A stretch of DNA of 64,000 bases, taken from assembly GCA_021799435.1 (NCBI GenBank), contig JAJZAN010000002.1, positions 1 through 64,000 of the forward strand. Direction: 5' to 3'. This DNA is from Bacillota bacterium. GTDB taxonomy: Bacteria > Bacillota > Sulfobacillia > Sulfobacillales > Sulfobacillaceae. This document shows positions 1-64,000 of this stretch, piece after piece. The position numbers and the translations under genes are program-made. Below the pieces are notes generated by a model. That model did not search any database and was not told the DNA's origin. It was given only the letters and a program-made list of their open reading frames with translations. How positions within the stretch are numbered: the stretch's first letter is position 1; each line of letters begins with the position of its first letter.

Positions 1-42
1 AAGTTACTGACAGTCTGCCCAGTGGAACTGAAGTTGTTGACA
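1..42 (+). mobile_element. Right end of an IS21-like insertion sequence (remnant or edge)
   Basis: Positions 24-42 read as the reverse complement of the TGTCAACAACTTTAGTTCC-type unit found five times at 4811-4962, ending in ACA at 42. A second partial copy in the same orientation lies at 1-12. Multiple short repeats inside termini that begin TGT and end ACA are typical of IS21-family elements; the family assignment is inference. The body of the element would lie to the left, outside the window. An 11-base inverted repeat pairs 5-15 with 44-54 across the boundary. Confidence 0.45.
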
Positions 43-159
43 TGACTGTCAGTACTTACGGTGCCACAGGTACAGCGACATCCGGAGGGTAGGGAAGCTT
101 AATGCACTAACGGGCCGGATAGTACATTATTCGTGACGTAAAGTATTCCTCATATCATG

Positions 160-188
160 TTGCGTTCATTTCGGTTGATGCGTATAAT
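160..188 (+). promoter_or_regulatory. SigmaA-type promoter for the first toxin-antitoxin pair
   Basis: A -35 box TTGCGT (160-165) and a perfect -10 box TATAAT (183-188) are separated by exactly 17 bases. Transcription would begin near 195, leaving a leader of about 40 bases with an AAGGAGG ribosome-binding site at 221-227 before the GTG start at 236. Confidence 0.7.
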
Positions 189-235
189 GCGTTTGGGAGA
201 TCGGGTAGACTCAAGCAAAAAAGGAGGGAGCCGCG

Positions 236-697
236 GTGGCCGATCACATACTCATCGGGCCAGAAGAGCGGGATTTGGAAACCATTAAGCGAGTGGCTGG
301 CGACTTGGTTGCGAACCCGGACACAAACTACGTCCTTGTGGATGAGCAGCACAGCGAGGTGAAACTACCCCCTACGCTGGTTCGCGTGTTAATGGAGGCC
401 GCGCGGCAACTGGCGAAGGGCAATTCCGTCTCTATTTTGCATTATGAACAGGAGTTGACGACACAACAGGCGGCGGATTTGCTCCAGGTGTCCCGTCCGT
501 ATTTGATTCGCTTGTTGGAAGAGGGAAAGATACGTCATCACCTGGTGGGATCGCATCGTCGGATCCGGCTGGGCGATCTTTTGGACTACAAGAGCACGAG
601 GGACAGTCTCCGGACAGCCAATATCCGTGAGATGGTGCGTGTGTCGGAGTCTTTAGGGTTGTACGAGGCGGATGAATTCGACGAACGGGAGCCATAG
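236..697 (+). CDS. Excisionase/MerR-type helix-turn-helix protein, probable antitoxin of a PIN toxin
   Basis: A 153-residue protein starting at GTG, chosen because AAGGAGG lies 8 bases upstream. Residues about 75-118 form an excisionase-family winged helix-turn-helix (TTQQAADLLQVSRPYLIRLL, then a basic wing with HRRIR), which binds DNA. The N-terminal half is acidic and helical and has no family that I recognise; in antitoxins such a part often contacts the toxin. The stop codon is 2 bases from the start of a PIN-domain gene, so the two are almost certainly co-transcribed. The inferred job is antitoxin and autorepressor of this pair. A stand-alone regulator is the alternative. The HTH family call is firm; the antitoxin role is inferred from context. 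Confidence 0.8.
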   Translation: MADHILIGPEERDLETIKRVAGDLVANPDTNYVLVDEQHSEVKLPPTLVRVLMEAARQLAKGNSVSILHYEQELTTQQAADLLQVSRPYLIRLLEEGKIRHHLVGSHRRIRLGDLLDYKSTRDSLRTANIREMVRVSESLGLYEADEFDEREP

Positions 698-699
698 AC

Positions 700-1278
700 A
701 TGGCATTTGTGGCGTTTTTGGACACGTGCGTGCTGTTTCCGGCCAACCTGCGCGATGTCATTCTGACCATTGCGGAAGTCGGCATCTGTCAGATCCGGTG
801 GAGTCCCGACGTCTTGGATGAGTTGCAACAGACCTATATGAAGAAATCCCAGGTCGATGGCTCCAAAGCCGAAGCTGGCGTGCGCTATTTGCTCGGCATC
901 ATGCAGGACGCTTTCCCCGATGCCATGGTCGACCGCAGCCACTATGTCCATATGATTGCCGCGATGCCGAATGCACCACGAGACCGCCATGTGCTCGCTG
1001 CCGCTATTGCCTGCAGGGCAGACGTCTTGGTTACGGCCAACCTGAAAGATTTCCGTGTGCCGGCGGGATTCTGTGACACCGACGTTCAGCATCCGGACGA
1101 TTTTTTGCGCTACCAGTTGGAGCTTGCCCCGCAGGAATTTTTCCGTGCCCTCAAGGACCTGGCGTCGAACAGACACAGGCCCATGAATTCGGTCCCCGGA
1201 ATCCTCAACTCATTGCAAAAGACGGTTCCCAAATTTGCTTCCCAAGCCCAAACCATGTTGGCCGATTATCTGCCATAA
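700..1278 (+). CDS. PIN-domain protein, probable ribonuclease toxin
   Basis: A 192-residue protein of the PIN nuclease superfamily, whose members cleave RNA with metal ions held by clustered acidic residues. Visible candidates are D8 (FLDTCVLF), E41 in the DVLDEL segment, D95 in PRDRHVLAAA and D117 in the strand-loop VTANLKDF. The chain extends about 60 residues past the usual PIN core as a helical tail (roughly 130-192), giving a longer protein than VapC toxins, which have about 130 residues. It follows the HTH gene by 2 bases. Inferred role: toxin moiety of a HTH-PIN toxin-antitoxin module. RNA target unknown. Confidence 0.82.
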   Translation: MAFVAFLDTCVLFPANLRDVILTIAEVGICQIRWSPDVLDELQQTYMKKSQVDGSKAEAGVRYLLGIMQDAFPDAMVDRSHYVHMIAAMPNAPRDRHVLAAAIACRADVLVTANLKDFRVPAGFCDTDVQHPDDFLRYQLELAPQEFFRALKDLASNRHRPMNSVPGILNSLQKTVPKFASQAQTMLADYLP

Positions 1279-1793
1279 AGGGAAAAAACCAAAGCTTCTG
1301 ATAGAGGGCCTGGGTTTTCGCTCAGTACTTCAGCAAATTAGTATGCGCCTTAAGCGGGGTGCCAAGTCGCTAATCGCGACTGCGGATTGAGCCGATCCGA
1401 AGACTTCCGTATGATGAACGAAAGGCCAGATATGGGGTGCGTTGGGGTGTCCGAATATCGACTTTGCGAGGCAGACCAGTATTGCTACGACTTCAGCCCC
1501 TGTCATGACTATTATTACCGTCTCTTGCTTCCCATGTGGAACCAGTAACGCAACGGGCTCGAACACCCCAGTTTCTTTGCCCAGTGAATCAAGTGCTAAT
1601 GGGGGCGAGTGTGCATTAAGGACATTCGGTTTGTACCCGATTAAATTGCATACTTGGGGTGTAGACCGTCAACGGCGGGCCTTCTAAGACTTCCGCGCCT
1701 TCAACGGGATGTATTTTTTTGTGCAAATCGCGTAAGATAAAGGGTAGGGAAAGTAGGGAAACGGTTGCTGGTTTGTAGAAAGGTGGTGAGGAC
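1279..1793. other. Gene-free stretch between two toxin-antitoxin modules
   Basis: About 515 bases without a convincing gene. The only open frames (1442-1687 forward, 1330-1566 reverse) lack a ribosome-binding site and look non-coding. Base composition is more AT-rich than in the surrounding genes. The last 60 bases hold the leader of the next gene, with a purine-rich ribosome-binding site (AAAGGTGGTGAGG) just before 1794. Confidence 0.5.
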
Positions 1794-2060
1794 ATGGCAG
1801 TGCCCTTCATCGATAATGCCAAAGTGATGGCCAAGGGACAGATCACGCTCCCGAAAGATATCCGGTCCCAGTTGCGGTTGTCGACCGGTGACCGGGTGAC
1901 GCTCATCTGTGAGGATGATCGCGTGATTCTGATGAATTCGGCCGTCTATGCGATGAAGATGCTCCAGCAGGACATGGTCGGAGAGGCCGAGCGCGTGGGT
2001 TTGGGCTCCGACGACGCGGTGATGGATCTCGTGAAAGCGATGCGAAAGGACACCGATTGA
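1794..2060 (+). CDS. AbrB/SpoVT-type antitoxin
   Basis: An 88-residue protein with an N-terminal swapped-hairpin AbrB domain at residues about 10-50 (KVMAKGQITLPKDIRSQL, then GDRV and the strand VILMN). This fold binds DNA as a dimer and occurs in MazE- and VapB-type antitoxins. The C-terminal helical half would wrap around the toxin. Its stop at 2060 is one base from the start of the downstream PIN gene, the classic VapBC arrangement. The start is an ATG preceded by AAAGGTGGTGAGG. Expected to repress its own promoter. Confidence is high for the domain and good for the antitoxin role. Confidence 0.88.
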   Translation: MAVPFIDNAKVMAKGQITLPKDIRSQLRLSTGDRVTLICEDDRVILMNSAVYAMKMLQQDMVGEAERVGLGSDDAVMDLVKAMRKDTD

Positions 2061-2061
2061 C

Positions 2062-2466
2062 GTGAAGGTGTTGATCGACACCAACATTCTCCTCTCCGCT
2101 TCATTAAACCCCTCGGGGGTTCCCGATCAAGCCTACCGGAAAGCGGTCACTCATCCGAATGAGGGGTGCATTACCGATCAAACCATTGACGAATTGCGGC
2201 GGGTGTATAATCGTAAGTTTCCGCACAAAATTCCGGCCTTGGAACGCTTTTTGGCGCTGGTCTTGACGGTTGTTGAGGTGGTTCAGACACCCGACGGACG
2301 CATAGCGGATGAAGTTCTCGTGCGGGATGCTTCGGATCGCCCCATTCTTCGCGCGGCGGTTGCCGCGCATGTGGACATACTCATTACGGGAGACAAGGAT
2401 TTTCTGGAATCGGGTATTACGACGCCGCACATTATGACGGCGCGAGATTTTGTTCAAATGGACTAG
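2062..2466 (+). CDS. VapC-like PIN-domain ribonuclease toxin
   Basis: A 134-residue single-domain PIN protein, the usual VapC length. It shows D6 (LIDTNILLSA), E44 (TIDELRRVY), D92 (RDASDRPILRAA) and D111/D113 (ITGDKDF), matching the acidic quartet that binds metal ions in PIN nucleases. The start is GTG, one base after the stop of the AbrB-type gene, so translation is probably coupled. Together the two form a type II toxin-antitoxin system whose toxin would cut RNA, usually a tRNA or rRNA in characterised VapCs; the target cannot be read from sequence. It belongs to a different PIN subfamily from the protein at 700-1278. Confidence 0.88.
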   Translation: MKVLIDTNILLSASLNPSGVPDQAYRKAVTHPNEGCITDQTIDELRRVYNRKFPHKIPALERFLALVLTVVEVVQTPDGRIADEVLVRDASDRPILRAAVAAHVDILITGDKDFLESGITTPHIMTARDFVQMD

Positions 2467-2828
2467 CGGAGCGATCGTTTGACCTACCCGATGGATCGGA
2501 GGGCGGGAGCATACTTCAGCCTTGCCTGACTCTTGATTCGGTGGTTCCGGAATGGCCCAATCTTTAACCGGAGGGCGCGGATCGTCATTGTGGTGGTCCG
2601 TCAGGGGAGAAGGCATCGTGCGTGATTCCAGACTATCGGAGTGACGGCATGGACATGTGAATGTGGGATTTTCGGTCCCTGATTCTCCAACAGGAAGCAT
2701 CGTTTCGCATCAAACCTGTGGGCCCCTTTTCTTCGATCCTTGACGGTCCGAATCATGCACATACGGGGGCAATAGCGCGTTTAGCGAGTTACCGGCCGTC
2801 CGTCGATAAGCCTCGTCACTGACACGAT
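2467..2828. other. Gene-free stretch after the VapBC-like pair
   Basis: No credible coding region on either strand. A long reverse frame (2104-2700) runs across the PIN gene as its shadow. No strong terminator, promoter or repeat was seen. Confidence 0.4.
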
Positions 2829-3362
2829 TTAGGGTCCTTCTCCAGGGATGTAGTGCTCGGAGTAGGTCGTCACGCGCCAGTGTCCATGAACACGCTGTAA
2901 ATAGGCGACACCGGCTACCCCGTCGACGACCGGCCTCGCATGGTGAGTACCGCCGGCAAAGGCGACTGTCGCCCGCCATGCGGCGCGGGCCCACGGACCC
3001 ACGGCCACGACAGACTCCAAGTGCACATGGATGCGTTCATACGTAGTCCGATTGTTTTTGAGGGCTGCCATGGTCACGCGATAGATGTGACGGTCTCGGG
3101 TGATGAGCGGTGATCCTGGTGCAAAGGTCTTCCCGAGGACATGGGATTCGGCACTCCACAACTGACGCTTCATCGTCGGTGACGGGGTTTTTCCCAAGGG
3201 AAGCACCTGTGGCGACAGCACTAACGGATTTTCCAACGCCACCATCCGGTGCAAAACCGGTTGGATGGCGGCTCGGTCGCGGCCCGAGGTGATGGTGACG
3301 CCGACAACACCGATGGCCAATACGCCCACTCCACCGATCGCCACTAACCGGCCCAAGCGCAT
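2829..3362 (-). CDS. Secreted or membrane-anchored protein of unknown function
   Basis: A 177-residue protein whose first 31 residues contain a single hydrophobic segment (RLVAIGGVGVLAIGVVGVTI) after one arginine, that is, a signal peptide or N-terminal anchor. The rest is soluble, basic and beta-rich, with a conserved-looking end (VDGVAGVAYLQRVHGHWRV). No family recognised. It could be a lumazine-binding-like or NTF2-like export protein, but that is a guess. The ATG is preceded by GAGGTTGGGG. It stands alone, divergent from the gene at 3649, in the accessory region between the insertion-sequence ends. Confidence 0.6.
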   Translation of the reverse strand: MRLGRLVAIGGVGVLAIGVVGVTITSGRDRAAIQPVLHRMVALENPLVLSPQVLPLGKTPSPTMKRQLWSAESHVLGKTFAPGSPLITRDRHIYRVTMAALKNNRTTYERIHVHLESVVAVGPWARAAWRATVAFAGGTHHARPVVDGVAGVAYLQRVHGHWRVTTYSEHYIPGEGP

Positions 3363-3648
3363 CGCCCCAACCTCTCTTTCTTGTTAGGATAACGGGTAAG
3401 ATAGTCAGAATGTTGCGCCACACGAACGTCGGCAAAAATGGCGAACTGGCCTTGTCTTTGACCCAGATGCTTCACGGGCGGGCGCATTTCGTCAGACAGC
3501 CGGTCTGCTTGCGAGGTTGCCACCGTGGCGAAAATGTTCACGGCAGCAATCAGGAAGATTCGGGGGCGAGTGTGTATCAAGCTCCAGACGTCGGTATCGG
3601 GTATCATTCATTATGTATCGAGGGCCGTTGAGTCTAAGGAGGATAGCC

Positions 3649-4698
3649 ATGGCAGAGGACCATTGGATCGACTGCGCCCTATGCCAATTGTGGGCGGAGG
3701 GAGTCGATTGGCGCGCGTTAGTTCCCGCAGCCACAGCTGCCCGTCGTCATCACGTCGAGGAATGGCTTCGACACCCTCACACGCTACCTCGGCGGAAGCC
3801 GTTTAGTTATCCGGGTCCGGAACAGACAAGACTGATTGTGCCCTTGTATGAGCGCTTTGTGGTTGATTTGGCTCCGTGGCTGGAGCGCCTTTGGAGCGGC
3901 GCTATGCGGGCCTTGCCGGGCACTCCGGACGTGACGGCACGCCTCGATCACATGGCTCACTGGCGCCTTAATCTGACGCTGGGTAAGAGTCTCCCCGATC
4001 CAGAGCAAGTGGTGGAACTCTGGGCCCAGCACCCTTCACAGGTGCAAGAAACGCCAGCAGAGCAACAAATTCTAGCGTGGTACAGGGCCCAGGAGCCCTG
4101 GCGCGACCGGTGGCATCCCTACCGCGAGGGATCCGGGGCCATGCGGCGTGCGCCCATCTGGGGCGCGGTCTACTGCGCGGCGCCAGAACAAGCGGCGGCA
4201 GCGGCGGCCCGGGACGCCCGGATAACTTATGGCGGCTGGGGTGTGTGGACGGCGGCAGTCGTGGCGTGGGCCGTTGCATTAGGGCAGAACACGTCCCCCG
4301 CAGTGACCGCCGAGACGTTAATACGGGGGATGACGCGGGTCGATCCCCAGCACCCGGGGGTCGAGGCCGTCAATGCGGTGTTGCGGACAGAATTCCCTGG
4401 GGAATCATGGGAGGCTTGGTGCCAGTTTATCGACACGGAGTTTACCGGGTATCCCCGTGACCACAGTCTCGTCAACCTCTTGTTGATCATCGGGGCGTTG
4501 CACTGGTATGCCGACCGCGATTGCGAGGACATGCTGGGTGCCATCGACCGAGCAGGCTGGGACATCGCCGGAAACCAGTTGATTTCTGCAACCCTGATGG
4601 CACAGCCCAGAAATCAGACCGACGCGGTCCGCGACGCCCTGTTGCACTTCCTCGTTGGCGCAGTGGTTAAGGCGCACGGACACCCGCCGAACGTCTGA
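3649..4698 (+). CDS. Divergent ADP-ribosylglycohydrolase-fold protein, probably catalytically degenerate
   Basis: A 349-residue protein; the ATG at 3649 is chosen over an earlier in-frame codon because AAGGAGG precedes it by about 7 bases. The segment order matches the all-helical ADP-ribosylglycohydrolase (ARH/DraG) family: SYPGPEQTRLIVPLYERF (about 53-70) stands where TDDTQM-type helices occur, GAMRRAPIWG (163-172) matches the GxAMRxAP motif, ITYGGWGVWTAAVVAWAVA (192-210) matches the SxxTH...AxAAAVA helix, and the segment near residues 320-335 (GWDIAGNQL) matches GGDTDTIAA. In place of the metal-binding TDDT and DTDT aspartates it has GPEQT and DIAGN, so the di-magnesium site appears lost. 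It may bind ADP-ribose or protein without hydrolysis. The fold call is moderate, from motif order only. Confidence 0.55.
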   Translation: MAEDHWIDCALCQLWAEGVDWRALVPAATAARRHHVEEWLRHPHTLPRRKPFSYPGPEQTRLIVPLYERFVVDLAPWLERLWSGAMRALPGTPDVTARLDHMAHWRLNLTLGKSLPDPEQVVELWAQHPSQVQETPAEQQILAWYRAQEPWRDRWHPYREGSGAMRRAPIWGAVYCAAPEQAAAAAARDARITYGGWGVWTAAVVAWAVALGQNTSPAVTAETLIRGMTRVDPQHPGVEAVNAVLRTEFPGESWEAWCQFIDTEFTGYPRDHSLVNLLLIIGALHWYADRDCEDMLGAIDRAGWDIAGNQLISATLMAQPRNQTDAVRDALLHFLVGAVVKAHGHPPNV

Positions 4699-4810
4699 GA
4701 ATGGGGCTCTCGACGTATCCGATTAGGGGATGTCTTACGGCGCTATCGGGGGCGTTCGCGCTACCACCATGGAGCCATACGCGCTTAAGTGTAGCCACGC
4801 TGGGGCGTAG

Positions 4811-4962
4811 TGTCGGGAACTTTACTTCCCAAATCCGGGCGGCTGTCAACAACTTTAGTTCCGATTTTATGTCCGATGTGGCCGGGGGTGTCAACAACTT
4901 TACGTCCCAAACGGGCAGTGTCAGCAAGTTTACTTCCCAAGTGTCAACAACTTTAGTTCCCT
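4811..4962 (+). repeat. Five direct copies of a 20-base insertion-sequence end repeat
   Basis: Copies start at 4811, 4843, 4889, 4919 and 4942, all in one orientation, with consensus TGTCAACAACTTTAGTTCCC; the copy at 4811 is the most diverged. Spacings are 32, 46, 30 and 23 bases. The same unit occurs inverted at 1-42. Serial copies in one orientation starting with TGT resemble the left end of an IS21-family element, where they bind transposase. No transposase gene follows; instead a truncated binding-protein gene begins at once, so this is a solo end left by deletion or aberrant transposition. Confidence 0.6.
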
Positions 4963-5202
4963 GTACAGCTCATTAACGCGACCACCAACCAGGTGGGCAC
5001 TCCGGCACAAACCCGTTCCGCCATGGATGCCTACGAGCAATTTATGGCTAACGAGGTGCCGGTGATTTGGCTGCCGTGGGCCCCGTCAAGCTATGTTGGC
5101 ACGGGGTATCCCGAGCACGCCAAGAACGTTCACCGCACCGTCAGCACCTTTAACCAAGTCACAGACTTGTACTATCCCAACTGGTGGACCGTGTCTCAAT
5201 AG
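4963..5202 (+). pseudogene. 3' fragment of a family 5 peptide ABC-transporter substrate-binding protein
   Basis: The reading frame ending at the TAG at 5200-5202 translates to about 79 residues resembling the C-terminus of oligopeptide/dipeptide-binding proteins: QLINATTNQ, AMDAYEQFMANEVPVIWLPW, and the closing YYPNWWTVSQ. In intact members this segment follows about 500 residues of a periplasmic-type binding domain and a lipoprotein signal. Here the upstream part is missing and the frame enters the insertion-sequence repeat block at about 4962, so the gene has been truncated. No start codon with a ribosome-binding site is available; the GTG at 4993 is not preceded by one. A rho-independent terminator at 5281-5317 remains from the original gene. 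Confidence 0.72.
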
Positions 5203-5280
5203 ATTGGATTTGTACAGGATGGGCTGTCCCGGACCGTCGCCGTCCTGTCTGAGTTGGGACTCGGTTTCCCCTCAACCAAA

Positions 5281-5317
5281 AAAACAGCGTCTGGCTGCAC
5301 TCAGACGCTGTTTTTTT
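5281..5317. terminator. Bidirectional rho-independent terminator
   Basis: A perfect 9-base stem (5285-5293 with 5302-5310) around an 8-base loop, flanked by runs of A on the left and T on the right. It can serve both the truncated binding-protein gene on the plus strand and the DUF4012 gene that ends at 5346 on the minus strand. Confidence 0.85.
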
Positions 5318-5345
5318 CTGTCGGACCCGAGGTAGCTTCCGCGCG

Positions 5346-7205
5346 CTATTGCGCGGGAAGTTTTATGAACAAGTCGCGAGTAAACGTCATCGTTTTCGCC
5401 AACCCGCCGTCCCGCACGGTAAACGTCTGATGGTTAACCCCCGGTTGCAACTGTACCGTCAGCGACCCCATATGGATCCCTTTGGGCAGCCAATACGTGA
5501 CGGTCACCGTGTGCGTAGCGATGGGTTGGTCGGTGCTGGTCCGCGGGGGCAGATCCACGTGACCGCCAAACACCGTTTTGTGCACCGTCGCGTTTCCATA
5601 GGTTTCAGGAGGAATGCCATCGACTCCCGTAATGGAAATGAGCCTCGAACCCCAGGGTACGTAAAACCGTACCCAGGAGTGGTAAGGCACGAACAACCAA
5701 CCGTTATCGATGGCCGGATCGATATAGGTAATGCTGGACGTCTCCTGCCAGCGGCCGTCTACGCGAACAATATGAGTCGCAATGTGATAGAACATCTCGA
5801 AATTGTCTTTGTGGCCCAGCAAATTCTCGTCAACCACGGACAAGTAGTCCCCCGGCACCGTCTTGTCCATGGTGCCAGCCCAGTGATAACGCTCAGCCAT
5901 CGCCTCAGCCCGGGGATTGTTGAAGGACAACAAAATGAACTTGCGATTTAAGCCCTGGTCCACAGTCTTCAAAATCCGCACCAGCTCCGTTCCATGCGCG
6001 TGCAGAACATCCTTAAAGAGTGCCTTCATGGCACGGCCGATAAACTGCTTGCGCTCACTGTTGGGCAGATTTCGCCTTTCAGCCATGTACTCCATTTCCA
6101 GATTGGCGTTTTGGGCGGTGAGCTTGACCGGACCGGCGCTGGTGGGTACCGTGACAGAGCCCACATCCCCAATAAGCTCATCCGCAAACCATGTGTCGAG
6201 GAAGATAATGCCGTCGATGTGCGGTGCGTTGGGGATGGACGCATAGAACTTCTTGATGTAGGCGACTGTCGTAGGCACGTTGGGCGACGTATTCGCATCG
6301 CGAAGGTGCCAATAGGTCACTGGAAGGTAGGTGGCAATAACCGTGGAGGCGGGGGGATGATAGGTCACCCGGGCATCTAACAGGTACATGTTCTCGGCGG
6401 AGACGTGGGACAGCTTTCCGCGGTCCACGGTCACGTAGGCATAAGCTGTCATGAATCCGCCTGTAGCCCGAAGCTCGCCGCTGTTTTGGAAAATGAGCAG
6501 GTACCGCTTGGGGGTCGGGTCCCCGAGAATGTTTTGCAGAGCCGCGGTTGACTGGTAAATCAGGGGCATGTTTTTGACCGCCGTGTTCAACACGGTTTGG
6601 GCGGTGAGCACCTTGGAGGCCAAGGGTTGTAAAAACCCGCGAAAGTCACTGGGCCTTACGGAGTCGAGTGCCTGATTGGCCCGCACAAAGTCAGGATAGG
6701 CGCGGCGCAAATCTGGTCCAAGAATAGGCAGCGCGGACACCACAGCCGAAATCTTTTGCTTGCCCGTGACCAGGTGTTGTGGACCTGCCCCTCCCCGATA
6801 ACCTAGCAGCGGCGCAATCCGTTTCAGAGCCGGCATTAAGACATTCATGCCCCTGAGACCTTGGTCTACGGCGCGAAAGGCCTGCTCGCCATCATGATAT
6901 TGCCGTCCGATCCCCGGTACAAACGATAGGTAGCCCATCCAGCGCATCCACGTCAGCGCTTTCTGGGTCTCCTGATCCAACTGTCGCACACCGGACCGGA
7001 TGGCAGGAAAGCTGTGCTGCTTGTTCCCCGCCTCCAGAAGACGGGCCGTGTGGCGCATGTGAGACACCTGCCGTGCCAAGAGAGCTCCGGGCACCGCTAG
7101 GAAGGCCAGAAACAGCGCAACAAACCCAAACACACCGATGCGCCACATCCACCAGCGGCGCCCTCGAGGGCCCCGGCCCTTCTTCTTCTCCTTGTCGACC
7201 GCCAC
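5346..7205 (-). CDS. DUF4012-domain membrane-anchored protein
   Basis: A 619-residue protein starting at GTG. A lysine/arginine-rich cytoplasmic head (residues 1-20) precedes one transmembrane helix (about 22-46, VFGFVALFLAFLAVPGALLA). The large remainder is extracytoplasmic. The DUF4012 signature is clear in the segment around residues 230-260: PKRYLLIFQNSGELRATGGF, followed by TAYAYVTVDRGKLS. The family is common in Gram-positive bacteria and often found near exopolysaccharide or cell-envelope genes, but its biochemical role is unproven. It has no operon partner here and faces the terminator at 5281-5317. Length and motif fit the family well. Confidence 0.88.
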   Translation of the reverse strand: MAVDKEKKKGRGPRGRRWWMWRIGVFGFVALFLAFLAVPGALLARQVSHMRHTARLLEAGNKQHSFPAIRSGVRQLDQETQKALTWMRWMGYLSFVPGIGRQYHDGEQAFRAVDQGLRGMNVLMPALKRIAPLLGYRGGAGPQHLVTGKQKISAVVSALPILGPDLRRAYPDFVRANQALDSVRPSDFRGFLQPLASKVLTAQTVLNTAVKNMPLIYQSTAALQNILGDPTPKRYLLIFQNSGELRATGGFMTAYAYVTVDRGKLSHVSAENMYLLDARVTYHPPASTVIATYLPVTYWHLRDANTSPNVPTTVAYIKKFYASIPNAPHIDGIIFLDTWFADELIGDVGSVTVPTSAGPVKLTAQNANLEMEYMAERRNLPNSERKQFIGRAMKALFKDVLHAHGTELVRILKTVDQGLNRKFILLSFNNPRAEAMAERYHWAGTMDKTVPGDYLSVVDENLLGHKDNFEMFYHIATHIVRVDGRWQETSSITYIDPAIDNGWLFVPYHSWVRFYVPWGSRLISITGVDGIPPETYGNATVHKTVFGGHVDLPPRTSTDQPIATHTVTVTYWLPKGIHMGSLTVQLQPGVNHQTFTVRDGGLAKTMTFTRDLFIKLPAQ

Positions 7206-7277
7206 TAGTGGCCCAACTCCTGTATATTTACTGAAGAATTGAGACTCTTCATTTCCTATATCGCCATTGTAGCGGAA

Positions 7278-7697
7278 TCATGACGACCTGTCCCCATGAC
7301 CTGGACTGCGACTGTATATGACTTGCCCGCGCGCTGCGTCCAGGCCATCGCCGCGGGACACCATAACATCCGCGATGACAATTCGCTTTCCCGCCCGCAC
7401 CACCGTTCCCGCAGCTGTCAACCGTAGTGCGTCGGGTGGAACTGGGCTTAGATATTGCACCGCCAAATTTATTGTTCGAAGGCTCTCCTGATGGGTTAGG
7501 GCGAAGGCCCAAGCCCCGGCCGAATCAATGAGTGCGCTCAGCACCCCACCATGCACCACACCCTGATGTTGAAAAAACTCGGGGCGGACGTCCACCATCA
7601 CGACAGCCCGCCCCTCGCTTGCTGCCAACTGGTCTATGCTAAAGCCCATCCACTGCCAAAAGGCATTCTCGCGCCGAAAGCGCTCCTCCATATCCAC
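7278..7697 (-). CDS. PaaI-family hotdog-fold acyl-CoA thioesterase
   Basis: A 139-residue single hotdog domain. The region HQGVVHGGVLSALIDSAGAWAF (about 43-64) carries the HGG motif and the following helix with the acidic residue D59, which activate water on the thioester in PaaI-type enzymes. The later strands (INLAVQYLSPVP, RIVIADVMVSR) complete the fold. Such enzymes hydrolyse small or aromatic acyl-CoA esters, including phenylacetyl-type CoAs. Substrate cannot be assigned. It is divergent from speE and has no operon partner, so a general housekeeping thioesterase is equally possible. Cytoplasmic tetramer expected. Confidence 0.88.
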   Translation of the reverse strand: MDMEERFRRENAFWQWMGFSIDQLAASEGRAVVMVDVRPEFFQHQGVVHGGVLSALIDSAGAWAFALTHQESLRTINLAVQYLSPVPPDALRLTAAGTVVRAGKRIVIADVMVSRGDGLDAARGQVIYSRSPGHGDRSS

Positions 7698-7828
7698 CCT
7701 CGTGTCCTCCTCTGCTTGGCCATGATATACTACTAACCAACCTGCCCAATCTCCTCTTGGATGAATTTGGCAACTCGCTGCGAAGGCACGCGCTTTCGTC
7801 CAGCATGCTACAGCGAAGGAGCGATCTC

Positions 7829-8695
7829 ATGGGTCTGTGGTTTACCGAGGAAGCCTCGCCGCATCATCTCCTGCAATGGAAGGTTAGCCGCCTGCTCTTT
7901 TCAGGCCAATCCCCCTATCAAACTGTGGAAGTGGTCGACACAGAACAGTTTGGTCCCTCTCTGGTTTTGGACGGCATCATGCAGACGACCCAGGGCGACG
8001 AATACGTCTATCATGAAATGCTGGCGTGGGTTCCACTTGCGGTGCATCCTCATCCGGAACGCGTCCTCATCATTGGCGGAGGAGACGGCGGCTTGGCACG
8101 CGAGGTGCTGGCCTCTCCGGCGGTGAAGGAGGTCACGATGGTGGAAATCGACGCCATGGTCATTGACGCCGCCAAGCAGTTTCTGGGCAGCCATACCGCA
8201 GCATTCTCCGACCCCAGACTGCAAATCATCACGGCCGATGGCATGGAATACCTGTCCGACGTCGAGAACTTCTTCGATCTCGTTTTGGTGGACAGCACCG
8301 ATCCCGAAGGATCCGGCCCGGGCAATGTGCTGTACACCGAAGCGTTTCACCAGCGCGTCCATAAAGCCCTGAAAGCGGACGGTCTGTTCATTCAGCAAAG
8401 TGGATCGCCGATCTACAATCCCGAGGTGCTGCAGGCTATCAGCGCAGATATTGCCCACCAGTTTCCGATCTGCCGGGTCTACTGGTGCGTCGTACCCACA
8501 TATCCCGGAGGCCTCTTTACCTTTACCAGCGGATCCAAACAGTACGACCTCTTGAACTTTACGCCTCTCGAGGTGCCTCACGCCCGCTGGTATACACCGG
8601 ACATTCATCGCGGGGCGTTTGCTTTGCCGCCCGTAGTATCGCAATATGTGCCGGCGAGTGTTCGTACTGGCCAGTCAACGCTGTCTCAAGGTTAG
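7829..8695 (+). CDS. speE: Spermidine synthase (polyamine aminopropyltransferase)
   Basis: A 288-residue protein; the ATG at 7829 follows GAAGGAG and fits family N-termini, so an upstream in-frame ATG at 7757 is rejected. It transfers the aminopropyl group of decarboxylated S-adenosylmethionine to putrescine. The N-terminal beta domain contains the substrate lid elements (QTVEVVDTEQFGPSLVLDG). The Rossmann domain shows the binding motif LIIGGGDGGLAREVL and the acidic MVEIDAMVI, and the catalytic region has LVDSTDPEGSG followed by LYTEAFH. Full family length. It converges on the flavoprotein gene with a 21-base overlap. No speD is nearby, so decarboxylated SAM must come from elsewhere. Confidence 0.93.
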   Translation: MGLWFTEEASPHHLLQWKVSRLLFSGQSPYQTVEVVDTEQFGPSLVLDGIMQTTQGDEYVYHEMLAWVPLAVHPHPERVLIIGGGDGGLAREVLASPAVKEVTMVEIDAMVIDAAKQFLGSHTAAFSDPRLQIITADGMEYLSDVENFFDLVLVDSTDPEGSGPGNVLYTEAFHQRVHKALKADGLFIQQSGSPIYNPEVLQAISADIAHQFPICRVYWCVVPTYPGGLFTFTSGSKQYDLLNFTPLEVPHARWYTPDIHRGAFALPPVVSQYVPASVRTGQSTLSQG

Positions 8696-9943
8696 ACGCC
8701 GGCGGAGGTCGAGAGCCCCCACCACGACCGGCAACAACCCGCGCCCCGCCCTGCCCAGCGGGAAGGCTTGCCAATCGATGGCCATCAACGCCTCGGCCCG
8801 CGGGTCGGGGCGTTGATGCACGATGGCATCAGCGACTAAGAATCCAAACTCCGTGGACAGCGCTGCGCCATGCCCGGTGTAGCCTCCAAGCGCCCACACG
8901 CCATCCTGCATGCGTGCCAGATGCGGCATGAGGTCGCGCGTGATAGCGATGCGCCCCGACCATTGATGGGTTACGGCGGATTCCGCTAAGTTGGGAAACA
9001 ACATTGCCAACTGTCGGCGGAGGGACGGGAACGCTCCCCGCCGGAACTCACTCGCGAGTGCACGTCCCCCAAACAAGAAGGTGTCTTTCCCAACACGTCG
9101 GTAATAGTTAAGTTCCGCCTTAGTGTCCGACACAGTCGGCATGTTGGCCGGAACCGCTTGGGGATTGGCCAGCTTGACGGCTATCTGTGCGCTGGACACA
9201 GGGAGGATGCGAGATCGCAGCCAGGGGGCATCCGCGGGCGGGTAGGCATTGGTCGCGAGAACGACTTCCTGGCATTCCACAACGCCCGGTCCTGCCGTGA
9301 CACGGAAGCCCCCGTTGCGGCGCTCCCATCCGCGCACGGGGGTATTCTGGTACAGTTGCGCTCCCATCGCCAGCGTTTGCCGCAAGAGGCCCAGCGCATA
9401 CCGCCGGGGATGGAAAGCCATGCCGGCAGGGTCGAAATAACCGCCCTGATACGCGCTGGTGCCAACCGCAGATTCAATTTGTCTTGGGTCCCACCAACAC
9501 CGCTCCCGGGTGCGCCAGCGGTCTAGGAAGCGCATCTCCGCTTCGAGCTCCGCCACTTGACCCGGAGTTTCCCCGGCTTCCAGGTGCCCCACCTGGACTA
9601 AGTCGCACTCTAAACGGTGAACGTCCACCAACTCCGATATCCGGCCCAACGCCTCCTCCGACAGCGACCACAGGGCCTCTGCGACCTCCACGCCATGGTG
9701 CTCCGCGATCCTCACCATGTTTTCAGACCAGCCCGGCAGGACTTGACCACCATTCCTCCCGCTCGCGCCATCGGCCGCCTCGCCAGCCTCTAAAATGGCC
9801 ACTCGCAGGCCCGCTCGGGCCAGGTAGTAGGCCGCGGCAATACCGGAAAACCCGGCTCCCACCACCGCTGCGTCGACACGCACTGTCGTTGACACGATCG
9901 ATGTCTCGGGCACTTCCACCCCGACCGACCAATAGGACTCCAT
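8675..9943 (-). CDS. DAO-family FAD-dependent oxidoreductase, gamma-glutamylputrescine-oxidase-like
   Basis: A 422-residue flavoprotein of the D-amino-acid-oxidase (DAO) family. An N-terminal Rossmann motif (VVGAGFSGIAAAYYLARAG, with E52 closing the ADP-binding fold) is followed by GASGRNGGQVLPGW, the FAD-contacting segment typical of the PuuB/OrdL branch. The C-terminal region (QWSGRIAITRDLMPHL, then GYTGHGAALS) also matches that branch. These enzymes oxidise secondary amines or gamma-glutamyl polyamines. Its 3' end overlaps speE by 21 bases in convergent orientation. Polyamine catabolism is plausible but not proven; sarcosine- or glycine-oxidase-like activity is the alternative. Convergent transcription may give antisense interference with speE. 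Confidence 0.85.
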   Translation of the reverse strand: MESYWSVGVEVPETSIVSTTVRVDAAVVGAGFSGIAAAYYLARAGLRVAILEAGEAADGASGRNGGQVLPGWSENMVRIAEHHGVEVAEALWSLSEEALGRISELVDVHRLECDLVQVGHLEAGETPGQVAELEAEMRFLDRWRTRERCWWDPRQIESAVGTSAYQGGYFDPAGMAFHPRRYALGLLRQTLAMGAQLYQNTPVRGWERRNGGFRVTAGPGVVECQEVVLATNAYPPADAPWLRSRILPVSSAQIAVKLANPQAVPANMPTVSDTKAELNYYRRVGKDTFLFGGRALASEFRRGAFPSLRRQLAMLFPNLAESAVTHQWSGRIAITRDLMPHLARMQDGVWALGGYTGHGAALSTEFGFLVADAIVHQRPDPRAEALMAIDWQAFPLGRAGRGLLPVVVGALDLRRRLTLRQR

Positions 9944-9970
9944 TCAGAGCTCACCTGCGTCGTCAATTTG

Positions 9971-11155
9971 TTAGGCTGGGAAGTCTGGTGCCGCAACACG
10001 GAACTCCTCTTGGACGGCATCCAAAAATCGCGAATCGTAGAGAAGATCCAATCCCGCCAAGGCCAGTGCCTGACCCATTTTCAGCATCCGTTCCTGGGCC
10101 TGATCGGACCCGGCCGCCTCCCGCATCGCGTGGGAGTGACCGGGCGTTCCGTCTGGGGCCACCCCCAAGTAGGGATGAATGGCGGGAATCACCAAGCTGA
10201 CGTTGCCGATGTCAGACGACCCGGTGCCGCCCTTGAGAATAGGCTCTTCCGGAACAATGCCCTGCTCTGCCAGATATTCTCCCACCCGGCCGGCCAGGGT
10301 ATGATTATTTTTCCGCTCGCTGTACATAGGCGCCTCCGCCACCGTGACCGTACACCCGGCCGCTAGTGCCGCTCCCTCAGCACACGCTTTGACGCGGGCG
10401 GCCAACCGCGCCACTTCGTCCATGGTGAGGGCTCGGACCAGAAATTCAGCTTCCGTAAAGTCTGGCACCACGTTGGCCGCCGTCCCTCCATGCCGAATAA
10501 TCCCGTGCAAGCGCGCCGTTTCGGGAATGTGCTGGCGTAATCCGTCCACACCGACAAAGAATTGTATCATGGCAGCAAGCGCGTTCCGTCCTTGCTGCGG
10601 ACTGCCGGCAGCATGGGCCGCCACTCCGTGAAACTGGATAGTCAACTCCACCACCGCCGTGGCATGCCGCCACATCACGGTCTTGGCTCCGGGATGAAAC
10701 ATGAGCGCCGCATCCACGCCGTCGAACACACCGGCCTTCAGTTCGGTGATCTTGCCTCCGTCTTTCTCTTCTCCCGGAGTCCCGACCACCCGCACCTGCC
10801 CCGGCAAGTCAGGTCCCAATGAGGCTAAGGCGCAACCGGCCGCGAGTCCTCCGGCAGCAATCAGATTGTGGCCGCAGGCGTGGCCGATGTCTGGGAGCGC
10901 ATCATACTCGAGAAGATAGGCGATGACGGGACGGCCTGCGCCGATACGTCCTTCAAAGGCCGTCTCCATTCCCGCAATTCCACGCTTCACCTCAAATCCC
11001 CGCTCAGTCAAAAATCCTGAGAGTCGGTCTGCCGCATAAAACTCATGCAAGGACGTTTCCGGGCGACCATGGATCTCCAGACTAACCTCGCGGATGGCGC
11101 CGCTCATCTCCGCAATCGCCTCTTTGACCCGTTTTTGTGCTTGCTCGTAGTTCAT
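9971..11155 (-). CDS. M20-family amidohydrolase (AbgB/aminoacylase-like)
   Basis: A 394-residue metallopeptidase-fold amidohydrolase. The ATG at 11155 is chosen because AGGAGGG lies 7 bases upstream, which removes 37 spurious residues. Metal-binding motifs are present: GHACGHNLIAAG (first histidine pair), GTPGEEKDGG (the glutamate pair) and MFHPG. The long bacterial dimerisation domain follows (about 180-300), and the C-terminal SSDIGNVS plus HSHAMREAAG complete the site. Members hydrolyse N-acyl amino acids, p-aminobenzoyl-glutamate or related amides. It lies just downstream of the SDR-like gene and upstream of the flavoprotein on the same strand, so a small nitrogen-scavenging operon is possible. 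Substrate unknown. Confidence 0.88.
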   Translation of the reverse strand: MNYEQAQKRVKEAIAEMSGAIREVSLEIHGRPETSLHEFYAADRLSGFLTERGFEVKRGIAGMETAFEGRIGAGRPVIAYLLEYDALPDIGHACGHNLIAAGGLAAGCALASLGPDLPGQVRVVGTPGEEKDGGKITELKAGVFDGVDAALMFHPGAKTVMWRHATAVVELTIQFHGVAAHAAGSPQQGRNALAAMIQFFVGVDGLRQHIPETARLHGIIRHGGTAANVVPDFTEAEFLVRALTMDEVARLAARVKACAEGAALAAGCTVTVAEAPMYSERKNNHTLAGRVGEYLAEQGIVPEEPILKGGTGSSDIGNVSLVIPAIHPYLGVAPDGTPGHSHAMREAAGSDQAQERMLKMGQALALAGLDLLYDSRFLDAVQEEFRVAAPDFPA

Positions 11156-11177
11156 CAATGTTCCCTCCTGCCTCTCG

Positions 11178-11741
11178 TTAGCGGGGCCGCAACTCGGGCG
11201 GCCCCGCTTCCCCCACGACCACGCGTTCCGCCTCGCTATGGGAGGCTTGCCAAATCCCGCCCACAATTTCCTCGACCGTCAGCCATCGACTGTGGCGCTC
11301 CTCCTGAATAAACCCCAAGACCACTTCCTGGTATGTACAGATCGTCGACAAGGGGGGCCGGTCAAAGGGTGTGTCGGCTGCGCGGCTTCCCCGAATATGA
11401 TGCAGCATCCAGGGACTGCGACGATACGCATAGATCTCTCGATCCACGGTTTCCAGAACTGGCCCAAACTCACCGTGAATCCACGCAAACACGCGGTCTA
11501 GCGGTCCGTGCATCAACTGGGTGTGCGCAATCCATCGGCCCAGGCGCTCAGTGTCATGATAGTCAAGCGCCATCGTGGTTAGCCGGTCTGCCTGAGGACC
11601 GGCCCCCGTTTGTAACCTCTCCAGCGATTCCCAAGTCCTCGCCACGGCGAAGACCTGGAATTGCTGGTCGAGCAGCCGCACGCATAACCCGCTCAACATT
11701 CCACTGGCTCCCAAAACCAGGGCATTCTGCATCCGCTTCAC
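11178..11741 (-). CDS. Short-chain-dehydrogenase-like Rossmann protein
   Basis: A 187-residue protein opening with a nucleotide-binding Rossmann motif (ALVLGASGMLSGLCVRLL) and a second strand ending in ARTWESL, where an arginine could favour NADPH. The canonical Tyr-x3-Lys active site of short-chain dehydrogenases is not visible, and the chain is shorter than the usual 250 residues. It therefore resembles the reduced SDR-like proteins of Bacillus-type genomes whose activity is unknown. It is the first gene of a minus-strand run with the M20 amidohydrolase 22 bases downstream. Enzymatic function uncertain. Confidence 0.75.
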   Translation of the reverse strand: MKRMQNALVLGASGMLSGLCVRLLDQQFQVFAVARTWESLERLQTGAGPQADRLTTMALDYHDTERLGRWIAHTQLMHGPLDRVFAWIHGEFGPVLETVDREIYAYRRSPWMLHHIRGSRAADTPFDRPPLSTICTYQEVVLGFIQEERHSRWLTVEEIVGGIWQASHSEAERVVVGEAGPPELRPR

Positions 11742-11797
11742 CCCTTATATAGTGATGGTATCACAGGTCGCCAGCCCATCATGGAGGCAAATAGTCC

Positions 11798-11826
11798 TTG
11801 CAAATCGTCAACACCTGTGGTGTAAT
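11798..11826 (+). promoter_or_regulatory. SigmaA-type promoter of the SAM-riboswitch transcript
   Basis: TTGCAA (11798-11803) and TGTAAT (11821-11826) are separated by 17 bases. Transcription would begin near 11833, immediately at the 5' edge of the riboswitch aptamer. Confidence 0.65.
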
Positions 11827-11833
11827 GACATTA

Positions 11834-11939
11834 CCTCTTATGGAGAGTGGCGGAGGGACTGGCCCAATGATGCCACGGCAACCGATGCGTTCGCGCACGA
11901 CGGTGCCAAATCCTGCAGCAATCGCTGAGAAATGAGAGG
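11834..11939 (+). promoter_or_regulatory. SAM-I (S-box) riboswitch
   Basis: The P1 5' strand CCTCTTATGGAGAG (from 11834) pairs with the closing TGAGAAATGAGAGG (to 11939). In between are the conserved GAGGGACTGGCCC and GATGCCACGGCAACC elements, then GGTGCCAAATCCTGCAG. This is the standard S-box layout. It binds S-adenosylmethionine and here leads to a terminator hairpin before metY, so high SAM should switch transcription off. Confidence 0.95.
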
Positions 11940-11956
11940 CCGGATCAATCATTTTT

Positions 11957-11982
11957 TCCCGGCCTAAGAGGTCGGTTTTTTT
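11957..11982 (+). terminator. Regulated terminator of the SAM riboswitch
   Basis: The segment CCGGCCT-AAG-AGGTCGG followed by seven T residues forms a 7-base stem just after the aptamer. GGCC at about 11938-11942 can pair with the same arm as an alternative, consistent with an antiterminator/terminator switch. Confidence 0.8.
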
Positions 11983-12067
11983 ATACCTCCCTCCCCCATT
12001 CTCGGATTGCTAATCCTAGCTGGCTAATGCCGGCCTGAGGTCGATTATTGATGAGGAGGAATTACTA

Positions 12068-13348
12068 TTGGCCGATAAAATCCAATGGAGGCCAGAAACA
12101 CTGGCTGTACGGGGCGGCTACGCGGGAGACCAGACCACCAACGCCATTTCAGTGCCCATCTATCAAACGGTCGGATTCCAGTTCCAAGGCACTGGTCACG
12201 CTGCCCGGCTGTTTAATCTCGAACAACCCGGGAACATCTACACACGGATCATGAACCCGACCACTGACGTGCTTGAGCAGCGCGTCGCCCTGCTCGAAGG
12301 CGGCATTGCCGCTCTGGCGTTCTCCAGTGGTATGGCTGCCATCACGGGCGCGATTCTGAACCTTGCCAGGGCCGGGGACGAAATTGTGGCCTCCACCTCC
12401 CTCTATGGGGGGACATGGACTCTCTTCACGTCCACACTCCAAGACTTCGGCATCTCGGTGCGCCTTTTAGCCGAGGAAGATTTCGCTCAAGCCGACGCCC
12501 TCTTCAACGAGCGCACCAAGGGCGTGTTTGTCGAGTCTATCGGCAACCCACGCCTCGACATCACCGATATCCAAGCCTGGGCTGATTTGGCTCACCGCCA
12601 CGGGGTCCCGCTGATTGTCGACAACACCTTTGCAACTCCGTACTTGGAACGCCCCATCGACCATGGCGCCGACATTGTGGTACATTCCCTGACCAAGTGG
12701 ATAGGCGGACACGGCAATGCTCTCGGCGGCATCGTGGTGGACAGCGGCCGCTTCAACTATGACTCTGCCCGCTTCCCCTACTACACCAAGCCCGATCCCA
12801 GCTATCACGGGCTCGTCTTCAGCACGCTGGGAGAGGCCGCCTACATCACCCGGCTCCGGGTGAAAATCCTCCGAGACACGGGAGCGGCCATCTCGCCGAC
12901 CAATGCCTATTACGTCCTGCAGGGCCTAGAAACGCTCCCCATCCGTATGCGGCAGGAGTCGGACACGGCGCTCTATCTGGCCAAGAGATTGAAGGAACAT
13001 CCGGCCGTCTCATGGGTTTCCTACCCCGGGCTAAGTGACCACTCGCACCATGATGCGGCGCGTCGGTATCTCAGAGAGGGACTCTACGGCACCATGTTGA
13101 ACTTCGGAGTCAAGGGCGGACAGGACGCGGCACTGCAGGTCATGGACCGGTTAGCCTTGTGGCTCATCGTCGCCAACGTGGGAGATGTACGGTCGATGGC
13201 CATCCACCCGGCATCCACCACCCACCAGCAGTTAGGACCCGAAGAGCAGGAGTTAGCCGGGGCCAGTGGCGACCTGATCCGGCTGTCGGTGGGTCTAGAA
13301 CACCCCGACGACTTGTACGAGGACCTAGCGCAGGCCCTGGAAGGCTAA
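12068..13348 (+). CDS. metY: O-acetyl-L-homoserine sulfhydrylase (PLP-dependent)
   Basis: A 426-residue Cys/Met-metabolism PLP enzyme starting at TTG, preceded by GAGGAGG at 12052-12058. It makes homocysteine from O-acetylhomoserine and sulfide in methionine synthesis. Recognisable elements are the N-terminal TLAVRGGY-like entry, [22 protein letters not shown] near the N-terminus, the aspartate in [12 protein letters not shown], and the PLP lysine in [20 protein letters not shown]. The C-terminal [18 protein letters not shown] matches family ends. Its length of about 430 residues fits MetY rather than the shorter cystathionine gamma-synthases. The SAM-I riboswitch directly upstream confirms methionine-pathway control. 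Confidence 0.95.
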
Positions 13349-13352
13349 AAAT

Positions 13353-13382
13353 GGCCCCGCCCACATGGGCGGGGTCTTTTTC
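13353..13382. terminator. Rho-independent terminator after metY
   Basis: A perfect 8-base stem CCCCGCCC-ACAT-GGGCGGGG (13355-13374) followed by TCTTTTTC. It sits between the convergent metY and the CBS-ACT gene. Confidence 0.85.
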
Positions 13383-13392
13383 GGTTAAAAGC

Positions 13393-14025
13393 TCAGCGAC
13401 GAGTGTTTTCGGCGATGATATCAATACCCGCGCGATCCAGCGCAGCCCGGGCAATGTCGGCATGTGCCCGGTCCACCCTGAGGCTCAAATGCACCCAGTT
13501 CAGCACTTTGGGATCCGACAAAGTCAGCGCGGTAATATTCGCTCCGGCTCGACCCACTACCTCCGCCACGCGCGCCAACTGGCCCGGCATGTCAATCAGC
13601 GCCAACGAAAACCGGACCGAGTCTTTGTCGTCCATTCCTGTGATTTCGCGCAAGTAGCGGTTCACCTCAACCCAGGAGATCACCCCATATGGCAAACCGC
13701 GGCGGTCCGTCACAGCCACCAGGGGAGGATTGTCGGCCACCAACAAGTCCGCCGCCTCTTCGACTGGTGCGCCCTGCGGCACAACCGGAACCGCCTTCAC
13801 AAAATTCCGGACTGGCTGCTCGAGAACCTCGCGGGACGGCGGTCCTTCGGTCAGCCAATAATCCGCGAACGTCCTGAACAAGCCTCCTCGGGAGATGCCA
13901 CCGACGATAGCGTCACCATCAGTCAGCATTAGAGCGGGATAATCTTTCAGCAACAGCAGCGCGTCCGACAACGGGGTGGCGTGGTCCGCCTTGGCCTGGC
14001 GGTTGGCGATGGTCTCCACGAACAT
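13393..14025 (-). CDS. CBS-pair plus ACT-domain protein, AcuB-like
   Basis: A 210-residue protein with two N-terminal CBS motifs (about 5-60 and 70-130; GVISWVEVNRYLRE ends the second) and a C-terminal ACT domain (about 137-205: VRFSLALIDMPGQLARVAEV, then GANITAL). CBS pairs bind adenosine nucleotides and ACT domains bind amino acids, so it is likely a metabolic sensor. The same architecture is seen in AcuB of Bacillus, which is linked to acetoin use, but no acuA or acuC is nearby here. It stands between metY and a class V aminotransferase. The name is therefore given as similarity only. Confidence 0.85.
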   Translation of the reverse strand: MFVETIANRQAKADHATPLSDALLLLKDYPALMLTDGDAIVGGISRGGLFRTFADYWLTEGPPSREVLEQPVRNFVKAVPVVPQGAPVEEAADLLVADNPPLVAVTDRRGLPYGVISWVEVNRYLREITGMDDKDSVRFSLALIDMPGQLARVAEVVGRAGANITALTLSDPKVLNWVHLSLRVDRAHADIARAALDRAGIDIIAENTRR

Positions 14026-14090
14026 GGCGATGGGGGCCTCCTCAAAGAAATTTCTGTCTCTTTCGCGATGGTTGCCCCGTTCTCCTGCTT

Positions 14091-15227
14091 TTAGCGTCTT
14101 CTGTCGCGAGACCAGTCCTTTAAGGCGTCGGCGATGTGCAGCACGTCAGCTTGGGTATTGTAGTAATGGAAGCTAAGGCGCAAGGCCTGCCCGCGCGGAC
14201 TGCCTGCAATCCCGCGGCTGCGGAGATAGGCGTCGAGTCCGGCCGGATCCGACGTTTGGACAGCCGCCATGGGTCCCCAAGTGCCTTTGCCCGTGCCATG
14301 GCCCACCCACTGGAGTCCCTGATCCTCCACGACCGACTGAAGAGCGGACACCAAGCCGGCGACATAAGATTCCACCCTTTTGGCATCCAGTTGGGCCAAA
14401 AGACTTAGCGCGGCATCTGCCACCCGCGCGGAAAGAACGGCCGGGGTTCCCGTTTCAAGCCGGCGGGCCGTGGGTGGAAAATCCACCGTGTGGGGATCGA
14501 AGGCGTACGGATTGACACGGCCAAACCAACCTGTCATGACGGGTTGAAGACGCTCATGCCAGTGCGGGTGCACGTACACGAATGCCACACCGCCGGTACC
14601 CAGCAAATACTTCAAACTGCCCGCCACAAGAAAATCGCAACCCATCTCTGTCACGTCGACGGCGACTGCTCCTGCACCTTGATAGGCGTCAACGAGGACA
14701 GCGGCGCCGTGTCGGTGGGCCCGCTCGGCAATGTCTTCAACAGGCGGCCTAAATCCGTTCTTATACGACACGAGAGGCACCGAAACCAGCTTGGCCCCGT
14801 TTAGCAGCTCCCCTGTATAATCGTCCACAGTCAGGGATAAGCCATCCTGGTCGACAAACTTCACCCGCGGACCCGCGGCGTTCACCAACACCTGGGCAAT
14901 GGACGGGAACTCCAGTCGCGAGGACAAGATAGCAGCGTCAGAGGTCAATCCGAGCGAGGAGACCACTTGGAAGACGGCCTCAGATGCGGACGGCAGGACG
15001 GCAATGTCCTCGGGACGCGCATGAATGAGGGCCGCAAATCGCCGGCGAGCCGACTCTAGCGACTCTGTCCAGACATCCCAGCGCGCGCCCTGTTCATCCC
15101 ATCCCTGCACAAAATCTCCGATGGCTGTCTGCACCGTTTTCGAAAGCGCCCCCTGGCTGCAGGAAGCGCAGTAAATGGTATGTTCAAAAACAGAAAATTG
15201 CCCGCGAAACTCGGCTGGGGCGATCAC
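14091..15227 (-). CDS. Class V aminotransferase-family PLP enzyme
   Basis: A 378-residue fold-type I PLP enzyme. The serine/alanine-rich cofactor loop (VLPSASEAVFQVVSSL), the aspartate-containing strand VLVDAYQGAGAVAVDV and the Schiff-base lysine in FLVAGSLKYLLGTGGVAFVYV are visible. The family includes cysteine desulfurases, isopenicillin-epimerase-like enzymes and kynureninase-like enzymes. An active-site cysteine loop typical of IscS/SufS is not obvious. It overlaps the upstream GntR-type regulator by 4 bases (ATGA), so the two are co-translated and the regulator probably controls this gene. Substrate unknown. Confidence 0.85.
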   Translation of the reverse strand: MIAPAEFRGQFSVFEHTIYCASCSQGALSKTVQTAIGDFVQGWDEQGARWDVWTESLESARRRFAALIHARPEDIAVLPSASEAVFQVVSSLGLTSDAAILSSRLEFPSIAQVLVNAAGPRVKFVDQDGLSLTVDDYTGELLNGAKLVSVPLVSYKNGFRPPVEDIAERAHRHGAAVLVDAYQGAGAVAVDVTEMGCDFLVAGSLKYLLGTGGVAFVYVHPHWHERLQPVMTGWFGRVNPYAFDPHTVDFPPTARRLETGTPAVLSARVADAALSLLAQLDAKRVESYVAGLVSALQSVVEDQGLQWVGHGTGKGTWGPMAAVQTSDPAGLDAYLRSRGIAGSPRGQALRLSFHYYNTQADVLHIADALKDWSRDRRR

Positions 15228-15496
15228 GCCCGACGCCGGGTGTGGCCATATTCCAGGGCCTGGAGCGATTGAATATTGTTGGTCTTGACGCGCACGCGTC
15301 CCTGCGGCAGAAGCTCCACCAGACCCATGCTGGCTAGTTGCCGAAACGCGTTCCGGACGAGGGATACCGGCACGTTCAAGGTGGCCGCCTCCTCGGCTGA
15401 CACCAACTCTGTGCCCGGCGCCAGGCGTTTTGTCACAACGGCCTCACGGTATCGATGAACCACCAAATCCATACGATTTGCCAAGGGCGAGTACAT
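15224..15496 (-). CDS. Small GntR-family DNA-binding protein lacking an effector domain
   Basis: A 90-residue protein; the ATG at 15496 is chosen for its GGAGGA ribosome-binding site. It contains only a GntR winged helix (residues about 10-70: RYREAVVTKRLAPGTELVSA, NVPVSLVRNAFRQLASMGLV and a basic RVRVKT wing). Normal GntR proteins carry an additional 130-170-residue ligand-binding domain. The gene ends overlapping the class V aminotransferase start by 4 bases. It may be a naturally short regulator, as in YtrA-like proteins, or a GntR/aminotransferase (MocR-like) split into two chains, because MocR regulators fuse precisely these two parts. That second idea is inference. Confidence 0.8.
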   Translation of the reverse strand: MYSPLANRMDLVVHRYREAVVTKRLAPGTELVSAEEAATLNVPVSLVRNAFRQLASMGLVELLPQGRVRVKTNNIQSLQALEYGHTRRRA

Positions 15497-15588
15497 CCGA
15501 CATTCCTCCACATTGCCAGCGTTGCTTCCGCCCCTTATTGTACGACAAACCAGGAGCGATAGCCAGGAATTCCTGACCATCGCCTCCG

Positions 15589-16440
15589 TTACTGTCCCAA
15601 TACGTAGACCGTCACGTTTTGCACACCGAAGTCGGAGATGCCGACCGGCGCCGCGTTGATAAAGATATCGACACGGTCGCCTTTGATGGCGCCCCCCGTG
15701 TCGGTCGCCTTGCCGAGAAACCCGGATGGCGGCAGCAAGTTGTCGTGATATCCACTCACATAGACCACCGACCCCAAGGGAATCACGCGCGGATCCACCG
15801 CCACCATGCCATCTTGCAGGGGTTGTCCCAGGGCATCAACCGGACCGTACGGGTAGTTGTCCGCGAGACTGGGGCCATAGGATGTCGACACCATATGATA
15901 GGCCCTCAGTACCGGCCGGCCATCGATAGTCTTTCGCGTCGAACGGAACTGGCCTTCGATTCCCGCCGCGGGACTCGGCAAAGACGGCTCCACCACCGGC
16001 TTCACGCCGCGGGGGAAACGTGCCGGCAGGATCGCACCGCTCGGCCGGGCAGCCGTCCCAACCGCACGGGAAACCAGGTGATGGGCGACCGCTGGAACCA
16101 GTCCGAAACCCGCCAGAATATCTTGCCAGACCACGGGGGAGGTGACTCCGGTGGGCCGAAAGTGATGGCGCCTTTGGAACGCTTCCAGGGCTCTCTGGGT
16201 TTTGGGGCCAAACACGCCGTCTATAGGTCCCACTTGGGTATAACCCAGCAGGCGCAGGTCGTCCTGGAGGGTCATGACCCAATGGCCGCGCGAACCGAAC
16301 CGGAGTATTTGCCGCATAGCAGGATGGTGAGCCTTAAGCCATACGGTGCCGGGGGAGGCGGCCAGGCTTGTCCCGCCAAAAACGGCCAGCGACGATGCCA
16401 GGGCAACGCCCGCCGTCAAGTGTTGCAACACACGATGCAT
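15589..16440 (-). CDS. Secreted peptidoglycan-binding and 3D-domain protein
   Basis: A 283-residue exported protein. A signal peptide (residues about 1-28, ending SLAASPG) is followed by a PG_binding_1 domain (about 45-110: LRFGSRGHWVMTLQDDLRLL, YTQVGPIDGVFGPKTQRALE). After a proline-rich linker comes a 3D domain (about 185-280), a double-psi beta-barrel named for three conserved aspartates: AVDPRVIPLGSVVYVSG, then KATDTGGAIKGDRVDIFI. Such proteins remodel the cell wall, probably as lytic transglycosylases, and resemble germination/growth factors. A cyclic-di-AMP riboswitch precedes it, linking its expression to osmotic and cell-wall signalling. Confidence 0.92.
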   Translation of the reverse strand: MHRVLQHLTAGVALASSLAVFGGTSLAASPGTVWLKAHHPAMRQILRFGSRGHWVMTLQDDLRLLGYTQVGPIDGVFGPKTQRALEAFQRRHHFRPTGVTSPVVWQDILAGFGLVPAVAHHLVSRAVGTAARPSGAILPARFPRGVKPVVEPSLPSPAAGIEGQFRSTRKTIDGRPVLRAYHMVSTSYGPSLADNYPYGPVDALGQPLQDGMVAVDPRVIPLGSVVYVSGYHDNLLPPSGFLGKATDTGGAIKGDRVDIFINAAPVGISDFGVQNVTVYVLGQ

Positions 16441-16454
16441 GGAAACACAAACCC

Positions 16455-16565
16455 CTCTCGTACCAGATAGCCTCCGGGGTTAGCTGACGGGTTCGGGCAG
16501 GGAGAGGTAGGCCCTACGACCCCACGGTCGATTCACCCCCACAAAAGGGTCCCCCGTTTGTCAAA
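16455..16565 (-). promoter_or_regulatory. Cyclic-di-AMP riboswitch (ydaO/yuaA type)
   Basis: Reading the minus strand, GGGTGAATC (16538-16530) is followed by GTAGGGCCTACC, then CCCGAACCCGTCAGCTAACC (around 16496-16477) and CGGAGGC. These are the hallmark conserved blocks of the c-di-AMP riboswitch. The class commonly controls peptidoglycan hydrolases and ion or osmolyte transporters; here it lies directly upstream of a 3D-domain wall protein. Ligand binding usually turns expression off. Exact ends are approximate. Confidence 0.88.
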
Positions 16566-16718
16566 GGATGACAATTCGGCCTGTTGATGGTAGGAAACTC
16601 AACGGAATTTGTCAGACCCCGAGCGGCCCGCTCTGCCGCGGTGACAGCCAAGCAGAGGGTGGATGCGCCCGGAAAAGTCGACTCGCCTAGAAATACTTGG
16701 GCATTCCAAAATTATCCG

Positions 16719-17267
16719 TTACCCGAGGAGCGACGCCACCTGACGATTCAGCGCCCGAGCCTGACTCATCGCTTCCATATCATGGAGGACGTCGCCCGGG
16801 CGGTTGCCTTCGCCGATGACGTATCCCCCAAACTGCATTTTCATGAAGTCCGCCGTCCAATAGAACTGCTGGACCAGGCCCAAAGCCTTCAGCCGGGGAT
16901 TATCTCCCCCCACCAACACCAAGAACGCATGCTTCCCGGCCATCCGTTTTTGAAACTGCCATTCAGGCACCCGCATGATGTGTGACCACAGATCGACAAA
17001 GTCCTTCATGATGCCGGAGAATCCGTACCAGTACACCGGACTCGCAAACACCCACACGGGACAATCCAAAATCCGCTCCATGATGGCGCCGTACGCCGCA
17101 TTTACGGGGCCGAAGCTGGGATTGGCGTGCCGTCGGTCATCAATATGCGGCAATTTGTCTATTCCCAATTGGACCACCTCATGAGGCAGCCCCTCCACCA
17201 CCACCCGTGCCAACAGATCCGAATTGCTGCCATCTCGAGCGCTGCCATTAATCACGGCTGCCTTCAT
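16719..17267 (-). CDS. NADPH-dependent FMN-reductase/flavodoxin-like protein
   Basis: A 182-residue flavodoxin-fold oxidoreductase; the ATG at 17267 follows AAGGAGCGATAGT. The phosphate-binding loop GSARDGSNSDLL (about 8-19) holds FMN, and PVYWYGFSGIMKDFVDLW (around 80-98) is the second flavin-contacting loop typical of the NADPH-dependent FMN reductase group (WrbA/YhdA/azoreductase-like). The cysteine before the loop (DCPVWVFASPVYW) is common in related iron-sulfur flavoproteins, but no cluster motif is present. Likely reduces quinones or flavins in the cytoplasm. Divergent from the EamA transporter gene. Physiological substrate unknown. Confidence 0.85.
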   Translation of the reverse strand: MKAAVINGSARDGSNSDLLARVVVEGLPHEVVQLGIDKLPHIDDRRHANPSFGPVNAAYGAIMERILDCPVWVFASPVYWYGFSGIMKDFVDLWSHIMRVPEWQFQKRMAGKHAFLVLVGGDNPRLKALGLVQQFYWTADFMKMQFGGYVIGEGNRPGDVLHDMEAMSQARALNRQVASLLG

Positions 17268-17354
17268 ACTATCGCTCCTTCTCCTGCTGTTGCATCTCAC
17301 GAGTTGCTTCACGTCCCCGCATCCCGTGAAAACTCCCTGTGCTAAAATCCCTTT

Positions 17355-18272
17355 ATGGGATCAACAGGTTCATCTAAGGATATGCATGTTCCAAGCCGGT
17401 CCTGGATACATATGCTGACCATGATGGCAGCCGCCGCTAGTTATGGCCTAGTCACGCCGTTGGCCAAACTGGCAGCAACGCAGCTTATCCCGGTCGGGCT
17501 GTTCACCAGCTTTCAGTACCCCTTAGCTCTTGTGGTGTTCGGACTGGCCGTTCTTTTTAGTCGGAGACGCTTCGGAGTGCTGACAGCACGCGATTGGGGT
17601 CAAAGTGCGCTGGTCGGCGCATTCGGGGCCGGTACGGCCCTGACCTATTACCAAGCTCTGTTGCGAGTGCCCGCTTCACTCGGCATCATTCTCTTGTTCC
17701 AGTTCGCTTGGATTCTGCCGGTATTGACTTGGATGATCGATGGCGTCCGCCCCAACACCCGCCAATGGATGGCTATCGCTGGCATTGTGGCAGGCACCGC
17801 GCTGGCGGCAGGGCTGGGCGGCGCCGCGTCCGCCTCTTGGGCAGGAATTCTACTGGGTTTGGGTGCAGGCCTCTCTTATGCCCTCATGCTGTTGGTGCAA
17901 AATCGATCCACGGGCTCCGGAAGCGTCTGGATGCGCTCCTGGATTAGCTCGCTCGCGGCGGGCCTTATTGTTGTGATCGTCTATCGCCCATGGACGCTCA
18001 TTGGCGGTCACCCACATTGGACTGCCGCCCTCGGCTACGGCACCTTGATTGGTTTGGCAGGACAGTCTCTGCCGCTCTTACTGGTGTATCTCAGCGCCCC
18101 GGCCCTGGGCGGCGCCCTAACCGCCATCTTGGCGTCCTTCGAACTGCCAGTAGCAATTCTTCTCTCAGCCCTGTGGCTCCACGAACCCGTAGGCCGGCTG
18201 CAATGGATTGGTGTTCTCCTCATGCTGGCGGCGCTGGTCTCGGGCTCCTTGCCCGACACGTCCAGCGCTTAG
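17355..18272 (+). CDS. EamA (DMT superfamily) membrane transporter
   Basis: A protein of up to 305 residues with about ten transmembrane helices arranged as two EamA repeats (roughly 20-150 and 165-298). The first repeat ends in LLFQFAWILPVLTWMIDGV and the second in SFELPVAILLSALWLHEPVG, the characteristic proline-containing helix pair of the drug/metabolite transporter superfamily. It probably exports or takes up small metabolites; the substrate cannot be read. The first ATG lacks a clear ribosome-binding site and the real start may be 17382 or 17412. It converges with the flavin reductase gene, overlapping by 4 bases. Confidence 0.9.
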   Translation: MGSTGSSKDMHVPSRSWIHMLTMMAAAASYGLVTPLAKLAATQLIPVGLFTSFQYPLALVVFGLAVLFSRRRFGVLTARDWGQSALVGAFGAGTALTYYQALLRVPASLGIILLFQFAWILPVLTWMIDGVRPNTRQWMAIAGIVAGTALAAGLGGAASASWAGILLGLGAGLSYALMLLVQNRSTGSGSVWMRSWISSLAAGLIVVIVYRPWTLIGGHPHWTAALGYGTLIGLAGQSLPLLLVYLSAPALGGALTAILASFELPVAILLSALWLHEPVGRLQWIGVLLMLAALVSGSLPDTSSA

Positions 18273-18799
18273 CGTTCCAGCAGCAGCCAGTCGTCCGCCC
18301 AGTCGCCCTGCCGCTCCAGATACTCCCAATACCTCCCGCCATAGAACACCAGCGGTAACTGCCCGCTGTCTGCTTGAAATTCCAAGGCTTGACTCACCAC
18401 CAGCAGGTGATCCCCAGCCTCCGTAATCTGGTCCACCCTGCATCGCATCCAGGCCTGGGCCGCACCGATCACGGGCGGCTGCCCGGGGTGCGGCCAATAC
18501 CAATGCTCGGGATCCGGCAACCGGTCGCTGTGAGCATACGATTCGGCCACATGCTGCTGCTGATGGGACAAGACACTCAGCGTAAAGGCACATCCCGGTC
18601 GACTCATCAACTGAGCCATCCGCCCGCGGCGGTGAACAGCCACAGCAACCAGCAGCGGTTCCAGCGACACCGACATGAAGGCATTCGCAGTCATGCCATG
18701 GATGTGGCCGTCCTCCGCCTTCGTCAAGATTACGGTCACCCCGGTGGCAAATCTCCCACATACTTGACGAAACTGACGAGCTCTCAGATCCCCCGGCAT
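18269..18799 (-). CDS. hpaC: Flavin reductase, probable HpaC partner of 4-hydroxyphenylacetate monooxygenase
   Basis: A 176-residue flavin-reductase-domain protein; the ATG at 18799 fits family N-termini and removes 54 spurious residues. The opening FRQVCGRFATGVTVILTKAE and GMTANAFMSVSLEPLLVAVA match the FMN-binding split barrel of HpaC/ActVB enzymes. These reduce free FAD or FMN with NADH and hand the reduced flavin to a monooxygenase. It is the last gene of the catabolic operon that contains hpaB and the dioxygenase, which supports the HpaC role. Slightly longer C-terminus than the 150-170 residues typical of HpaC. Confidence 0.85.
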   Translation of the reverse strand: MPGDLRARQFRQVCGRFATGVTVILTKAEDGHIHGMTANAFMSVSLEPLLVAVAVHRRGRMAQLMSRPGCAFTLSVLSHQQQHVAESYAHSDRLPDPEHWYWPHPGQPPVIGAAQAWMRCRVDQITEAGDHLLVVSQALEFQADSGQLPLVFYGGRYWEYLERQGDWADDWLLLER

Positions 18800-18848
18800 G
18801 GCGGTCACCCCTTCCAAAAATCGGCCCTGACACTTCACTCCATGATTC

Positions 18849-19838
18849 TTATTTGACGCTGCTGGGACGATCCGGCAGACTCGGCGACCCGATGGGTACC
18901 GGTTGCCCTGATTCCCAATCGTACGCGGACATAGCCTCATCAAACCACCGGCGCGGAGCATCCGCTCCCCAAAACGTGGCGCGCCGAGGGTCGTTCAGGT
19001 CCCAGCGCACCGGCTGCCAGTCTGGCTCGGCCGTGAGGTAGTCGCCTGTAAACAACTCAAGACGGTTGCCGTCGGGATCCCGCAGATAGAGAAAGAACGC
19101 GTTGGTGGTGCCATGACGGCCGGGACCGCGCTCGATATGATGGACTCCGTTAGTGGCGGCCAAAACGTCCGCGATGCGGAGCAGAGACGCCTGCGACTCG
19201 GCAATAAACGAGGCGTGGTGGAAGCGCGGACCTGCGCCATTGGAGATGGCGAGGTCATGGGAGCTTTGCTTGCGTCGCATCCATGCCCCCCACAAGCGGT
19301 CCTCTCCGTTTTCCACACTCACGGTGTACTCACTGAGCCTAAACCCGAACTGCTGTTGATACCAGTCTGCGCACTCTTGAATGCGCGGAGTGACATAATT
19401 CACGTGGTCGAGCCGCATCACGGCCGCCCCATGGTACCGCTGGTATTCTTGCAGCAGCCAGGGAACGGTCTCCGTGTCATAGAAAAACTCGACCGGAAAG
19501 CCGAACGGATCCTGCATGCGGACGCAATAACCAATTCCCAGTTCCTCCCCAGCCGGGCAGCGCTGATACCACACCCCCCACCGTTGGCATGCGCTCTCCA
19601 GCTCGTCCAAATCGTCCGGGCTCATGACACGATAAGCGACATGGGACACCCCGGGGTGTGTGCTCTTGCGCAGCACCAGGTTGTGGTGCACGCGATCTTC
19701 CAATCCCCGCAAATAGAGCCTCTCGCCGTCCACCGCTGTCAGCTGGAAACCCACCATATCCACGTAGAACTGACGCGCTGCCTCCAAGTCGGTCACGAAA
19801 TACTCGATGTGGCTGGTACGGGCAATGCCGATCGTCAT
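18849..19838 (-). CDS. hpaD: Extradiol ring-cleavage dioxygenase, homoprotocatechuate 2,3-dioxygenase type
   Basis: A 329-residue type I (vicinal-oxygen-chelate) extradiol dioxygenase. Two half-barrels occupy residues about 5-125 and 140-270. The iron ligands are apparent as H145 (RLDHVNYVT), H207 or H208 (FHHASFIAE) and E261 (DPDGNRLELF). The tail PVRWDLNDPRRATFWG resembles the C-terminus of 3,4-dihydroxyphenylacetate 2,3-dioxygenases of Gram-positive bacteria. It opens the ring of homoprotocatechuate to CHMS. Overlap with hpaB upstream is 4 bases (ATGA), and the flavin reductase follows after 49 bases. Protein family is firm; exact catechol preference is inferred from neighbours. Confidence 0.9.
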   Translation of the reverse strand: MTIGIARTSHIEYFVTDLEAARQFYVDMVGFQLTAVDGERLYLRGLEDRVHHNLVLRKSTHPGVSHVAYRVMSPDDLDELESACQRWGVWYQRCPAGEELGIGYCVRMQDPFGFPVEFFYDTETVPWLLQEYQRYHGAAVMRLDHVNYVTPRIQECADWYQQQFGFRLSEYTVSVENGEDRLWGAWMRRKQSSHDLAISNGAGPRFHHASFIAESQASLLRIADVLAATNGVHHIERGPGRHGTTNAFFLYLRDPDGNRLELFTGDYLTAEPDWQPVRWDLNDPRRATFWGADAPRRWFDEAMSAYDWESGQPVPIGSPSLPDRPSSVK

Positions 19839-21322
19839 GAGATCCCCTCCTCTTGAGCAGGCGCGGCCGGATCGGGCGTCATGGCCAAGAAATCCCGCAC
19901 CTGCTGTTTGGCGGGTTCCTTGTCATAACTCATATACAAGGCACCCGCCATCCGCACCGGGTCCCCAAAGAAAAAGCGCTCGTAGAGCACTTGCCGCGAC
20001 CCGAATGCCGAAATGGCCATGTCCCAAGCCAGTCGAAACAGCTTGGTGCGCTCCAACGCCGTTGTGTTGCGGGCTTGGAAATAGCGGTCCACATCGGACC
20101 GAATGGGGCTCAGGAAGTCCCGCTCCGTGGGCAAAGCCATCAGCCCGCTGGCGGACAACTGGTGGATGATCTCCATCAAGCGCGGATATACCTTGGGGAA
20201 GGTGTTGCGCGCCACATTCAAGGGTGTCCAGGTTGGCGTCATCACCCCATAACGATTCAGTTCCGCCTGCGCCTCACTGGCCACAACCAGAGCCTTCATG
20301 GTCTCGAGCGCGATGATGACCTCAGACATCTTTTCCTGCACATGCTGAAATTGCTCGATACCAATTGTGTCGACAATGAGGCCTGTGACTCCTAAGACAA
20401 ACTCCGCCTTAGCAATGTTCTTGGCAATAACCTGATGGGTCATATGGACGGTTGCGTCGGTATCCTGGTACAGCCGATTGCACGCTTCGCCGTCTTCGAG
20501 AATAAACACCCGATCCCATGGCACGACCACATCGTCAAACACGACCACGGCGTCCATCTCCTCAAATCGCGACCCGAGCGGATGGTCGAAGTGCGACTTG
20601 CCGTAGTCGAAGCTCTCTCGGCATATCAAGCGCAGCCCGGGAGTGGAAAGCGGCAGAGCAAATGCAAACGCGTAGGGTCGGTCTTCCTCCGTGTTGCGAA
20701 TCACGGTGGAGGGAAATACCAGGATTTCATCGGCCAGCGGCAAGGTGGCCAACATCCGCGCCCCGCGAATGACCACGCCGTCTTGGCGCTTTTCCACCAC
20801 CCGCGCAGCCAGAAACGGATCCTTCTGTTGAGCCGCAGCCAAACTCCGGTTCATTTGGGGCAAAATGAGGGTGTGCGTGAGACAGAGATCGTTTTCCCGC
20901 ACATACTCGTAGTAGCGGCGCAAGTTCCCAGCATAGCTCGGCGCCAACTCACGAAAGAATGGCTCAGCGCTGGCAATGGCCATCAATTCGGAATTTAGGT
21001 AGTCCGGAGAGCGTCCCATCATCCCGTGGGAGTACCGGGCCCAATGCATCATCATGTTGCGGCGGCGAGCCAGGTCTTCCCGGGTGTGCGGCTCCATAAA
21101 GGATAAGCCCACGGGGTCACCGGACGATGGCGACGCGTAGCTCATCTCTCGGGCAATGGCCGGGTCGTGCTGCATATCGTATAAATGCGCCACGGACTGG
21201 GCGATGTTGCGAAAAGCTGGATGCTCGGTCACATGCCCCTCTACGCGTTGGCCATCAATCCACAAGTCCCGCGGCTGCCGGTTCAAATCCTCCAGGTACT
21301 GTTCTCCATTACGAATGCCCAT
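19835..21322 (-). CDS. hpaB: 4-hydroxyphenylacetate 3-monooxygenase, oxygenase component
   Basis: A 495-residue acyl-CoA-dehydrogenase-fold flavin monooxygenase of the HpaB family. It hydroxylates 4-hydroxyphenylacetate at C3 using reduced FAD from a partner reductase. Family features include the start MGIRNGEQYLEDL and RDLWIDGQRVEGH, the central FDDVVVPWDRVFILEDGEAC, and the helix NTFPKVYPRLMEIIHQLSAS near residue 375. Length matches bacterial HpaB. Translation is coupled to the FAH-family gene upstream by a one-base TAATG overlap and to the dioxygenase downstream by an ATGA overlap. Confident call. Confidence 0.95.
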   Translation of the reverse strand: MGIRNGEQYLEDLNRQPRDLWIDGQRVEGHVTEHPAFRNIAQSVAHLYDMQHDPAIAREMSYASPSSGDPVGLSFMEPHTREDLARRRNMMMHWARYSHGMMGRSPDYLNSELMAIASAEPFFRELAPSYAGNLRRYYEYVRENDLCLTHTLILPQMNRSLAAAQQKDPFLAARVVEKRQDGVVIRGARMLATLPLADEILVFPSTVIRNTEEDRPYAFAFALPLSTPGLRLICRESFDYGKSHFDHPLGSRFEEMDAVVVFDDVVVPWDRVFILEDGEACNRLYQDTDATVHMTHQVIAKNIAKAEFVLGVTGLIVDTIGIEQFQHVQEKMSEVIIALETMKALVVASEAQAELNRYGVMTPTWTPLNVARNTFPKVYPRLMEIIHQLSASGLMALPTERDFLSPIRSDVDRYFQARNTTALERTKLFRLAWDMAISAFGSRQVLYERFFFGDPVRMAGALYMSYDKEPAKQQVRDFLAMTPDPAAPAQEEGIS

Positions 21323-22104
21323 TACGATTTCCTCCTTGTCAATTCATCATTGCCAACTCGCACCAGGCCCGGTGCGACCGGATTGACCAGTATCCCCAAC
21401 CCTTCGATTTCGCAAGCCATCTGGTCGCCCGGATACACCGGGGAGATGCCCTTCGGGGTGCCGGTCAGGATGACGTCGTCGGGTTCCAAGGTCATAAAAC
21501 TCGTGAGATAGGCGATGATGTCGGGGATCGCCAGGAGCAGTTGCCGCGTGTTGCCGCTCTGCCGCACTTCACCGTTGACGCGAGTCACGATCTCTAAGAC
21601 GTCGGGGTCTTTGATGCTGTCCTTGGTGACGAGAGCTGGCCCCAAAGGACAGAAACTGTCATATCCTTTGGCCCGCACCGGCGGCCGGAACGTATTGCGG
21701 ATAAAGTCACGGCAGGTAAAGTCGTTCGCGATGGTATATCCCCGCACGTAGTCCAAGGCTTGTTCCGCCGCCACCCCGCGGCACGTCCGGTCCATGACTA
21801 CCGCTACTTCTGTCTCGTAGTGGCAATGGGTGGCGCCAGCCGGATAGTAGACAGGTGCCAGATGGCCGGTGAGAGACGAGAGCGGTTTAAAGAACAGCGC
21901 CGGATCCTCCGGGTTAGGCAGTCCCAGCTCGGCCGCGTGATCCCGGTAGTTAAGGGCGAGACCGATAATTTTGGTGGGAACAACCGGCGGCAGCCACTGC
22001 ACGTCCGCGCTTCGAAACTCGCGCCCGTCCCGCGTTTTGACAACCTCACCTATCCATTCCCCTTCGAAAACCTGGCCTTGATACTGCATCCGCACCCAGC
22101 GCAT
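21322..22104 (-). CDS. hpaG: FAH-family isomerase/decarboxylase of homoprotocatechuate degradation
   Basis: A 260-residue fumarylacetoacetate-hydrolase-fold enzyme. Metal ligands and motif are visible: HYETEVAVVMDR (the ExE-type pair), then GYTIANDFTCRDF with an aspartate, KGYDSFCPLGPALV, and DVILTGTPKGISPVYPGD near the C-terminus. In the meta pathway the HpaG/HpcE branch decarboxylates OPET to HHDD. The protein has one FAH domain, as in each half of two-domain HpaG. It is flanked by hpaB and the DapA-like gene with one-base overlaps on both sides. The exact step is inferred from the operon; other beta-diketone or oxaloacetate activities occur in this family. Confidence 0.87.
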   Translation of the reverse strand: MRWVRMQYQGQVFEGEWIGEVVKTRDGREFRSADVQWLPPVVPTKIIGLALNYRDHAAELGLPNPEDPALFFKPLSSLTGHLAPVYYPAGATHCHYETEVAVVMDRTCRGVAAEQALDYVRGYTIANDFTCRDFIRNTFRPPVRAKGYDSFCPLGPALVTKDSIKDPDVLEIVTRVNGEVRQSGNTRQLLLAIPDIIAYLTSFMTLEPDDVILTGTPKGISPVYPGDQMACEIEGLGILVNPVAPGLVRVGNDELTRRKS

Positions 22105-23015
22105 CAGTCCGCCACCCCCGGCAGCAAACCGTACCGTCTCATGACTTCCGCGATTTGTCTCTCATGTTCAGGGCTCACGGCGGCCAGCGGCAGCCGCACG
22201 TGAGGGCGAATCTTTCCCATCATGCCCATGGCGGCTTTGACTGGTCCGGGGTTGGTCTCGATGAACAACACATCATTGAGGGCATAGAGATCAAAATGCA
22301 AATCCCGCGCGCGCTCCCATTCTCCCGCGGCGCAATAGTTGTAGAGGTCCGCGACGGGTCCGGGCAAGAGGTTGGCTGTCGCACTGATGTGACCCGCTCC
22401 GCCCAAAGCCAGCATGGGGTAACAAAGGGCCTCGATGCCGGAATAGACGAGGAAGTCCCGCCCAACCGTATCCAATACGCGCGTCACCTCTTCAAAGTCG
22501 CGATTGGACTCCTTCACTCCAATCACATTGGGACAGGCATCGCGGATGCGCTTTAGCGTGGACGGCTCGATGTTGGTCGCCGTCCGCCCTGGTATGTTAT
22601 AGACAATGACCGGCAAGCGGGTTGAACGGGCCACCGTGACGAAGTGCTGAAAGAGCCCCTCCTGACTAGGGCGGTTGTAATATGGGACAATGACCAGCGC
22701 GGCATCAGCCCCCAACTCCTCCGCTCGATGTGTCAATCGGAGCGTCTCATCAATGTTGGTGCTGCCAGTCCCCAAGACGACTGGCACGCGCCCCGCCACC
22801 GCGATCATCGTTGTTTCGAAGATGGCCTCGCGCTCGTCCATACTGAGCGAGGCGGGCTCGCCCGTCGTACCCGACACGGAAATACCATGGCTTCCTTCAC
22901 TAATCTGCCATTCAATAAGCGACCGCAAGGCATGGTGGTCGACCGCCAAGTTGTCATCAAACGGTGTCACCACCGGTGCAATGGAGCCTCGCAGACGGCT
23001 GATATCCTGACTCAT
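22104..23015 (-). CDS. DapA/HpaI-role class I aldolase in the 4-hydroxyphenylacetate operon
   Basis: A 303-residue (beta/alpha)8 Schiff-base aldolase of the DHDPS/NAL superfamily. The ATG at 23015 is chosen for its AAGGGGG ribosome-binding site and family N-terminus. Visible are GSIAPVVTPFDDN, the TGE segment in SGTTGEPASLS, the tyrosine of VYNIPGRTATN and the Schiff-base lysine in NVIGVKESNRDF. Lysine synthesis is an unlikely role, because the gene sits between the GntR regulator and hpaG with 4- and 1-base overlaps. Inferred role: pyruvate-forming cleavage of the last hydroxy-keto acid, replacing the unrelated class II HpaI aldolase. Confidence 0.9.
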   Translation of the reverse strand: MSQDISRLRGSIAPVVTPFDDNLAVDHHALRSLIEWQISEGSHGISVSGTTGEPASLSMDEREAIFETTMIAVAGRVPVVLGTGSTNIDETLRLTHRAEELGADAALVIVPYYNRPSQEGLFQHFVTVARSTRLPVIVYNIPGRTATNIEPSTLKRIRDACPNVIGVKESNRDFEEVTRVLDTVGRDFLVYSGIEALCYPMLALGGAGHISATANLLPGPVADLYNYCAAGEWERARDLHFDLYALNDVLFIETNPGPVKAAMGMMGKIRPHVRLPLAAVSPEHERQIAEVMRRYGLLPGVAD

Positions 23016-23689
23016 ATCGTTCCCCCTTCTGGTTGCTTTTGCATGGACCGTTCGGTTGATCGGCCCTCGAGGTACGCCTCCATGGTGCGCATGTGATGGC
23101 TTGCGACCAATTCTTCCAGCACATGGCCTGGTGCGTGCTCGCGCAACGACTGAACGATGTGGTAGTGCTCGCCCAGGGACTCGCGAGCCCTGTCTGGGAC
23201 CAGCACGAACACATTGGGCCGCCCATGTTCCAGACGATCCCAGGTTCGCTCGGCGAGTTCTTTGAGGTAGGCGTTCGGGCATGCGTCGCGAACGCGTTGA
23301 TGGAACTGGCTGTGGAGGCGGTCATATTCCGTTAGGCGGCTGCGGTCGAGGGCCCGACTCATATCGTGCACCAGCATGCTGAGTTCGGCCAAAACCTCGG
23401 ATGTGAGACGGGAAGCGGCCAAGCTGAAAATCCACGCATCCAGCCGGGCCATCACTTGCATTAATTCCCGGTACTGGTTGTCGTCCATCCCACTCACTTG
23501 CGCGCCGACATTGGGTTGGTGGCGCACCAGTCCTTCAGCTTCCAGACGCCTCAGCGCCTCGCGGACAGGAATCGGGCTGACCCCAATCTCGCGGCCCAAG
23601 GCATCAATCACCAATCGATAGCCAGCGGAATAATCGCCGTTGACGATGCGTCGGCGCAACAAGGCGTACACGTCGTCCGTCTTGGACAG
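23012..23689 (-). CDS. GntR/FCD-family regulator of the 4-hydroxyphenylacetate operon
   Basis: A FadR-type regulator with an N-terminal winged helix (VYALLRRRIVNGDYSAGYRL, SPIPVREALRRLEAEGLV) and a C-terminal all-helical FCD ligand-binding domain. It overlaps the aldolase gene by 4 bases, so it heads the operon. The start is unusual. The frame is open back to a TTG at 23797, but that TTG is itself the predicted -35 box. The only well-placed ribosome-binding site, GAGGAGG at 23704-23698, lies 8 bases before a CTG codon at 23689, which I take as the start. A GTG at 23764 would precede the predicted transcription start. Family confident; start tentative. Confidence 0.88.
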   Translation of the reverse strand: MSKTDDVYALLRRRIVNGDYSAGYRLVIDALGREIGVSPIPVREALRRLEAEGLVRHQPNVGAQVSGMDDNQYRELMQVMARLDAWIFSLAASRLTSEVLAELSMLVHDMSRALDRSRLTEYDRLHSQFHQRVRDACPNAYLKELAERTWDRLEHGRPNVFVLVPDRARESLGEHYHIVQSLREHAPGHVLEELVASHHMRTMEAYLEGRSTERSMQKQPEGGTI

Positions 23690-23768
23690 TAGGACCACCT
23701 CCTCAGAAGTTGAGGAGCCTCGGTTGACAAGGCTGTCGTCGCAGGTTGGTGTCTCGTCTTCCACTAGA

Positions 23769-23797
23769 TAATATATCGTATACGATTTAATATTCAA
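23769..23797 (-). promoter_or_regulatory. Promoter with palindromic GntR operator in the spacer
   Basis: On the minus strand, TTGAAT (23797-23792) and ATATTA (23774-23769) are separated by 17 bases. The spacer contains the perfect 12-base palindrome ATCGTATACGAT (23786-23775), the GTATAC-centred type of site used by FadR-subfamily GntR proteins. Binding there would block polymerase, so autoregulation of the operon is likely. Confidence 0.65.
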
Positions 23798-23890
23798 TAG
23801 ATTGCGATCTGTGCGTCATCTCACTTCCGCGCGTTTCCGCGGCGACCGGGTTTTGCTATCATGAGGTGACACAAATTAGGGGGGAACCTC

Positions 23891-24895
23891 TTGGACATTC
23901 AGGATGTCATCATCATCGGCGGTGGACCGGTCGGTCTGTTCGGCGCCACCATGGCGCGCCTTCATGGCATGACCACCACAGTGATTGAAAGTTTGCCGGA
24001 ATTGGGCGGTCAACTGTACGCCCTGTACCCGGAAAAACCCATTTTCGATGTCGCAGGCTTCTATGGCATCACGGGCAAGGATTTGGCCCTCCGCCTTGTG
24101 GAGCAAGCCGAGCACTTTGCGCCCGACTTCGTGGTTGGCGAGTCCATCGAAACCATTGCACGCCTCGACAACGCCGGCGACTCCTATTACGAGGTTACAA
24201 CCTCGGGCGGAGTGCATCGGTCCCGGGTATTGTTGGTAACGGTCGGCATCGGCGCCTTTGTGCCCCGCAAGCTGCCCGCAGAGGGTGCGGACGGCTTCGA
24301 AAATCGAGGGGTCTATTATCTCATGCCCTCACTCGATTATTTCCGCGGCAAGCGCGTGTTAGTGGTTGGCGGAGGCGACACCGCCTTAGACTGGACTCTG
24401 GCCATTGCACCACGGGCCAGCCATCTCACCTTGATTCACCGCCGCGACCAGTTCCGGGGCCAAGAGGAGAGCATTCGTCTCATTCACGAGTCCCCTGATA
24501 TCAGTGTCAAGACCCCCTACGAGTTGCTCCGCGTCGAAGGCAGCCAGCACGTCGAGGCCGTCGTCGTCAAGAACGCGGCTACCGGTGAAGAGGAGACCTG
24601 GCCCATGGATGACATCGTCGGCGGGTTGGGATTCCTGCCCTCATTGGGCCCAGTCAAGTCTTGGGGACTCAACTTGGAGGGCAACACGATTGTGGTCGAC
24701 CCGGCCACCATGATGACCAGCCTGCCGGGAGTGTTTGCCGCGGGAGACGTTGTGCAATATCCTGGGAAGGTCAAACTGATTGCAACGGGATTTGGCGAAA
24801 TCGGCATTGCCATCGCAAAGATCCGCAGCTACCTTGACCCCACCAAAAAAGGGCTCCCGCACTCCACCAACCTCAAGGGGATTCCCCGCCCTTAG
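23891..24895 (+). CDS. Ferredoxin/flavodoxin-NADP+ reductase (YumC/TrxR-like type)
   Basis: A 334-residue flavoprotein starting at TTG, with AGGGGGGAA just upstream. The FAD motif GGGPVGLFGATMARLHG (about 10-26) and the NADP motif VVGGGDTALDWTLAIAPR (around 157) show a thioredoxin-reductase-like architecture, but the CxxC redox pair of thioredoxin reductases is absent. The segment LYALYPEKPIFDVAGF is characteristic of YumC-type ferredoxin-NADP reductases. The C-terminal LIATGFGEIGIAIAKI binds FAD. It would exchange electrons between NADPH and ferredoxin. Divergent from the hpa operon, so possibly, but not necessarily, co-regulated. It converges on the ECF gene with a 4-base overlap. Confidence 0.93.
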   Translation: MDIQDVIIIGGGPVGLFGATMARLHGMTTTVIESLPELGGQLYALYPEKPIFDVAGFYGITGKDLALRLVEQAEHFAPDFVVGESIETIARLDNAGDSYYEVTTSGGVHRSRVLLVTVGIGAFVPRKLPAEGADGFENRGVYYLMPSLDYFRGKRVLVVGGGDTALDWTLAIAPRASHLTLIHRRDQFRGQEESIRLIHESPDISVKTPYELLRVEGSQHVEAVVVKNAATGEEETWPMDDIVGGLGFLPSLGPVKSWGLNLEGNTIVVDPATMMTSLPGVFAAGDVVQYPGKVKLIATGFGEIGIAIAKIRSYLDPTKKGLPHSTNLKGIPRP

Positions 24896-27147
24896 TGCCA
24901 CAAAGCCAGCGCCGCGGCCGCCAGCAGGATAAGGTTAAACACACCATCCTGCCAGCGGCTCGGAGCAGGCCGATAATAAGAGCGGTGGCGCGGCGATGTG
25001 GCAGCCTGCCCTACAAAACCACGCGCTTCCATGGCAATGGCAACCCGCTCAGACAGCCGCACCGCATCGGCCAGGATAGGCAGGGCATAGGTCACCACCC
25101 GCGCCAGAGAACGCTCTGCATCGCGCCCCCGCACCCTGCGAGCTAACCGCAGCTTGCTCCATTCCTCCTGAAACACCGGAAAGAAATGCAGCCCGGCAAG
25201 CGTGCCATAGGAAAAGCGAGGCGGTATCCGAAACTGACGAGTGGCGCTCTTGATGAGCTCCACAATATCCACAGTCGATACAAATACGAGCCCGAAGGCA
25301 ACGGCCGCCAACATCCGAAACCCCAACACAATCCCATCAAGAAACCCAGACCAGCTCAACGTGTACCACAAAATGTGCACCGTTGGCGTATGAGGAACAG
25401 GCCTGGCGTACGCGGTCAGCGTCCACACGTACAGGGTGAAGAACAGCACAAAGGGCGCCAGGCGCCCTAAGGATTGCTTGAGCGTCAGGCCACTGAAGAA
25501 AACCAACAAAATAATGGGGATGGCCGCGAGCGGGATGGCCTGCCCCAAATGATGGGCAAACGCCGTCAGCCCTACGGCCAAAAACACCGCTAAAAGCTTC
25601 CATGCTGGGTTCACGCGGCCTACCAGGCTCCGGGTACCTCGAACCGCGTTCGGTGAGGGCATAACATCCGTCGATTTTAAACTACCGTTCTCGCCATCAG
25701 CCATTAAACGGGCCGCTCGCATCACGTCTGTCCGCTTCCGAAGGGCCTCCGGAGTGCCATCAAAGATGATGCGCCCGCCTGCCAGTGCGACCACGCGCGT
25801 CGCATAGCGGCTGACCAGTTCCAAGTCGTGCGTCGAGATTACGACGGCCGCACCCCGTGCTTGGTGCGCCTGCAACACGTCCATAAGGGCCCGGCGGGTC
25901 CGGGCATCCTGCCCGAAGGTGGGTTCATCCAGGCATAACAGATCCGGGCTCCCCGACGTCATGACCGCCACCGACAGGCGCCGCTTCTGGCCCTGGCTGA
26001 GCGCGTATGGACTCTGGCCCGCGCGTCCCTCCAGGTGAAAGTACTGAAGACGATCCCGCACGTCCTGCGGTATAGGACCCTCGATACGGCGATTGGCCAA
26101 CTCGTCGCCCACCCGCTCGAAGATAAACTGATGCTCCGGATTTTGGAATCCAAACCCAACCTGGTCCGAAGCCCGGGTGACCGTTCCACTCTGCGGGCGC
26201 ATCAGCCCGCCTAGAACCTTCAGCAAGGTCGACTTGCCCGCGCCGTTGGGGCCGACCAGGGCCACCATTTCCCCGCCGCGCACCATGAGAGAAACATCCG
26301 AGAGCGCCGCTTGCTGCTGTCGGGGATACCGGACCGACACCCCCTCGAGCCGTGACAGCTTGTCATAGCCGACAGCGCCGACAGCCTTGCTCTGGGGCCG
26401 ATCGGACAGGTCTACCAGTCCGGATGCGATAAGCCAGTCCTGCTCTTCTTGCAGCACCATCTGGGTCGGTCCAAAACGCCGCACCGTGCCGTCGGTGTCA
26501 ACCAACAGCACCCAAGGAATTCGATCCGCCAAGAGCTGAAACTTATGTTCGATCACCAAGAGTGTTCGCCCCTGATCGAGAAGCTCCCCGATTTGCTGGA
26601 ACACGGCTGCTGTCGACGCTGGGTCCAGGTTGGCGGTGGGTTCGTCTAGAATCAGGATTTCCGGATTCATGGCCAAAGCGCAGGCCAAAGCCAACTTTTG
26701 CTTGTTCCCTCCCGACAGCCGGGCATGTTCAAGATTGGGGTCTGCTGCCAGGGTGCGCTCTAAAACCTCGCCCACGACCCGCTCCATTCTCTCCCCTGGA
26801 ATGCTCTGATTCTCCAACCCAAACGCGATTTCTTCACCGATTCGCAGTTGACAGAACTGCGAATCCGGGTCTTGAAACACATACCCGACAGCTCCTGGAC
26901 GGGACAACCGCGCATCCCGCTCCACCAACCCCGACAGTTCCGCCTCCACGATACCCGGCAGTAGTCCCGCCGCCAGCATGGCCAATGTCGACTTTCCGGA
27001 TCCGCTGGGACCGATAACCAAGACCGACTCGCCCCATCTCCAGGTCCAATTGACCTTCCGCAGCACAGGGCGTCCGCCCAGGGCTACCTCGACGTTCGTG
27101 AGGGACACCACCGGGGCGGACAGCCGGTCTTCAGCCAAAACCGACAT
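24892..27147 (-). CDS. ykoD: ECF transporter: tandem ATPases fused to the T-component (YkoD-YkoC fusion)
   Basis: A 751-residue fusion. The first ABC ATPase (about 15-230) has Walker A GPSGSGKST (46-54), signature LSGGNKQK and Walker B LILDEPTANLDP. The second (about 265-470) has GPNGAGKST, ALSQGQKRRL and LLCLDEPTFGQD. The C-terminal part from about 505 has several membrane helices plus the EcfT coupling region (KLRLARRVRGRDAER). In Bacillus the YkoE-YkoD-YkoC system has separate ATPase and T chains. It overlaps ykoE by one base, and a TPP riboswitch controls both. Inferred substrate: thiamine or its pyrimidine precursor. The three-domain fusion is complete and in frame. Confidence 0.92.
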   Translation of the reverse strand: MSVLAEDRLSAPVVSLTNVEVALGGRPVLRKVNWTWRWGESVLVIGPSGSGKSTLAMLAAGLLPGIVEAELSGLVERDARLSRPGAVGYVFQDPDSQFCQLRIGEEIAFGLENQSIPGERMERVVGEVLERTLAADPNLEHARLSGGNKQKLALACALAMNPEILILDEPTANLDPASTAAVFQQIGELLDQGRTLLVIEHKFQLLADRIPWVLLVDTDGTVRRFGPTQMVLQEEQDWLIASGLVDLSDRPQSKAVGAVGYDKLSRLEGVSVRYPRQQQAALSDVSLMVRGGEMVALVGPNGAGKSTLLKVLGGLMRPQSGTVTRASDQVGFGFQNPEHQFIFERVGDELANRRIEGPIPQDVRDRLQYFHLEGRAGQSPYALSQGQKRRLSVAVMTSGSPDLLCLDEPTFGQDARTRRALMDVLQAHQARGAAVVISTHDLELVSRYATRVVALAGGRIIFDGTPEALRKRTDVMRAARLMADGENGSLKSTDVMPSPNAVRGTRSLVGRVNPAWKLLAVFLAVGLTAFAHHLGQAIPLAAIPIILLVFFSGLTLKQSLGRLAPFVLFFTLYVWTLTAYARPVPHTPTVHILWYTLSWSGFLDGIVLGFRMLAAVAFGLVFVSTVDIVELIKSATRQFRIPPRFSYGTLAGLHFFPVFQEEWSKLRLARRVRGRDAERSLARVVTYALPILADAVRLSERVAIAMEARGFVGQAATSPRHRSYYRPAPSRWQDGVFNLILLAAAALALWH

Positions 27148-27725
27148 TACAACAAAGCCTCCGAAACGGCCGTTTCACGCCCCGCCGCGAAGTTGGCCAA
27201 CACGCCTGTGCGCAGAAGTCCCCGACCCAGCAGCCACGACAGCAGACCGGCCAGCACCGCCCCGCTAATCATCGACACCACCAAGTATCCGATCTGGTTT
27301 GCACTGGAGTAGGCGTTCACCCCGTAATAGAAATAGGAGTAGATGTAATTCCCGATGCCCCCCAAGGCTGACGCCAACATGAGCCAACCGACGCTGTAGT
27401 GGCGATATCGGCCCAGTAAAAATCCCAGTTCAACTGCCGCCCCTTGCGCCAGACCGATGGTGAAGGCCTGCACGCCGTAGGGGCTTCCCAAGGCAAACTC
27501 CATGAATCCGCCGATGGCTTCGGCCAGCAGGGCTGCACCGGGACGGCGGATGATAAAGGGAATCAGTGCGGCCGCAATCCACCACAGGCCGTTGAACGTG
27601 GCCTGCACCACCGGGTTAACCACGGGCGGGAGCGCCTTGAACAGCAAGTCCCACCCCAAGTAAACGGCACCACAAATGGCCGAAAATACGGCCGTGAGCA
27701 CGATGTCTCGCATCTTCCACTGCAT
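27147..27725 (-). CDS. ykoE: ECF transporter substrate-binding component, thiamine/HMP-type
   Basis: A 192-residue integral membrane protein of the YkoE family. The ATG at 27725 is chosen because the open frame upstream runs through the TPP riboswitch and its terminator. About five to six helices are seen, beginning RDIVLTAVFSAICGAVYLGW. Charged and small residues in LAEAIGGFMEFALGSPYGV and IGLAQGAAVELGFLLGRYR resemble the conserved binding-pocket region. It would capture thiamine or hydroxymethylpyrimidine for the ATP-driven module encoded immediately downstream with a TAATG overlap. Strong contextual support from the riboswitch. YkoF is not present here. Confidence 0.93.
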   Translation of the reverse strand: MQWKMRDIVLTAVFSAICGAVYLGWDLLFKALPPVVNPVVQATFNGLWWIAAALIPFIIRRPGAALLAEAIGGFMEFALGSPYGVQAFTIGLAQGAAVELGFLLGRYRHYSVGWLMLASALGGIGNYIYSYFYYGVNAYSSANQIGYLVVSMISGAVLAGLLSWLLGRGLLRTGVLANFAAGRETAVSEALL

Positions 27726-27748
27726 TCCTGCTTGCTCCCTTCCACACG

Positions 27749-27786
27749 AAAAAATCCTCTGCGCCCGAACTGCCGCGCAAGAGGAT
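27749..27786 (-). terminator. Expression-platform terminator of the TPP riboswitch
   Basis: On the minus strand, ATCCTCT(t)GCGC pairs with GCGCAGAGGAT around a short loop and runs directly into TTTTTT. It lies between the aptamer and the ykoE start and would form when thiamine diphosphate is bound. Confidence 0.85.
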
Positions 27787-27805
27787 GAAATCGTCGATTG
27801 CTCGG

Positions 27806-27887
27806 CACTTTCTCCCGCTGGCATTATCCAGGTCGAGTTCTAAGGGTTAACGGCTTCGCCGTTTCTCAGCCTTGCGGCACCCCTAGC
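27806..27887 (-). promoter_or_regulatory. Thiamine diphosphate (THI-box) riboswitch
   Basis: Reading the minus strand, CTAGGGGTGCCGCAAGGCTG, then AGAAACGGCGAAGCCGTTAACCC and GAACTCGACCTGGATAATGCC followed by AGCGGGAGAAAGTG show all conserved parts of the TPP aptamer, including the CTGAGA motif and the pyrophosphate-sensor helix. It precedes ykoE and controls thiamine-precursor uptake. Confidence 0.97.
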
Positions 27888-27908
27888 GCCATCTATGAAA
27901 TTGAGGTT

Positions 27909-27937
27909 ATGCTACCATACCGCTCCGTGGGTGTAAA
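27909..27937 (-). promoter_or_regulatory. SigmaA-type promoter of the TPP-riboswitch operon
   Basis: TTTACA (27937-27932) and TAGCAT (27914-27909) are 17 bases apart, placing the start of transcription about 15 bases before the aptamer. Confidence 0.55.
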
Positions 27938-27941
27938 GAGC

Positions 27942-28706
27942 TCAGCCCTTGTACGCCTCGGGAAAGAAATGCAGCTGCCGTGGCGACAATACTTTAAAAG
28001 CCTCCGCATAGCCGCTCGCGGACGGACTGACGTGCTCGCGATACAGTCTCTCGGCTTCCGCCGTAAGAAATCCCGAGAACAGGTCCCAGTCCGCGTTGTC
28101 AAACTGCGACGTGTGCGCCTTCATGGCCTGCAACTTGGTTTCCCAAGTCTCTGTCACGTCAATGTAGGTGTTGGGATACGCCGAACCGTAGAAGGCGACT
28201 TGAGGAACAGTCCAGGGATCACCTTGTCCTTTGAGGTAAATGCCATTCTGGCAGTATATCAAGGACGACGCCACGGCTCGGCCCGTCTTGACGTGGTCCG
28301 GATGAGCCTCATAGGGCGTCCAGGGATCAACCGTCATGACCAGAGCCGGTCGAAACTGGCGAATGAGCGGCACCAGCACCTGCATCAGTGCGGACTCGGT
28401 CCAGTCTCCCCCATCTTCAAATCCCAAATTAAAACTGCTCTGGACACCCAGCAGCTGGTTGGCGCGCTGTCTCTCTCCCATTCTCAGTCGCACCATCTCT
28501 TCGGCTGACATGCCCGGATCTTCACTCCCCAGCCGACCGTCCGTCACGGTCAAATACGCCACGGGAACGTTGCGTTCCGCAAGCCGCTTCACTGTGCCCC
28601 CGGCACCTACTTCGTTGTCATCGGGGTGCGGCTCAATCACCAAGGCGTTCGGTACATCCAACAATTCCGGCAACCCCAGCATCTGCCGGATTAGACCCAT
28701 GTCCAT
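27942..28706 (-). CDS. PIG-L/LmbE-family N-acetylglucosaminide deacetylase, BshB-like
   Basis: A 254-residue zinc deacetylase; the ATG at 28706 follows GGAGGAG by 6 bases. The motif ALVIEPHPDDNEVGAGGT (about 22-39) gives the AHPDDE-type aspartate and histidine metal ligands, and the third ligand is in EAHPDHVKTG. Length and layout resemble BshB2-type enzymes of bacillithiol synthesis and mycothiol MshB relatives, which remove acetate from an N-acetylglucosaminyl-malate or -inositol. No bshA or bshC is in the window, so bacillithiol involvement is only a possibility; other sugar amides are alternatives. Upstream is the DUF423 gene, on the same strand and 32 bases away. Confidence 0.86.
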   Translation of the reverse strand: MDMGLIRQMLGLPELLDVPNALVIEPHPDDNEVGAGGTVKRLAERNVPVAYLTVTDGRLGSEDPGMSAEEMVRLRMGERQRANQLLGVQSSFNLGFEDGGDWTESALMQVLVPLIRQFRPALVMTVDPWTPYEAHPDHVKTGRAVASSLIYCQNGIYLKGQGDPWTVPQVAFYGSAYPNTYIDVTETWETKLQAMKAHTSQFDNADWDLFSGFLTAEAERLYREHVSPSASGYAEAFKVLSPRQLHFFPEAYKG

Positions 28707-28738
28707 TCTGACTCTCCTCCATCGGCACTCACGCGGTG

Positions 28739-29098
28739 CTACGCGCCCAGCGCCACCAGAATCCATCCCACCAAAAAGAACAGACCTCCCACCGGAGTGA
28801 TGAAGCCCCATCGTCCAGGCAGGCGCTGCATCGCCAATAGGTACAAACTGCCCGAAAAGAGTACAACCCCGGCCAAGAAACACCAGCCGCCATCGGCCAC
28901 CAACCCGAGCCCGGGTCGGAACACGGTAAACAGGCCAACAGCCACCGCCGCCACACCATGAACCAGGTGATAGAGCACGCCAGTGTTGTAGACCTTAAGC
29001 TTGTCCTCGGTCAGGCGCGATCGGAGCGCATGGGCCCCAAACGCCCCTAGACCCACCGCCAGAAAGGCGCAAATGGCCCCCAGCCGCACCAGCATCAT
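28739..29098 (-). CDS. DUF423 small membrane protein (YwdK-like)
   Basis: A 119-residue protein with four hydrophobic helices. The opening AICAFLAVGLGAFGAHALRS and the following TGVLYHLVHGVAAVAVGLF (GAFGAH, YH and H motifs) are diagnostic of DUF423. The closing segment FITPVGGLFFLVGWILVAL also fits. Function is unknown across the family. The start is one of two adjacent ATG codons (29098 or 29095) after AAGGGGG. An upstream in-frame start would add a basic, non-conserved 18 residues and is rejected. Confidence 0.88.
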   Translation of the reverse strand: MMLVRLGAICAFLAVGLGAFGAHALRSRLTEDKLKVYNTGVLYHLVHGVAAVAVGLFTVFRPGLGLVADGGWCFLAGVVLFSGSLYLLAMQRLPGRWGFITPVGGLFFLVGWILVALGA

Positions 29099-29173
29099 CC
29101 CGGCCTGTTCCCCCTTCACGAGAGCGATCGCTCTTCCGCCTAAGCGTAGCAAAAGACCCCCGGGGGCACAAAG

Positions 29174-29812
29174 TTAAATGCCCCAGGCACTAAAAAGATG
29201 AAGCAGAAAGGGTCCGGCAAAGCACTCCAGGGCCGTACCCACCAAGGTGACCAGTGCCATTACAATCACGAGTCCGGTAAAGAAGGCGAAGCTCTTGCCC
29301 AGCGGCGTGCCATCCTGACGGGTACGAGGCGAGATAAGGTCCCAGGAGAACCCCAATGCGACCGCTGATGCGAGAACCAGGGCTGGCAGGAGAAAGACAT
29401 TGGCAATCCCCATAGTCGCCAAACCCACGCCAGCTCCCTGCCAGTGCATCGTGCTAACCAAAAATGCGGCGCCAAATCCCAAAACAAACCCTCGAAAGAA
29501 CACCAGCATTAGCACCAGGGGCATGCCGGCCACGGATACTCCCAATAGATACAAAAGTCCAATGGTCTTTAAGTTTTCTGCCAGCGCCGGTTTGAAGACA
29601 TGCTGGTAGGTAGGCTTGGCCGCCTCCACATCCAGGAAGTGTCGAATATAAGCCAACAGCGACAATTTATCGCCCGCTGTGAGCGTGCCGACCGCCAGCA
29701 TGCCGAACAGAATCCCTACCAGCACGGCCGCAATGGCGAGATATAGCTGCGTCGTGTAGCGGCCAAAGTGAGCCTGCAAGTGATTCCCGGGCGCCGTGAC
29801 CACGTACTCCAC
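29174..29812 (-). CDS. spoIIM: Stage II sporulation protein M
   Basis: A 212-residue polytopic membrane protein of the SpoIIM family. SpoIIM works with SpoIID and SpoIIP in the DMP machine that thins septal peptidoglycan and drives engulfment; it is needed to localise SpoIIP and SpoIID. A first helix lies at about 22-42, followed by an extracytoplasmic loop and four more helices, with the conserved segment ENLKTIGLLYLLGVSVAGMP and FRGFVLGFGAAFLVS. Length matches Bacillus SpoIIM (about 214). In Bacillus the nudF-spoIIM neighbourhood is conserved, and here nudF precedes it in the same direction with a 33-base gap. Confidence 0.93.
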   Translation of the reverse strand: MEYVVTAPGNHLQAHFGRYTTQLYLAIAAVLVGILFGMLAVGTLTAGDKLSLLAYIRHFLDVEAAKPTYQHVFKPALAENLKTIGLLYLLGVSVAGMPLVLMLVFFRGFVLGFGAAFLVSTMHWQGAGVGLATMGIANVFLLPALVLASAVALGFSWDLISPRTRQDGTPLGKSFAFFTGLVIVMALVTLVGTALECFAGPFLLHLFSAWGI

Positions 29813-29845
29813 CCCCTGGTGGAGTCTATGAGGGCCTGGCTCCGG

Positions 29846-30403
29846 CTAGACCTGAGGGCGGCGCCCGTAAAGCCACCACAGTACCCCGATTAGCAAGATG
29901 CCGTTCTGTATCCGGCCTTGAGCCAGATACGCCGCGGCCTCGTCGCGCGTCCAGGCTGTGACCGCAATGTCCTCGTCGGGATCTAAGTCGCGGGTCCCCA
30001 AGCTGAGCCCGGAGGCCGAAAACAACGCAATCCGCTCCGTGCTGTAGCCAGGACTCGCATAGTATTCGAACAGGGGCGCCCACCTCTGTGCACGGAAGCC
30101 GGTTTCTTCGGCCAGTTCCCTCTGGGCTGCCGTCAGCGGATCTTCGCCCGCGTCAATCAGACCGGCCGGGAGTTCGTCCAAATAAGCGGATACCGCCCAG
30201 CGAAACTGCCGTACAATGACCAAGCGGCCGTCGTCCCGTTCCGCCACGACAGCCGCCGCATGGGGACGCTCCACCACTTCGCGGGTGCTGGCACCGCCGT
30301 TGGCAGTGACCGGATCCACCCTGACGCTAAGCACCCGTCCTTGAAACACCACCGATGATGGTCCACGTCGTTCCTCCACGGATATCTGCCCCCTCTGGCT
30401 CAT
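29846..30403 (-). CDS. nudF: Nudix hydrolase, ADP-ribose pyrophosphatase type
   Basis: A 185-residue Nudix protein. The Nudix box is complete at about residues 86-108 (GEDPLTAAQRELAEETGFRA, carrying the REx2EE core that binds magnesium). The upstream VRQFRWAV and the glycine/proline spacing PAGLIDAGEDP are typical of the NudF/ADP-ribose pyrophosphatase branch, which cleaves ADP-ribose to AMP and ribose 5-phosphate. Same-strand pairing with spoIIM mirrors the Bacillus order. Substrate specificity is inferred from subfamily. If ADP-ribose is the substrate, the ARH-like protein at 3649 would be a functional relative, but the two genes are far apart. Confidence 0.92.
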   Translation of the reverse strand: MSQRGQISVEERRGPSSVVFQGRVLSVRVDPVTANGGASTREVVERPHAAAVVAERDDGRLVIVRQFRWAVSAYLDELPAGLIDAGEDPLTAAQRELAEETGFRAQRWAPLFEYYASPGYSTERIALFSASGLSLGTRDLDPDEDIAVTAWTRDEAAAYLAQGRIQNGILLIGVLWWLYGRRPQV

Positions 30404-30456
30404 AGACTACCACGAATAGGCCCCGGTTCGTGACCGGAGCCAGAGGGAGGATAACG

Positions 30457-30579
30457 ATGGAGCATCTCGTGAAATGGGGTAAAGGGCCGGAAATTCTGGC
30501 TTGGCTCAGGACTTTGCCCTTAACCTTAACGGTCAAAGACTATATCGCCATGCTCGACCACCAGACTAGGCAGGCTTAA
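30457..30579 (+). CDS. Possible 40-residue small protein
   Basis: An ATG at 30457 lies 6 bases after GGGAGG and opens a 40-codon frame ending in TAA at 30577-30579. The predicted peptide is mildly basic and amphipathic, with one leucine/threonine-rich stretch (AWLRTLPLTLTVKDYIAML). No family recognised. It is divergent from nudF and its last 14 bases overlap the 3' end of the Hfq-like gene on the other strand. The good ribosome-binding site is the only positive evidence, so this may be chance. Confidence 0.4.
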   Translation: MEHLVKWGKGPEILAWLRTLPLTLTVKDYIAMLDHQTRQA

Positions 30580-30859
30580 TCCAGCGCAGCGACTGTTTGA
30601 ACACCAGCATTGGCGCGCCATTGGAGTCCAGTTGCAGGCTGTACGTGTCATACCGCTGCAACACCCCTTGGAGGACCGTACCGTCGTCAAAGGACAATTC
30701 TAAAGCCACGGCGTTGTCAATCCACTCTTGGTAAAGCGGATCCTGCGCCGAGGTATGGCGAGGATTCAGCACGCCGGATGGCTTCTTCTTACTATTCCCA
30801 GGAACCCGCACCGGCGCCGTGCTATTCCGGGGCGGAACCTCGATTCCGCGGCGGCTCAT
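30566..30859 (-). CDS. Hfq-like LSm-fold protein with N-terminal extension
   Basis: A 97-residue protein whose C-terminal half is an LSm/Hfq domain. QDPLYQEWI (from Q39) matches the Hfq N-terminal helix with the Q8-D9-P10 signature. The Sm1 strands (LELSFDDGTVLQGVLQRYDTYSLQL) follow, and the Sm2 end is MLVFKQSLRWIKP. Typical Hfq has YKHA at Sm2; here it is FKQS, so the histidine that binds uridine is replaced. The usual flexible C-terminal tail is missing, and a basic 36-residue N-terminal tail (GNSKKKPSG) is present instead. Probable RNA-binding ring protein of uncertain ligand. Overlaps the gene upstream by 4 bases. Confidence 0.75.
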   Translation of the reverse strand: MSRRGIEVPPRNSTAPVRVPGNSKKKPSGVLNPRHTSAQDPLYQEWIDNAVALELSFDDGTVLQGVLQRYDTYSLQLDSNGAPMLVFKQSLRWIKPA

Positions 30860-31557
30860 GACACCCCTCCCATCTCACCCAAAACCGGAGGCTTAGACCC
30901 GCTGAGCTTGCGGTTCACCGCATCCAGTACTGCGCGCACACTGGCTCCGGGTCCATCGCCACGCTCTTCCGCCGCGCCGATGAGCAGACTCTCCCGACGC
31001 CGCTCGTCAAACTGCGTGAGCCCCACTAATACCACCGAACGATTGGCCAGTGTCGCGCGGCGGATTTCCGCCAGGACCACCGGGGCAGGGAGTCCCGGCA
31101 CTTTATTGACCGCTTCGACGGCGGCCCAAGCCATGACTTGAAAATACTGGCTGGGCATGTACCGGCCGCTCCACTCCCCTTGCACCCGCTCGCTCTCGTC
31201 TTCGCCCCATTGCAGCGTGACGCGCGTATAGGCGGTATAGTTCAGCGAATCCGTATCGATATGGTATTCAAAAATTCTCAGCCGACGGGTGGCCTCCAAT
31301 GCCGATTGTTGCGGCTCGCCGGACACAATTTGCGCCACCGACACTCGTTTGTGGTCCACACGTAAGTTCCATTGCGCCAGCAGGGCGCTCTCCACGTCGC
31401 GGACCACTTGCTTCGGAGCCCGCTCCACACTGGTGAGCACATGGATTTCTTCCACCGCGCCCCAGTCATTAACCGAAACGGCGCACTTCAACACCGCAGG
31501 AAGCTGGCAGATGAGCTGCTCCATTTCCTCAACGGCTACCTCGTTCACACCATCCAA
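30856..31557 (-). CDS. Conserved-looking protein of unknown function, co-translated with the Hfq-like gene
   Basis: A 233-residue soluble protein that I do not recognise. Its N-terminal third has an ACT- or Asp23-like alternation, ending in APKQVVRDVESALLAQWNLR (about 46-65) followed by VDHKRVSVAQ. A second module (about 90-225) contains a beta-hairpin pair and a helix (MAWAAVEAVNKVPG), then ATLANRSVVLVGLTQFDERRRESLLIGA. The 4-base ATGA overlap with the Hfq-like gene downstream shows that they form an operon. Codon use and open frame length support it as real. It may be a regulator or partner acting with the LSm protein; that is inference from the operon only. Confidence 0.75.
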   Translation of the reverse strand: MDGVNEVAVEEMEQLICQLPAVLKCAVSVNDWGAVEEIHVLTSVERAPKQVVRDVESALLAQWNLRVDHKRVSVAQIVSGEPQQSALEATRRLRIFEYHIDTDSLNYTAYTRVTLQWGEDESERVQGEWSGRYMPSQYFQVMAWAAVEAVNKVPGLPAPVVLAEIRRATLANRSVVLVGLTQFDERRRESLLIGAAEERGDGPGASVRAVLDAVNRKLSGSKPPVLGEMGGVS

Positions 31558-31575
31558 TCGCCATTCTCCTTTAAA

Positions 31576-31613
31576 TTAAAACGGAGGATACCGACATGCT
31601 TCGGCATCCTCCG
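31576..31613 (-). terminator. Rho-independent terminator after the leucine-type dehydrogenase
   Basis: On the minus strand, CGGAGGAT(g)CCGA and TCGG(t)ATCCTCCG form a long stem around AGCATG, followed by TTTTAATTT. It ends the dehydrogenase transcript before the Hfq-like operon. Confidence 0.8.
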
Positions 31614-31642
31614 AGGAAAATCCTTTCTTTAGTGGCGGGAAA

Positions 31643-32764
31643 CTATTCGGGCAGGTAGGTCGACTGAATGCGTCCCAGCGTGTGAATCCGGTTCTCCGCC
31701 AACTGGTCGGCCGCCTCCTGCGAGGGAATGCTCTCCGCCGCCGACCGGTTCAAAATCTCGCCCACCTGTCGTCCGATCTGGCGCACCCGCCCATAGGCTC
31801 GCTCATGGTGATAGCCGCCCTGCTGGAACTCGTCCGCGACATTAACCACCCCGCCGCCGTTTATCACGTAATCGGGAACGTATACGATGTTGCGGCGCAT
31901 GAGATCCAACCCATGACGCGGTTCTTTCAGCTGATTGTTCGCCGATCCGGCCACGATTTTCACTTTCAACTGCGGAATAGTGTCGTCGTTTAAAATGGCA
32001 CCGAGAGCACAGGGAGCAAAGATATCGGCGTCGACCCCAAAAATGGCGTCGGGCTCTACCCACTCCGCGCCCAGTTCCTCAGCGCGCGCACGGCTCTCCT
32101 CGGGGTGAATGTCGGTCACGGTCAACCGAGCCCCTTCTTCCTTGAGCAGGCCCGCCAAGATGGACCCCACGTGTCCCATTCCCTGAATGGCCACATGCTT
32201 GCCTTTGAGATTGCTGCTCCCGTATACCATCTGGGCGGCGGCCTTCATGCCTTCCAGCACACCCACTGCGGTAGCGGGAGACGGGTCGCCGCTAGTCTCC
32301 TTGAGACCGCCCACAAAGCGCGTCTCGCGGGCTACTGTGGCCATGTCATCCGCATTAATGCCCACGTCTTCCGCCGTAATATACCGTCCGCCCAAACTTT
32401 CAATCAAGCGTCCGAATGCGCGCAAAAGAGCCTCGTTTTTGTCGGTTCGGCTATCGGCCCAAATGACCGACTTACCGCCCCCCAAATCCAATCCCATCGC
32501 CGCATTCTTGTATGTCATGCCGCGCGACAGGCGCAAAACGTCCGTGATGGCTTCATCCTCAGAATTGTAGGGCCACATGCGACATCCGCCGAGAGCCGGT
32601 CCTAAGGTCGTATCATGAATCCCGACCATCGCTTTCAAACCGGTGGTCTTGTCATACCAGAACACCAGTTCTTCGTGTCCGTACTTTTCCATCTCGTCAA
32701 ATATGTTCATGAATGCCTCGCTGAGCGCGAGAGTCACTCCCTTCTCTGATGTCGGGAAGACCAT
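31643..32764 (-). CDS. bcd: Leucine/Glu/Phe/Val dehydrogenase family enzyme, probably leucine dehydrogenase
   Basis: A 373-residue NAD-dependent amino-acid dehydrogenase. The catalytic region is intact: HDTTLGPALGGCRMWPY, then SRGMTYKNAAMGLDLGGGKSVIW with the two active-site lysines. The C-terminal Rossmann domain carries IQGMGHVGSILAGLL. These enzymes interconvert branched-chain amino acids and keto acids. The ATG at 32764 has a GAGGGA ribosome-binding site; the ATG at 32710 gives the N-terminus seen in relatives, so the first 18 residues are in doubt. In Bacillus, bcd lies close to spo0A, as here. Branched-chain preference is inferred. Confidence 0.9.
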   Translation of the reverse strand: MVFPTSEKGVTLALSEAFMNIFDEMEKYGHEELVFWYDKTTGLKAMVGIHDTTLGPALGGCRMWPYNSEDEAITDVLRLSRGMTYKNAAMGLDLGGGKSVIWADSRTDKNEALLRAFGRLIESLGGRYITAEDVGINADDMATVARETRFVGGLKETSGDPSPATAVGVLEGMKAAAQMVYGSSNLKGKHVAIQGMGHVGSILAGLLKEEGARLTVTDIHPEESRARAEELGAEWVEPDAIFGVDADIFAPCALGAILNDDTIPQLKVKIVAGSANNQLKEPRHGLDLMRRNIVYVPDYVINGGGVVNVADEFQQGGYHHERAYGRVRQIGRQVGEILNRSAAESIPSQEAADQLAENRIHTLGRIQSTYLPE

Positions 32765-33142
32765 CCTGACTTTCCCTCACACATCATGGCACAACCATCC
32801 CCCTGGGTAAACGTCCGGTTTTTTGCTGTCCGGTCGCCGCTCGACACCTGCCCACCGCCCCTAAATGCTGACCTTTCGTCGATGTCAGCATTTCACATCC
32901 CCCGGCAGGGCATGCGCGTCTTCGACAACATTGAACTCGTAGTCGGCACCGGCCGCACGCGGCGGTTTCGGCGCACCAGTTGCTGGTGCTGAGGTATTCG
33001 ATCCAATCGGCTTCTCCTCGACGCTCTCCGCCCCCTGCCCACACGGCATCGGTTCCGGCACGAGGGCGTTTCACGGTCGTTCTGCTCCTGCTCCCGAGCC
33101 ATGCTCCAACACCCCGGGATCGCCAAACCGACGCATTGGCAT
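32765..33142. repeat. Gene-free stretch with a perfect inverted repeat upstream of the dehydrogenase gene
   Basis: About 380 bases with no convincing gene. AAATGCTGAC (32863-32872) and GTCAGCATTT (32884-32893) form a perfect 10-base inverted repeat with an 11-base gap, about 100 bases upstream of the dehydrogenase start. It has no T-run, so an operator is more likely than a terminator. Confidence 0.45.
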
Positions 33143-33173
33143 AAAAAAAGGGCCCCCGACGGGCCCCTTTTTT
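33143..33173. terminator. Bidirectional terminator after spo0A
   Basis: A GGGCCC-rich stem with A-run on one side and T-run on the other. It immediately follows the TAA of spo0A on the minus strand. Confidence 0.85.
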
Positions 33174-33954
33174 AACTAGCTTTCATTTGCATTCGCAGCT
33201 TGTCGGCCACCATGGCGATAAACTCAGAATTGGTCGGCTTACCCCGGTCGCGGTTCACGGTATGGCCGAAAATCCCGTTAATGACGTCGACATTACCGCG
33301 CGACCAGGCCACTTCGATGGCGTGGCGAATCGCCCGCTCCACCCGGCTCGGCGTGGTCTTATATTTACTGGCAATGGCAGGATAGAGTTCTTTCGTGACA
33401 CCGCTCAGCAAATCCACCCGGTTTATCACCATCAAGATCGCTTCCCGCAGATAGAGATATCCCTTGATGTGGGCTGGGATCCCGATTTCATGGATCATGT
33501 TGGTGACTTCCACGTCTAAATGTTTCACGGGGACCAACGCCAGCTTGCCCGACGGCAGCGTGGGCTTTCGCTCTTGGGACGGCGCACCCGCCAACTGCTT
33601 AATCCGTGAGGCCAGTACGTTCAAGTTGAAGGGCTTCAAGATATAATAGTCGGCACCCAGTTCCAGGGCCTTTTGGGTCATGGTCTCCTGTCCGAAAGCG
33701 GTCAGCACAACCACCTTGGGACGGCGCTCCCACTCCATTTGGTTCATCCGTTCCAATACGCCAATGCCATCCAGATGCGGCATGATAATGTCCAACACAA
33801 TCACGTCCGGGATCTGGCGGCTCAAAAACTCCAAAACCTCCATGCCATGATTGGCGGCCCCCATCACTTCGAGGCCGTCCTCCTGCCGAACCGCCTCTTT
33901 GAGAAGTTCACAAAATTCGCGGTTGTCGTCCGCTATCAAAACCTTAATCGCCAA
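33172..33954 (-). CDS. spo0A: Sporulation master response regulator Spo0A
   Basis: A 260-residue response regulator. The receiver domain (about 1-120) has IADDN (D9 and D10), phosphoacceptor D55 in [13 protein letters not shown], and the lysine in YYILKPF. The C-terminal sigA-contacting DNA-binding domain (about 140-260) shows the invariant recognition helix [18 protein letters not shown] and the closing [15 protein letters not shown]. Phosphorylated Spo0A binds TGTCGAA boxes to launch sporulation. The start is TTG, preceded by AGGGGG at 8 bases; no ATG is available. It follows spoIVB in the same direction, the standard Firmicute order, with a terminator in the 323-base gap, so it has its own promoter. 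Confidence 0.97.
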
Positions 33955-34070
33955 TGTTGTAGCCCCCTGCCGTAAATATTTGGCATTTCGCTTGTCGTTA
34001 CATCACTTCTCCGATTTTCTATGATCTCCTGCTATCTATTCGTTTACGCGATGAGCAATACCCGCCGTGT

Positions 34071-34250
34071 CTCGACACGATTCGACAAAGACACGCCGAT
34101 GCGTGAAGGCCCGGGACAGCACTTAATCACCCCGAGACCTTTGGCAATCCTAACCTTTCCCCGCCTTGACGCCACTTTGTGCGGTCGGGGAGATAGGGGA
34201 TTTTGACGAACGATTCTCTGCCATCCATGAGAAATCCTTCTGCTGTCGAA
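34071..34250. promoter_or_regulatory. Cluster of Spo0A-box-like sites upstream of spo0A
   Basis: Exact matches to the 0A-box core TGNCGAA lie at 34081-34087 (minus strand, TGTCGAA), 34204-34210 (plus strand, TGACGAA) and 34244-34250 (plus strand, TGTCGAA). A near match TGTCGAG is at 34077-34071 on the minus strand. Three exact 7-mers in under 180 bases ahead of spo0A suggest autoregulation, as known in Bacillus. Confidence 0.6.
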
Positions 34251-34281
34251 CAAAACTGAAGGGCCCCCTGGGGCCCTTCAG
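34249..34281 (-). terminator. Terminator after spoIVB
   Basis: On the minus strand, CTGAAGGGCCCC pairs with GGGGCCCTTCAG, the stem starting inside the stop codon, and is followed by TTTTG. It separates spoIVB from the spo0A promoter region. Confidence 0.75.
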
Positions 34282-35558
34282 CCGATATGGGCACCGACCA
34301 TTCTGAAGCTGGGTTGGCGCTCCATCCAATATGCGTAGCAACCAAATCCCAGGGTCGGACGATTCACCAGGACATGGGTAACCGCTCCCACTAAGCGGCC
34401 GTTCTGGAGAATTGGGCTGCCGCTCATGCCCTGTACAATTCCACCCGTCTTTGCCAGTAAACTCGGATCGGTGACCCGAAACAAGAGTCCTTTGACATTC
34501 GGTGCATATTGTTGCACGGCTTTCAAAATCTCGATGTGGAACATCTCCGGGGACTGGCCATGCAGCACGGTAATAATGGTAGCCGGGCCCGGATGCACTT
34601 GGTCGGGAAGCGCAATCGGGACCTCCTTTTGAGGTCCTAAGACAGGCTGATGGTCAAGATGCCCCACGATCCCCAAAATCCCATTGTCGGCCACGGTGCC
34701 CGAAATGTTGGTGGGACCGGCCAACACCCCGACCTTCTGCCCCGGCTGGGTATCGGTAGCAGGCACCAGTCCGACGATGTCCGCCCCGATTGCACGTCCC
34801 GCCATAACACCGACCGGCCGGCGGGTTAAACCGTCGGTCATGCTGTGGCCCAAGGCCGCGTATTGGTTGGTGGCGGGATTATAAAAGCTTAGGGTTCCCA
34901 CCCCGCTGGTGCGATCTTGTACATCGAGTCCAATGTGGAATTGGTGCGTCGCGGAAGACCACACCGGTTGCACTAACCGGACTCGTTCGCTTCGCGCTCC
35001 TACAATCCGCAGAGACACGGGTCGATGGCGCGTGCCGTCCACGTTCACCCGCTGCTCCAGCACACCTACGCCGACGGCGGGAAGCCCATCAACCTGGGCA
35101 ATGACGTCGCCCCGCTCAACCCCCGCTTCCGCAGCCGGGTCCACGATCCGATTCGCCACGCGCACCGGTGCAAAATGGGTGACCACCAACCCTCGTGTTC
35201 GCACCACCACCCCCAAGGATTCGCCGCCCGGCACCACGTAGACCGGCTTCGTGACATCGACCGGCACCCCCCGCCAAGGCAGCCAGCCGAATAGGCGAAA
35301 GTGCAACAGATACTGCCCTGCCTGAGGCGCTTGAAAGTCGAGACCACTGGCGCCTCTAACCATGACGGGTTGGCTTGTCCCGTTTCGGATAGCCACCGGC
35401 AAAAATCGGGACCAATTGACAAGGACGTCCTGACCTTGCGAGACCTCAAGGCGCTCGGGAAAATAAAAAATGCGGGATGCCGGGGCCGTAGTCCCGGCGG
35501 TCATAATGCCTAAGGCCGCCACCGCGCCTGCCACCTTCTTGACCTGTGGCTTCTTCAC
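34278..35558 (-). CDS. spoIVB: SpoIVB intramembrane-signalling serine peptidase
   Basis: A 426-residue S55-family protease. A short N-terminal signal/anchor segment (about 8-28) is followed by a PDZ domain (about 120-190: RIVDPAAEAGVERGDVIAQV) and the peptidase domain (about 200-426). The catalytic serine is in GIVQGMSGSPILQNGRLVGA, and a histidine precedes it in HSMTDGLTRRPVG. Made in the forespore and secreted to the intermembrane space, it triggers pro-sigmaK processing in Bacillus. The start is GTG with a perfect AAAGGAGGTGA ribosome-binding site. It lies upstream of spo0A as in most spore formers, but an extra glycosyltransferase gene separates it from recN. Confidence 0.95.
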   Translation of the reverse strand: MKKPQVKKVAGAVAALGIMTAGTTAPASRIFYFPERLEVSQGQDVLVNWSRFLPVAIRNGTSQPVMVRGASGLDFQAPQAGQYLLHFRLFGWLPWRGVPVDVTKPVYVVPGGESLGVVVRTRGLVVTHFAPVRVANRIVDPAAEAGVERGDVIAQVDGLPAVGVGVLEQRVNVDGTRHRPVSLRIVGARSERVRLVQPVWSSATHQFHIGLDVQDRTSGVGTLSFYNPATNQYAALGHSMTDGLTRRPVGVMAGRAIGADIVGLVPATDTQPGQKVGVLAGPTNISGTVADNGILGIVGHLDHQPVLGPQKEVPIALPDQVHPGPATIITVLHGQSPEMFHIEILKAVQQYAPNVKGLLFRVTDPSLLAKTGGIVQGMSGSPILQNGRLVGAVTHVLVNRPTLGFGCYAYWMERQPSFRMVGAHIG

Positions 35559-35717
35559 GCACTCACCTCCTTTGTCCTCGGTCTTAACCTCCCCGAAATA
35601 AGAAGGCCTTCATTCCCGGGAACAAAGGTAGGTGATTACAGGCCAGGAAACCAGTTGTCGCATTTCGGCGCCACGGCCACGGCATTCGTCGGACGGCATG
35701 GTCCAACAGCAAAAACT

Positions 35718-36788
35718 TTACAGGCGCAAAATGCGGTCAACCAAATCGTCGGCGGCTCGGGGCCTTGCCCATTCTTGCTGACTTTGAATCATATGCTGTC
35801 GTCGCGACGACGCAATGTTGGTTAACTCTCTCGTTAATTCCTGCAAGTTATTGTCACCACGAACGGCCAAATCATGCATAATCAACCGGTCACGGTTGGC
35901 TTCTTCTTGTCCGGCAATCCAATGGCTGACAATCCACGGCACGTGCGACTGACACACCTCAGCCGCCGTCACGCCGCCGGGCTTTCCGACGACTAAACGA
36001 GCGTTTTTTAAAAGCGAGGGCATGTGCTCCACGTAGCCCACCACATGCACGCGTTCCGGCCAACGATGCTCGTCCAGCCTCCAGCGCAGTTGTTCATTAT
36101 GTCCGCAAATCGCTAACACCGGGTATGGAAGCTCGGCGAGTTGGCGCAAAATACGCACATACGGCCCCATGCCCAAGCCACCCCCTAATAGGACGATAGG
36201 CCCATGACGCAGTTGGCCGAAAAGCGGATTGGGTTGGTTGAATGAGGCTCGAATCGGGATCCCAACGGGCCATATTTTGTCCCGAGGAAATCCCCATCGG
36301 GCCAGATCGTCCACCTGCTCGGGCATCCACACCGAGTAGGCGTCAGCGACGGGTTCGTACCAGTAACGATGCACCGAGAGGTCTGTCAACACCCCTATGA
36401 GTTTTAAATCGGGATGCTGTTCCTTGACCCAGGACCACGCGGTAAGCGCAAACGGATGGGTGGCCACCACGATGTCGGGCCGGTGAGCCTCGTAGACCGT
36501 TGCGAGCACATCGCGGCCGGCCTCTCGCCAGGTCGAGCGATGACTCTTCCAAAAGGCCTCGGATCGATCGCCGAGCCGGAACAGTGGACCGTACACGCCC
36601 GGCAGAAAACGAATGCCGATGAAGTACAGTCGGGTTTGCAATCGCACGTTGGCTACTAAGTGATGTGAAAAATCTACGCTGGCTCCGCGCACCGCGAAGG
36701 CTTCAGCCATGGCGCGCGCCGCGATATCGTGACCGGTGCCTATAGGAAGGCTGGAAATTAGCACCCGGGTGCCCATGCCGCTATCCAC
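35718..36788 (-). CDS. MGDG-synthase/UgtP-like glycosyltransferase (GT28)
   Basis: A 356-residue GT-B glycosyltransferase. The N-terminal MGDG-synthase domain shows SLPIGTGHDIAARAMAEAF (about 11-30), the glycine-rich acceptor loop of the MGD1/UgtP branch. The C-terminal half has ARLVVGKPGGVTAAEVCQSH (about 265-284), the UDP-sugar-binding motif of the MurG/UgtP group. Such enzymes add glucose or galactose to diacylglycerol. The GTG start at 36788 overlaps recN by 8 bases and follows GGGAGG; an ATG at 36776 is the alternative. It sits between recN and spoIVB, where Bacillus has no gene. Membrane-associated at the cytoplasmic face; exact lipid unknown. Confidence 0.87.
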   Translation of the reverse strand: MDSGMGTRVLISSLPIGTGHDIAARAMAEAFAVRGASVDFSHHLVANVRLQTRLYFIGIRFLPGVYGPLFRLGDRSEAFWKSHRSTWREAGRDVLATVYEAHRPDIVVATHPFALTAWSWVKEQHPDLKLIGVLTDLSVHRYWYEPVADAYSVWMPEQVDDLARWGFPRDKIWPVGIPIRASFNQPNPLFGQLRHGPIVLLGGGLGMGPYVRILRQLAELPYPVLAICGHNEQLRWRLDEHRWPERVHVVGYVEHMPSLLKNARLVVGKPGGVTAAEVCQSHVPWIVSHWIAGQEEANRDRLIMHDLAVRGDNNLQELTRELTNIASSRRQHMIQSQQEWARPRAADDLVDRILRL

Positions 36789-38442
36789 CTTGCCGACCTC
36801 CCAATAAGCTCTGAGCGTGATTCAACGCCACCGAGTCGTCGGTACCGCTCAACATCCGGGCCACTTCCCGAACCCGGGCGTCACCGACTAGAATGGCGCT
36901 GTCGGACCGGCTCAGGTGTTCGTCCAACGTCTTCCGCACCCCGATATGATGGTCTGCGCGAGCCGCCACCACTGGCTGATGACTCACCACCAGCACCTGC
37001 GTCCTCCGGCCCAGTGATTGCAGCAGTTCTCCCACTCGGTCGGCACTGGCACCACCCAACCCCTGGTCGACCTCGTCAAACACGTAAATAATCCCCTCAT
37101 CCGACTGCCCGACGACCGCCAGTGCCAAGGCAACCCGCGCCAGCTCACCGCCGGAAGCCACCTTGGCCAAGGGTTTCAATGCTTGTCCCTGGTTAGCCGA
37201 AAAGAGCACCTCGAGGGTGTCCATCCCATGGGCCGCGGCTTCTCCACTCCGGTGTTCAACAGCCACCACTCCGGTTGGCATCTCCATGTCGCGGATGGCC
37301 TCCGTTAAGGCCTGGCTGGCCTGGGATAACAGGCGCTGACGCGCTTGCGAGAGACCATCTGCCGCCTGCTCGTACTGATGACGCGCCTCCTCGGCACTCC
37401 GCCGGGCACGCTCCCGCTCCCAATCGACGTTCTCGAGCTGCTCAATCTCCTGCTTCAGCGCCTCCACGTAGGACAGCACGTTCTCCAGTTCCGGACCATG
37501 CCGCCGTTTAACCCGGCTGAGCACGTCAGCGCGGGTCTCCAATTCCTCCAAGCGCCGGGGATCGAGGTCCAGATTGGCCATCCACGTCGATACTGCCACC
37601 CGCGCCTCTGTCATGGTGTCCACCGCTCCTTGCATGCTGCGCACCAGATCTCCCAAGGCTTCATCATAGCGAGCTAGATTGTCCGCCAGCTTCAATGCCT
37701 CGTCCATGCCTGCCAGGATTCCTGGCTGATAGTCCGTCCCCTCCAACGCCTGATACAACGCCTGGCTCGTTTCCATCAGATGCCTTCCGGCCCGTAGTCG
37801 AGCCAACTCTTGAGAGATGGCGGCGTCCTCTCCGGCCTGAAGATTCAACGCCTCCAGCTCAGCTAAAAGTCCGCGCTTTTCCGCCAATCCCTCTGGCGCC
37901 ACGCTCAACGCGTTCAAGTCCTCAAGCCTCTCTTCCGCATCCCGCCATGCAGCAAAGCGCTGTCCAACCGTCCGACGCTGCTCGTTCAACCCGCCATACT
38001 CATCGACCCAGTCGAGGATGTATTGAGGCCGGGCGGCTCGTCCCAACTGGTTTTGTCCTACGTATTCCACCAGGGCATCGCCTACCGTGCGAACGGCCTG
38101 GCTTGGCACCAACTGCCCCTGCGCGCGATAGGTTGAACGGCCATCGCGGGACGCTTGCCGCTCCACAATCAGTACGGAGTCGGGCTCAATGCCATAGGGC
38201 TCCAGGTGCGCCCAGCGCGCATCATCCGGCGCCCACTGCAGCGCCGCGCGGATAGTCAGATTATCCCCCCAAGGGCCAATCCGCTCTGGGGACAGGCGCG
38301 CCCCGAATAATGCCGCCAAGCTCTCCAAGACCATCGACTTGCCGGACCCCGACTCCCCCGTCAACACGTTAAGACCCGGGGCAAAGGTGAGCCGGGTCTT
38401 CTTGAACAGGGCAAAATTCTCGATGTTCAGTTCGGCAATCAT
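36781..38442 (-). CDS. recN: DNA repair ATPase RecN
   Basis: A 553-residue SMC-like ATPase acting early in double-strand-break repair. The N-terminal Walker A is in GESGSGKSMVLESLAALFG (about 29-47). A long coiled-coil region (about 150-400) follows, and the C-terminal ABC half carries SGGELARVALALAV, then IYVFDEVDQGLGGASADRV as Walker B. The ATG at 38442 gives the family start IAELNIENFALF. It follows nadK with a 19-base gap and overlaps the glycosyltransferase downstream by 8 bases, so these are co-transcribed. Complete, with no missing motif. Confidence 0.96.
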   Translation of the reverse strand: MIAELNIENFALFKKTRLTFAPGLNVLTGESGSGKSMVLESLAALFGARLSPERIGPWGDNLTIRAALQWAPDDARWAHLEPYGIEPDSVLIVERQASRDGRSTYRAQGQLVPSQAVRTVGDALVEYVGQNQLGRAARPQYILDWVDEYGGLNEQRRTVGQRFAAWRDAEERLEDLNALSVAPEGLAEKRGLLAELEALNLQAGEDAAISQELARLRAGRHLMETSQALYQALEGTDYQPGILAGMDEALKLADNLARYDEALGDLVRSMQGAVDTMTEARVAVSTWMANLDLDPRRLEELETRADVLSRVKRRHGPELENVLSYVEALKQEIEQLENVDWERERARRSAEEARHQYEQAADGLSQARQRLLSQASQALTEAIRDMEMPTGVVAVEHRSGEAAAHGMDTLEVLFSANQGQALKPLAKVASGGELARVALALAVVGQSDEGIIYVFDEVDQGLGGASADRVGELLQSLGRRTQVLVVSHQPVVAARADHHIGVRKTLDEHLSRSDSAILVGDARVREVARMLSGTDDSVALNHAQSLLGGRQGG

Positions 38443-38461
38443 ACCCCACCCCGCCTCGAAT

Positions 38462-39316
38462 TTAGTGACCCTTTCGCCAACCACGCAACACGTGAAAGAA
38501 GCTCCAACCGGGCCGCCGGACCAAGCGAATCGTTGTGGGTGATGCCACGACGATTACTTCATCGCCATCTTCCAGGGGGTGCACTTCTTGACCGTCAATG
38601 GTCACCAAGGTGTCGCGATGGATGGTGCGAATGCGGATGCGTACCTCCTGGTGCCGGCTTAACACGATGGAACGATCAAAAAAGGAGTGGGGACAAATGG
38701 GGGTCAGCACCATGACGTCCAAGTCCGGTGTCAATATGGGTCCGCCGGCAGACAACGAGTAGGCCGTCGATCCGGTGGGCGTGGCGATAATCAGGCCGTC
38801 AGCCGGGTATGTCGCCACATACGCATTATCAACAAACGTTTCCAAGTTAATCAGCCGCGCGAACGGGCCTTTGGCCACCACAACATCATTCATGGCCTCG
38901 AACTCAGCCAGCGTCTGCCCTTCTCGGATTACTTGGGCACGGAGCAGGTGGCGCCGGTCCAGCACGTACTCGCCGCGCAGCACAGCGGCCAATGATGCGT
39001 ATAGCTCCGGCACCTCCACCTCGGTCAAAAACCCCAGGTGTCCCAGATTCACCCCCAGAATGGGCACATCCAGCGGTGCTAGCTGCTTCGCGGCCCGAAG
39101 CAGCGTGCCATCGCCCCCCAACACCACTGTGCAGGCGAATTCCATCTTGGTCAGCTCGTCCCAGTACCGCCCGGCGTCAGGCAGTCCCACGGCATCAGCC
39201 AAGTCATCCGGCATGATTAGATTGACTCCCTGCGCCGACAGCCATTCGTTCATCCTCAGCACCAAGCCCCGCACCTGATCCTTTTCCGGGTTGGGCCACA
39301 CCAAAATGTCAGCCAT
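38462..39316 (-). CDS. nadK: NAD kinase
   Basis: A 284-residue NAD/ATP-NAD kinase that makes NADP. Characteristic motifs are VVLGGDGTLLRAAKQL (GGDGT), LGVNLGHLGFLTE, and ATPTGSTAYSLSAGGPI, which forms the NAD and phosphate sites. The ATG at 39316 follows GGGGGAG. It overlaps tlyA by 8 bases upstream and recN follows. In Bacillus the gene between tlyA (yqxC) and recN is the arginine repressor ahrC, which is absent here; in other Firmicutes ppnK holds this place. Confident call. Confidence 0.95.
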   Translation of the reverse strand: MADILVWPNPEKDQVRGLVLRMNEWLSAQGVNLIMPDDLADAVGLPDAGRYWDELTKMEFACTVVLGGDGTLLRAAKQLAPLDVPILGVNLGHLGFLTEVEVPELYASLAAVLRGEYVLDRRHLLRAQVIREGQTLAEFEAMNDVVVAKGPFARLINLETFVDNAYVATYPADGLIIATPTGSTAYSLSAGGPILTPDLDVMVLTPICPHSFFDRSIVLSRHQEVRIRIRTIHRDTLVTIDGQEVHPLEDGDEVIVVASPTTIRLVRRPGWSFFHVLRGWRKGH

Positions 39317-40124
39317 TCGACTCCCCCATCTGCCAGGCCCCTTGCACGACCGAATCCACATCAATGTCCGCCCGGTCACCGTCGTCTATGGCCAAATACA
39401 TTAGAAATTCAATATTTCCTTCAGGACCCCGGATAGGAGACCACGTCAGTCCCCGCACCCCGTATCCCAGCGCTTCAGCTTCCCCCATCACCCGTGTCAG
39501 CACCTCGGCATGCAATCCGGGCTCTCGCACGACGCCTCCCTTGCCGACCTTCCCAGGCCCGGCCTCAAATTGCGGCTTAACGAGCGCCAACACCACACCC
39601 CTGGCTGTCAAGAGTGGAGCCAACGGAGCCAGAAGCAACTTCAGCCCAATAAAAGAAGCATCAATGGAAGCGCCGTCCAACCTCCCGTCCATACCCAAGG
39701 TCTCGGCGGTCAAGTAGCGTGCGTTGGTTCTTTCCAGCACCGTGACGCGGGCGTCCTGACGGAGACTCCAATCCAGTTGGCCGTATCCCACATCAACGGC
39801 ATAAACATGGGCGGCGCCCGCCTTGAGCCAGCAATCCGTAAATCCGCCTGTGGAGGCCCCGATATCGGCTACCGACCAGCCCTGGGGCTCCACGTGGAAT
39901 GCCTCCAACGCCCGCTGCAGTTTGAAACCGCCGCGACTCACAAAGGGCAGCGTTTCGAGTAGATGCACCTGGTCGCTCTCTTCCACCATGAACCCGCTTT
40001 TGGTCTCTACCCGTCCATTGACCTCGACATGCTTGGCCATAATCAAGGCTTGGGCACGACTGCGAGTCGACACCAGTCCGCTCTCCACCAGAAACACATC
40101 CAAACGCCGCTTCACAGAAGTCAC
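39309..40124 (-). CDS. tlyA: TlyA-family 16S/23S rRNA 2'-O-methyltransferase / hemolysin-like protein
   Basis: A 271-residue protein with an N-terminal S4 RNA-binding domain (about 3-62: RRLDVFLVESGLVSTRSRAQ) and an FtsJ-like methyltransferase domain (about 65-260) with SAM motif DIGASTGGFTDCWLKAG and the acidic AVDVGYGQLDW. Mycobacterial TlyA methylates C1409/C1920 of rRNA; the spore-former homologue (YqxC) is less well characterised. The start is GTG at 40124, overlapping the dxs stop by 4 bases (GTGA); a second GTG at 40115 is possible. An open extension of 57 codons upstream inside dxs is rejected. Confidence 0.93.
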   Translation of the reverse strand: MTSVKRRLDVFLVESGLVSTRSRAQALIMAKHVEVNGRVETKSGFMVEESDQVHLLETLPFVSRGGFKLQRALEAFHVEPQGWSVADIGASTGGFTDCWLKAGAAHVYAVDVGYGQLDWSLRQDARVTVLERTNARYLTAETLGMDGRLDGASIDASFIGLKLLLAPLAPLLTARGVVLALVKPQFEAGPGKVGKGGVVREPGLHAEVLTRVMGEAEALGYGVRGLTWSPIRGPEGNIEFLMYLAIDDGDRADIDVDSVVQGAWQMGESNG

Positions 40125-42013
40125 CGCCCGGATGCAGGCATCAGCTGCCCCAGCCACTCTTCGGCCTTGCGAAACAGCGCCTCCACGGACAACCCATAAA
40201 GGTCTAGATAGTAGTCCGTCGGGCCATGGTCGATGAACACATCCGGCAGCCCTTCGAGCCGAATAGGAGTGGCGATTCCATGGGTGTCCGCCCACTCCGC
40301 CACCGCCGAACCAAACCCACCCGCCAGGGCATGCTCCTCCAGAGTCATGATCGCATACGAGGACCCGGCAACCGCCTCCAACGTCTCCTCATCGAGCGGT
40401 TTGACGAAGCGGGCATTCACCACCCCGACATCGAATCCCTGAGACTGAAGCTTCTCCCGAACATCCAGCGCGCGGTACACCATGGGGCCGATCGCCATGA
40501 TGGTCAAGTCGCGGCCGCGGTGAATCCATTCAGCTTTCCCCCACTGAATGCTCTCGCCATTCTCACCCAAGTCCAGCCCACGGCCGGCCCCGCGTGGGTA
40601 ACGAACCGCCACGGGCCCCGGCCGGTCGACCGCCAGCCGGATGAGTTGCTGCAACTCCCGCTCATCCTTGCCCATGGCAATATCAAGATTGGGAACCGTC
40701 CGTAGAAATGCCAGGTCGTATACTCCCTGGTGGGTCGCGCCGTCTCCTCCCACCAATCCGGCCCGATCGACCGCAAACAGCACGGGAAGGTTCTGGTGGC
40801 ACACGTCATGGATAAGCTGGTCGTATGCGCGCTGCAGGAAGGTACTGTAGACCGCAAATACCGGCCTCAAGCCCGCCACAGCCAGGCCGGCCGCAAACGT
40901 CGCCGCATGCTGTTCTGCAATCCCTACGTCAAAATAACGGTCTGGGAAGCGGGACTGAAAGTAGTCCAGCTTGGTCCCGTCTGGCATGGCGGCGGTAATC
41001 GCCACGATGTCAGACCGCTTCGATGCCAATTCCACCAACGTTTGGCTGAACACCTGGCTATAGGTGGGCGGCTCCGATTTCTTAATCATTTTGCCGGACT
41101 CAATCTCGAACGGGCCCGGACCATGAAACTGAACAGGGCGCTCTTCAGCCGGCCGGTATCCCCGGCCCTTTTGCGTGATGACGTGGAGAATCACCGGGCC
41201 GTCATATTCACGGGCACTTCGCAGTACTGGCACCAAACTTCCCAAGTCATGGCCGTCAATGGGGCCGAAATACTTGAATCCCAACTCCTCAAAGACATTT
41301 CCAGGCAGGACTGCGTGGTGCAGCACATCCTTTATGCGTTCTCCAGCCCGGCGCAACGGCCCCCCGAATACGGGAAGCGACTCCAATATGCCTTCAATAT
41401 CCTGCTTCATACGCAGATACCCCGGAGCCGACCGCAAGTCGGTCAAGTAACGGGATAGTGCCCCTACGTTGGGCGCAATCGACATGGAATTGTCGTTGAC
41501 TACGATGACCATGCGGCTCTTGAGGTGCCCCAACTGGTTCAGGGCCTCCCAAGCCATTCCCGCGGTCAGCGCCCCATCCCCAATGACCGCGGCGACATCA
41601 TACGCCGCGTGGGTGAGATCCCGGGCGACTGCTATGCCCACAGCACCCGAAAGCGATGTTCCAGCGTGTCCCGCTTCCCAGACGTCAAAATCGCTCTCGT
41701 GCCGCTTCAGGAATCCCGATAACCCCTTCAACTGTCGAATGGTGGGAAACCCCTCTTGTCGCCCTGTCAGCAGCTTGTGCGCATAGGCTTGATGCCCAAT
41801 ATCAAACACCACGCGGTCGTTGGGCGTGTCATACACATAGTGCAGCGCCAAAATCAGCTCGACCGCGCCGAGACTAGCCCCGACGTGGCCACCGGTCTTG
41901 GCCGTGGTGGCCAAGATTGTCTGCCGCAGTTCCTGGGCCAAAGCCTCCAGCTGAGTCAATGAAAAGTGACGAAAATCTTTGGGTGACTGAATCCCTTCTA
42001 ACAAACCGGCCAT
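40121..42013 (-). CDS. dxs: 1-deoxy-D-xylulose-5-phosphate synthase
   Basis: A 630-residue thiamine-diphosphate enzyme, the first step of the MEP isoprenoid pathway, joining pyruvate and glyceraldehyde 3-phosphate. The order is transketolase N-domain (about 1-300), pyrimidine-binding domain (about 315-475) and C-terminal domain. The cofactor motif GDGALTAGMAWEALNQLGHL with VVNDNSMSIAPNVG, the GHQAYAHKLLTGR loop and the glutamate in DVGIAEQHAATFAAGLA are all present. Full length. It follows ispA with a 14-base gap and is translationally coupled to tlyA. The pair ispA-dxs points to joint isoprenoid control. Confidence 0.97.
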   Translation of the reverse strand: MAGLLEGIQSPKDFRHFSLTQLEALAQELRQTILATTAKTGGHVGASLGAVELILALHYVYDTPNDRVVFDIGHQAYAHKLLTGRQEGFPTIRQLKGLSGFLKRHESDFDVWEAGHAGTSLSGAVGIAVARDLTHAAYDVAAVIGDGALTAGMAWEALNQLGHLKSRMVIVVNDNSMSIAPNVGALSRYLTDLRSAPGYLRMKQDIEGILESLPVFGGPLRRAGERIKDVLHHAVLPGNVFEELGFKYFGPIDGHDLGSLVPVLRSAREYDGPVILHVITQKGRGYRPAEERPVQFHGPGPFEIESGKMIKKSEPPTYSQVFSQTLVELASKRSDIVAITAAMPDGTKLDYFQSRFPDRYFDVGIAEQHAATFAAGLAVAGLRPVFAVYSTFLQRAYDQLIHDVCHQNLPVLFAVDRAGLVGGDGATHQGVYDLAFLRTVPNLDIAMGKDERELQQLIRLAVDRPGPVAVRYPRGAGRGLDLGENGESIQWGKAEWIHRGRDLTIMAIGPMVYRALDVREKLQSQGFDVGVVNARFVKPLDEETLEAVAGSSYAIMTLEEHALAGGFGSAVAEWADTHGIATPIRLEGLPDVFIDHGPTDYYLDLYGLSVEALFRKAEEWLGQLMPASGR

Positions 42014-42027
42014 GCGCTCTCCCCTTC

Positions 42028-42906
42028 TTACCAGGTCCGTTCCACTGCAAACGTCAGAAGACCTTCAAGGACTTCGGCCTTTTTAGGGTCCAAGCCGTGC
42101 TTGGCGTCTCGAACATGCTCGCCCAGCAGTGCCCGCGCGCCGTCCATTCCCAACAAGCGCGGATAGGTTGCTTTCCCCAGACCTGCATCGGTGCCGGTCG
42201 CTTTGCCCAATTGACGCGCGTCTCCGACTACATTCAAAATATCATCCACCATTTGAAAAGCCAACCCGAAGTGCCGACCAAAGCTCGACAGCACCTGGGC
42301 TTGATGGGGGTCCTCCACCAAGAGGGCGGGAATGCTGAGGCAGGCTTCGAACAACACGGCCGTCTTGTTTCGGTGGATCTCGGAAAGCGCCTCGAGTGAC
42401 AACTCTTGGTGTTCTCCGGCTAGGTCCTGCACCTGCCCGCGAACCAATCCCTGCCGTCCCGCTGCCCTCGCCAACTGCCCCGTGGCCCGGACTACTCCTG
42501 ACGGGGCGAATCCCGCCTCTCCCAGCCTCGTCATCAGCACGAAGGCCTCCGTCAACAACGCATCCCCGGCCAAAATAGCCATGGCTTCCCCAAACACCTT
42601 GTGCGAGGTAGGACGTCCCCGGCGCACGTCATCGTCGTCCATAGCGGGCAAATCGTCATGGATCAACGAGTAGGTGTGCAGGTACTCGACCGCCAGTGCC
42701 GCGTTTTGAATCCGCTCCTGCTCGATGCCAAGATAGTCGGCGGCCGCCAGCACCAACTGGGGGCGCAATCGCTTTCCGCCTGCATTGATGGAGTATGCCA
42801 TGGCCTCCTCCACCGAGACAGGCTCAGCCCTCCATGATCCCACGCTTTCCTGAATCCATTGTTCAACTTGCTCCCGAGCTTGGGTCATCCACGCTTGAAC
42901 ATCCAC
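42028..42906 (-). CDS. ispA: Farnesyl/geranyl diphosphate synthase
   Basis: A 292-residue trans-prenyltransferase. The first aspartate-rich motif is in LIHDDLPAMDDDDVRRGRPTSH (about 79-100) and the second in FQMVDDILNVVGD (about 215-227); they bind the diphosphate through magnesium. Residues before the first motif are small/aromatic as in farnesyl diphosphate synthases (YLHTYSLIHDD). It makes C15 diphosphate for quinones, undecaprenyl phosphate and other isoprenoids. Its ATG directly abuts the xseB stop and dxs follows, the standard Firmicute xseB-ispA-dxs order. Confidence 0.95.
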   Translation of the reverse strand: MDVQAWMTQAREQVEQWIQESVGSWRAEPVSVEEAMAYSINAGGKRLRPQLVLAAADYLGIEQERIQNAALAVEYLHTYSLIHDDLPAMDDDDVRRGRPTSHKVFGEAMAILAGDALLTEAFVLMTRLGEAGFAPSGVVRATGQLARAAGRQGLVRGQVQDLAGEHQELSLEALSEIHRNKTAVLFEACLSIPALLVEDPHQAQVLSSFGRHFGLAFQMVDDILNVVGDARQLGKATGTDAGLGKATYPRLLGMDGARALLGEHVRDAKHGLDPKKAEVLEGLLTFAVERTW

Positions 42907-43134
42907 TCAGCGTTCCCCCGCACTCTCTGCCGACGCTGGCTGTTCCACCGCTTGCTCCGCCCGCCTCAGCAACTGATCGGCCCGTCGACTGAGACTTTGG
43001 GCCTCTTGGTACAGAGCTAAACTCTCCCCTAAGGGCGCTCTGCCGGCTTCCAAGAGTTTTACGATTTCCTCCAGCCGCGCCATAATGGCCTCATATTGCT
43101 CCAATCCTGCGTCTTCAGACACCGCCGTCTCCAC
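42907..43134 (-). CDS. xseB: Exodeoxyribonuclease VII small subunit
   Basis: A 75-residue helical protein matching XseB: LEQYEAIMARLEEIVKLLEA (about 11-30) followed by LGESLALYQEAQSL. XseB binds the C-terminal coiled coil of XseA in a multi-subunit complex that degrades single-stranded DNA to oligonucleotides. The start is GTG at 43134, overlapping the end of xseA by 20 bases; the internal ATG at 43083 would delete the conserved first helix. The stop adjoins ispA. Family length of 70-85 residues is met. Confidence 0.92.
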   Translation of the reverse strand: METAVSEDAGLEQYEAIMARLEEIVKLLEAGRAPLGESLALYQEAQSLSRRADQLLRRAEQAVEQPASAESAGER

Positions 43135-44323
43135 TCTCCTGATGCTGAGGTGTCACCCACAGACTGCCGTCGTGCCAATGCACCTCGTATGTTTGGTCCC
43201 ATTGTACCGCATCCCGTGTGACCAGTTGACCTTCCCGGCTGGTTACGTACGCATAGCCCCGCTCCAAGGGCAATTCGGGGTTCAACAGGCCGAGACTCCC
43301 GGATACGCGCTCGTAGCGGTGGCGCAAGGATACCAAGATGCGCTCAAACGCCCGTTCGCCGCGCTCGTCCAGCCGGTCCAGCTGATGGTGGTATTCCCGA
43401 AACAGCGTATCAGGATGGGCTAGAAGCCCGTGCGTCACCCACCCGTTAAGGCGGTTGCGCTCCCACAGAAATCGTTGGCGCATGGCTGACTTCAGGCGAT
43501 CGCCCAAATGGGTTTGCCAGTCCAACAGCTGCTGCAGTTCCGGAACGGCCAACTCCGCCGCTGCGGACGGGGTAGGGGCCCGCATGTCCGAGACCAGGTC
43601 GACCAGGGTGGTGTCAATTTCATGCCCCACCGCCGAAATCACCGGAATCGGCATGGCGTATACCGCCCGCACTACCCACTCGTCATTAAAGGCGGCCAAG
43701 TCCTCCTTGGCTCCGCCACCGCGGCCGATGATGACCACGTCCACGCTGTTGTGGGGAATTCCCATGAGGGCGTCAACGATGCTGCGGGGCGCATCCCGAC
43801 CCTGTACCACCACCGGGAACAGACGCACCGGCATCCCGGGATATCGACGCTGAATCACCGTTTCGATGTCGTGCCGGGCAGCTCCCGTCGGAGACGTCAC
43901 CATGCCCACCGCCCTCGGAACCATCGGCAAGCGGCGCTTGGGACGCGAGAACAGCCCCTCGGCGTGCAGTCGCTGCTTCAGGAGCTCCAGCTGCAAATCT
44001 TGCGATCCGCGCCCCATGTCGCGTACGAGCGAGACATAGAGCTGTGTTTGTCCATCCCGTTCGAATACCCCAACGCGGCCGTAAACCATGACCGCCATGC
44101 CATCCTGGAGCGGCTCCCGCAGCATTTGCGCATCGCGCCGAAACATGACGGCACGCATCTGCGCACCGTCATCCTTCAGGGTGAAGTACCAATGCCCAGA
44201 ACTGTGGTGACGCACACCGCTGACCTCTCCCGAGACCCAGACCCGCTGCCACTCAGGAACCCCTTCGACCAGACGGCGAATGCCCGCGACCAGTTCACTC
44301 ACGGACAAGGCGGCTGGCATCAT
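43115..44323 (-). CDS. xseA: Exodeoxyribonuclease VII large subunit
   Basis: A 402-residue protein with an N-terminal OB fold (about 5-100: VWVSGEVSGVRHHSSGHWYF) and the catalytic domain (about 115-310). It includes the motif VTSPTGAARHDIETVIQRRYP, IGRGGGAKEDLAAFNDE, and ISAVGHEIDTTLVDLVSDMRAPTPSAAAE. The C-terminal coiled coil is followed by the short RGYAYVTS segment. Hydrolyses single-stranded DNA bidirectionally, together with XseB. The ATG overlaps folD by 4 bases. Complete and typical. Confidence 0.95.
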   Translation of the reverse strand: MMPAALSVSELVAGIRRLVEGVPEWQRVWVSGEVSGVRHHSSGHWYFTLKDDGAQMRAVMFRRDAQMLREPLQDGMAVMVYGRVGVFERDGQTQLYVSLVRDMGRGSQDLQLELLKQRLHAEGLFSRPKRRLPMVPRAVGMVTSPTGAARHDIETVIQRRYPGMPVRLFPVVVQGRDAPRSIVDALMGIPHNSVDVVIIGRGGGAKEDLAAFNDEWVVRAVYAMPIPVISAVGHEIDTTLVDLVSDMRAPTPSAAAELAVPELQQLLDWQTHLGDRLKSAMRQRFLWERNRLNGWVTHGLLAHPDTLFREYHHQLDRLDERGERAFERILVSLRHRYERVSGSLGLLNPELPLERGYAYVTSREGQLVTRDAVQWDQTYEVHWHDGSLWVTPQHQESGDGGV

Positions 44324-45180
44324 GCCCTCACCGTTTCCACTGCCGCGAAGGCTGTCCAGGTATTTTTCAAGAGTTCCGCAATGGTCATCGGACCCACCCC
44401 GCCCGGCACCGGTGACAAATATCCGGCCCGGTCCTGCACATCCTCAGCCACGACGTCTCCGATAATGCCGTGTTCGGTACGGTGGATGCCGACATCAATC
44501 ACAGTTGCGCCCGGCTTTATCCAATCTCCGCGTACCAAGTGAGGCTGTCCGGCCGCAGCCACAACAATGTCGGCTTCGTGGACGATTCCGCCGACATCGG
44601 ACGTCTTGGAATGCACCACGGTGACCGTGGCATTAGCCTCAAGCAACAGCAAAGCCTGGGGCAACCCTACCAGTTCACTGCGTCCAATCACGACTGCGCG
44701 TTGGCCTTGTATGGGAATGTCATAGTACCGGATCAGGTCCATGACCCCCGATGGGGTGCAGGGCCGGAGTCCTGGCAGCCTCTTCATCAGGGCACCCTGG
44801 CTCAGGGGGCTCAGGCCGTCCACGTCCTTGGCGGGATGGATAGCCTGAATCACCCGCTCCCGGTCAATCCCCGCCGGAAGAGGCAGTTGCACCAGAATGC
44901 CATGAACCGCCGGGTTCTGGTTAAGCTCCTCCACGACGGCCAGCACCTCACCTGTGGTGCTGGATTCCGGGAGCCGCCTTTCCAACGACTCCATGCCCAC
45001 CGCCCGTGCGGCCTTTCCCTTGTTGCGGACATAGATTTCCGATGCGGGATCAGATCCCACCAAAACAACTGCCAACCCGGGACGCTTGCCGCCCTGACTG
45101 ACATGCCTGGTCACGCGTGCAGTCAGCTCCGCCCGAATGTGGCGTGCCACTTCCTTTCCGTCCAGTGCGATGGCTGCCAT
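44320..45180 (-). CDS. folD: Bifunctional methylenetetrahydrofolate dehydrogenase/cyclohydrolase
   Basis: A 286-residue FolD enzyme that interconverts methylene-, methenyl- and formyl-tetrahydrofolate. Key elements are EIYVRNKGKAARAVGM with the catalytic Y and K, VHGILVQLPLPAGIDRERV, the substrate-binding AKDVDGLSP segment, the NADP loop VVIGRSELVGLPQALLLL, and the closing PVPGGVGPMTIAELLKNT. The ATG at 45180 sits 10 bases after GAGGAG; an earlier ATG at 45189 is too close to that site. It lies between the TsaD-like gene and xseA. One-carbon supply links it to glyA and gcv downstream in the window. Confidence 0.95.
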   Translation of the reverse strand: MAAIALDGKEVARHIRAELTARVTRHVSQGGKRPGLAVVLVGSDPASEIYVRNKGKAARAVGMESLERRLPESSTTGEVLAVVEELNQNPAVHGILVQLPLPAGIDRERVIQAIHPAKDVDGLSPLSQGALMKRLPGLRPCTPSGVMDLIRYYDIPIQGQRAVVIGRSELVGLPQALLLLEANATVTVVHSKTSDVGGIVHEADIVVAAAGQPHLVRGDWIKPGATVIDVGIHRTEHGIIGDVVAEDVQDRAGYLSPVPGGVGPMTIAELLKNTWTAFAAVETVRA

Positions 45181-45185
45181 CTCTT

Positions 45186-46127
45186 TCATTCTCCTCTCTC
45201 GGTTGCCATCCGGTCCAGGGCCAGGTAGGCCACACCGATGGCATTGTCCCGACTCCAGTCGGGATCCGCAAACCATACTCTCCAATTCGGCAGGCGGCGG
45301 CCCATGACCCGTCTCAGATGCGTGTTGGCCGCCACCCCGCCTACCACCAACAGATCGCCCCCGTCAGCACTGGCGGCCACCAATCCTGCCAAGGTTCGGC
45401 CGATGGACTCCATCACCCCGCGCGCCAGCGGACCGCTCGGAACACCGTCCTGCAGAGCCCGCTCGGCGGCACTTTCGGGACCTGAAAAGCTAATCCGCCA
45501 CACGCCATCGATATGGCGTGGTTTTGTCCAAGGCAAACGCACCATATCCTCTTGTGCTTCCGCCATCCGATCCAACTCAGGTCCCGCAGGAAACGACGCC
45601 CCCAACAGCACCCCAATGCGGTCCACAAATTGCCCTGCATACAGATCGTCCGTGCCGCCCAACACGGTCACCTGCCAACCACCCGCCGACATCTGCACCC
45701 GCACCAGTTCGGTGGTGCCGCCAGACACATGCAGAGCCCAGAACTCCTGGTTGGGATGAAGCCCGGAGCCAGCCAGACCCGCTCGAATGTGGCCCTCCTG
45801 ATGGGTCGTGCGTAAAACGGCCAGGCCTTCCACGGCTGCAATGCTGCGCGCGGCCGCCTCGCCGGCCAGAAAGGGCGGCAGGTAAGAATCGGGTTCAGGC
45901 CGCGGAGCCACCGACACCCCGATGGCCGACAGCCTCACGCGGCCGGCGTCATTCCAGAGCTGTTCCATCATCTGGGGCAGGTACTGGGTGTGCAAAAACA
46001 GCGCCTCGCTGGGCCGAAGCCCGCGGGCGCCCAAAGGCACCGGCAACACGCGCCGCTGCTGATGAACGGTGCCGTCGGTCGAGACCAAAGCCACCGAGGT
46101 GGTATAGGCGCTGGTATCAACGCCCAA
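45186..46127 (-). CDS. TsaD/Kae1-family paralogue
   Basis: A 313-residue ASKHA-fold protein of the TsaD/Kae1 family. The opening GVDTSAYTTSVALV, the H-x3-H metal motif in THQEGHIRAG (with two histidines and a glutamate between), ALHVSGGTTELVRV and VVGGVAANTHLRRVM match the ATP- and metal-binding elements. True TsaD makes tRNA t6A and is encoded elsewhere in most Firmicutes, so this looks like the extra paralogue seen between nusB and folD in some Clostridia-like genomes. The start is taken as TTG at 46127, with a TAAGGA site overlapping the nusB stop; a GTG at 46163 is the alternative. Function unknown. Confidence 0.82.
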   Translation of the reverse strand: MGVDTSAYTTSVALVSTDGTVHQQRRVLPVPLGARGLRPSEALFLHTQYLPQMMEQLWNDAGRVRLSAIGVSVAPRPEPDSYLPPFLAGEAAARSIAAVEGLAVLRTTHQEGHIRAGLAGSGLHPNQEFWALHVSGGTTELVRVQMSAGGWQVTVLGGTDDLYAGQFVDRIGVLLGASFPAGPELDRMAEAQEDMVRLPWTKPRHIDGVWRISFSGPESAAERALQDGVPSGPLARGVMESIGRTLAGLVAASADGGDLLVVGGVAANTHLRRVMGRRLPNWRVWFADPDWSRDNAIGVAYLALDRMATERGE

Positions 46128-46137
46128 CGCCCAGTCC

Positions 46138-46563
46138 TTAGGTTTCGCGCCGATCGGTATCACCCTCCGGACGGAGCTTTTCTGCGATGGTGCCCAACAC
46201 GCCATTGACGAAGCGCTTGGCCTCGTCGGTGCTGTAAGACTGAGCCAATTCAACAGCCTCGTCGATAATTACGGAGATAGGCACATCCGGTTGATGCGCG
46301 ATCTCATAACAGCCCAAGCGGAGAATATTGCGATCGATCGGCGGCATCCGCTGAATACGCCAATCTTTGGCTGCCTGCGAGATTTGGTCGTCCAACTGCT
46401 CCTTGTGGCTGACCGTGCCCTCAACCAACTGTCGAGCGTAGCTCCCGTCTTGCGGCGACGCCCCGTTGAGGGATCGCTCCATGACTGCTGGAAGGTCCGT
46501 AGGCGCCAGATCGTGCTCGAATAAGATTTTTAGGGCTAATTCTCGGGCGTGATGCCGTGCCAT
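46138..46563 (-). CDS. nusB: Transcription antitermination protein NusB
   Basis: A 141-residue all-helical protein. The start RHHARELALKILFEHDL and the conserved segment INRNILRLGCYEI-like (residues about 78-90: DRNILRLGCYEIAHQ), then ISVIIDEAVELAQSYSTDEA and FVNGVLGTIAEKL are diagnostic. NusB binds boxA RNA with NusE/S10 to stop premature termination of rRNA operons. It follows the Asp23 gene with a 38-base gap and its stop is 10 bases from the TsaD-paralogue start. Typical size. Confidence 0.96.
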   Translation of the reverse strand: MARHHARELALKILFEHDLAPTDLPAVMERSLNGASPQDGSYARQLVEGTVSHKEQLDDQISQAAKDWRIQRMPPIDRNILRLGCYEIAHQPDVPISVIIDEAVELAQSYSTDEAKRFVNGVLGTIAEKLRPEGDTDRRET

Positions 46564-46601
46564 GCTTTCTCCTCCCCAAATGGTGGATCGGCCGGGTCAC
46601 A

Positions 46602-46988
46602 TCATGACTCCGGCTGTACGGGCGATTGCAAAGTAACGCCCTGGATGTGGATGTCGCAGGTTCTCACGCTAAGCCCTGTTGCTGCCTCCACCTGGTCCTT
46701 GACATGCTGCTGAACCTTTTGGGCGACCTCGGGAATCCGCACACCATAGCGCACCACCAAATGCAGGGCCAAATCCACGTCCCGGCCCTCCACGTCAACC
46801 CTCACGCCCCGGTTTATCGCCTTCCGTCCCAGCATCTCGCCGAGTCCCGAGGCCAATCCTCCGCCCAGTTCTGCCACACCCTCCACTTCGGCGGCCGCAA
46901 GACCCGCAATCACGCCGATGACCTCGTTGGCCATGTGAATCGTGGGCACCGCTGGTACGCTGCCGGGATCCTTGCGGCCATCTTCCAT
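46602..46988 (-). CDS. Asp23/Gls24-family envelope stress protein (YqhY-like)
   Basis: A 128-residue Asp23/Gls24 domain protein. Visible are VIGVIAGLAAAEVEGVAELG and VRVDVEGRDVDLALHLVVRY, then EVAQKVQQHVKDQVEAATGL with the final DIHIQGVT. In Bacillus the YqhY paralogue sits between accC and nusB, exactly this location, and is thought to tune acetyl-CoA carboxylase activity; overproduction or loss affects malonyl-CoA metabolism. It follows accC after 14 bases on the same strand. Membrane association occurs through partners. The identification is firm; the regulatory role is knowledge from Bacillus, not visible here. Confidence 0.92.
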   Translation of the reverse strand: MEDGRKDPGSVPAVPTIHMANEVIGVIAGLAAAEVEGVAELGGGLASGLGEMLGRKAINRGVRVDVEGRDVDLALHLVVRYGVRIPEVAQKVQQHVKDQVEAATGLSVRTCDIHIQGVTLQSPVQPES

Positions 46989-47002
46989 TCAGGTTGCCTC
47001 CT

Positions 47003-48349
47003 TTACGCCCCCTTAAACCGTTCCGCCAAGAAGTTGATGTGGATGTCCCCACGTTGAAACGCCTCATCCTGCATCAGCTGCTGGTGCATGCCGATGGTCG
47101 TTTTGACACCCTCCACCTTAAACTCGGACAAGGCCCGGCTCATACGCTGAATTGCTTCCTCTCGGTCCCGTCCCCAGGTGACCAGCTTAGCCAGCAAGGA
47201 ATCATAGTACGGCTGCACCGTGTACCCCTCCTGAGCCGCCGCATCCACTCGCACCCAAGGACCACCCGGTTCGCGCCATTCCGTCACGGCCCCAGGGCTG
47301 GGGCGAAATTGCACGTCTGGATCTTCCGCGTTGATACGGCACTCGATACTCCAACCTCGCATCGCAATGTCGTCCTGCGTGATGGAGAGCGGCAGGCCCG
47401 CCGCCACGCGAATCTGTTCCTTTACGATGTCGACTCCCGTTACCAGCTCGGTGCAGGGATGTTCGACCTGTACCCGCGTGTTCATCTCCATGAAGTAAAA
47501 GTTGCCAGATTGATCCAACAAAAACTCCAGGGTGCCGGCGCTCTCGTAATGGACCGCCTGTGCCGCCCGACGAGCCGCTTCACTCATCTGTTCCCGAATC
47601 TCCGGCGTCATCGCCGCCGATGGGGCCTCCTCGAGCACCTTCTGCCGGCGCCGCTGCAATGAACTTTCGCGCTCACCCAATGTCACCACATTGCCATGCT
47701 TGTCCGCCAACACTTGAATCTCAATGTGCCGCGGATTGATGAGATACTTCTCCAGGTAAACATCGCCCTGCCCAAATGCCGACTTAGCCTCCCGGCTGGC
47801 CCGCTCCAAGGCTTCCGCGAGACCGTCCCCATCCTCCACAATCCGGATACCGCGGCCTCCGCCTCCGAACGAAGCCTTAACCAGTACAGGATAGCCAATT
47901 TGGTCCGCCACCCGTCGCGCTTCGTCGACGTCTGCGACGGTTCCTTCAGTACCAGGAACGACGGGGACCCCAGCTGCCTTCATCAGTTGGCGTGCATCGG
48001 CCTTAATGCCCATTTTCTGAATGGCGTCCGCCGGCGGGCCGATGAACACCAAGCCCCATGTTTCGCACACGCGGGCAAAGTGGTCGTTCTCCGACAAGAA
48101 TCCGTATCCTGGGTGAATCGCTTCCGCCCCCGTGTGGATGGCGGCATTGATAATGTTAGGTATATGTAAATAACTAAGAGATGACTGCGCAGGGCCAATT
48201 GGGAACGCTTCGTCCGCGTATTGGACATGCGGCGCATCCTTGTCCGCATCGGAGTACACCGCCACCGTTTGAATCCCGAGCTCCTTGGCGGCCCGCATCA
48301 CACGGATTGCAATCTCGCCCCGGTTGGCCACAAGGATCTTCTTAAACAT
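47003..48349 (-). CDS. accC: Biotin carboxylase subunit of acetyl-CoA carboxylase
   Basis: A 448-residue ATP-grasp biotin carboxylase. N-terminal FKKILVANRGEIAIRVMRAA, the central glycine-rich loop VLVKASFGGGGRGIRIVED, the metal-binding FLLDQSGNFYFMEMNTRVQVEHPCTE segment and the C-terminal PYYDSLLAKLVTWG are all intact. It carboxylates biotin on BCCP using bicarbonate and ATP. In Bacillus accB (BCCP) precedes accC; here the 88 bases upstream are empty and SpoIIIAH follows, so BCCP must be encoded elsewhere. An alternative is the biotin-carboxylase subunit of another acyl-CoA carboxylase, less likely given the Asp23 neighbour. Confidence 0.94.
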   Translation of the reverse strand: MFKKILVANRGEIAIRVMRAAKELGIQTVAVYSDADKDAPHVQYADEAFPIGPAQSSLSYLHIPNIINAAIHTGAEAIHPGYGFLSENDHFARVCETWGLVFIGPPADAIQKMGIKADARQLMKAAGVPVVPGTEGTVADVDEARRVADQIGYPVLVKASFGGGGRGIRIVEDGDGLAEALERASREAKSAFGQGDVYLEKYLINPRHIEIQVLADKHGNVVTLGERESSLQRRRQKVLEEAPSAAMTPEIREQMSEAARRAAQAVHYESAGTLEFLLDQSGNFYFMEMNTRVQVEHPCTELVTGVDIVKEQIRVAAGLPLSITQDDIAMRGWSIECRINAEDPDVQFRPSPGAVTEWREPGGPWVRVDAAAQEGYTVQPYYDSLLAKLVTWGRDREEAIQRMSRALSEFKVEGVKTTIGMHQQLMQDEAFQRGDIHINFLAERFKGA

Positions 48350-48437
48350 CGAGGTACCCCCTTTTCTTCCATTGATTAATAGACCACAACCAGGGGGAGA
48401 TGTCTAGGGGGACGGGCTCCCGTCCCCCCGACCCTTG

Positions 48438-48935
48438 TTACGACTTCGGCAGAATCACGACGTCTTGCGGAGCCAGTCCCGTCACGGTCGTTGCGGTGTC
48501 TGCAATTTGCGCGACTTGGCGGCTCGACAGGCTCTTAGCGCCCACCATGACCACCACCTCGTTTTTGGTGACGGTCGCTGCTGACAGCGGGAACCCTCGG
48601 CCGGCCAGCAACCCCTCAATACGGGTTTCACTCTTCAGTTCCTGAGTGTCCTCCACCATGGTGCGGGCTGCCTGATCCTTTGCCGCCTTGGAAATGGACG
48701 GGCTCTGGATGAGATTCTGCAGCGTGGCAATCTCTTTACTCATCAGTTGGTCCCGGTTCATGCGAAAGTTCACGAAGTAGTTTTCCAACTGGGTGGTGCT
48801 CATCTTGGCCTTGTTCGTGATTCCGGCGCTTACCGTGGACTCGGGCCCCGTCCGATGGTAGACCACGTACCCCAATAACACCGCCAGTACCGTGACAAAG
48901 GCGGCAAAACGAATCACCTGCGGTCGCTTCATCAT
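48438..48935 (-). CDS. spoIIIAH: Stage III sporulation protein AH
   Basis: A 165-residue bitopic protein. One helix (about 8-26: VIRFAAFVTVLAVLLGYVV) is followed by a helical spacer with ENYFVNFRMNRDQLMSKEIA and the conserved YscJ/FliF-like ring-building domain (GLLAGRGFPLSAATVTKNEV). SpoIIIAH sits in the mother-cell membrane and binds SpoIIQ across the intermembrane space, forming a channel with SpoIIIAG that feeds the forespore. Slightly shorter than Bacillus SpoIIIAH (218), the difference lying in the linker. It is the last gene of the operon, 22 bases downstream of spoIIIAG. Confidence 0.94.
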   Translation of the reverse strand: MMKRPQVIRFAAFVTVLAVLLGYVVYHRTGPESTVSAGITNKAKMSTTQLENYFVNFRMNRDQLMSKEIATLQNLIQSPSISKAAKDQAARTMVEDTQELKSETRIEGLLAGRGFPLSAATVTKNEVVVMVGAKSLSSRQVAQIADTATTVTGLAPQDVVILPKS

Positions 48936-48957
48936 GACTCCTCCTCATAAATGGCTT

Positions 48958-49479
48958 CTAGTTGGGAAGCACTAGTACCTGATAAGGCTGAATTTGCAGC
49001 AAGGTCTGCACCGCTTGGGCGATTTCCGCCCGAATCCACGGTTTCTTGGCTGCTGCAGCTACCACCACAACGCCGCCGACCGAGGGGCCTATTTGGTCAA
49101 AGGGCACCACCATCTGGCCGTTGTTGGTCGAGACCACCACAGGCTGGGTGCCATTCCCCGCGCCTGAACTATCAACATATTGCGATTGAATGCTCCGGGT
49201 CAGAGTGACGGCCACCGACACCGAGGTCACCCCGGGGATCTGGCGCAGAATTTGCCCCACTTGGGCTGCAATCTGCCTCTCTTGCGTCTCCAACGGGCTG
49301 TGCCCCTGCGCAGCGGACGATGATGCGCCCTTGGAGCTGGGCGGCGACGGGCGCGCTATGCCAAAACCGCCGAATCCCAACAGCAGCACCCCCACGGACC
49401 CGATCACGACCAGACGGACAAATCCCCGTCGGTCCTGCTGCACAAATTTTTTCCACCACTCGCGATATCCTGACGGCAT
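48958..49479 (-). CDS. spoIIIAG: Stage III sporulation protein AG
   Basis: A 173-residue protein with one transmembrane segment (about 23-42) and a large intermembrane-space region. The ring-building motif region LRQIPGVTSVSVAVTLTRSI (about 89-108) and the closing QTLLQIQPYQVLVLPN match SpoIIIAG, which assembles a large ring in the feeding-tube/channel complex. The polar low-complexity spacer (about 48-65) and the loop with GAGNGTQPVV are typical insertions. It lies 9 bases after spoIIIAF and 22 bases before spoIIIAH. Confidence 0.92.
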   Translation of the reverse strand: MPSGYREWWKKFVQQDRRGFVRLVVIGSVGVLLLGFGGFGIARPSPPSSKGASSSAAQGHSPLETQERQIAAQVGQILRQIPGVTSVSVAVTLTRSIQSQYVDSSGAGNGTQPVVVSTNNGQMVVPFDQIGPSVGGVVVVAAAAKKPWIRAEIAQAVQTLLQIQPYQVLVLPN

Positions 49480-49488
49480 ACAATCCTC

Positions 49489-49956
49489 CTATCCGTTTGC
49501 AGTGCGCGTGCTTGACAGCATGAGTCGAATGGGGGGCGCCTGCCCCATGGTGACGTGCAGTGCGGCACGCACGTAGTGCAGCACCGTGTCTTCAGTCACC
49601 CCATTTCGTCCCCGCACCGCCGCATCCACCACATCATCGGCCCCCATGGTCAACCGACAAGCCGTGATTTTAGGCATGCTCAGCACGATGGCTTCGGCCT
49701 GATGCAGTTCCTCAGTTTGCACCACCGCCTGAAATCCGCTTGGGGTATTTGTCCAAGACAACGGCTGCAAGGTCATCTCGCGGTGCACTTGGTGCAGCCA
49801 TGTCCACAACGGGTTCACGATGACGGCCAAGATGACCAACCCCACCACCAAGCCTCCGTAGCGTTTGATGTCTCCTTTGGGAAGGACAAACTCGACCAAG
49901 TTGCCGAGCAAAGCCACCACAATCAACACTCGAATCCAGTCCCCGATCGACGCCAT
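49489..49956 (-). CDS. spoIIIAF: Stage III sporulation protein AF
   Basis: A 155-residue protein with two N-terminal helices (about 6-24 and 33-52: IRVLIVVALLGNLVEFVLP, then KRYGGLVVGLVILAVIVNPL) and a soluble C-terminal domain. This is the arrangement of SpoIIIAF, another ring-forming component of the SpoIIIA complex. The ATG at 49956 overlaps the spoIIIAE stop by one base (TGATG); an upstream frame extension of 30 codons inside spoIIIAE is rejected. Slightly short of Bacillus length (206). Confidence 0.9.
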   Translation of the reverse strand: MASIGDWIRVLIVVALLGNLVEFVLPKGDIKRYGGLVVGLVILAVIVNPLWTWLHQVHREMTLQPLSWTNTPSGFQAVVQTEELHQAEAIVLSMPKITACRLTMGADDVVDAAVRGRNGVTEDTVLHYVRAALHVTMGQAPPIRLMLSSTRTANG

Positions 49957-51119
49957 CACAGTTGCACTCCATTTGTGGTGCCAACCACTACGGTCACGAC
50001 CAGAAAGAACATCAACGCCACCGCACCGGCCACTGCCATTAACCACCCCAGCGCGGTAGCCATCAGATTGAGCGCTTCCCCCACACCAGCGACACCCAAG
50101 GGTTCCGACGCGGCCGCCCCAATCCGATAAAGCACCATCATGGCGAACAGTTTGGCCAACGGGAAGGCGACCAGAATGATGATCCCCACGGCTCCAAACA
50201 CCGACACGGCGTTTTTCAGCAACAAGGACGAGCCCAAGACGGCTTCCATGGCGTCTGAAAACATCTTCCCGATCACCGGTACAAAGGTGTTGGCAAGAAA
50301 CTTCCCGGTCCGAAGCGTCACGCCGTCAGCCACCGATCCGGCTGCCCCCTCTACGGCCATGACCCCCAAAAACAGCGTCATGAGTCCGCCCAAGAGCGTC
50401 AGTCCAACTTGGCGAAGCAAACCGCCCAACGTTTTTAGAGAGAACTTGGGGAGCCACAAGGACACCAGTTCCACCAAGGTCGCCATCAGCACCAACGGGA
50501 GAACCCACCGCTTCGTTAATACCGCCACCAGATTGGTTACCAACAGCATCAAGGGGTGAAAGATACCGGCCGATGCCACGGCGCCGCTCCCGGCGATCAG
50601 CACCATCAAGAGAGGAATCAGGGATTCCATGAAATGCACCAGATTGGTGACCAGCCCTTGGACCATTCCCACCGCGACCGCAAAGGAGTGCAGTGCCACG
50701 AGAATCAAGGCCGACACCACCACCATTTGCGAAATCGACACCAACCCGCTCTTGTCCGCGTCCTGTACCGTCTCGGTGAGGCGCGACAGCAAGGCAGCCA
50801 AGACGGTCAGCAGGAAGATGATGCCGAGAACCCGCCCTTCCACCGTCAAATCGCCCAATATGGCTGACGCAAGCTTCCTCAGCAGCTGCCCAGGATCGAA
50901 GGGAACCTGTTTGTTCAACACACTGTGGACAATTTGTCCGACGGTGGGCAACGGTGGCCCACCCGAGCGACTAATCATCTGGTTGAGGCTGGATTCCAAT
51001 CCTGACGTGTTGAGCGACTGAATTTGCTTCTCTACCAAATGGGGGACGCTGGCCGCGTGGGCGATCCCCGGCACCGCGATGAAGCCCAGCACGACGAGCA
51101 TTATGAGCACCCGCTTCAT
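49956..51119 (-). CDS. spoIIIAE: Stage III sporulation protein AE
   Basis: A 387-residue membrane protein with a cleavable signal peptide (about 1-22) and some eight transmembrane segments. Family segments include LLTVLAALLSRLTETVQDAD, GLVSISQMVVVSALILVALH, and KLFAMMVLYRIGAAASEPLG near the C-terminus. SpoIIIAE is the transporter-like core of the SpoIIIA complex in the mother-cell membrane surrounding the forespore. Start ATG with GGATGAAG context; the gap to spoIIIAD upstream is 34 bases. Length and topology match the family (about 395-400). Confidence 0.95.
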   Translation of the reverse strand: MKRVLIMLVVLGFIAVPGIAHAASVPHLVEKQIQSLNTSGLESSLNQMISRSGGPPLPTVGQIVHSVLNKQVPFDPGQLLRKLASAILGDLTVEGRVLGIIFLLTVLAALLSRLTETVQDADKSGLVSISQMVVVSALILVALHSFAVAVGMVQGLVTNLVHFMESLIPLLMVLIAGSGAVASAGIFHPLMLLVTNLVAVLTKRWVLPLVLMATLVELVSLWLPKFSLKTLGGLLRQVGLTLLGGLMTLFLGVMAVEGAAGSVADGVTLRTGKFLANTFVPVIGKMFSDAMEAVLGSSLLLKNAVSVFGAVGIIILVAFPLAKLFAMMVLYRIGAAASEPLGVAGVGEALNLMATALGWLMAVAGAVALMFFLVVTVVVGTTNGVQL

Positions 51120-51153
51120 CCGGCCACGCCCCCTCTTTCTCGTTCTCTGTCTC

Positions 51154-51546
51154 TCACGATGGAATCAATCTCAGCACGGTCTCCGTGATGGCTGCGATAA
51201 GCGGAATGGCGAGCACCAAGATGACAATCTTTCCCGCCAGTTCCACCCGCATTCCGGTCCCTGCTTCCCCGGAATCTTGGGCTAGCTGTGCCACAAACAC
51301 GGTGATGTAGGAGATCCCCACCACCTTCAGAAGCAGAGCCAGATACTGCGCGGGAATATGGGCCAACTCCGAGATATGAACGAAAGCGGACATCACCCGC
51401 GCGATATCGGGGATCAAAAGCAACAGAATGGCTGCACCGATGGCGAGCCTCAGTACCACACCGATATCCTTGCGTTCTTCACGCACTACGATTAAGAGCA
51501 CGGTGGCCATTAACCCCAGGCCCACTATCCGCATCAGTTCCAGCAA
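51154..51546 (-). CDS. spoIIIAD: Stage III sporulation protein AD
   Basis: A 130-residue protein with four hydrophobic helices. The segments RIVGLGLMATVLLIVVREER and LKVVGISYITVFVAQLAQDSGE are characteristic of SpoIIIAD, a homologue of SpoIIIAC in the inner core of the SpoIIIA complex. It follows spoIIIAC after 12 bases with GGAGG-type spacing and lies ahead of spoIIIAE. Family length of about 130 is matched exactly. Confidence 0.95.
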   Translation of the reverse strand: MLELMRIVGLGLMATVLLIVVREERKDIGVVLRLAIGAAILLLLIPDIARVMSAFVHISELAHIPAQYLALLLKVVGISYITVFVAQLAQDSGEAGTGMRVELAGKIVILVLAIPLIAAITETVLRLIPS

Positions 51547-51558
51547 CGGCAGACCTCC

Positions 51559-51756
51559 TTAGAGGTTGAACATGGTGCGTACCGACTGGAACAGCTGCGC
51601 CACCTCCTGCAGCACCATCAAGAATCCAATGGCAATGCCGGCCAACGCGACCAACTGACCCCATTCCTTGCGATCGAGACGCTCGAGAACGCTGTATGCC
51701 ACTGTGACCAAAATTCCGATCCCGGCCAGCTTGAATATCAAGTCCACGCTTGCCAT
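51559..51756 (-). CDS. spoIIIAC: Stage III sporulation protein AC
   Basis: A 65-residue protein with two helices (about 4-25 and 35-57). The segments LIFKLAGIGILVTVAYSVLE and WGQLVALAGIAIGFLMVLQE match SpoIIIAC. The ATG at 51756 is chosen over a GTG at 51774 because it gives the normal family length and follows GGTGAGGG. Small membrane component of the SpoIIIA complex. Fourteen bases separate it from spoIIIAB. Confidence 0.94.
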   Translation of the reverse strand: MASVDLIFKLAGIGILVTVAYSVLERLDRKEWGQLVALAGIAIGFLMVLQEVAQLFQSVRTMFNL

Positions 51757-51770
51757 GCCCTCACCCCTTG

Positions 51771-52280
51771 TCACAGCATCAAAATGACCACCATCATACC
51801 GATCGCGCCAACCATCGCCGGGAGCATGCGGCCATCTCTGCTCCGAGCCCGTCGTGCGTCGTCTAGAAGCCGATCGACTTCGCGAACTGCGGCCTCCAGA
51901 TGGTTATGCTGATGATCCGCATCCGACGTTCCCAAGACCCGTCCCAGCTCGCTTAGCACGGGCCGGTCTTCCCCCCAAAGACCCGGGAGACTTAACAGCA
52001 TGTGGTCCCACGCCCCGCGCAGCTCGGTGTCGCGGTCCCGGAGCCGCTCTCCAAGCCTGCCCATCGCGGGTTCGAGATAAGTCAGGCCGCGGCCGGCCTC
52101 CGTTACGGCCCCCGCCAAGGCCATGCGCTTCCATTCAATTAGCGGCATCAGTTGGCGCAAGAATCTCTGCCACTCCTCCAGCGTCCGCACCCGCACCTCA
52201 TAGGGGCGTGCCGCCCTTCGTGCCAAGTCCCATGTCGCCCCAAGGATTGCGGCCCCACCCATCACTCGAAGCACCATCAT
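51771..52280 (-). CDS. spoIIIAB: Stage III sporulation protein AB
   Basis: A 169-residue protein with one N-terminal hydrophobic segment (MVLRVMGGAAILGATWDLA), a central helical domain with RTLEEWQRFLRQLMPLIEWK and a C-terminal membrane helix (MLPAMVGAIGMMVVILML). The layout resembles type II secretion F/SpoIIIAB proteins and places it at the membrane with the ATPase SpoIIIAA. The ATG at 52280 overlaps the spoIIIAA stop (ATGATG), so translation is coupled; an ATG at 52277 is equally possible. Confidence 0.92.
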   Translation of the reverse strand: MMVLRVMGGAAILGATWDLARRAARPYEVRVRTLEEWQRFLRQLMPLIEWKRMALAGAVTEAGRGLTYLEPAMGRLGERLRDRDTELRGAWDHMLLSLPGLWGEDRPVLSELGRVLGTSDADHQHNHLEAAVREVDRLLDDARRARSRDGRMLPAMVGAIGMMVVILML

Positions 52281-53176
52281 GTGACATCCCAGCTCGTCCA
52301 CAACTCGCGGAGCGTTCCGGGAACGGGTCGAGCAGAGAGCACCACCGCAGCTCTAAAGCCATCCCGGGCCAACAGAGGTTGGTAGGCGGGACGCGCTTTG
52401 AGTTCGTCCAGTGACCGGGCATGGACTGTAGCGAGAACGTCCACGCCAGAATGGCGGGCCTGCCAAACCGCCTCCAAGTCCCTGCCTTCACCAAGTTCGT
52501 CAACGGCGATAACGTCCGGACCCAAGGTTCTAATCGCCGCCTCAATCCCTTCCGCTTTCGGCCATCCATCGAGAACGTCGGTATGGGCACCCAAGTCATG
52601 GCCGAAGACGCCGGCCCCCCCGAAACCGGCGACCTCCGACCGTTCGTCAATCACCACTACGCGGCGCCCCCGGTCGCTCAGGATGCGTACCACATCCCGC
52701 AGAAGCGTGGTTTTGCCGGCTCTTGGCGGTGACACCAAAAGCCACGAGCCATCTTCGACCGACCGGTCGGCCAGCAAGTGCACAAGATGTTCTCCCGGCC
52801 CTTTCACCGCTCGGCCGATCCGCATGTTGAGGCCCGTGATCTGGCGCACCGTCACCACGCGGCGGCCGTCTACCACCGCTCTTGCGGCAATGCCCACTCG
52901 GTGTCCCCCAGGAAGGGTGATGTAGCCTTGCCGCAATTCATCCACCCGAGCGTACAGCGAATGCTCCACCAACACCTCGATCACGCGCTCTATCTCGGCT
53001 GGACTAACCGACCCCGGTGCATCGGGATGCGACAAGGGCATTTGCCAACCCGTCCCATAGAGAAAAACGGGGCGCCCAATGCGAAAACGGATTTCCTCCA
53101 GGGTGGCGGAGCGGTCACGCGGCAAGTCCATCAGCGCTTGCCGCCACGGATTAGGTAGGTATTGCCACGGACCCAT
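52277..53176 (-). CDS. spoIIIAA: Stage III sporulation protein AA, ATPase
   Basis: A 299-residue P-loop ATPase, first gene of spoIIIAA-AH. Walker A is in LLVSPPRAGKTTLLRDVVRI (about 142-161), Walker B in DVIAVDELGEGRDLEAV. The N-terminal part (LEEIRFRIGRPVFLY and GGHRVGIAARAVVDGRRV) is family specific. It resembles type II/IV secretion ATPases and would power assembly or function of the mother-cell to forespore channel. ATG with GGAGG ribosome-binding site. Divergent from the repeat protein at 53421; a possible sigmaE promoter lies about 45-70 bases upstream. Confidence 0.95.
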   Translation of the reverse strand: MGPWQYLPNPWRQALMDLPRDRSATLEEIRFRIGRPVFLYGTGWQMPLSHPDAPGSVSPAEIERVIEVLVEHSLYARVDELRQGYITLPGGHRVGIAARAVVDGRRVVTVRQITGLNMRIGRAVKGPGEHLVHLLADRSVEDGSWLLVSPPRAGKTTLLRDVVRILSDRGRRVVVIDERSEVAGFGGAGVFGHDLGAHTDVLDGWPKAEGIEAAIRTLGPDVIAVDELGEGRDLEAVWQARHSGVDVLATVHARSLDELKARPAYQPLLARDGFRAAVVLSARPVPGTLRELWTSWDVT

Positions 53177-53218
53177 CTCGCACCTCCTGAACCCCGGGAC
53201 CTCGTCCCAGTTGTTCCA

Positions 53219-53248
53219 TATCTATGGGACAGGTCACCAAGTTATTCC
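53219..53248 (-). promoter_or_regulatory. Candidate sigmaE promoter of the spoIIIA operon
   Basis: On the minus strand, GGAATAAC (53248-53241) and CATAGATA (53226-53219), 14 bases apart, approximate the -35 and -10 elements of mother-cell sigmaE. The match is imperfect, but the position fits, since spoIIIA is sigmaE-dependent in Bacillus. Confidence 0.35.
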
Positions 53249-53420
53249 AGCCCCACCAGCCTCTAGGGAGCAGCGGCCGGCTTCGTCGACGCGCTCCCTC
53301 TGCATCCGCGGCCGGACTTCAGAAGAATCTCAGGTGGGCCATAACACTTTGGAAACATACTTTGGGCTAACTAAGAACGGGTTGGATCATGCCCAAGCCA
53401 TAAAGGGAGTGTGAGGAGCA

Positions 53421-54497
53421 ATGACAAAGCCTGTGCTTTTGGTGGCAGCAGGCGTGTTGGCGGTGGGTGGCGCGGCAGGTCTATGGAACAGCCAACGCCA
53501 TGCGTCGGCTACGGCGCCTGTCACGGCTGGCGCCAAAGTGAGTGCAAGCGTACCAATCCGCCGACATGAAGGGTGGGGTTCGCGCCTAAGGCTCCACGCC
53601 ATGGCCGATGTGGCGCAAGCATTGGGAATTTCGACTGCGACCCTGAAAACAGATCTGCAGTCCGGAGACAGCATTGCGACCATCGCTGCCAAGAACCATG
53701 TCGCGGTCACAACGGTCGAAACCGCCCTCTTGGCCGATGCCAAATCCGCCATCCAATCGGCGGTCTCAGCGGGAAAAATGACCGCCGCTCAAGCCTCGAC
53801 CGTAGAGGCTGGCTTGGGTTCGCGCATTGACGCTTGGGTGACGGCTTCACCCCGCTCAGGCCCGCTTCATTTCGGCATGGGACCGCGAATGGGCATGCAG
53901 AGAGCTCTCCTGAGCGACACTGCCACTGCCTTAAATATGACGAAAACCGCTCTCCGTAAGGACTTGCAGTCGGGTCAGAGCCCGGCCGCCATAGCTACAG
54001 CTCACGGTTCTTCGGCCGCGGCGCTCATCTCCGCCTTGGAGTCCGACGCCACGGCGGCCCTGCAGAAACAAGTCGCCGCCGGCACCCTCACGTCGACGCA
54101 GGAGACCGCGCTCCAGACGATGCTGCCTCAACAGATAACGGCCTGGGTAAACGCTACTCCCGGGCATTGGAAGTCCGGCGGTCCCAAAGGATTCATGCCC
54201 ATCGCGATGGGCAGTCTCATTCAGGACGCCGCCGCAGCGCTTAACATGTCGCCCTCCACGTTGGAAAGCGACCTCCGCGCCGGCCAGACTCTGGCCGGGA
54301 TCGCGGGGCCAACGCGCGTGGCCTCCCTAGAGTCGACCCTGGTCAAGGACGCGACCGCCGACATCCAAAGTGCCGAGCAGGCAGGGCGTCTAACCGCGCC
54401 GATGGCGTCCCAAATCGAATCCCATCTCACCCAGATGGTGGATCATATGGTCACCATGGCTGGGCATCCCGCTCCGTGGGCACCGCCGACGCCCTAG
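53421..54497 (+). CDS. Secreted protein with three helical repeats, unknown function
   Basis: A 358-residue exported protein. A signal peptide (about 1-22: VLLVAAGVLAVGGAAGLW) precedes three similar repeats of about 80 residues at 62-140, 164-243 and 267-344. Each has a first helix plus L-x-M/I-S/T-x2-x-L-x2-D-L (QALGISTATLKTDLQSG, TALNMTKTALRKDLQSG, AALNMSPSTLESDLRAG), a central L-x-D-A-x2 helix and an end helix. Glycine/proline/methionine linkers join them. No enzyme motif or cysteine is seen. The gene is divergent from spoIIIAA and followed by a terminator. Not recognised; it may be a wall- or spore-associated structural or binding protein. Confidence 0.8.
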   Translation: MTKPVLLVAAGVLAVGGAAGLWNSQRHASATAPVTAGAKVSASVPIRRHEGWGSRLRLHAMADVAQALGISTATLKTDLQSGDSIATIAAKNHVAVTTVETALLADAKSAIQSAVSAGKMTAAQASTVEAGLGSRIDAWVTASPRSGPLHFGMGPRMGMQRALLSDTATALNMTKTALRKDLQSGQSPAAIATAHGSSAAALISALESDATAALQKQVAAGTLTSTQETALQTMLPQQITAWVNATPGHWKSGGPKGFMPIAMGSLIQDAAAALNMSPSTLESDLRAGQTLAGIAGPTRVASLESTLVKDATADIQSAEQAGRLTAPMASQIESHLTQMVDHMVTMAGHPAPWAPPTP

Positions 54498-54530
54498 CTC
54501 TCCTCGGCCCACGACGGCACAGAACAAAGG

Positions 54531-54568
54531 AAAAGAGGCTGTCCCCTCAATCAGGGACAGCCTCCCTT
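54531..54568. terminator. Bidirectional terminator
   Basis: A perfect 11-base stem (54535-54545 with 54554-54564, loop 8) with AAAA on the left and a weak T-run on the right. It serves the repeat protein gene and, on the minus strand, the CD1247-like gene that ends at 54575. Confidence 0.8.
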
Positions 54569-54574
54569 GTAACG

Positions 54575-55054
54575 CTAGTCGAACAGCTCTAAGTCGTCGT
54601 CATCCGCCTCCCAGTCACCATCCTCATCGTCGACGACCAGACAGTCCTCGTCCGAATCGAATACGACGTTGCCGCAATGGGGACAGGTTAGCTGGATGCC
54701 ATCCTCGCTAAAGAGCGATTCGTTGTAGGAGGACTCAAGTTCGCATACTGGGCACTCCAGTTCGATGTAGGAGACCTCGTCATCCTCGTCGTCCGCATCG
54801 AACAGGCCGTCGGTTTCATCATCGTCGTCGCCAAGATATACGTCCTCTTCCAAGGACATTAAGTCGGAGTCAATTTCCTCCACGTATTCCTCTAATTCCT
54901 CTTGATTCTGGCTGACCTCTTCGATGTCCAAGCTCAACTCGCGAAGAACGTCCACCATGTCGGCCAGCAATCGACCTTCGCGCCCTCTCTCGCGAAGATC
55001 AATGCGCTCCGCGAGATCGGATAACTGGGAAACGCGACGCCGCAGTTCTGCCAC
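54575..55054 (-). CDS. CD1247-like acidic coiled-coil/zinc-ribbon protein
   Basis: A 159-residue protein very rich in aspartate and glutamate. An N-terminal coiled coil (about 1-65: AELRRRVSQLSDLAERIDLR) is followed by an acidic spacer and a four-cysteine zinc ribbon (about 100-130: ECPVCELE and LTCPHCGNVVF). The family is found between efp and spoIIIAA in many Clostridia-like genomes, exactly this position; function unknown, perhaps linked to translation or sporulation. The start is GTG after AAGGAGGTGG. The terminator at 54531-54568 follows. Confidence 0.85.
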   Translation of the reverse strand: MAELRRRVSQLSDLAERIDLRERGREGRLLADMVDVLRELSLDIEEVSQNQEELEEYVEEIDSDLMSLEEDVYLGDDDDETDGLFDADDEDDEVSYIELECPVCELESSYNESLFSEDGIQLTCPHCGNVVFDSDEDCLVVDDEDGDWEADDDDLELFD

Positions 55055-55143
55055 AAGACCACCTCCTTAGCCGTTACACCCATAAACTAACCAATGCGGT
55101 GTCTTTCATGCACTGAAGGCGATGGCTCGGCAACATTCGGCAA

Positions 55144-55171
55144 CAAAAAAAGGCGCCCGCTTCGGGCGCCC
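55144..55171 (-). terminator. Terminator after efp
   Basis: GGCGCCCG-AAG-CGGGCGCC on the minus strand followed by a run of seven T. It ends the aro-gcv-efp transcription run. Confidence 0.87.
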
Positions 55172-55182
55172 CACAGGTATCG

Positions 55183-55740
55183 TCAGGCTCGACCGACATA
55201 TTGGCCGGTCCTCGTGTCCACTGTAATGACAGTCCCTTCCTCAATGAACAGGGGCACCTTGATGACAGCACCCGTCTCCAGCTTGGCAGGCTTGCTGCCG
55301 CCAGTTGCGGTATCGCCCTTGAAGCCGGGGTCGGTTTCGACAATTTTCAGATCCACACTATTCGGCAACTCCACCCCAATGCTGGTGCCTTTGAACAGGA
55401 CCACATGGCAGAGCATGTTCTCCTTTAAGAACCGAACACCTTCGCCGATATCCGCACTCGACAAGGTGATTTGCTCAAAAGTTTCCGTGTCCATGAAAGT
55501 GTACTCGTCACCGGTGTTGTACAAAAACTGCATTTCGCGCTTTTCCACCCGGGCCGACGGAACGCGCTCACCCGCGTTGAAGGTCCGCTCCACAACGCCG
55601 CCTGTCTGCAGATTCTTCAATTTGGTGCGAACAAAGGCTGATCCTTTGCCAGGTTTCACATGCTGGAACTCGATGACTTGGAACACCACCCCATCAAGCT
55701 CTAAGGTCACGCCGTTGCGAAAATCGTTGCTCGAAATCAT
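55183..55740 (-). CDS. efp: Translation elongation factor P
   Basis: A 185-residue three-domain protein. The KOW-like N-terminal domain ([20 protein letters not shown] and [17 protein letters not shown], with the modification-loop lysine in KPGKGS), the OB domain and the C-terminal [16 protein letters not shown]-like and [21 protein letters not shown] segments are complete. EF-P relieves ribosome stalling at proline runs. The ATG at 55740 gives the standard start. It follows aroQ after 90 bases. The loop lysine here could be unmodified or modified; no epm genes are in view. Confidence 0.96.
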
Positions 55741-55830
55741 GGAAACGCTCCCCACTTTGAAATTCGGTTCAATACCGCTAAAAGCTCGAACACTTTTTTC
55801 ACCATATCATATTTGCCCAACCGAAGCACG

Positions 55831-56253
55831 TCAGGTCGCCAGCAAGAACTGGACGGCCAGTGCGTACCCTTCCAACCCAAGACCGGAAATCTGGCCGGCC
55901 GTTACCGCGGCCAGCAACGAATGGGCGCGGAACGGCTCGCGGCGGTAAACATTGCTAATGTGCACTTCTACGACCCGAAGGCCCAGCCCCTCCACGGCGT
56001 CGCGCAGGGCATAAGATTGATGGGTCAGTGCGCCAGCATTCAACACCACATCGCGTATCCCTTGATCGTGCCAGCTCTCCAGACAGTCAATCAAAGCTCC
56101 CTCGTGGTTCGACTGAAAGAATTCCAGCGCCGTCTCGGGAAACTTGGCCCGAAGCTGACTTTCCAAATCCGCCAGGGTTCGGCTGCCGTATATCTCGGGC
56201 GTTCTTTGACCCAGACGCCCTAGGTTGGGACCATTCATAATGCCAATGGTCAT
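55831..56253 (-). CDS. aroQ: 3-dehydroquinate dehydratase, type II
   Basis: A 140-residue type II dehydroquinase. Visible motifs are [20 protein letters not shown] (about 3-22, with the catalytic arginine and tyrosine), [34 protein letters not shown], and [14 protein letters not shown] with the catalytic histidine. It makes 3-dehydroshikimate in the shikimate pathway and works as a dodecamer. ATG start; overlaps the glyA stop by 4 bases, so it is translated with the glycine-pathway genes although its own pathway partners lie upstream of them. Confidence 0.95.
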
Positions 56254-57491
56254 CGGCTCAGCCCGGGCAGCGGATGGGCATCCGCCAGCGCTTTGACGCG
56301 CGCGGCCAGCGGGCTCAAATCTCCGCCATGCGGCGCTTGGATGGCACGGGCGATGATATCCGCCAACTCCTCCATATCCGCCCCCCGGAGGCCCCGCGTG
56401 GTCACCTGCGGAGTCCCCAAACGCACCCCGGAGGTCACGGTCGGTTTTTCCAGATCGAAGGGAATGGTGTTCTTGTTGACGGTAATGCCGACCTCAGCCA
56501 GCCGGGCCTGGGCCTCTTTCCCGGTAATGCCGCTGGCCTTGACATCGACCAGCATGAGGTGATTGTCCGTGCCGCCTGATACGAGCCGCAACCCGCGACT
56601 CGAGAGACCCGTCGCCAATCGCGCCGCATTGGCGAGCACTTGCTGCTGATAGTCCCGAAAGCTGGGCTGGAGGGCTTCATGGAACGCGACAGCCTTTCCC
56701 GCGATCACATGCATGAGAGGGCCGCCTTGCAATCCTGGAAAAACCGTCTTGTCGATAGCCTTGGCCCACTCGTGAGTGGTAATAATCACGCCTCCACGTG
56801 GTCCCCGAAGCGTCTTATGGGTTGTCGACGTCACGAAATGGCTCCATGGCACCGGGTTGGGATGCAGCGCGGCAGCCACCAGTCCCGCGACATGCGCCAT
56901 ATCTACCATTAAGAGCGCACCTACTTCGTCCGCGATGGCACGGAAGGCCGCGAAATCCCATGTCCTGGGATACGCCGAAGCTCCCGCCACGATAAGTTGG
57001 GGGCGAACGGCGCGCGCCTTATCACGCACCTGATCCATGTCCAGACGTTCCGTTTCGCGGTCCACTTGATAGTGCTCGGCGTGATACAGTTGGCCAGAAA
57101 TGCTCACCGGGCTTCCATGCGTCAAATGGCCGCCATGGCTTAGCTCCAGTCCCAAGATGGTGTCGCCGGGCTTCAAAGCCGTGAGATACACAGCCAAATT
57201 GGCCGGCGCACCGGCATGCGGCTGAACGTTGGCGTGATCGCCGCCGAACAGCTCCAATAGCCGCGCGCGGGCCAAATCCTCTACTGTGTCGACGTTTTCA
57301 CAACCGCCGTAGTAGCGGCGGCCCGGATAACCTTCGGCGTACTTGTCGGTCATCACGGAACCTACCGCCTCTCGTACAGCGGGCGAGGTCCAGTTTTCGG
57401 ATGCGATGAGCTCAAGATGGCTTTGCTGCCGGAACTCTTCAGCCCGGATGGCCTGGAACACGGCCGGGTCGGTCGATGCCAAATCAGCCAT
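56250..57491 (-). CDS. glyA: Serine hydroxymethyltransferase
   Basis: A 413-residue PLP enzyme interconverting serine and glycine with tetrahydrofolate. The family markers are [56 protein letters not shown], and the PLP lysine in [17 protein letters not shown]. The C-terminal [20 protein letters not shown] also fits. It overlaps gcvPB by 8 bases, so it is in one transcript with the glycine cleavage system: gcv makes methylene-THF from glycine, and GlyA uses it on a second glycine. Complete. Confidence 0.97.
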
Positions 57492-58956
57492 TCTGGGCCT
57501 CCTCCTTCAGATGCTGCCAAGTGAGAACGGGGTGACGCGCTGCGGTTGCCTCATCAAATCGGCTCACCACAGTGTGATGCGGCGCCTCATGAAGAATCTG
57601 CGGCTTGTCATCAGTCTCCCGGTTAATCTGATGCATGGCTTCCACGAAACGATCCAAGGTTTCCTTTGATTCCGTCTCCGTGGGTTCCACCATGAGGGCC
57701 TCCTCCACGACGAGCGGAAAGTAGACCGTGGGTGGATAGAAACCAAAGTCGATAATCCTCTTCGCCACATCCAGGGCCCGTGCTCCGCGGGCCTTTTGCG
57801 GCGTCAGGGACAGAACGAACTCATGCTTCACGGTGCGGTCGTACGGAGTCTTGTAGTCGTCCTGGAGCTGGTGCAAAAGATAGTTGGCGTTCAGGACCGC
57901 AGTTTCCGACACCGCCTTTAATCCCATCGCGCCGTGAGAGCGCAAATAGGCATAGGCACGCACCAGCACGCCCACGTTGCCGTAATATGAACGCACTTTG
58001 CCAATGGAGCGCCCGCGGTCATAGTCCCAAGAGTAACCCGGGTCCGTCCGCTTCAAGCGCGGGTAGGGCAGGTATGGGATGAGTTCCTTCTTGACCCCTA
58101 CTGGACCGGCCCCCGGGCCACCGCCACCATGGGGTGTCGAGAAGGTTTTGTGCAGATTCAAATGAACCACGTCAAAGCCCATGTCTCCGGGCCGCACTCG
58201 GCCCATGATGGCGTTGGCGTTGGCGCCGTCGTAGTACAACAGTCCTCCAGCTGCATGCACGATGTCAGCAATCTCAAGGATGTCCTCTTCAAACAAGCCC
58301 AGAGTATTCGGGTTGGTGAGCATGAGGCCCGCCGTCTGCCCGTCAACCAACTCCCGCAGCGCCTCCACGTCGACGCCCCCGCGGCTGTTGCTGGGGACCA
58401 CCTTCACCTGAAATCCCGCCATAGAAGCTGTCGCTGGGTTGGTGCCATGGGCCGAGTCGGGAACAAGAATGGTGGTGCGATGGTCCCCGCGGTCTTGAAG
58501 ATAAGCCTTAATCATCAAAATCCCGGTGAGCTCGCCATGAGCCCCGGCCGCGGGTTGCAAAGAGACCGCATCCATCCCGGAGATCTCTTTGAGCCCCTCC
58601 TCAAGCCCGTACAAAAGCTCCAGCAGACCCTGAACCGTGGAATCCGGCTGAAGGGGATGCACATCGGCAAAACCCGGCAACCCGGCCGCCCAGTCATTCA
58701 CTTTGGGATTGTACTTCATGGTGCAAGAACCTAACGGATAGAAGCCCGTATCCACGCCGTAGTTTAGCGTCGACAGGTCCGTGTAATGCCGGACGACATC
58801 ATTTTCCGCCACTTCCGGCAAACCCAGACTGCTGCGCCGAATGAGACTCGCAGGCAGGGATGTCTCCACGTCAAAGGCTGGAATATCCGAAACTGCATCA
58901 AACCGCACACCACGCCGCCCAGGACGCGACCGTTCAAAAATTACCGGGACATCCAT
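57484..58956 (-). CDS. gcvPB: Glycine dehydrogenase (decarboxylating) subunit 2
   Basis: A 490-residue PLP-containing P-protein subunit. [20 protein letters not shown] (about 125-144) and the PLP lysine in [20 protein letters not shown] (about 265-285) are visible, plus the N-terminal [20 protein letters not shown]. It decarboxylates glycine together with GcvPA and passes aminomethyl to lipoyl-GcvH. The split two-subunit P-protein is usual in Firmicutes, unlike the single 950-residue chain of Proteobacteria. Overlaps gcvPA by 16 bases and glyA by 8 bases. Confidence 0.96.
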
Positions 58957-60272
58957 TGGGCCACCTCCTCGACCAATTGGTCACAATCGGATTTAGTTCG
59001 CCGTTCTGTCACAGCCAACTGCCACAGCCCCTCCCATTGCGGGTCCCATCGGCCTAAGGACATACCGCCCAGGATTCCGCGGGACAGCAGATGATGGTTC
59101 AGATCGTCCACCGGACCCGGAACCCGCACGGCAAATTCATAAAGAAACGGCTCGTCGGAGCGGACACGCTCCAGACCGACAGCCGCCAACCGGTCCGCAA
59201 GATAGTGGGCCAGTTGCGCCGAGCGCAAAGCGACCTCTCGAAGACCATCCGGGCCTACCAAGGACATGTAGATGGTCGCCATGAGGGCGTTGAGTGAGTG
59301 GTTAGAGCAGATGTTCGACGTGGCCTTCTCGCGGCGGATATGCTGTTCGCGCGCTTGCAGCGTCAGCACAAACCCGCGCCGCCCTTGGGCGTCTTTGGCT
59401 ACGCCCACCAAACGCCCCGGAATTTTTCGCACCAAGGACTCCTGCACGGCGAAAAATCCGAACGTCGGTCCGCCGTAATTCATATGGTTGCCGAGAGGTT
59501 GGCCCTCACCCACGACGATGTCTGCCCCCATCTCACCGGGCGGCCTCAACAGCGCCAGGGATACCGGGTCGACGACCGCTATGGCCAGTGCTCCCGCCTC
59601 ATGGGCAGCATGGATGACCTCTTCAATCCCCGTGATATGTCCCAGCATGTCCGGGTATTGAAGAATGACACCGGCGGTGCTAGCGCCCAACTGACTCCGA
59701 AGCTCGCCGACAGTGTCCACTACCATAAGCTCACCGCCACGCGCTGTCACATACGTATGGACAACCTCACGGCTGTCCGGATGCACCCCGCGAAAGGCGA
59801 TAATGCGATTCCGACTGCGACTCTGAGCCAGCGCCAAGAGTGCAGCCTCCCCCACCGCTGAAGCTCCGTCGTACATCGACGCCTGGGCGGCATAGGTTCC
59901 CGTGAGAGACTGGATCATGCTTTGAAACTCGAAGATGGCAGCCAGAGTGCCTTGTGACAACTCCGCTTGGTACGGCGTGTAGGACGTCACAAACTCGCCC
60001 CGGCTGGCCAAAGCTCCCACCGCGGCAGGCACAAACCGGTCATAGTAGCCGCCGCCCAGGAAACTGGGCATTTCCGCGGCATTCACGTTGCGGCCCGCCA
60101 ACCGTGTCAGCAACTGGCTCAGTTCCATCTCGCTCAAGGCCGGGGGCAGGTTCAGGTCCCGATTCAACCGGGCTCTGCCAGGTATGTCGTCAAATAGTTG
60201 GTCGACCGACTCAATGCCCAGCGTGGCCATCATCTGTGCGACCTCATCAGCCGTGTGTGGTATGTACCGCAT
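58941..60272 (-). CDS. gcvPA: Glycine dehydrogenase (decarboxylating) subunit 1
   Basis: A 443-residue GcvPA. The start [20 protein letters not shown], the segment [40 protein letters not shown] and [20 protein letters not shown] match family hallmarks. It pairs with GcvPB to form the P-protein of the glycine cleavage system. It lacks the PLP lysine, which is normal for this subunit. Translation couples to gcvH by a one-base overlap at 60272 and to gcvPB by a 16-base overlap. Confidence 0.96.
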
Positions 60273-60637
60273 TATTCGGACTCGACCTTTGTCTGATATT
60301 CTTCCGGTGACAGCACCGGTCCTGGCTCAGCACCCTCAAGCTCAAACACCCAGCCCTTGCCAAATGGATCCTGGTTAATCAATTCCGGCTGGTCTCGCAA
60401 CTGTTCGTTCACCTTCGCTACCTTGCCACTGGCGGGGCTGTACAAGTCCGACACCGACTTGACCGACTCGATGACCCCGACCGCGTCTCCGGCTTTAACC
60501 ACCGCGCCGACCTCCGGTAATTCCACAAACACCACGTCTCCAAGGGCATCCTGGGCATAGTCCGTAATTCCGACCCGGCCGGCCGGGCTGAGCCATTCGT
60601 GGTCCTCGGTATATTTCAAGTCCTCAGGAAATCGCAT
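60272..60637 (-). CDS. gcvH: Glycine cleavage system H protein
   Basis: A 121-residue lipoyl-domain protein. The lipoylation lysine is K60 in GVIESVKSVSDLYSPASGKV, the standard GcvH motif. The opening DLKYTEDHEWLSPAGRVGIT and the closing NQDPFGKGWVFELE also match. It shuttles the aminomethyl group between P-protein, T-protein and L-protein. No lpd (L-protein) or lipoate ligase is in the window. Located 17 bases downstream of gcvT. Confidence 0.97.
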   Translation of the reverse strand: MRFPEDLKYTEDHEWLSPAGRVGITDYAQDALGDVVFVELPEVGAVVKAGDAVGVIESVKSVSDLYSPASGKVAKVNEQLRDQPELINQDPFGKGWVFELEGAEPGPVLSPEEYQTKVESE

Positions 60638-60654
60638 GCTATCCCTCTTTCTGG

Positions 60655-61752
60655 TTAGTTATCCGCCTGAGCGGGTCTCCGATAAAACGGCGTCTTTACC
60701 ACTATCGCCGGGATGGTGCGGCCGCGCACCTCGACAGCCAGCTCCATTCCCACTTTGGCCCACACGGGGTCTACTAGAGCTAAGGCTATGGCCTTATCCA
60801 AAGTGGGCGACTTGGTTCCAGAGGTCACGACGCCCACGGACTTTCCGCCGTCGCGCGGATAAACACTGTAACCTGCCCGCGCAATGCCCCCTGTAACCTC
60901 CAGCCCCACCAGCCGGCGCGTCAGTCCAGCGGCCTTTTGCGCAGCCAGGGCCTCCTTACCGACAAAGTGGTCTTTACCCCACTTAATAAACGCTCCCAAG
61001 CCCGCTTCGAGCGGGGAAATCTCGGCTGTGAGCTCGTGATCATAAAGCGGCAGACGGGCCTCGAGGCGCAAGGTGTCTCGAGCCCCCAAGCCCACCGGCC
61101 GGGCGCCCAACGACGCCAGACGTTCCCAAACCTCCACTGCATCTCCCGCTTTCAGGTACAGCTCAAACCCATCTTCCCCCGTGTATCCTGTCCGCGAAAT
61201 CAGGACATCCGCATCACCCACACGTCCGCGAGTAGCATGGTAGTATGGCAGATCGCGGAGGTTAACGGGTGTCAGAGTTTGCAGCAGAGCTGCGGCTTGA
61301 GGGCCCTGCAGGGCGATAAGCCCAATCTCGGCGCTCAGGTTCTTGAGGTCGACGTTGGCTCGGCCGTGCCCGTGTCGAGAAATCCACTCCCAGTCCTTGT
61401 CAAGGTTTCCGGCATTGACGACCAAGAGAAATTTCTGACTCTCTAGACGGTAAACGAGCAAGTCGTCGACCGTCCCTCCGTCGGGATAGCACATGGGCGT
61501 ATAGAGAACCTGGCCCTCCAACAAGTCCGACGGTTTGTTGGTGACCAGGTCGTCCAGAAATTCCGCAGCTCCTTCTCCAGAAACTATGAACTCCCCCATG
61601 TGGCTCACGTCAAACATGCCCACCCGGGTGCGCACCGTCTGGTGCTCCTGGATGATGCCGCCGCCATATTCGATCGGCATTAAAAAACCGCCGAATTCCA
61701 TCATTTTGGCACCATGTTGACGATGCCACTCCGTTAACGGCGTTTCTCGCAC
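60655..61752 (-). CDS. gcvT: Aminomethyltransferase (glycine cleavage T protein)
   Basis: A 365-residue folate-binding GcvT. The start is GTG at 61752, with AAGGGG 6 bases upstream; a longer frame through the intergenic region is rejected. Visible are GVFDVSHMGEF-type MFDVSHMGEFIVSGEGAAEF, the catalytic aspartate region LALQGPQA-like IALQGPQAAALLQTL, SRTGYTGEDGFELYLKAGD, and the C-terminal GVVTSGTKSPTLDKAIALAL. It releases ammonia and methylene-THF. Only 59 bases lie between aroB and this gene, too few for a glycine riboswitch, so it is read from the aro promoter. Confidence 0.96.
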   Translation of the reverse strand: MRETPLTEWHRQHGAKMMEFGGFLMPIEYGGGIIQEHQTVRTRVGMFDVSHMGEFIVSGEGAAEFLDDLVTNKPSDLLEGQVLYTPMCYPDGGTVDDLLVYRLESQKFLLVVNAGNLDKDWEWISRHGHGRANVDLKNLSAEIGLIALQGPQAAALLQTLTPVNLRDLPYYHATRGRVGDADVLISRTGYTGEDGFELYLKAGDAVEVWERLASLGARPVGLGARDTLRLEARLPLYDHELTAEISPLEAGLGAFIKWGKDHFVGKEALAAQKAAGLTRRLVGLEVTGGIARAGYSVYPRDGGKSVGVVTSGTKSPTLDKAIALALVDPVWAKVGMELAVEVRGRTIPAIVVKTPFYRRPAQADN

Positions 61753-61811
61753 CGAGACACCCCTTTCCGTTTCAGCTTCATGATATCCTCTCCCCAGCGC
61801 CCCTCGCAATG

Positions 61812-62867
61812 CTAGGGAAGCGCCAGATTGGAAATCACGGCCCGCACCAAGTCCTCCGGGATATTGCGCCATAGCCGCGGCTTCCCTGGGGCTTCCACCA
61901 GCACCCATGTCAACCCATCGGTGCGCGCCTTTTTGTCTTGCCGCAATCGACGCCACAACAAATCAAAATCGATAGCCGGCATCGCAGTCGGCAATCCCCA
62001 CAGCGACATCCACTTCCGTACTTGGATCTGAACGGCGGGAGACAGGCCGCAGAGCTTCTCCGATAATTCCAACGCCGCCAGCGCACCGAGCCCCACGGCC
62101 TCGCCGTGACTCAACACCCCGTAACCTAGCAAATTCTCCAAGGCATGCCCGATGGTGTGGCCGAAATTTAAAAACATGCGACTGCCCGTTTCATATAAGT
62201 CCTCGTTGACAATTTCGGTCTTGATGGCGGCCGTCTCGAAAATAACGTCCCTCCATGCCGGCAGCGAGCCTTCCGGGGGCAGCCGCAATCCATCCAACCG
62301 TTCATACAAGGCCCCGCCGCGAATCAATCCGGATTTCAGCACCTCACCTAATCCCGCCAACCACTCGCGGCGGGGCAGTGTGCCCAAAAACTCGACGTCC
62401 ACCACCACCACCCGAGGCAGGTGAAAGGCGCCCACCAAGTTTTTGCCCCAAGCCGTGTTGACGCCTGTTTTTCCGCCAATTGCCGCATCGACCTGTGCCA
62501 ACAGCGACGTCGGCACCGCGCACCACGTCAACCCCCGTTGATAGGTGGCGGCCGCGAAGCCCACCATATCCGTGGCTACGCCGCCTCCCAGGGCTACAAC
62601 AGTCGTGTCTCGAGTGACCCCTGACTGCCCCATCCACTCATACAGACGTTCGACGGTCGCCAGCGTCTTCTGGGACTCGTCAACGTCTACCGAAAAGACG
62701 GCATCGGCGTCAATGCGGCGAGCCACCGCCTCACTCCAGGCACGGAGCCGGGCATCGGCGATGAGAATGCGGCGCTTACCGCAAGCGCGGACACGCTCGT
62801 AGCCTCCCTCTCCAAACACCACCCATGACTGGTCTTGGCGGCTGCTTACTATGACTAGTGGATCCAC
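61812..62867 (-). CDS. aroB: 3-dehydroquinate synthase
   Basis: A 351-residue NAD- and zinc-dependent enzyme that converts DAHP to 3-dehydroquinate. The motif VVALGGGVATDMVGFAAATY (about 90-109), the PTSLLAQVDAAIGGKTGVNT segment and zinc ligands in FLNFGHTIGHALENLLGYG and LSHGEAVGLGALAALE are all present. The N-terminal Rossmann portion starts at about residue 5. It lies one base after aroK in the same direction and upstream of gcvT. Complete. Confidence 0.96.
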   Translation of the reverse strand: MDPLVIVSSRQDQSWVVFGEGGYERVRACGKRRILIADARLRAWSEAVARRIDADAVFSVDVDESQKTLATVERLYEWMGQSGVTRDTTVVALGGGVATDMVGFAAATYQRGLTWCAVPTSLLAQVDAAIGGKTGVNTAWGKNLVGAFHLPRVVVVDVEFLGTLPRREWLAGLGEVLKSGLIRGGALYERLDGLRLPPEGSLPAWRDVIFETAAIKTEIVNEDLYETGSRMFLNFGHTIGHALENLLGYGVLSHGEAVGLGALAALELSEKLCGLSPAVQIQVRKWMSLWGLPTAMPAIDFDLLWRRLRQDKKARTDGLTWVLVEAPGKPRLWRNIPEDLVRAVISNLALP

Positions 62868-62868
62868 G

Positions 62869-63384
62869 CTATCCCTCCTGTGTCAGCCACCAAGCCCGAA
62901 TTTGCCACGCGGCAAAATCCGGCGCCGCCTCACTGACATCCACTGTAAGGTCTGCCAGTTCCGCGTAAATCGACCGACGCTCTTGACTACGCTCTCGAAA
63001 ACCGTCCCAACCGTCGGCAGCCAGTGGCCTGACTGGATCTTGGGCGCGGCTATACAAGACCTCGGCGGGTGCATCCAACCAAGCCACCCAGAAATTCTGT
63101 TGCAGCCGTTTTCGATTCTCGGGCCGCAACGGCGCTCCCCCGCCGGTCGCTAAGACCAGCCGGCGGCCCGTCATCGCGACTTCTCCCAGCACCTCAGCCT
63201 CACGGCGGCGAAATTCCTCTTCTCCGTACCTCTCAAAGGTTTCGGCAATAGCTTCCTGCCATCGCTCGACAATCATCTGATCGAGGTCCAGGAACGGACA
63301 ACCGGATCGGGATGCTATTATGGGTCCGACGGTCGACTTGCCGGCCCCCATCATCCCGATGAGAGCTAGCGGTCTAGAACTCAC
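62869..63384 (-). CDS. aroK: Shikimate kinase
   Basis: A 171-residue P-loop kinase. Walker A is in [20 protein letters not shown] (about 6-25), followed by [20 protein letters not shown] with the DxD-type magnesium site and shikimate-binding aspartate. [11 protein letters not shown] and [19 protein letters not shown] give the GGG shikimate-binding loop, with the lid arginines in [10 protein letters not shown]. It phosphorylates shikimate at O3. The GTG at 63384 is chosen by family length; a GTG at 63405 is possible. Overlaps the aroC end by 11 bases. Confidence 0.93.
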
Positions 63385-64000
63385 GGACCGTCTCGTGCCA
63401 AGCACGCACCCGCCGAATCACCTCATCGAGGCTGTCTCCGCCGAACTTCTCCAGCATGGCATCCGCGAGCACATGCATGACCATCGCTTCACCGATGACA
63501 ACCGCCGGTGGCACGGCCGTAACATCGGACCGCTCAACGGCAGCCAAAAACGGCTCTTTACTCTCGATATCAAACGAGCCCAAGGGGGACATGAGCGTCG
63601 ACAACGGCTTCATACCAATCCGCACCGTCAACGGCATCCCGGTGGTAATACCACCCTCCAAACCGCCAGCTCGGTTGCTCCGCCGACTAAAGCCCTGCTT
63701 CTCCTCCCACCATATCGCATCGTGAACCGTTGAGCCGGGCTGATCCGCCTGAGCAAACCCGGTCCCCACCTCTACTGCCTTCATGGCTGGGATAGACAGG
63801 AGCGCTGCACCTAGTCGTGCCTCCAGCCGACGATGCCACTGTACATAGCTGCCCAAACCAACTGGCAATCCAAACGCGGCAACCTCAAATGTTCCCCCCA
63901 AGGTGTCCCCCGCTTCTTTGGCCGCATCGATGGCGCGCATCATCTCCTCCGCGGCGGACTCGTCCACGACCCGCACCGGAGAGTCTTCCGACCCGCGAAT
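63374..64000 (-). CDS. aroC: Chorismate synthase, C-terminal part (5' end outside the window)
   Basis: The frame is open from the window end at 64000 to the TAG at 63374, giving 208 residues of the C-terminal part of AroC. Family sequences visible are the [20 protein letters not shown] segment, [35 protein letters not shown], and [18 protein letters not shown]. The enzyme makes chorismate from EPSP and needs reduced FMN, which the latter parts help to bind. The first roughly 180 residues, including the N-terminal catalytic histidine, lie beyond the window. It is the first gene of the aroC-K-B-gcv run seen here. Confidence 0.95.

Follow-up and report, generated by a model that had tools for sequence, protein, structure and literature searches.

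Two overlapping genes in a Sulfobacillus-type genome raise the question of what an Hfq-like protein with an extra N-terminal tail does beside a protein that matches no family in Pfam or NCBIfam. The initial annotation of this window (the whole 64,000-nucleotide stretch of DNA analysed) had proposed an atypical Hfq-like protein, here called P1, joined to its partner, P2, by an ATGA overlap, and had suggested that the two might form an RNA-binding pair with unusual specificity. Both open reading frames and their overlap were recovered on the minus strand as annotated, in the following setting:

30566..30859, minus strand: P1, a divergent protein of an N-tailed Hfq lineage, 97 aa (open reading frame, Pfam, model and residues)
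30856..31557, minus strand: P2, the partner protein, 233 aa, TTG start (predicted ferredoxin-like N domain and LeuA-type regulatory C domain)
30856..30859, minus strand: ATGA stop/start overlap of P2 with the Hfq-like gene P1
31643..32764, minus strand: Glu/Leu/Phe/Val-type amino-acid dehydrogenase, upstream of P2 (context; Pfam/NCBIfam matches)
29846..30403, minus strand: NUDIX hydrolase of the ADP-ribose diphosphatase type, downstream of P1 (context; Pfam/NCBIfam matches)
29174..29812, minus strand: spoIIM, downstream (context; TIGR02831, 126 bits, above cut-off)

The full gene order is spoIVB, spo0A, amino-acid dehydrogenase, P2, P1, NUDIX hydrolase and spoIIM, the first two being genes which we take, by eye, to be spoIVB and spo0A. 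P2 lies upstream of P1, and the two are adjacent on the same strand in all 29 genomes compared (one from another family). Only this genome and its nearest relative have the exact ATGA overlap; elsewhere the ends of the two matches are separated by 19–371 nt.

P1 falls slightly below the threshold of the Pfam Hfq profile (PF17209; E = 1.4e-5, 25 bits, cut-off 27), which is exceeded by 18 of the 28 P1 carriers in the same family, and does not reach that of the NCBIfam Hfq model (TIGR02383; 25.8 bits, cut-off 61.7). The only other family matched in a Pfam/NCBIfam scan was Hfq_1 (PF21979), again below its cut-off (20.1 bits, cut-off 27). An AlphaFold monomer based on a 25-sequence alignment consists of a helix and five strands, with a pLDDT of about 96 over residues 41–97. 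When this model was compared with the PDB using Foldseek, the best 50 matches listed were all Hfq, at 0.7–1.1 Å except for one at 2.0 Å, and the best match superimposed at 0.8 Å over 60 columns. The modelling thus supports an LSm/Hfq fold for P1, and the annotated view of it as an atypical Hfq is borne out by the predicted monomer, whose nearest solved structures are Hfq, by the fold search and by the conserved residues. The sequence features noted at the outset are also confirmed: QDP is kept (residues 39–41), FKQ (residues 87–89) replaces YKH, the protein stops directly after the core with no C-terminal tail, and a basic tail is present at the N-terminus. Short C-terminal tails are common among Hfq proteins of Gram-positive bacteria. 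The protein can be divided as follows:

30746..30859, minus strand: basic N-terminal tail of P1, residues 1–38, net charge +7 (alignment and charge)
30569..30745, minus strand: LSm/Hfq core of P1, a helix and five strands (Pfam, model, fold search and residues)

The residues before Q39 carry a net charge of +7 and the core −4; across 29 P1-type sequences the tail ranges from +1 to +7 and the core from 0 to −8. The tail is probably disordered (pLDDT 55–65 in the model), contains a motif conserved in the alignment ([I/W][V/I]E[V/I]P..R....R[V/I]) and, in the comparison with the nearest relative, is more conserved than the core (dN 0.083 versus 0.175).

The core retains Q39 (equivalent to Q8), Y73 (F42) and K88 (K56), while Q89 replaces H57. 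In published Hfq structures, the uridine pocket is made up of Q8, F42, K56 and H57, the last of which can contact the 3′ hydroxyl, and Tyr25 stacks with A-rich RNA on the distal face (PMC5379935). None of the 29 P1-type sequences varies at the positions equivalent to Q8, D40, F/Y42 and K56, position 42 always being Tyr, and position 57 is Ser in 14, Gln in 12 and His in three. The rim arginine R16 is found in none of the 29, the position being always hydrophobic, and the distal-face Tyr/Phe at position 25 is likewise absent from all of them, with no aromatic residue there in any sequence. Taken with the published roles, this pattern suggests that selection has maintained the greater part of the uridine pocket but not the other surfaces, and recognition of 3′ ends could be weaker because the residue that contacts the 3′ hydroxyl is mostly gone. 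Compared with canonical Hfq (PF17209; Staphylococcus aureus 1kq1/1kq2 and Caulobacter crescentus 6gwk), P1 shares the LSm fold (about 0.8–0.9 Å), the QDP of the helix and the Q8, F/Y42 and K56 pocket residues, but has Gln or Ser for H57, no rim arginine and no distal Tyr25, and differs further in its basic N-terminal tail, its locus and its separate branch in the tree described below.

The initial annotation had called for a check of the genome for a second, canonical hfq and of relatives for the gene pair. No other Hfq-like gene, canonical hfq included, was found in this genome, leaving P1 as the sole one, and P1 is present beside P2 in 28 of the 34 family genomes, among them contigs of Sulfobacillus thermotolerans, S. 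benefaciens and S. harzensis. Its position is constant, with P2 on one side and a NUDIX gene on the other, inside the spo0A–spoIIM cluster. Measured against the nearest relative, dN/dS is 0.10 for P1, which is under purifying selection, and 0.055 for P2. Presence in 28 of 34 genomes, the constant same-strand position beside P2 and this low dN/dS mark P1 as more than a chance reading frame: it is a real, conserved Hfq variant, ordinary in fold and unusual in its history and residues. No copy was detected in the other six family genomes, one of which is only 63% complete; four of the six have P2 followed directly by the NUDIX gene, and one shows only a weak P2 paralogue. The sister family, f2, carries decayed versions of P1 at the same locus, some barely detectable. 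This further decay and the six genomes lacking a copy indicate that P1 is dispensable.

In other members of the class, a canonical Hfq (105–120 bits) follows miaA. Hfq was absent at all 14 miaA loci examined from the order, and no miaA-linked canonical hfq was found in the genomes of P1's family. Five genomes of that family (G010, G012, G016, G019 and G020; 95–97% complete) have no detectable Hfq of either kind. A wider search of 154 genomes of the class recovered further N-tailed Hfqs, beside P2 in families f150 and f153 and at other loci in f152, f157 and f158. N-tailed Hfq-like proteins stand at loci without P2 in L208, L210–L215 and L221, and in several f158 genomes the gene adjoins those for a membrane protein and a TetR-like regulator. 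In one metagenome-assembled genome (G414, locus L141), a canonical Hfq linked to miaA coexists with an N-tailed form linked to P2, although contamination is possible. In a tree of 53 cores, built on 61 columns with long branches and an unsure inner order, canonical Hfq (including the Escherichia coli and Bacillus subtilis proteins) is set apart from all N-tailed forms by a branch supported at 100/99, and the P1 group is supported at 97/77. Given this split and the genome with both types, the simplest reading is that of a second, old lineage of Hfq, which seems to have taken the place of a canonical gene lost in several groups; contamination of that assembly is the main caveat. In one Sulfobacillus-family genome (L219, about 2422–2780, plus strand), another small Sm-like reading frame, with an FKHGVLSVRP motif, lies close to an integrase-like gene, possibly on a mobile element.

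A single copy per family genome, with none at miaA, would also result if an ordinary hfq had left its place at miaA and drifted at a different site under relaxed constraint without gaining a new function. Hfq can be dispensable in Firmicutes, a Bacillus anthracis triple hfq mutant having no growth-rate defect (PMC5348863), and the domain does decay further in f2. We nevertheless consider such drift somewhat unlikely, since dN/dS is low, the pocket is invariant and the new tail is conserved; the co-occurrence of both types in one genome, where the canonical copy still follows miaA, weakens it further, as does the deep branch in the tree, albeit on only 61 columns. The Hfq1 and Hfq3 proteins of B. 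anthracis are comparable to P1 as divergent extra Hfqs in Bacillota, Hfq3 having a truncated C-terminus (PMC5348863), but in most of its carriers P1 is the sole copy; it also bears an N-terminal tail and belongs to the spo0A–spoIIM region.

The loss of the rim and distal residues and the replacement of H57 could instead mean that the LSm ring has given up RNA binding and docks to a partner protein, perhaps P2. There is a precedent in cyanobacterial Hfq, which acts in complex with PilB and EbsA and whose RNA ligands are unknown (PMC8092324), and P1 resembles the cyanobacterial Hfq-related proteins (PF21979, NF047718) as a divergent Hfq weakly matched by their profile. However, it scores below the cut-offs, has an N-terminal tail and no known link to pili, and keeps in every sequence a uridine pocket that a pure docking module would not need. 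Most genomes bearing P2 have no Hfq neighbour, and we judge this adaptor role unlikely.

The nature of P2 was approached through its model (pLDDT 87), in which two domains were recognised:

31321..31551, minus strand: N-terminal domain of P2, residues 3–79, its best-conserved part (ferredoxin-like by fold comparison)
30892..31287, minus strand: C-terminal allosteric domain of the LeuA/citramalate-synthase type, residues 91–222 (fold comparison, PF08502)

The N domain resembles cation-efflux C-terminal domains and the C domain of acetyl-CoA synthetase (Z 7–9), a common arrangement. The C domain matches the isoleucine-bound regulatory domain of LiCMS (3f6h) with Z 10.0 over 119 residues at 3.2 Å, and that of LeuA with Z 8.4. 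PF08502 itself finds no match in P2 and matches three of 26 P2 relatives (best E 4.8e-4). P2 is close to the LeuA/citramalate synthase allosteric domains (3f6h, 1sr9) in the predicted fold of residues 91–222 (Z 8–10), but lacks the catalytic barrel and is fused to the ferredoxin-like domain. We predict a ferredoxin-like domain joined to a LeuA-type, leucine- or isoleucine-binding regulatory domain, for which amino-acid sensing is a fair guess from the model. No RNA-binding family or fold was found in P2 by Pfam, NCBIfam or Foldseek, and the ribosomal-protein rows of the Foldseek output were rejected (query TM-score <0.2, rmsd >10 Å). Of the proposed RNA-binding pair with unusual specificity, the specificity is plausible for P1, which retains the uridine pocket but has lost H57 together with the rim and distal-face residues; the casting of P2 as an RNA binder is not supported.

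P2 is moreover not specific to Hfq. Its profile has matches in 130 of the 299 genomes drawn from across the phylum, usually with no hfq nearby. In other members of the class it follows genes that we take by eye to be 2-oxoacid:ferredoxin oxidoreductase genes and precedes DUF3866-like, NUDIX and spoIIM genes, the oxidoreductase and DUF3866 labels having been assigned to reading frames used as tblastn queries. In most genomes a further, weaker paralogue of P2 is encoded elsewhere; in L066 (about 2633–3257, plus strand) it lies between hpf-like and secA-like genes. A literature search returned nothing relevant on P2 or on Hfq in Sulfobacillus.

These data bear on whether the two proteins assemble into a complex whose RNA binding is gated by the LeuA-type domain, acting as a sensor of leucine or isoleucine. 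Such a complex would fit the invariable adjacency of the genes, the likeness of the C domain to isoleucine-bound LiCMS and LeuA regulatory domains, and the amino-acid dehydrogenase or 2-oxoacid oxidoreductase genes upstream, but P2 is far commoner than its pairing with P1, is kept in four family genomes that lack the Hfq gene, and is missing from the loci of several other N-tailed Hfqs. On the sequence comparisons, the pair is a conserved neighbourhood in which a complex is possible, and a gating complex seems to us distinctly improbable. More elaborate still, and very improbable, is an amino-acid-responsive Hfq, in which P2 bound to branched-chain amino acids would control an N-tailed Hfq working through its proximal face only, so that nutrient state would set the handling of small RNAs or terminator tails at sporulation entry.

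Co-expression is suggested by the region preceding P2, where two elements interlock:

31599..31626, minus strand: putative sigma-H promoter, AAAGGATTT-N12-GCCGAAG, with one mismatch, some 41 nt ahead of the start codon of P2
31582..31613, minus strand: 13-bp hairpin with a T tail, overlapping the sigma-H-like promoter

Spacings of 11–12 are usual for sigma-H promoters. The promoter was matched by consensus only (RNAGGAWWW-N12-RNNGAAT, hexamers from PMC8510167). The pattern occurs before P2 without mismatch in eight loci (one with spacing 11), and 17 of the 24 P1-carrying loci have no more than one mismatch. Two relatives that lack P1 also have the pattern in front of P2, and it is therefore a feature of the P2 operon, not of P1. 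A full-length SigH is encoded in the genome. A second sigma-H-like match lies between spoIVB and spo0A (34214–34238, minus strand), as one would predict were spo0A also under a sigma-H promoter in this genome. The hairpin region (31573–31630, minus strand) covaries strongly, with compensatory changes over 12–13 bp. The hairpin occurs once per genome, is present where the dehydrogenase gene precedes P2 and went undetected in family genomes lacking that arrangement; an Rfam search with it gave no match. A riboswitch or autoregulatory Hfq target was rejected on these grounds, and the hairpin probably terminates transcription of the dehydrogenase gene that lies upstream. A terminator combined with a sigma-H promoter fits better because the conserved AGGAATTT...CGAA has the fixed spacing of a promoter.

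The best reading of these sequences is that P1 is a U-tail-binding Hfq variant made at sporulation entry. With moderate confidence, we propose that it is a second-lineage, N-tailed Hfq and the sole Hfq-like protein found in Sulfobacillus-type genomes, a binder of U-rich RNA co-expressed with P2 under sigma-H. P1 would form a hexamer holding U-rich single strands, such as terminator tails, on its proximal face, and the basic tail, leaving the ring on that face, may supply the RNA contacts given by rim arginines in ordinary Hfq. Distal-face binding of A-rich mRNA would have been largely abandoned. P2 and P1 would be produced together from the sigma-H promoter at entry into stationary phase and sporulation, with P2 probably an amino-acid-responsive regulator linked to P1 by co-expression in the first place and only perhaps by a physical complex.

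Hfq is usually regarded as a single gene of uniform architecture. In an entire group of acidophilic spore formers, a distinct N-tailed lineage has apparently replaced it and retains one of the three RNA-binding surfaces of Hfq. This would be a natural case of separation of function, with Hfq reduced to a uridine pocket and a basic tail, and the predicted domains give an initial lead on P2, which occurs across Bacillota and has no Pfam family.
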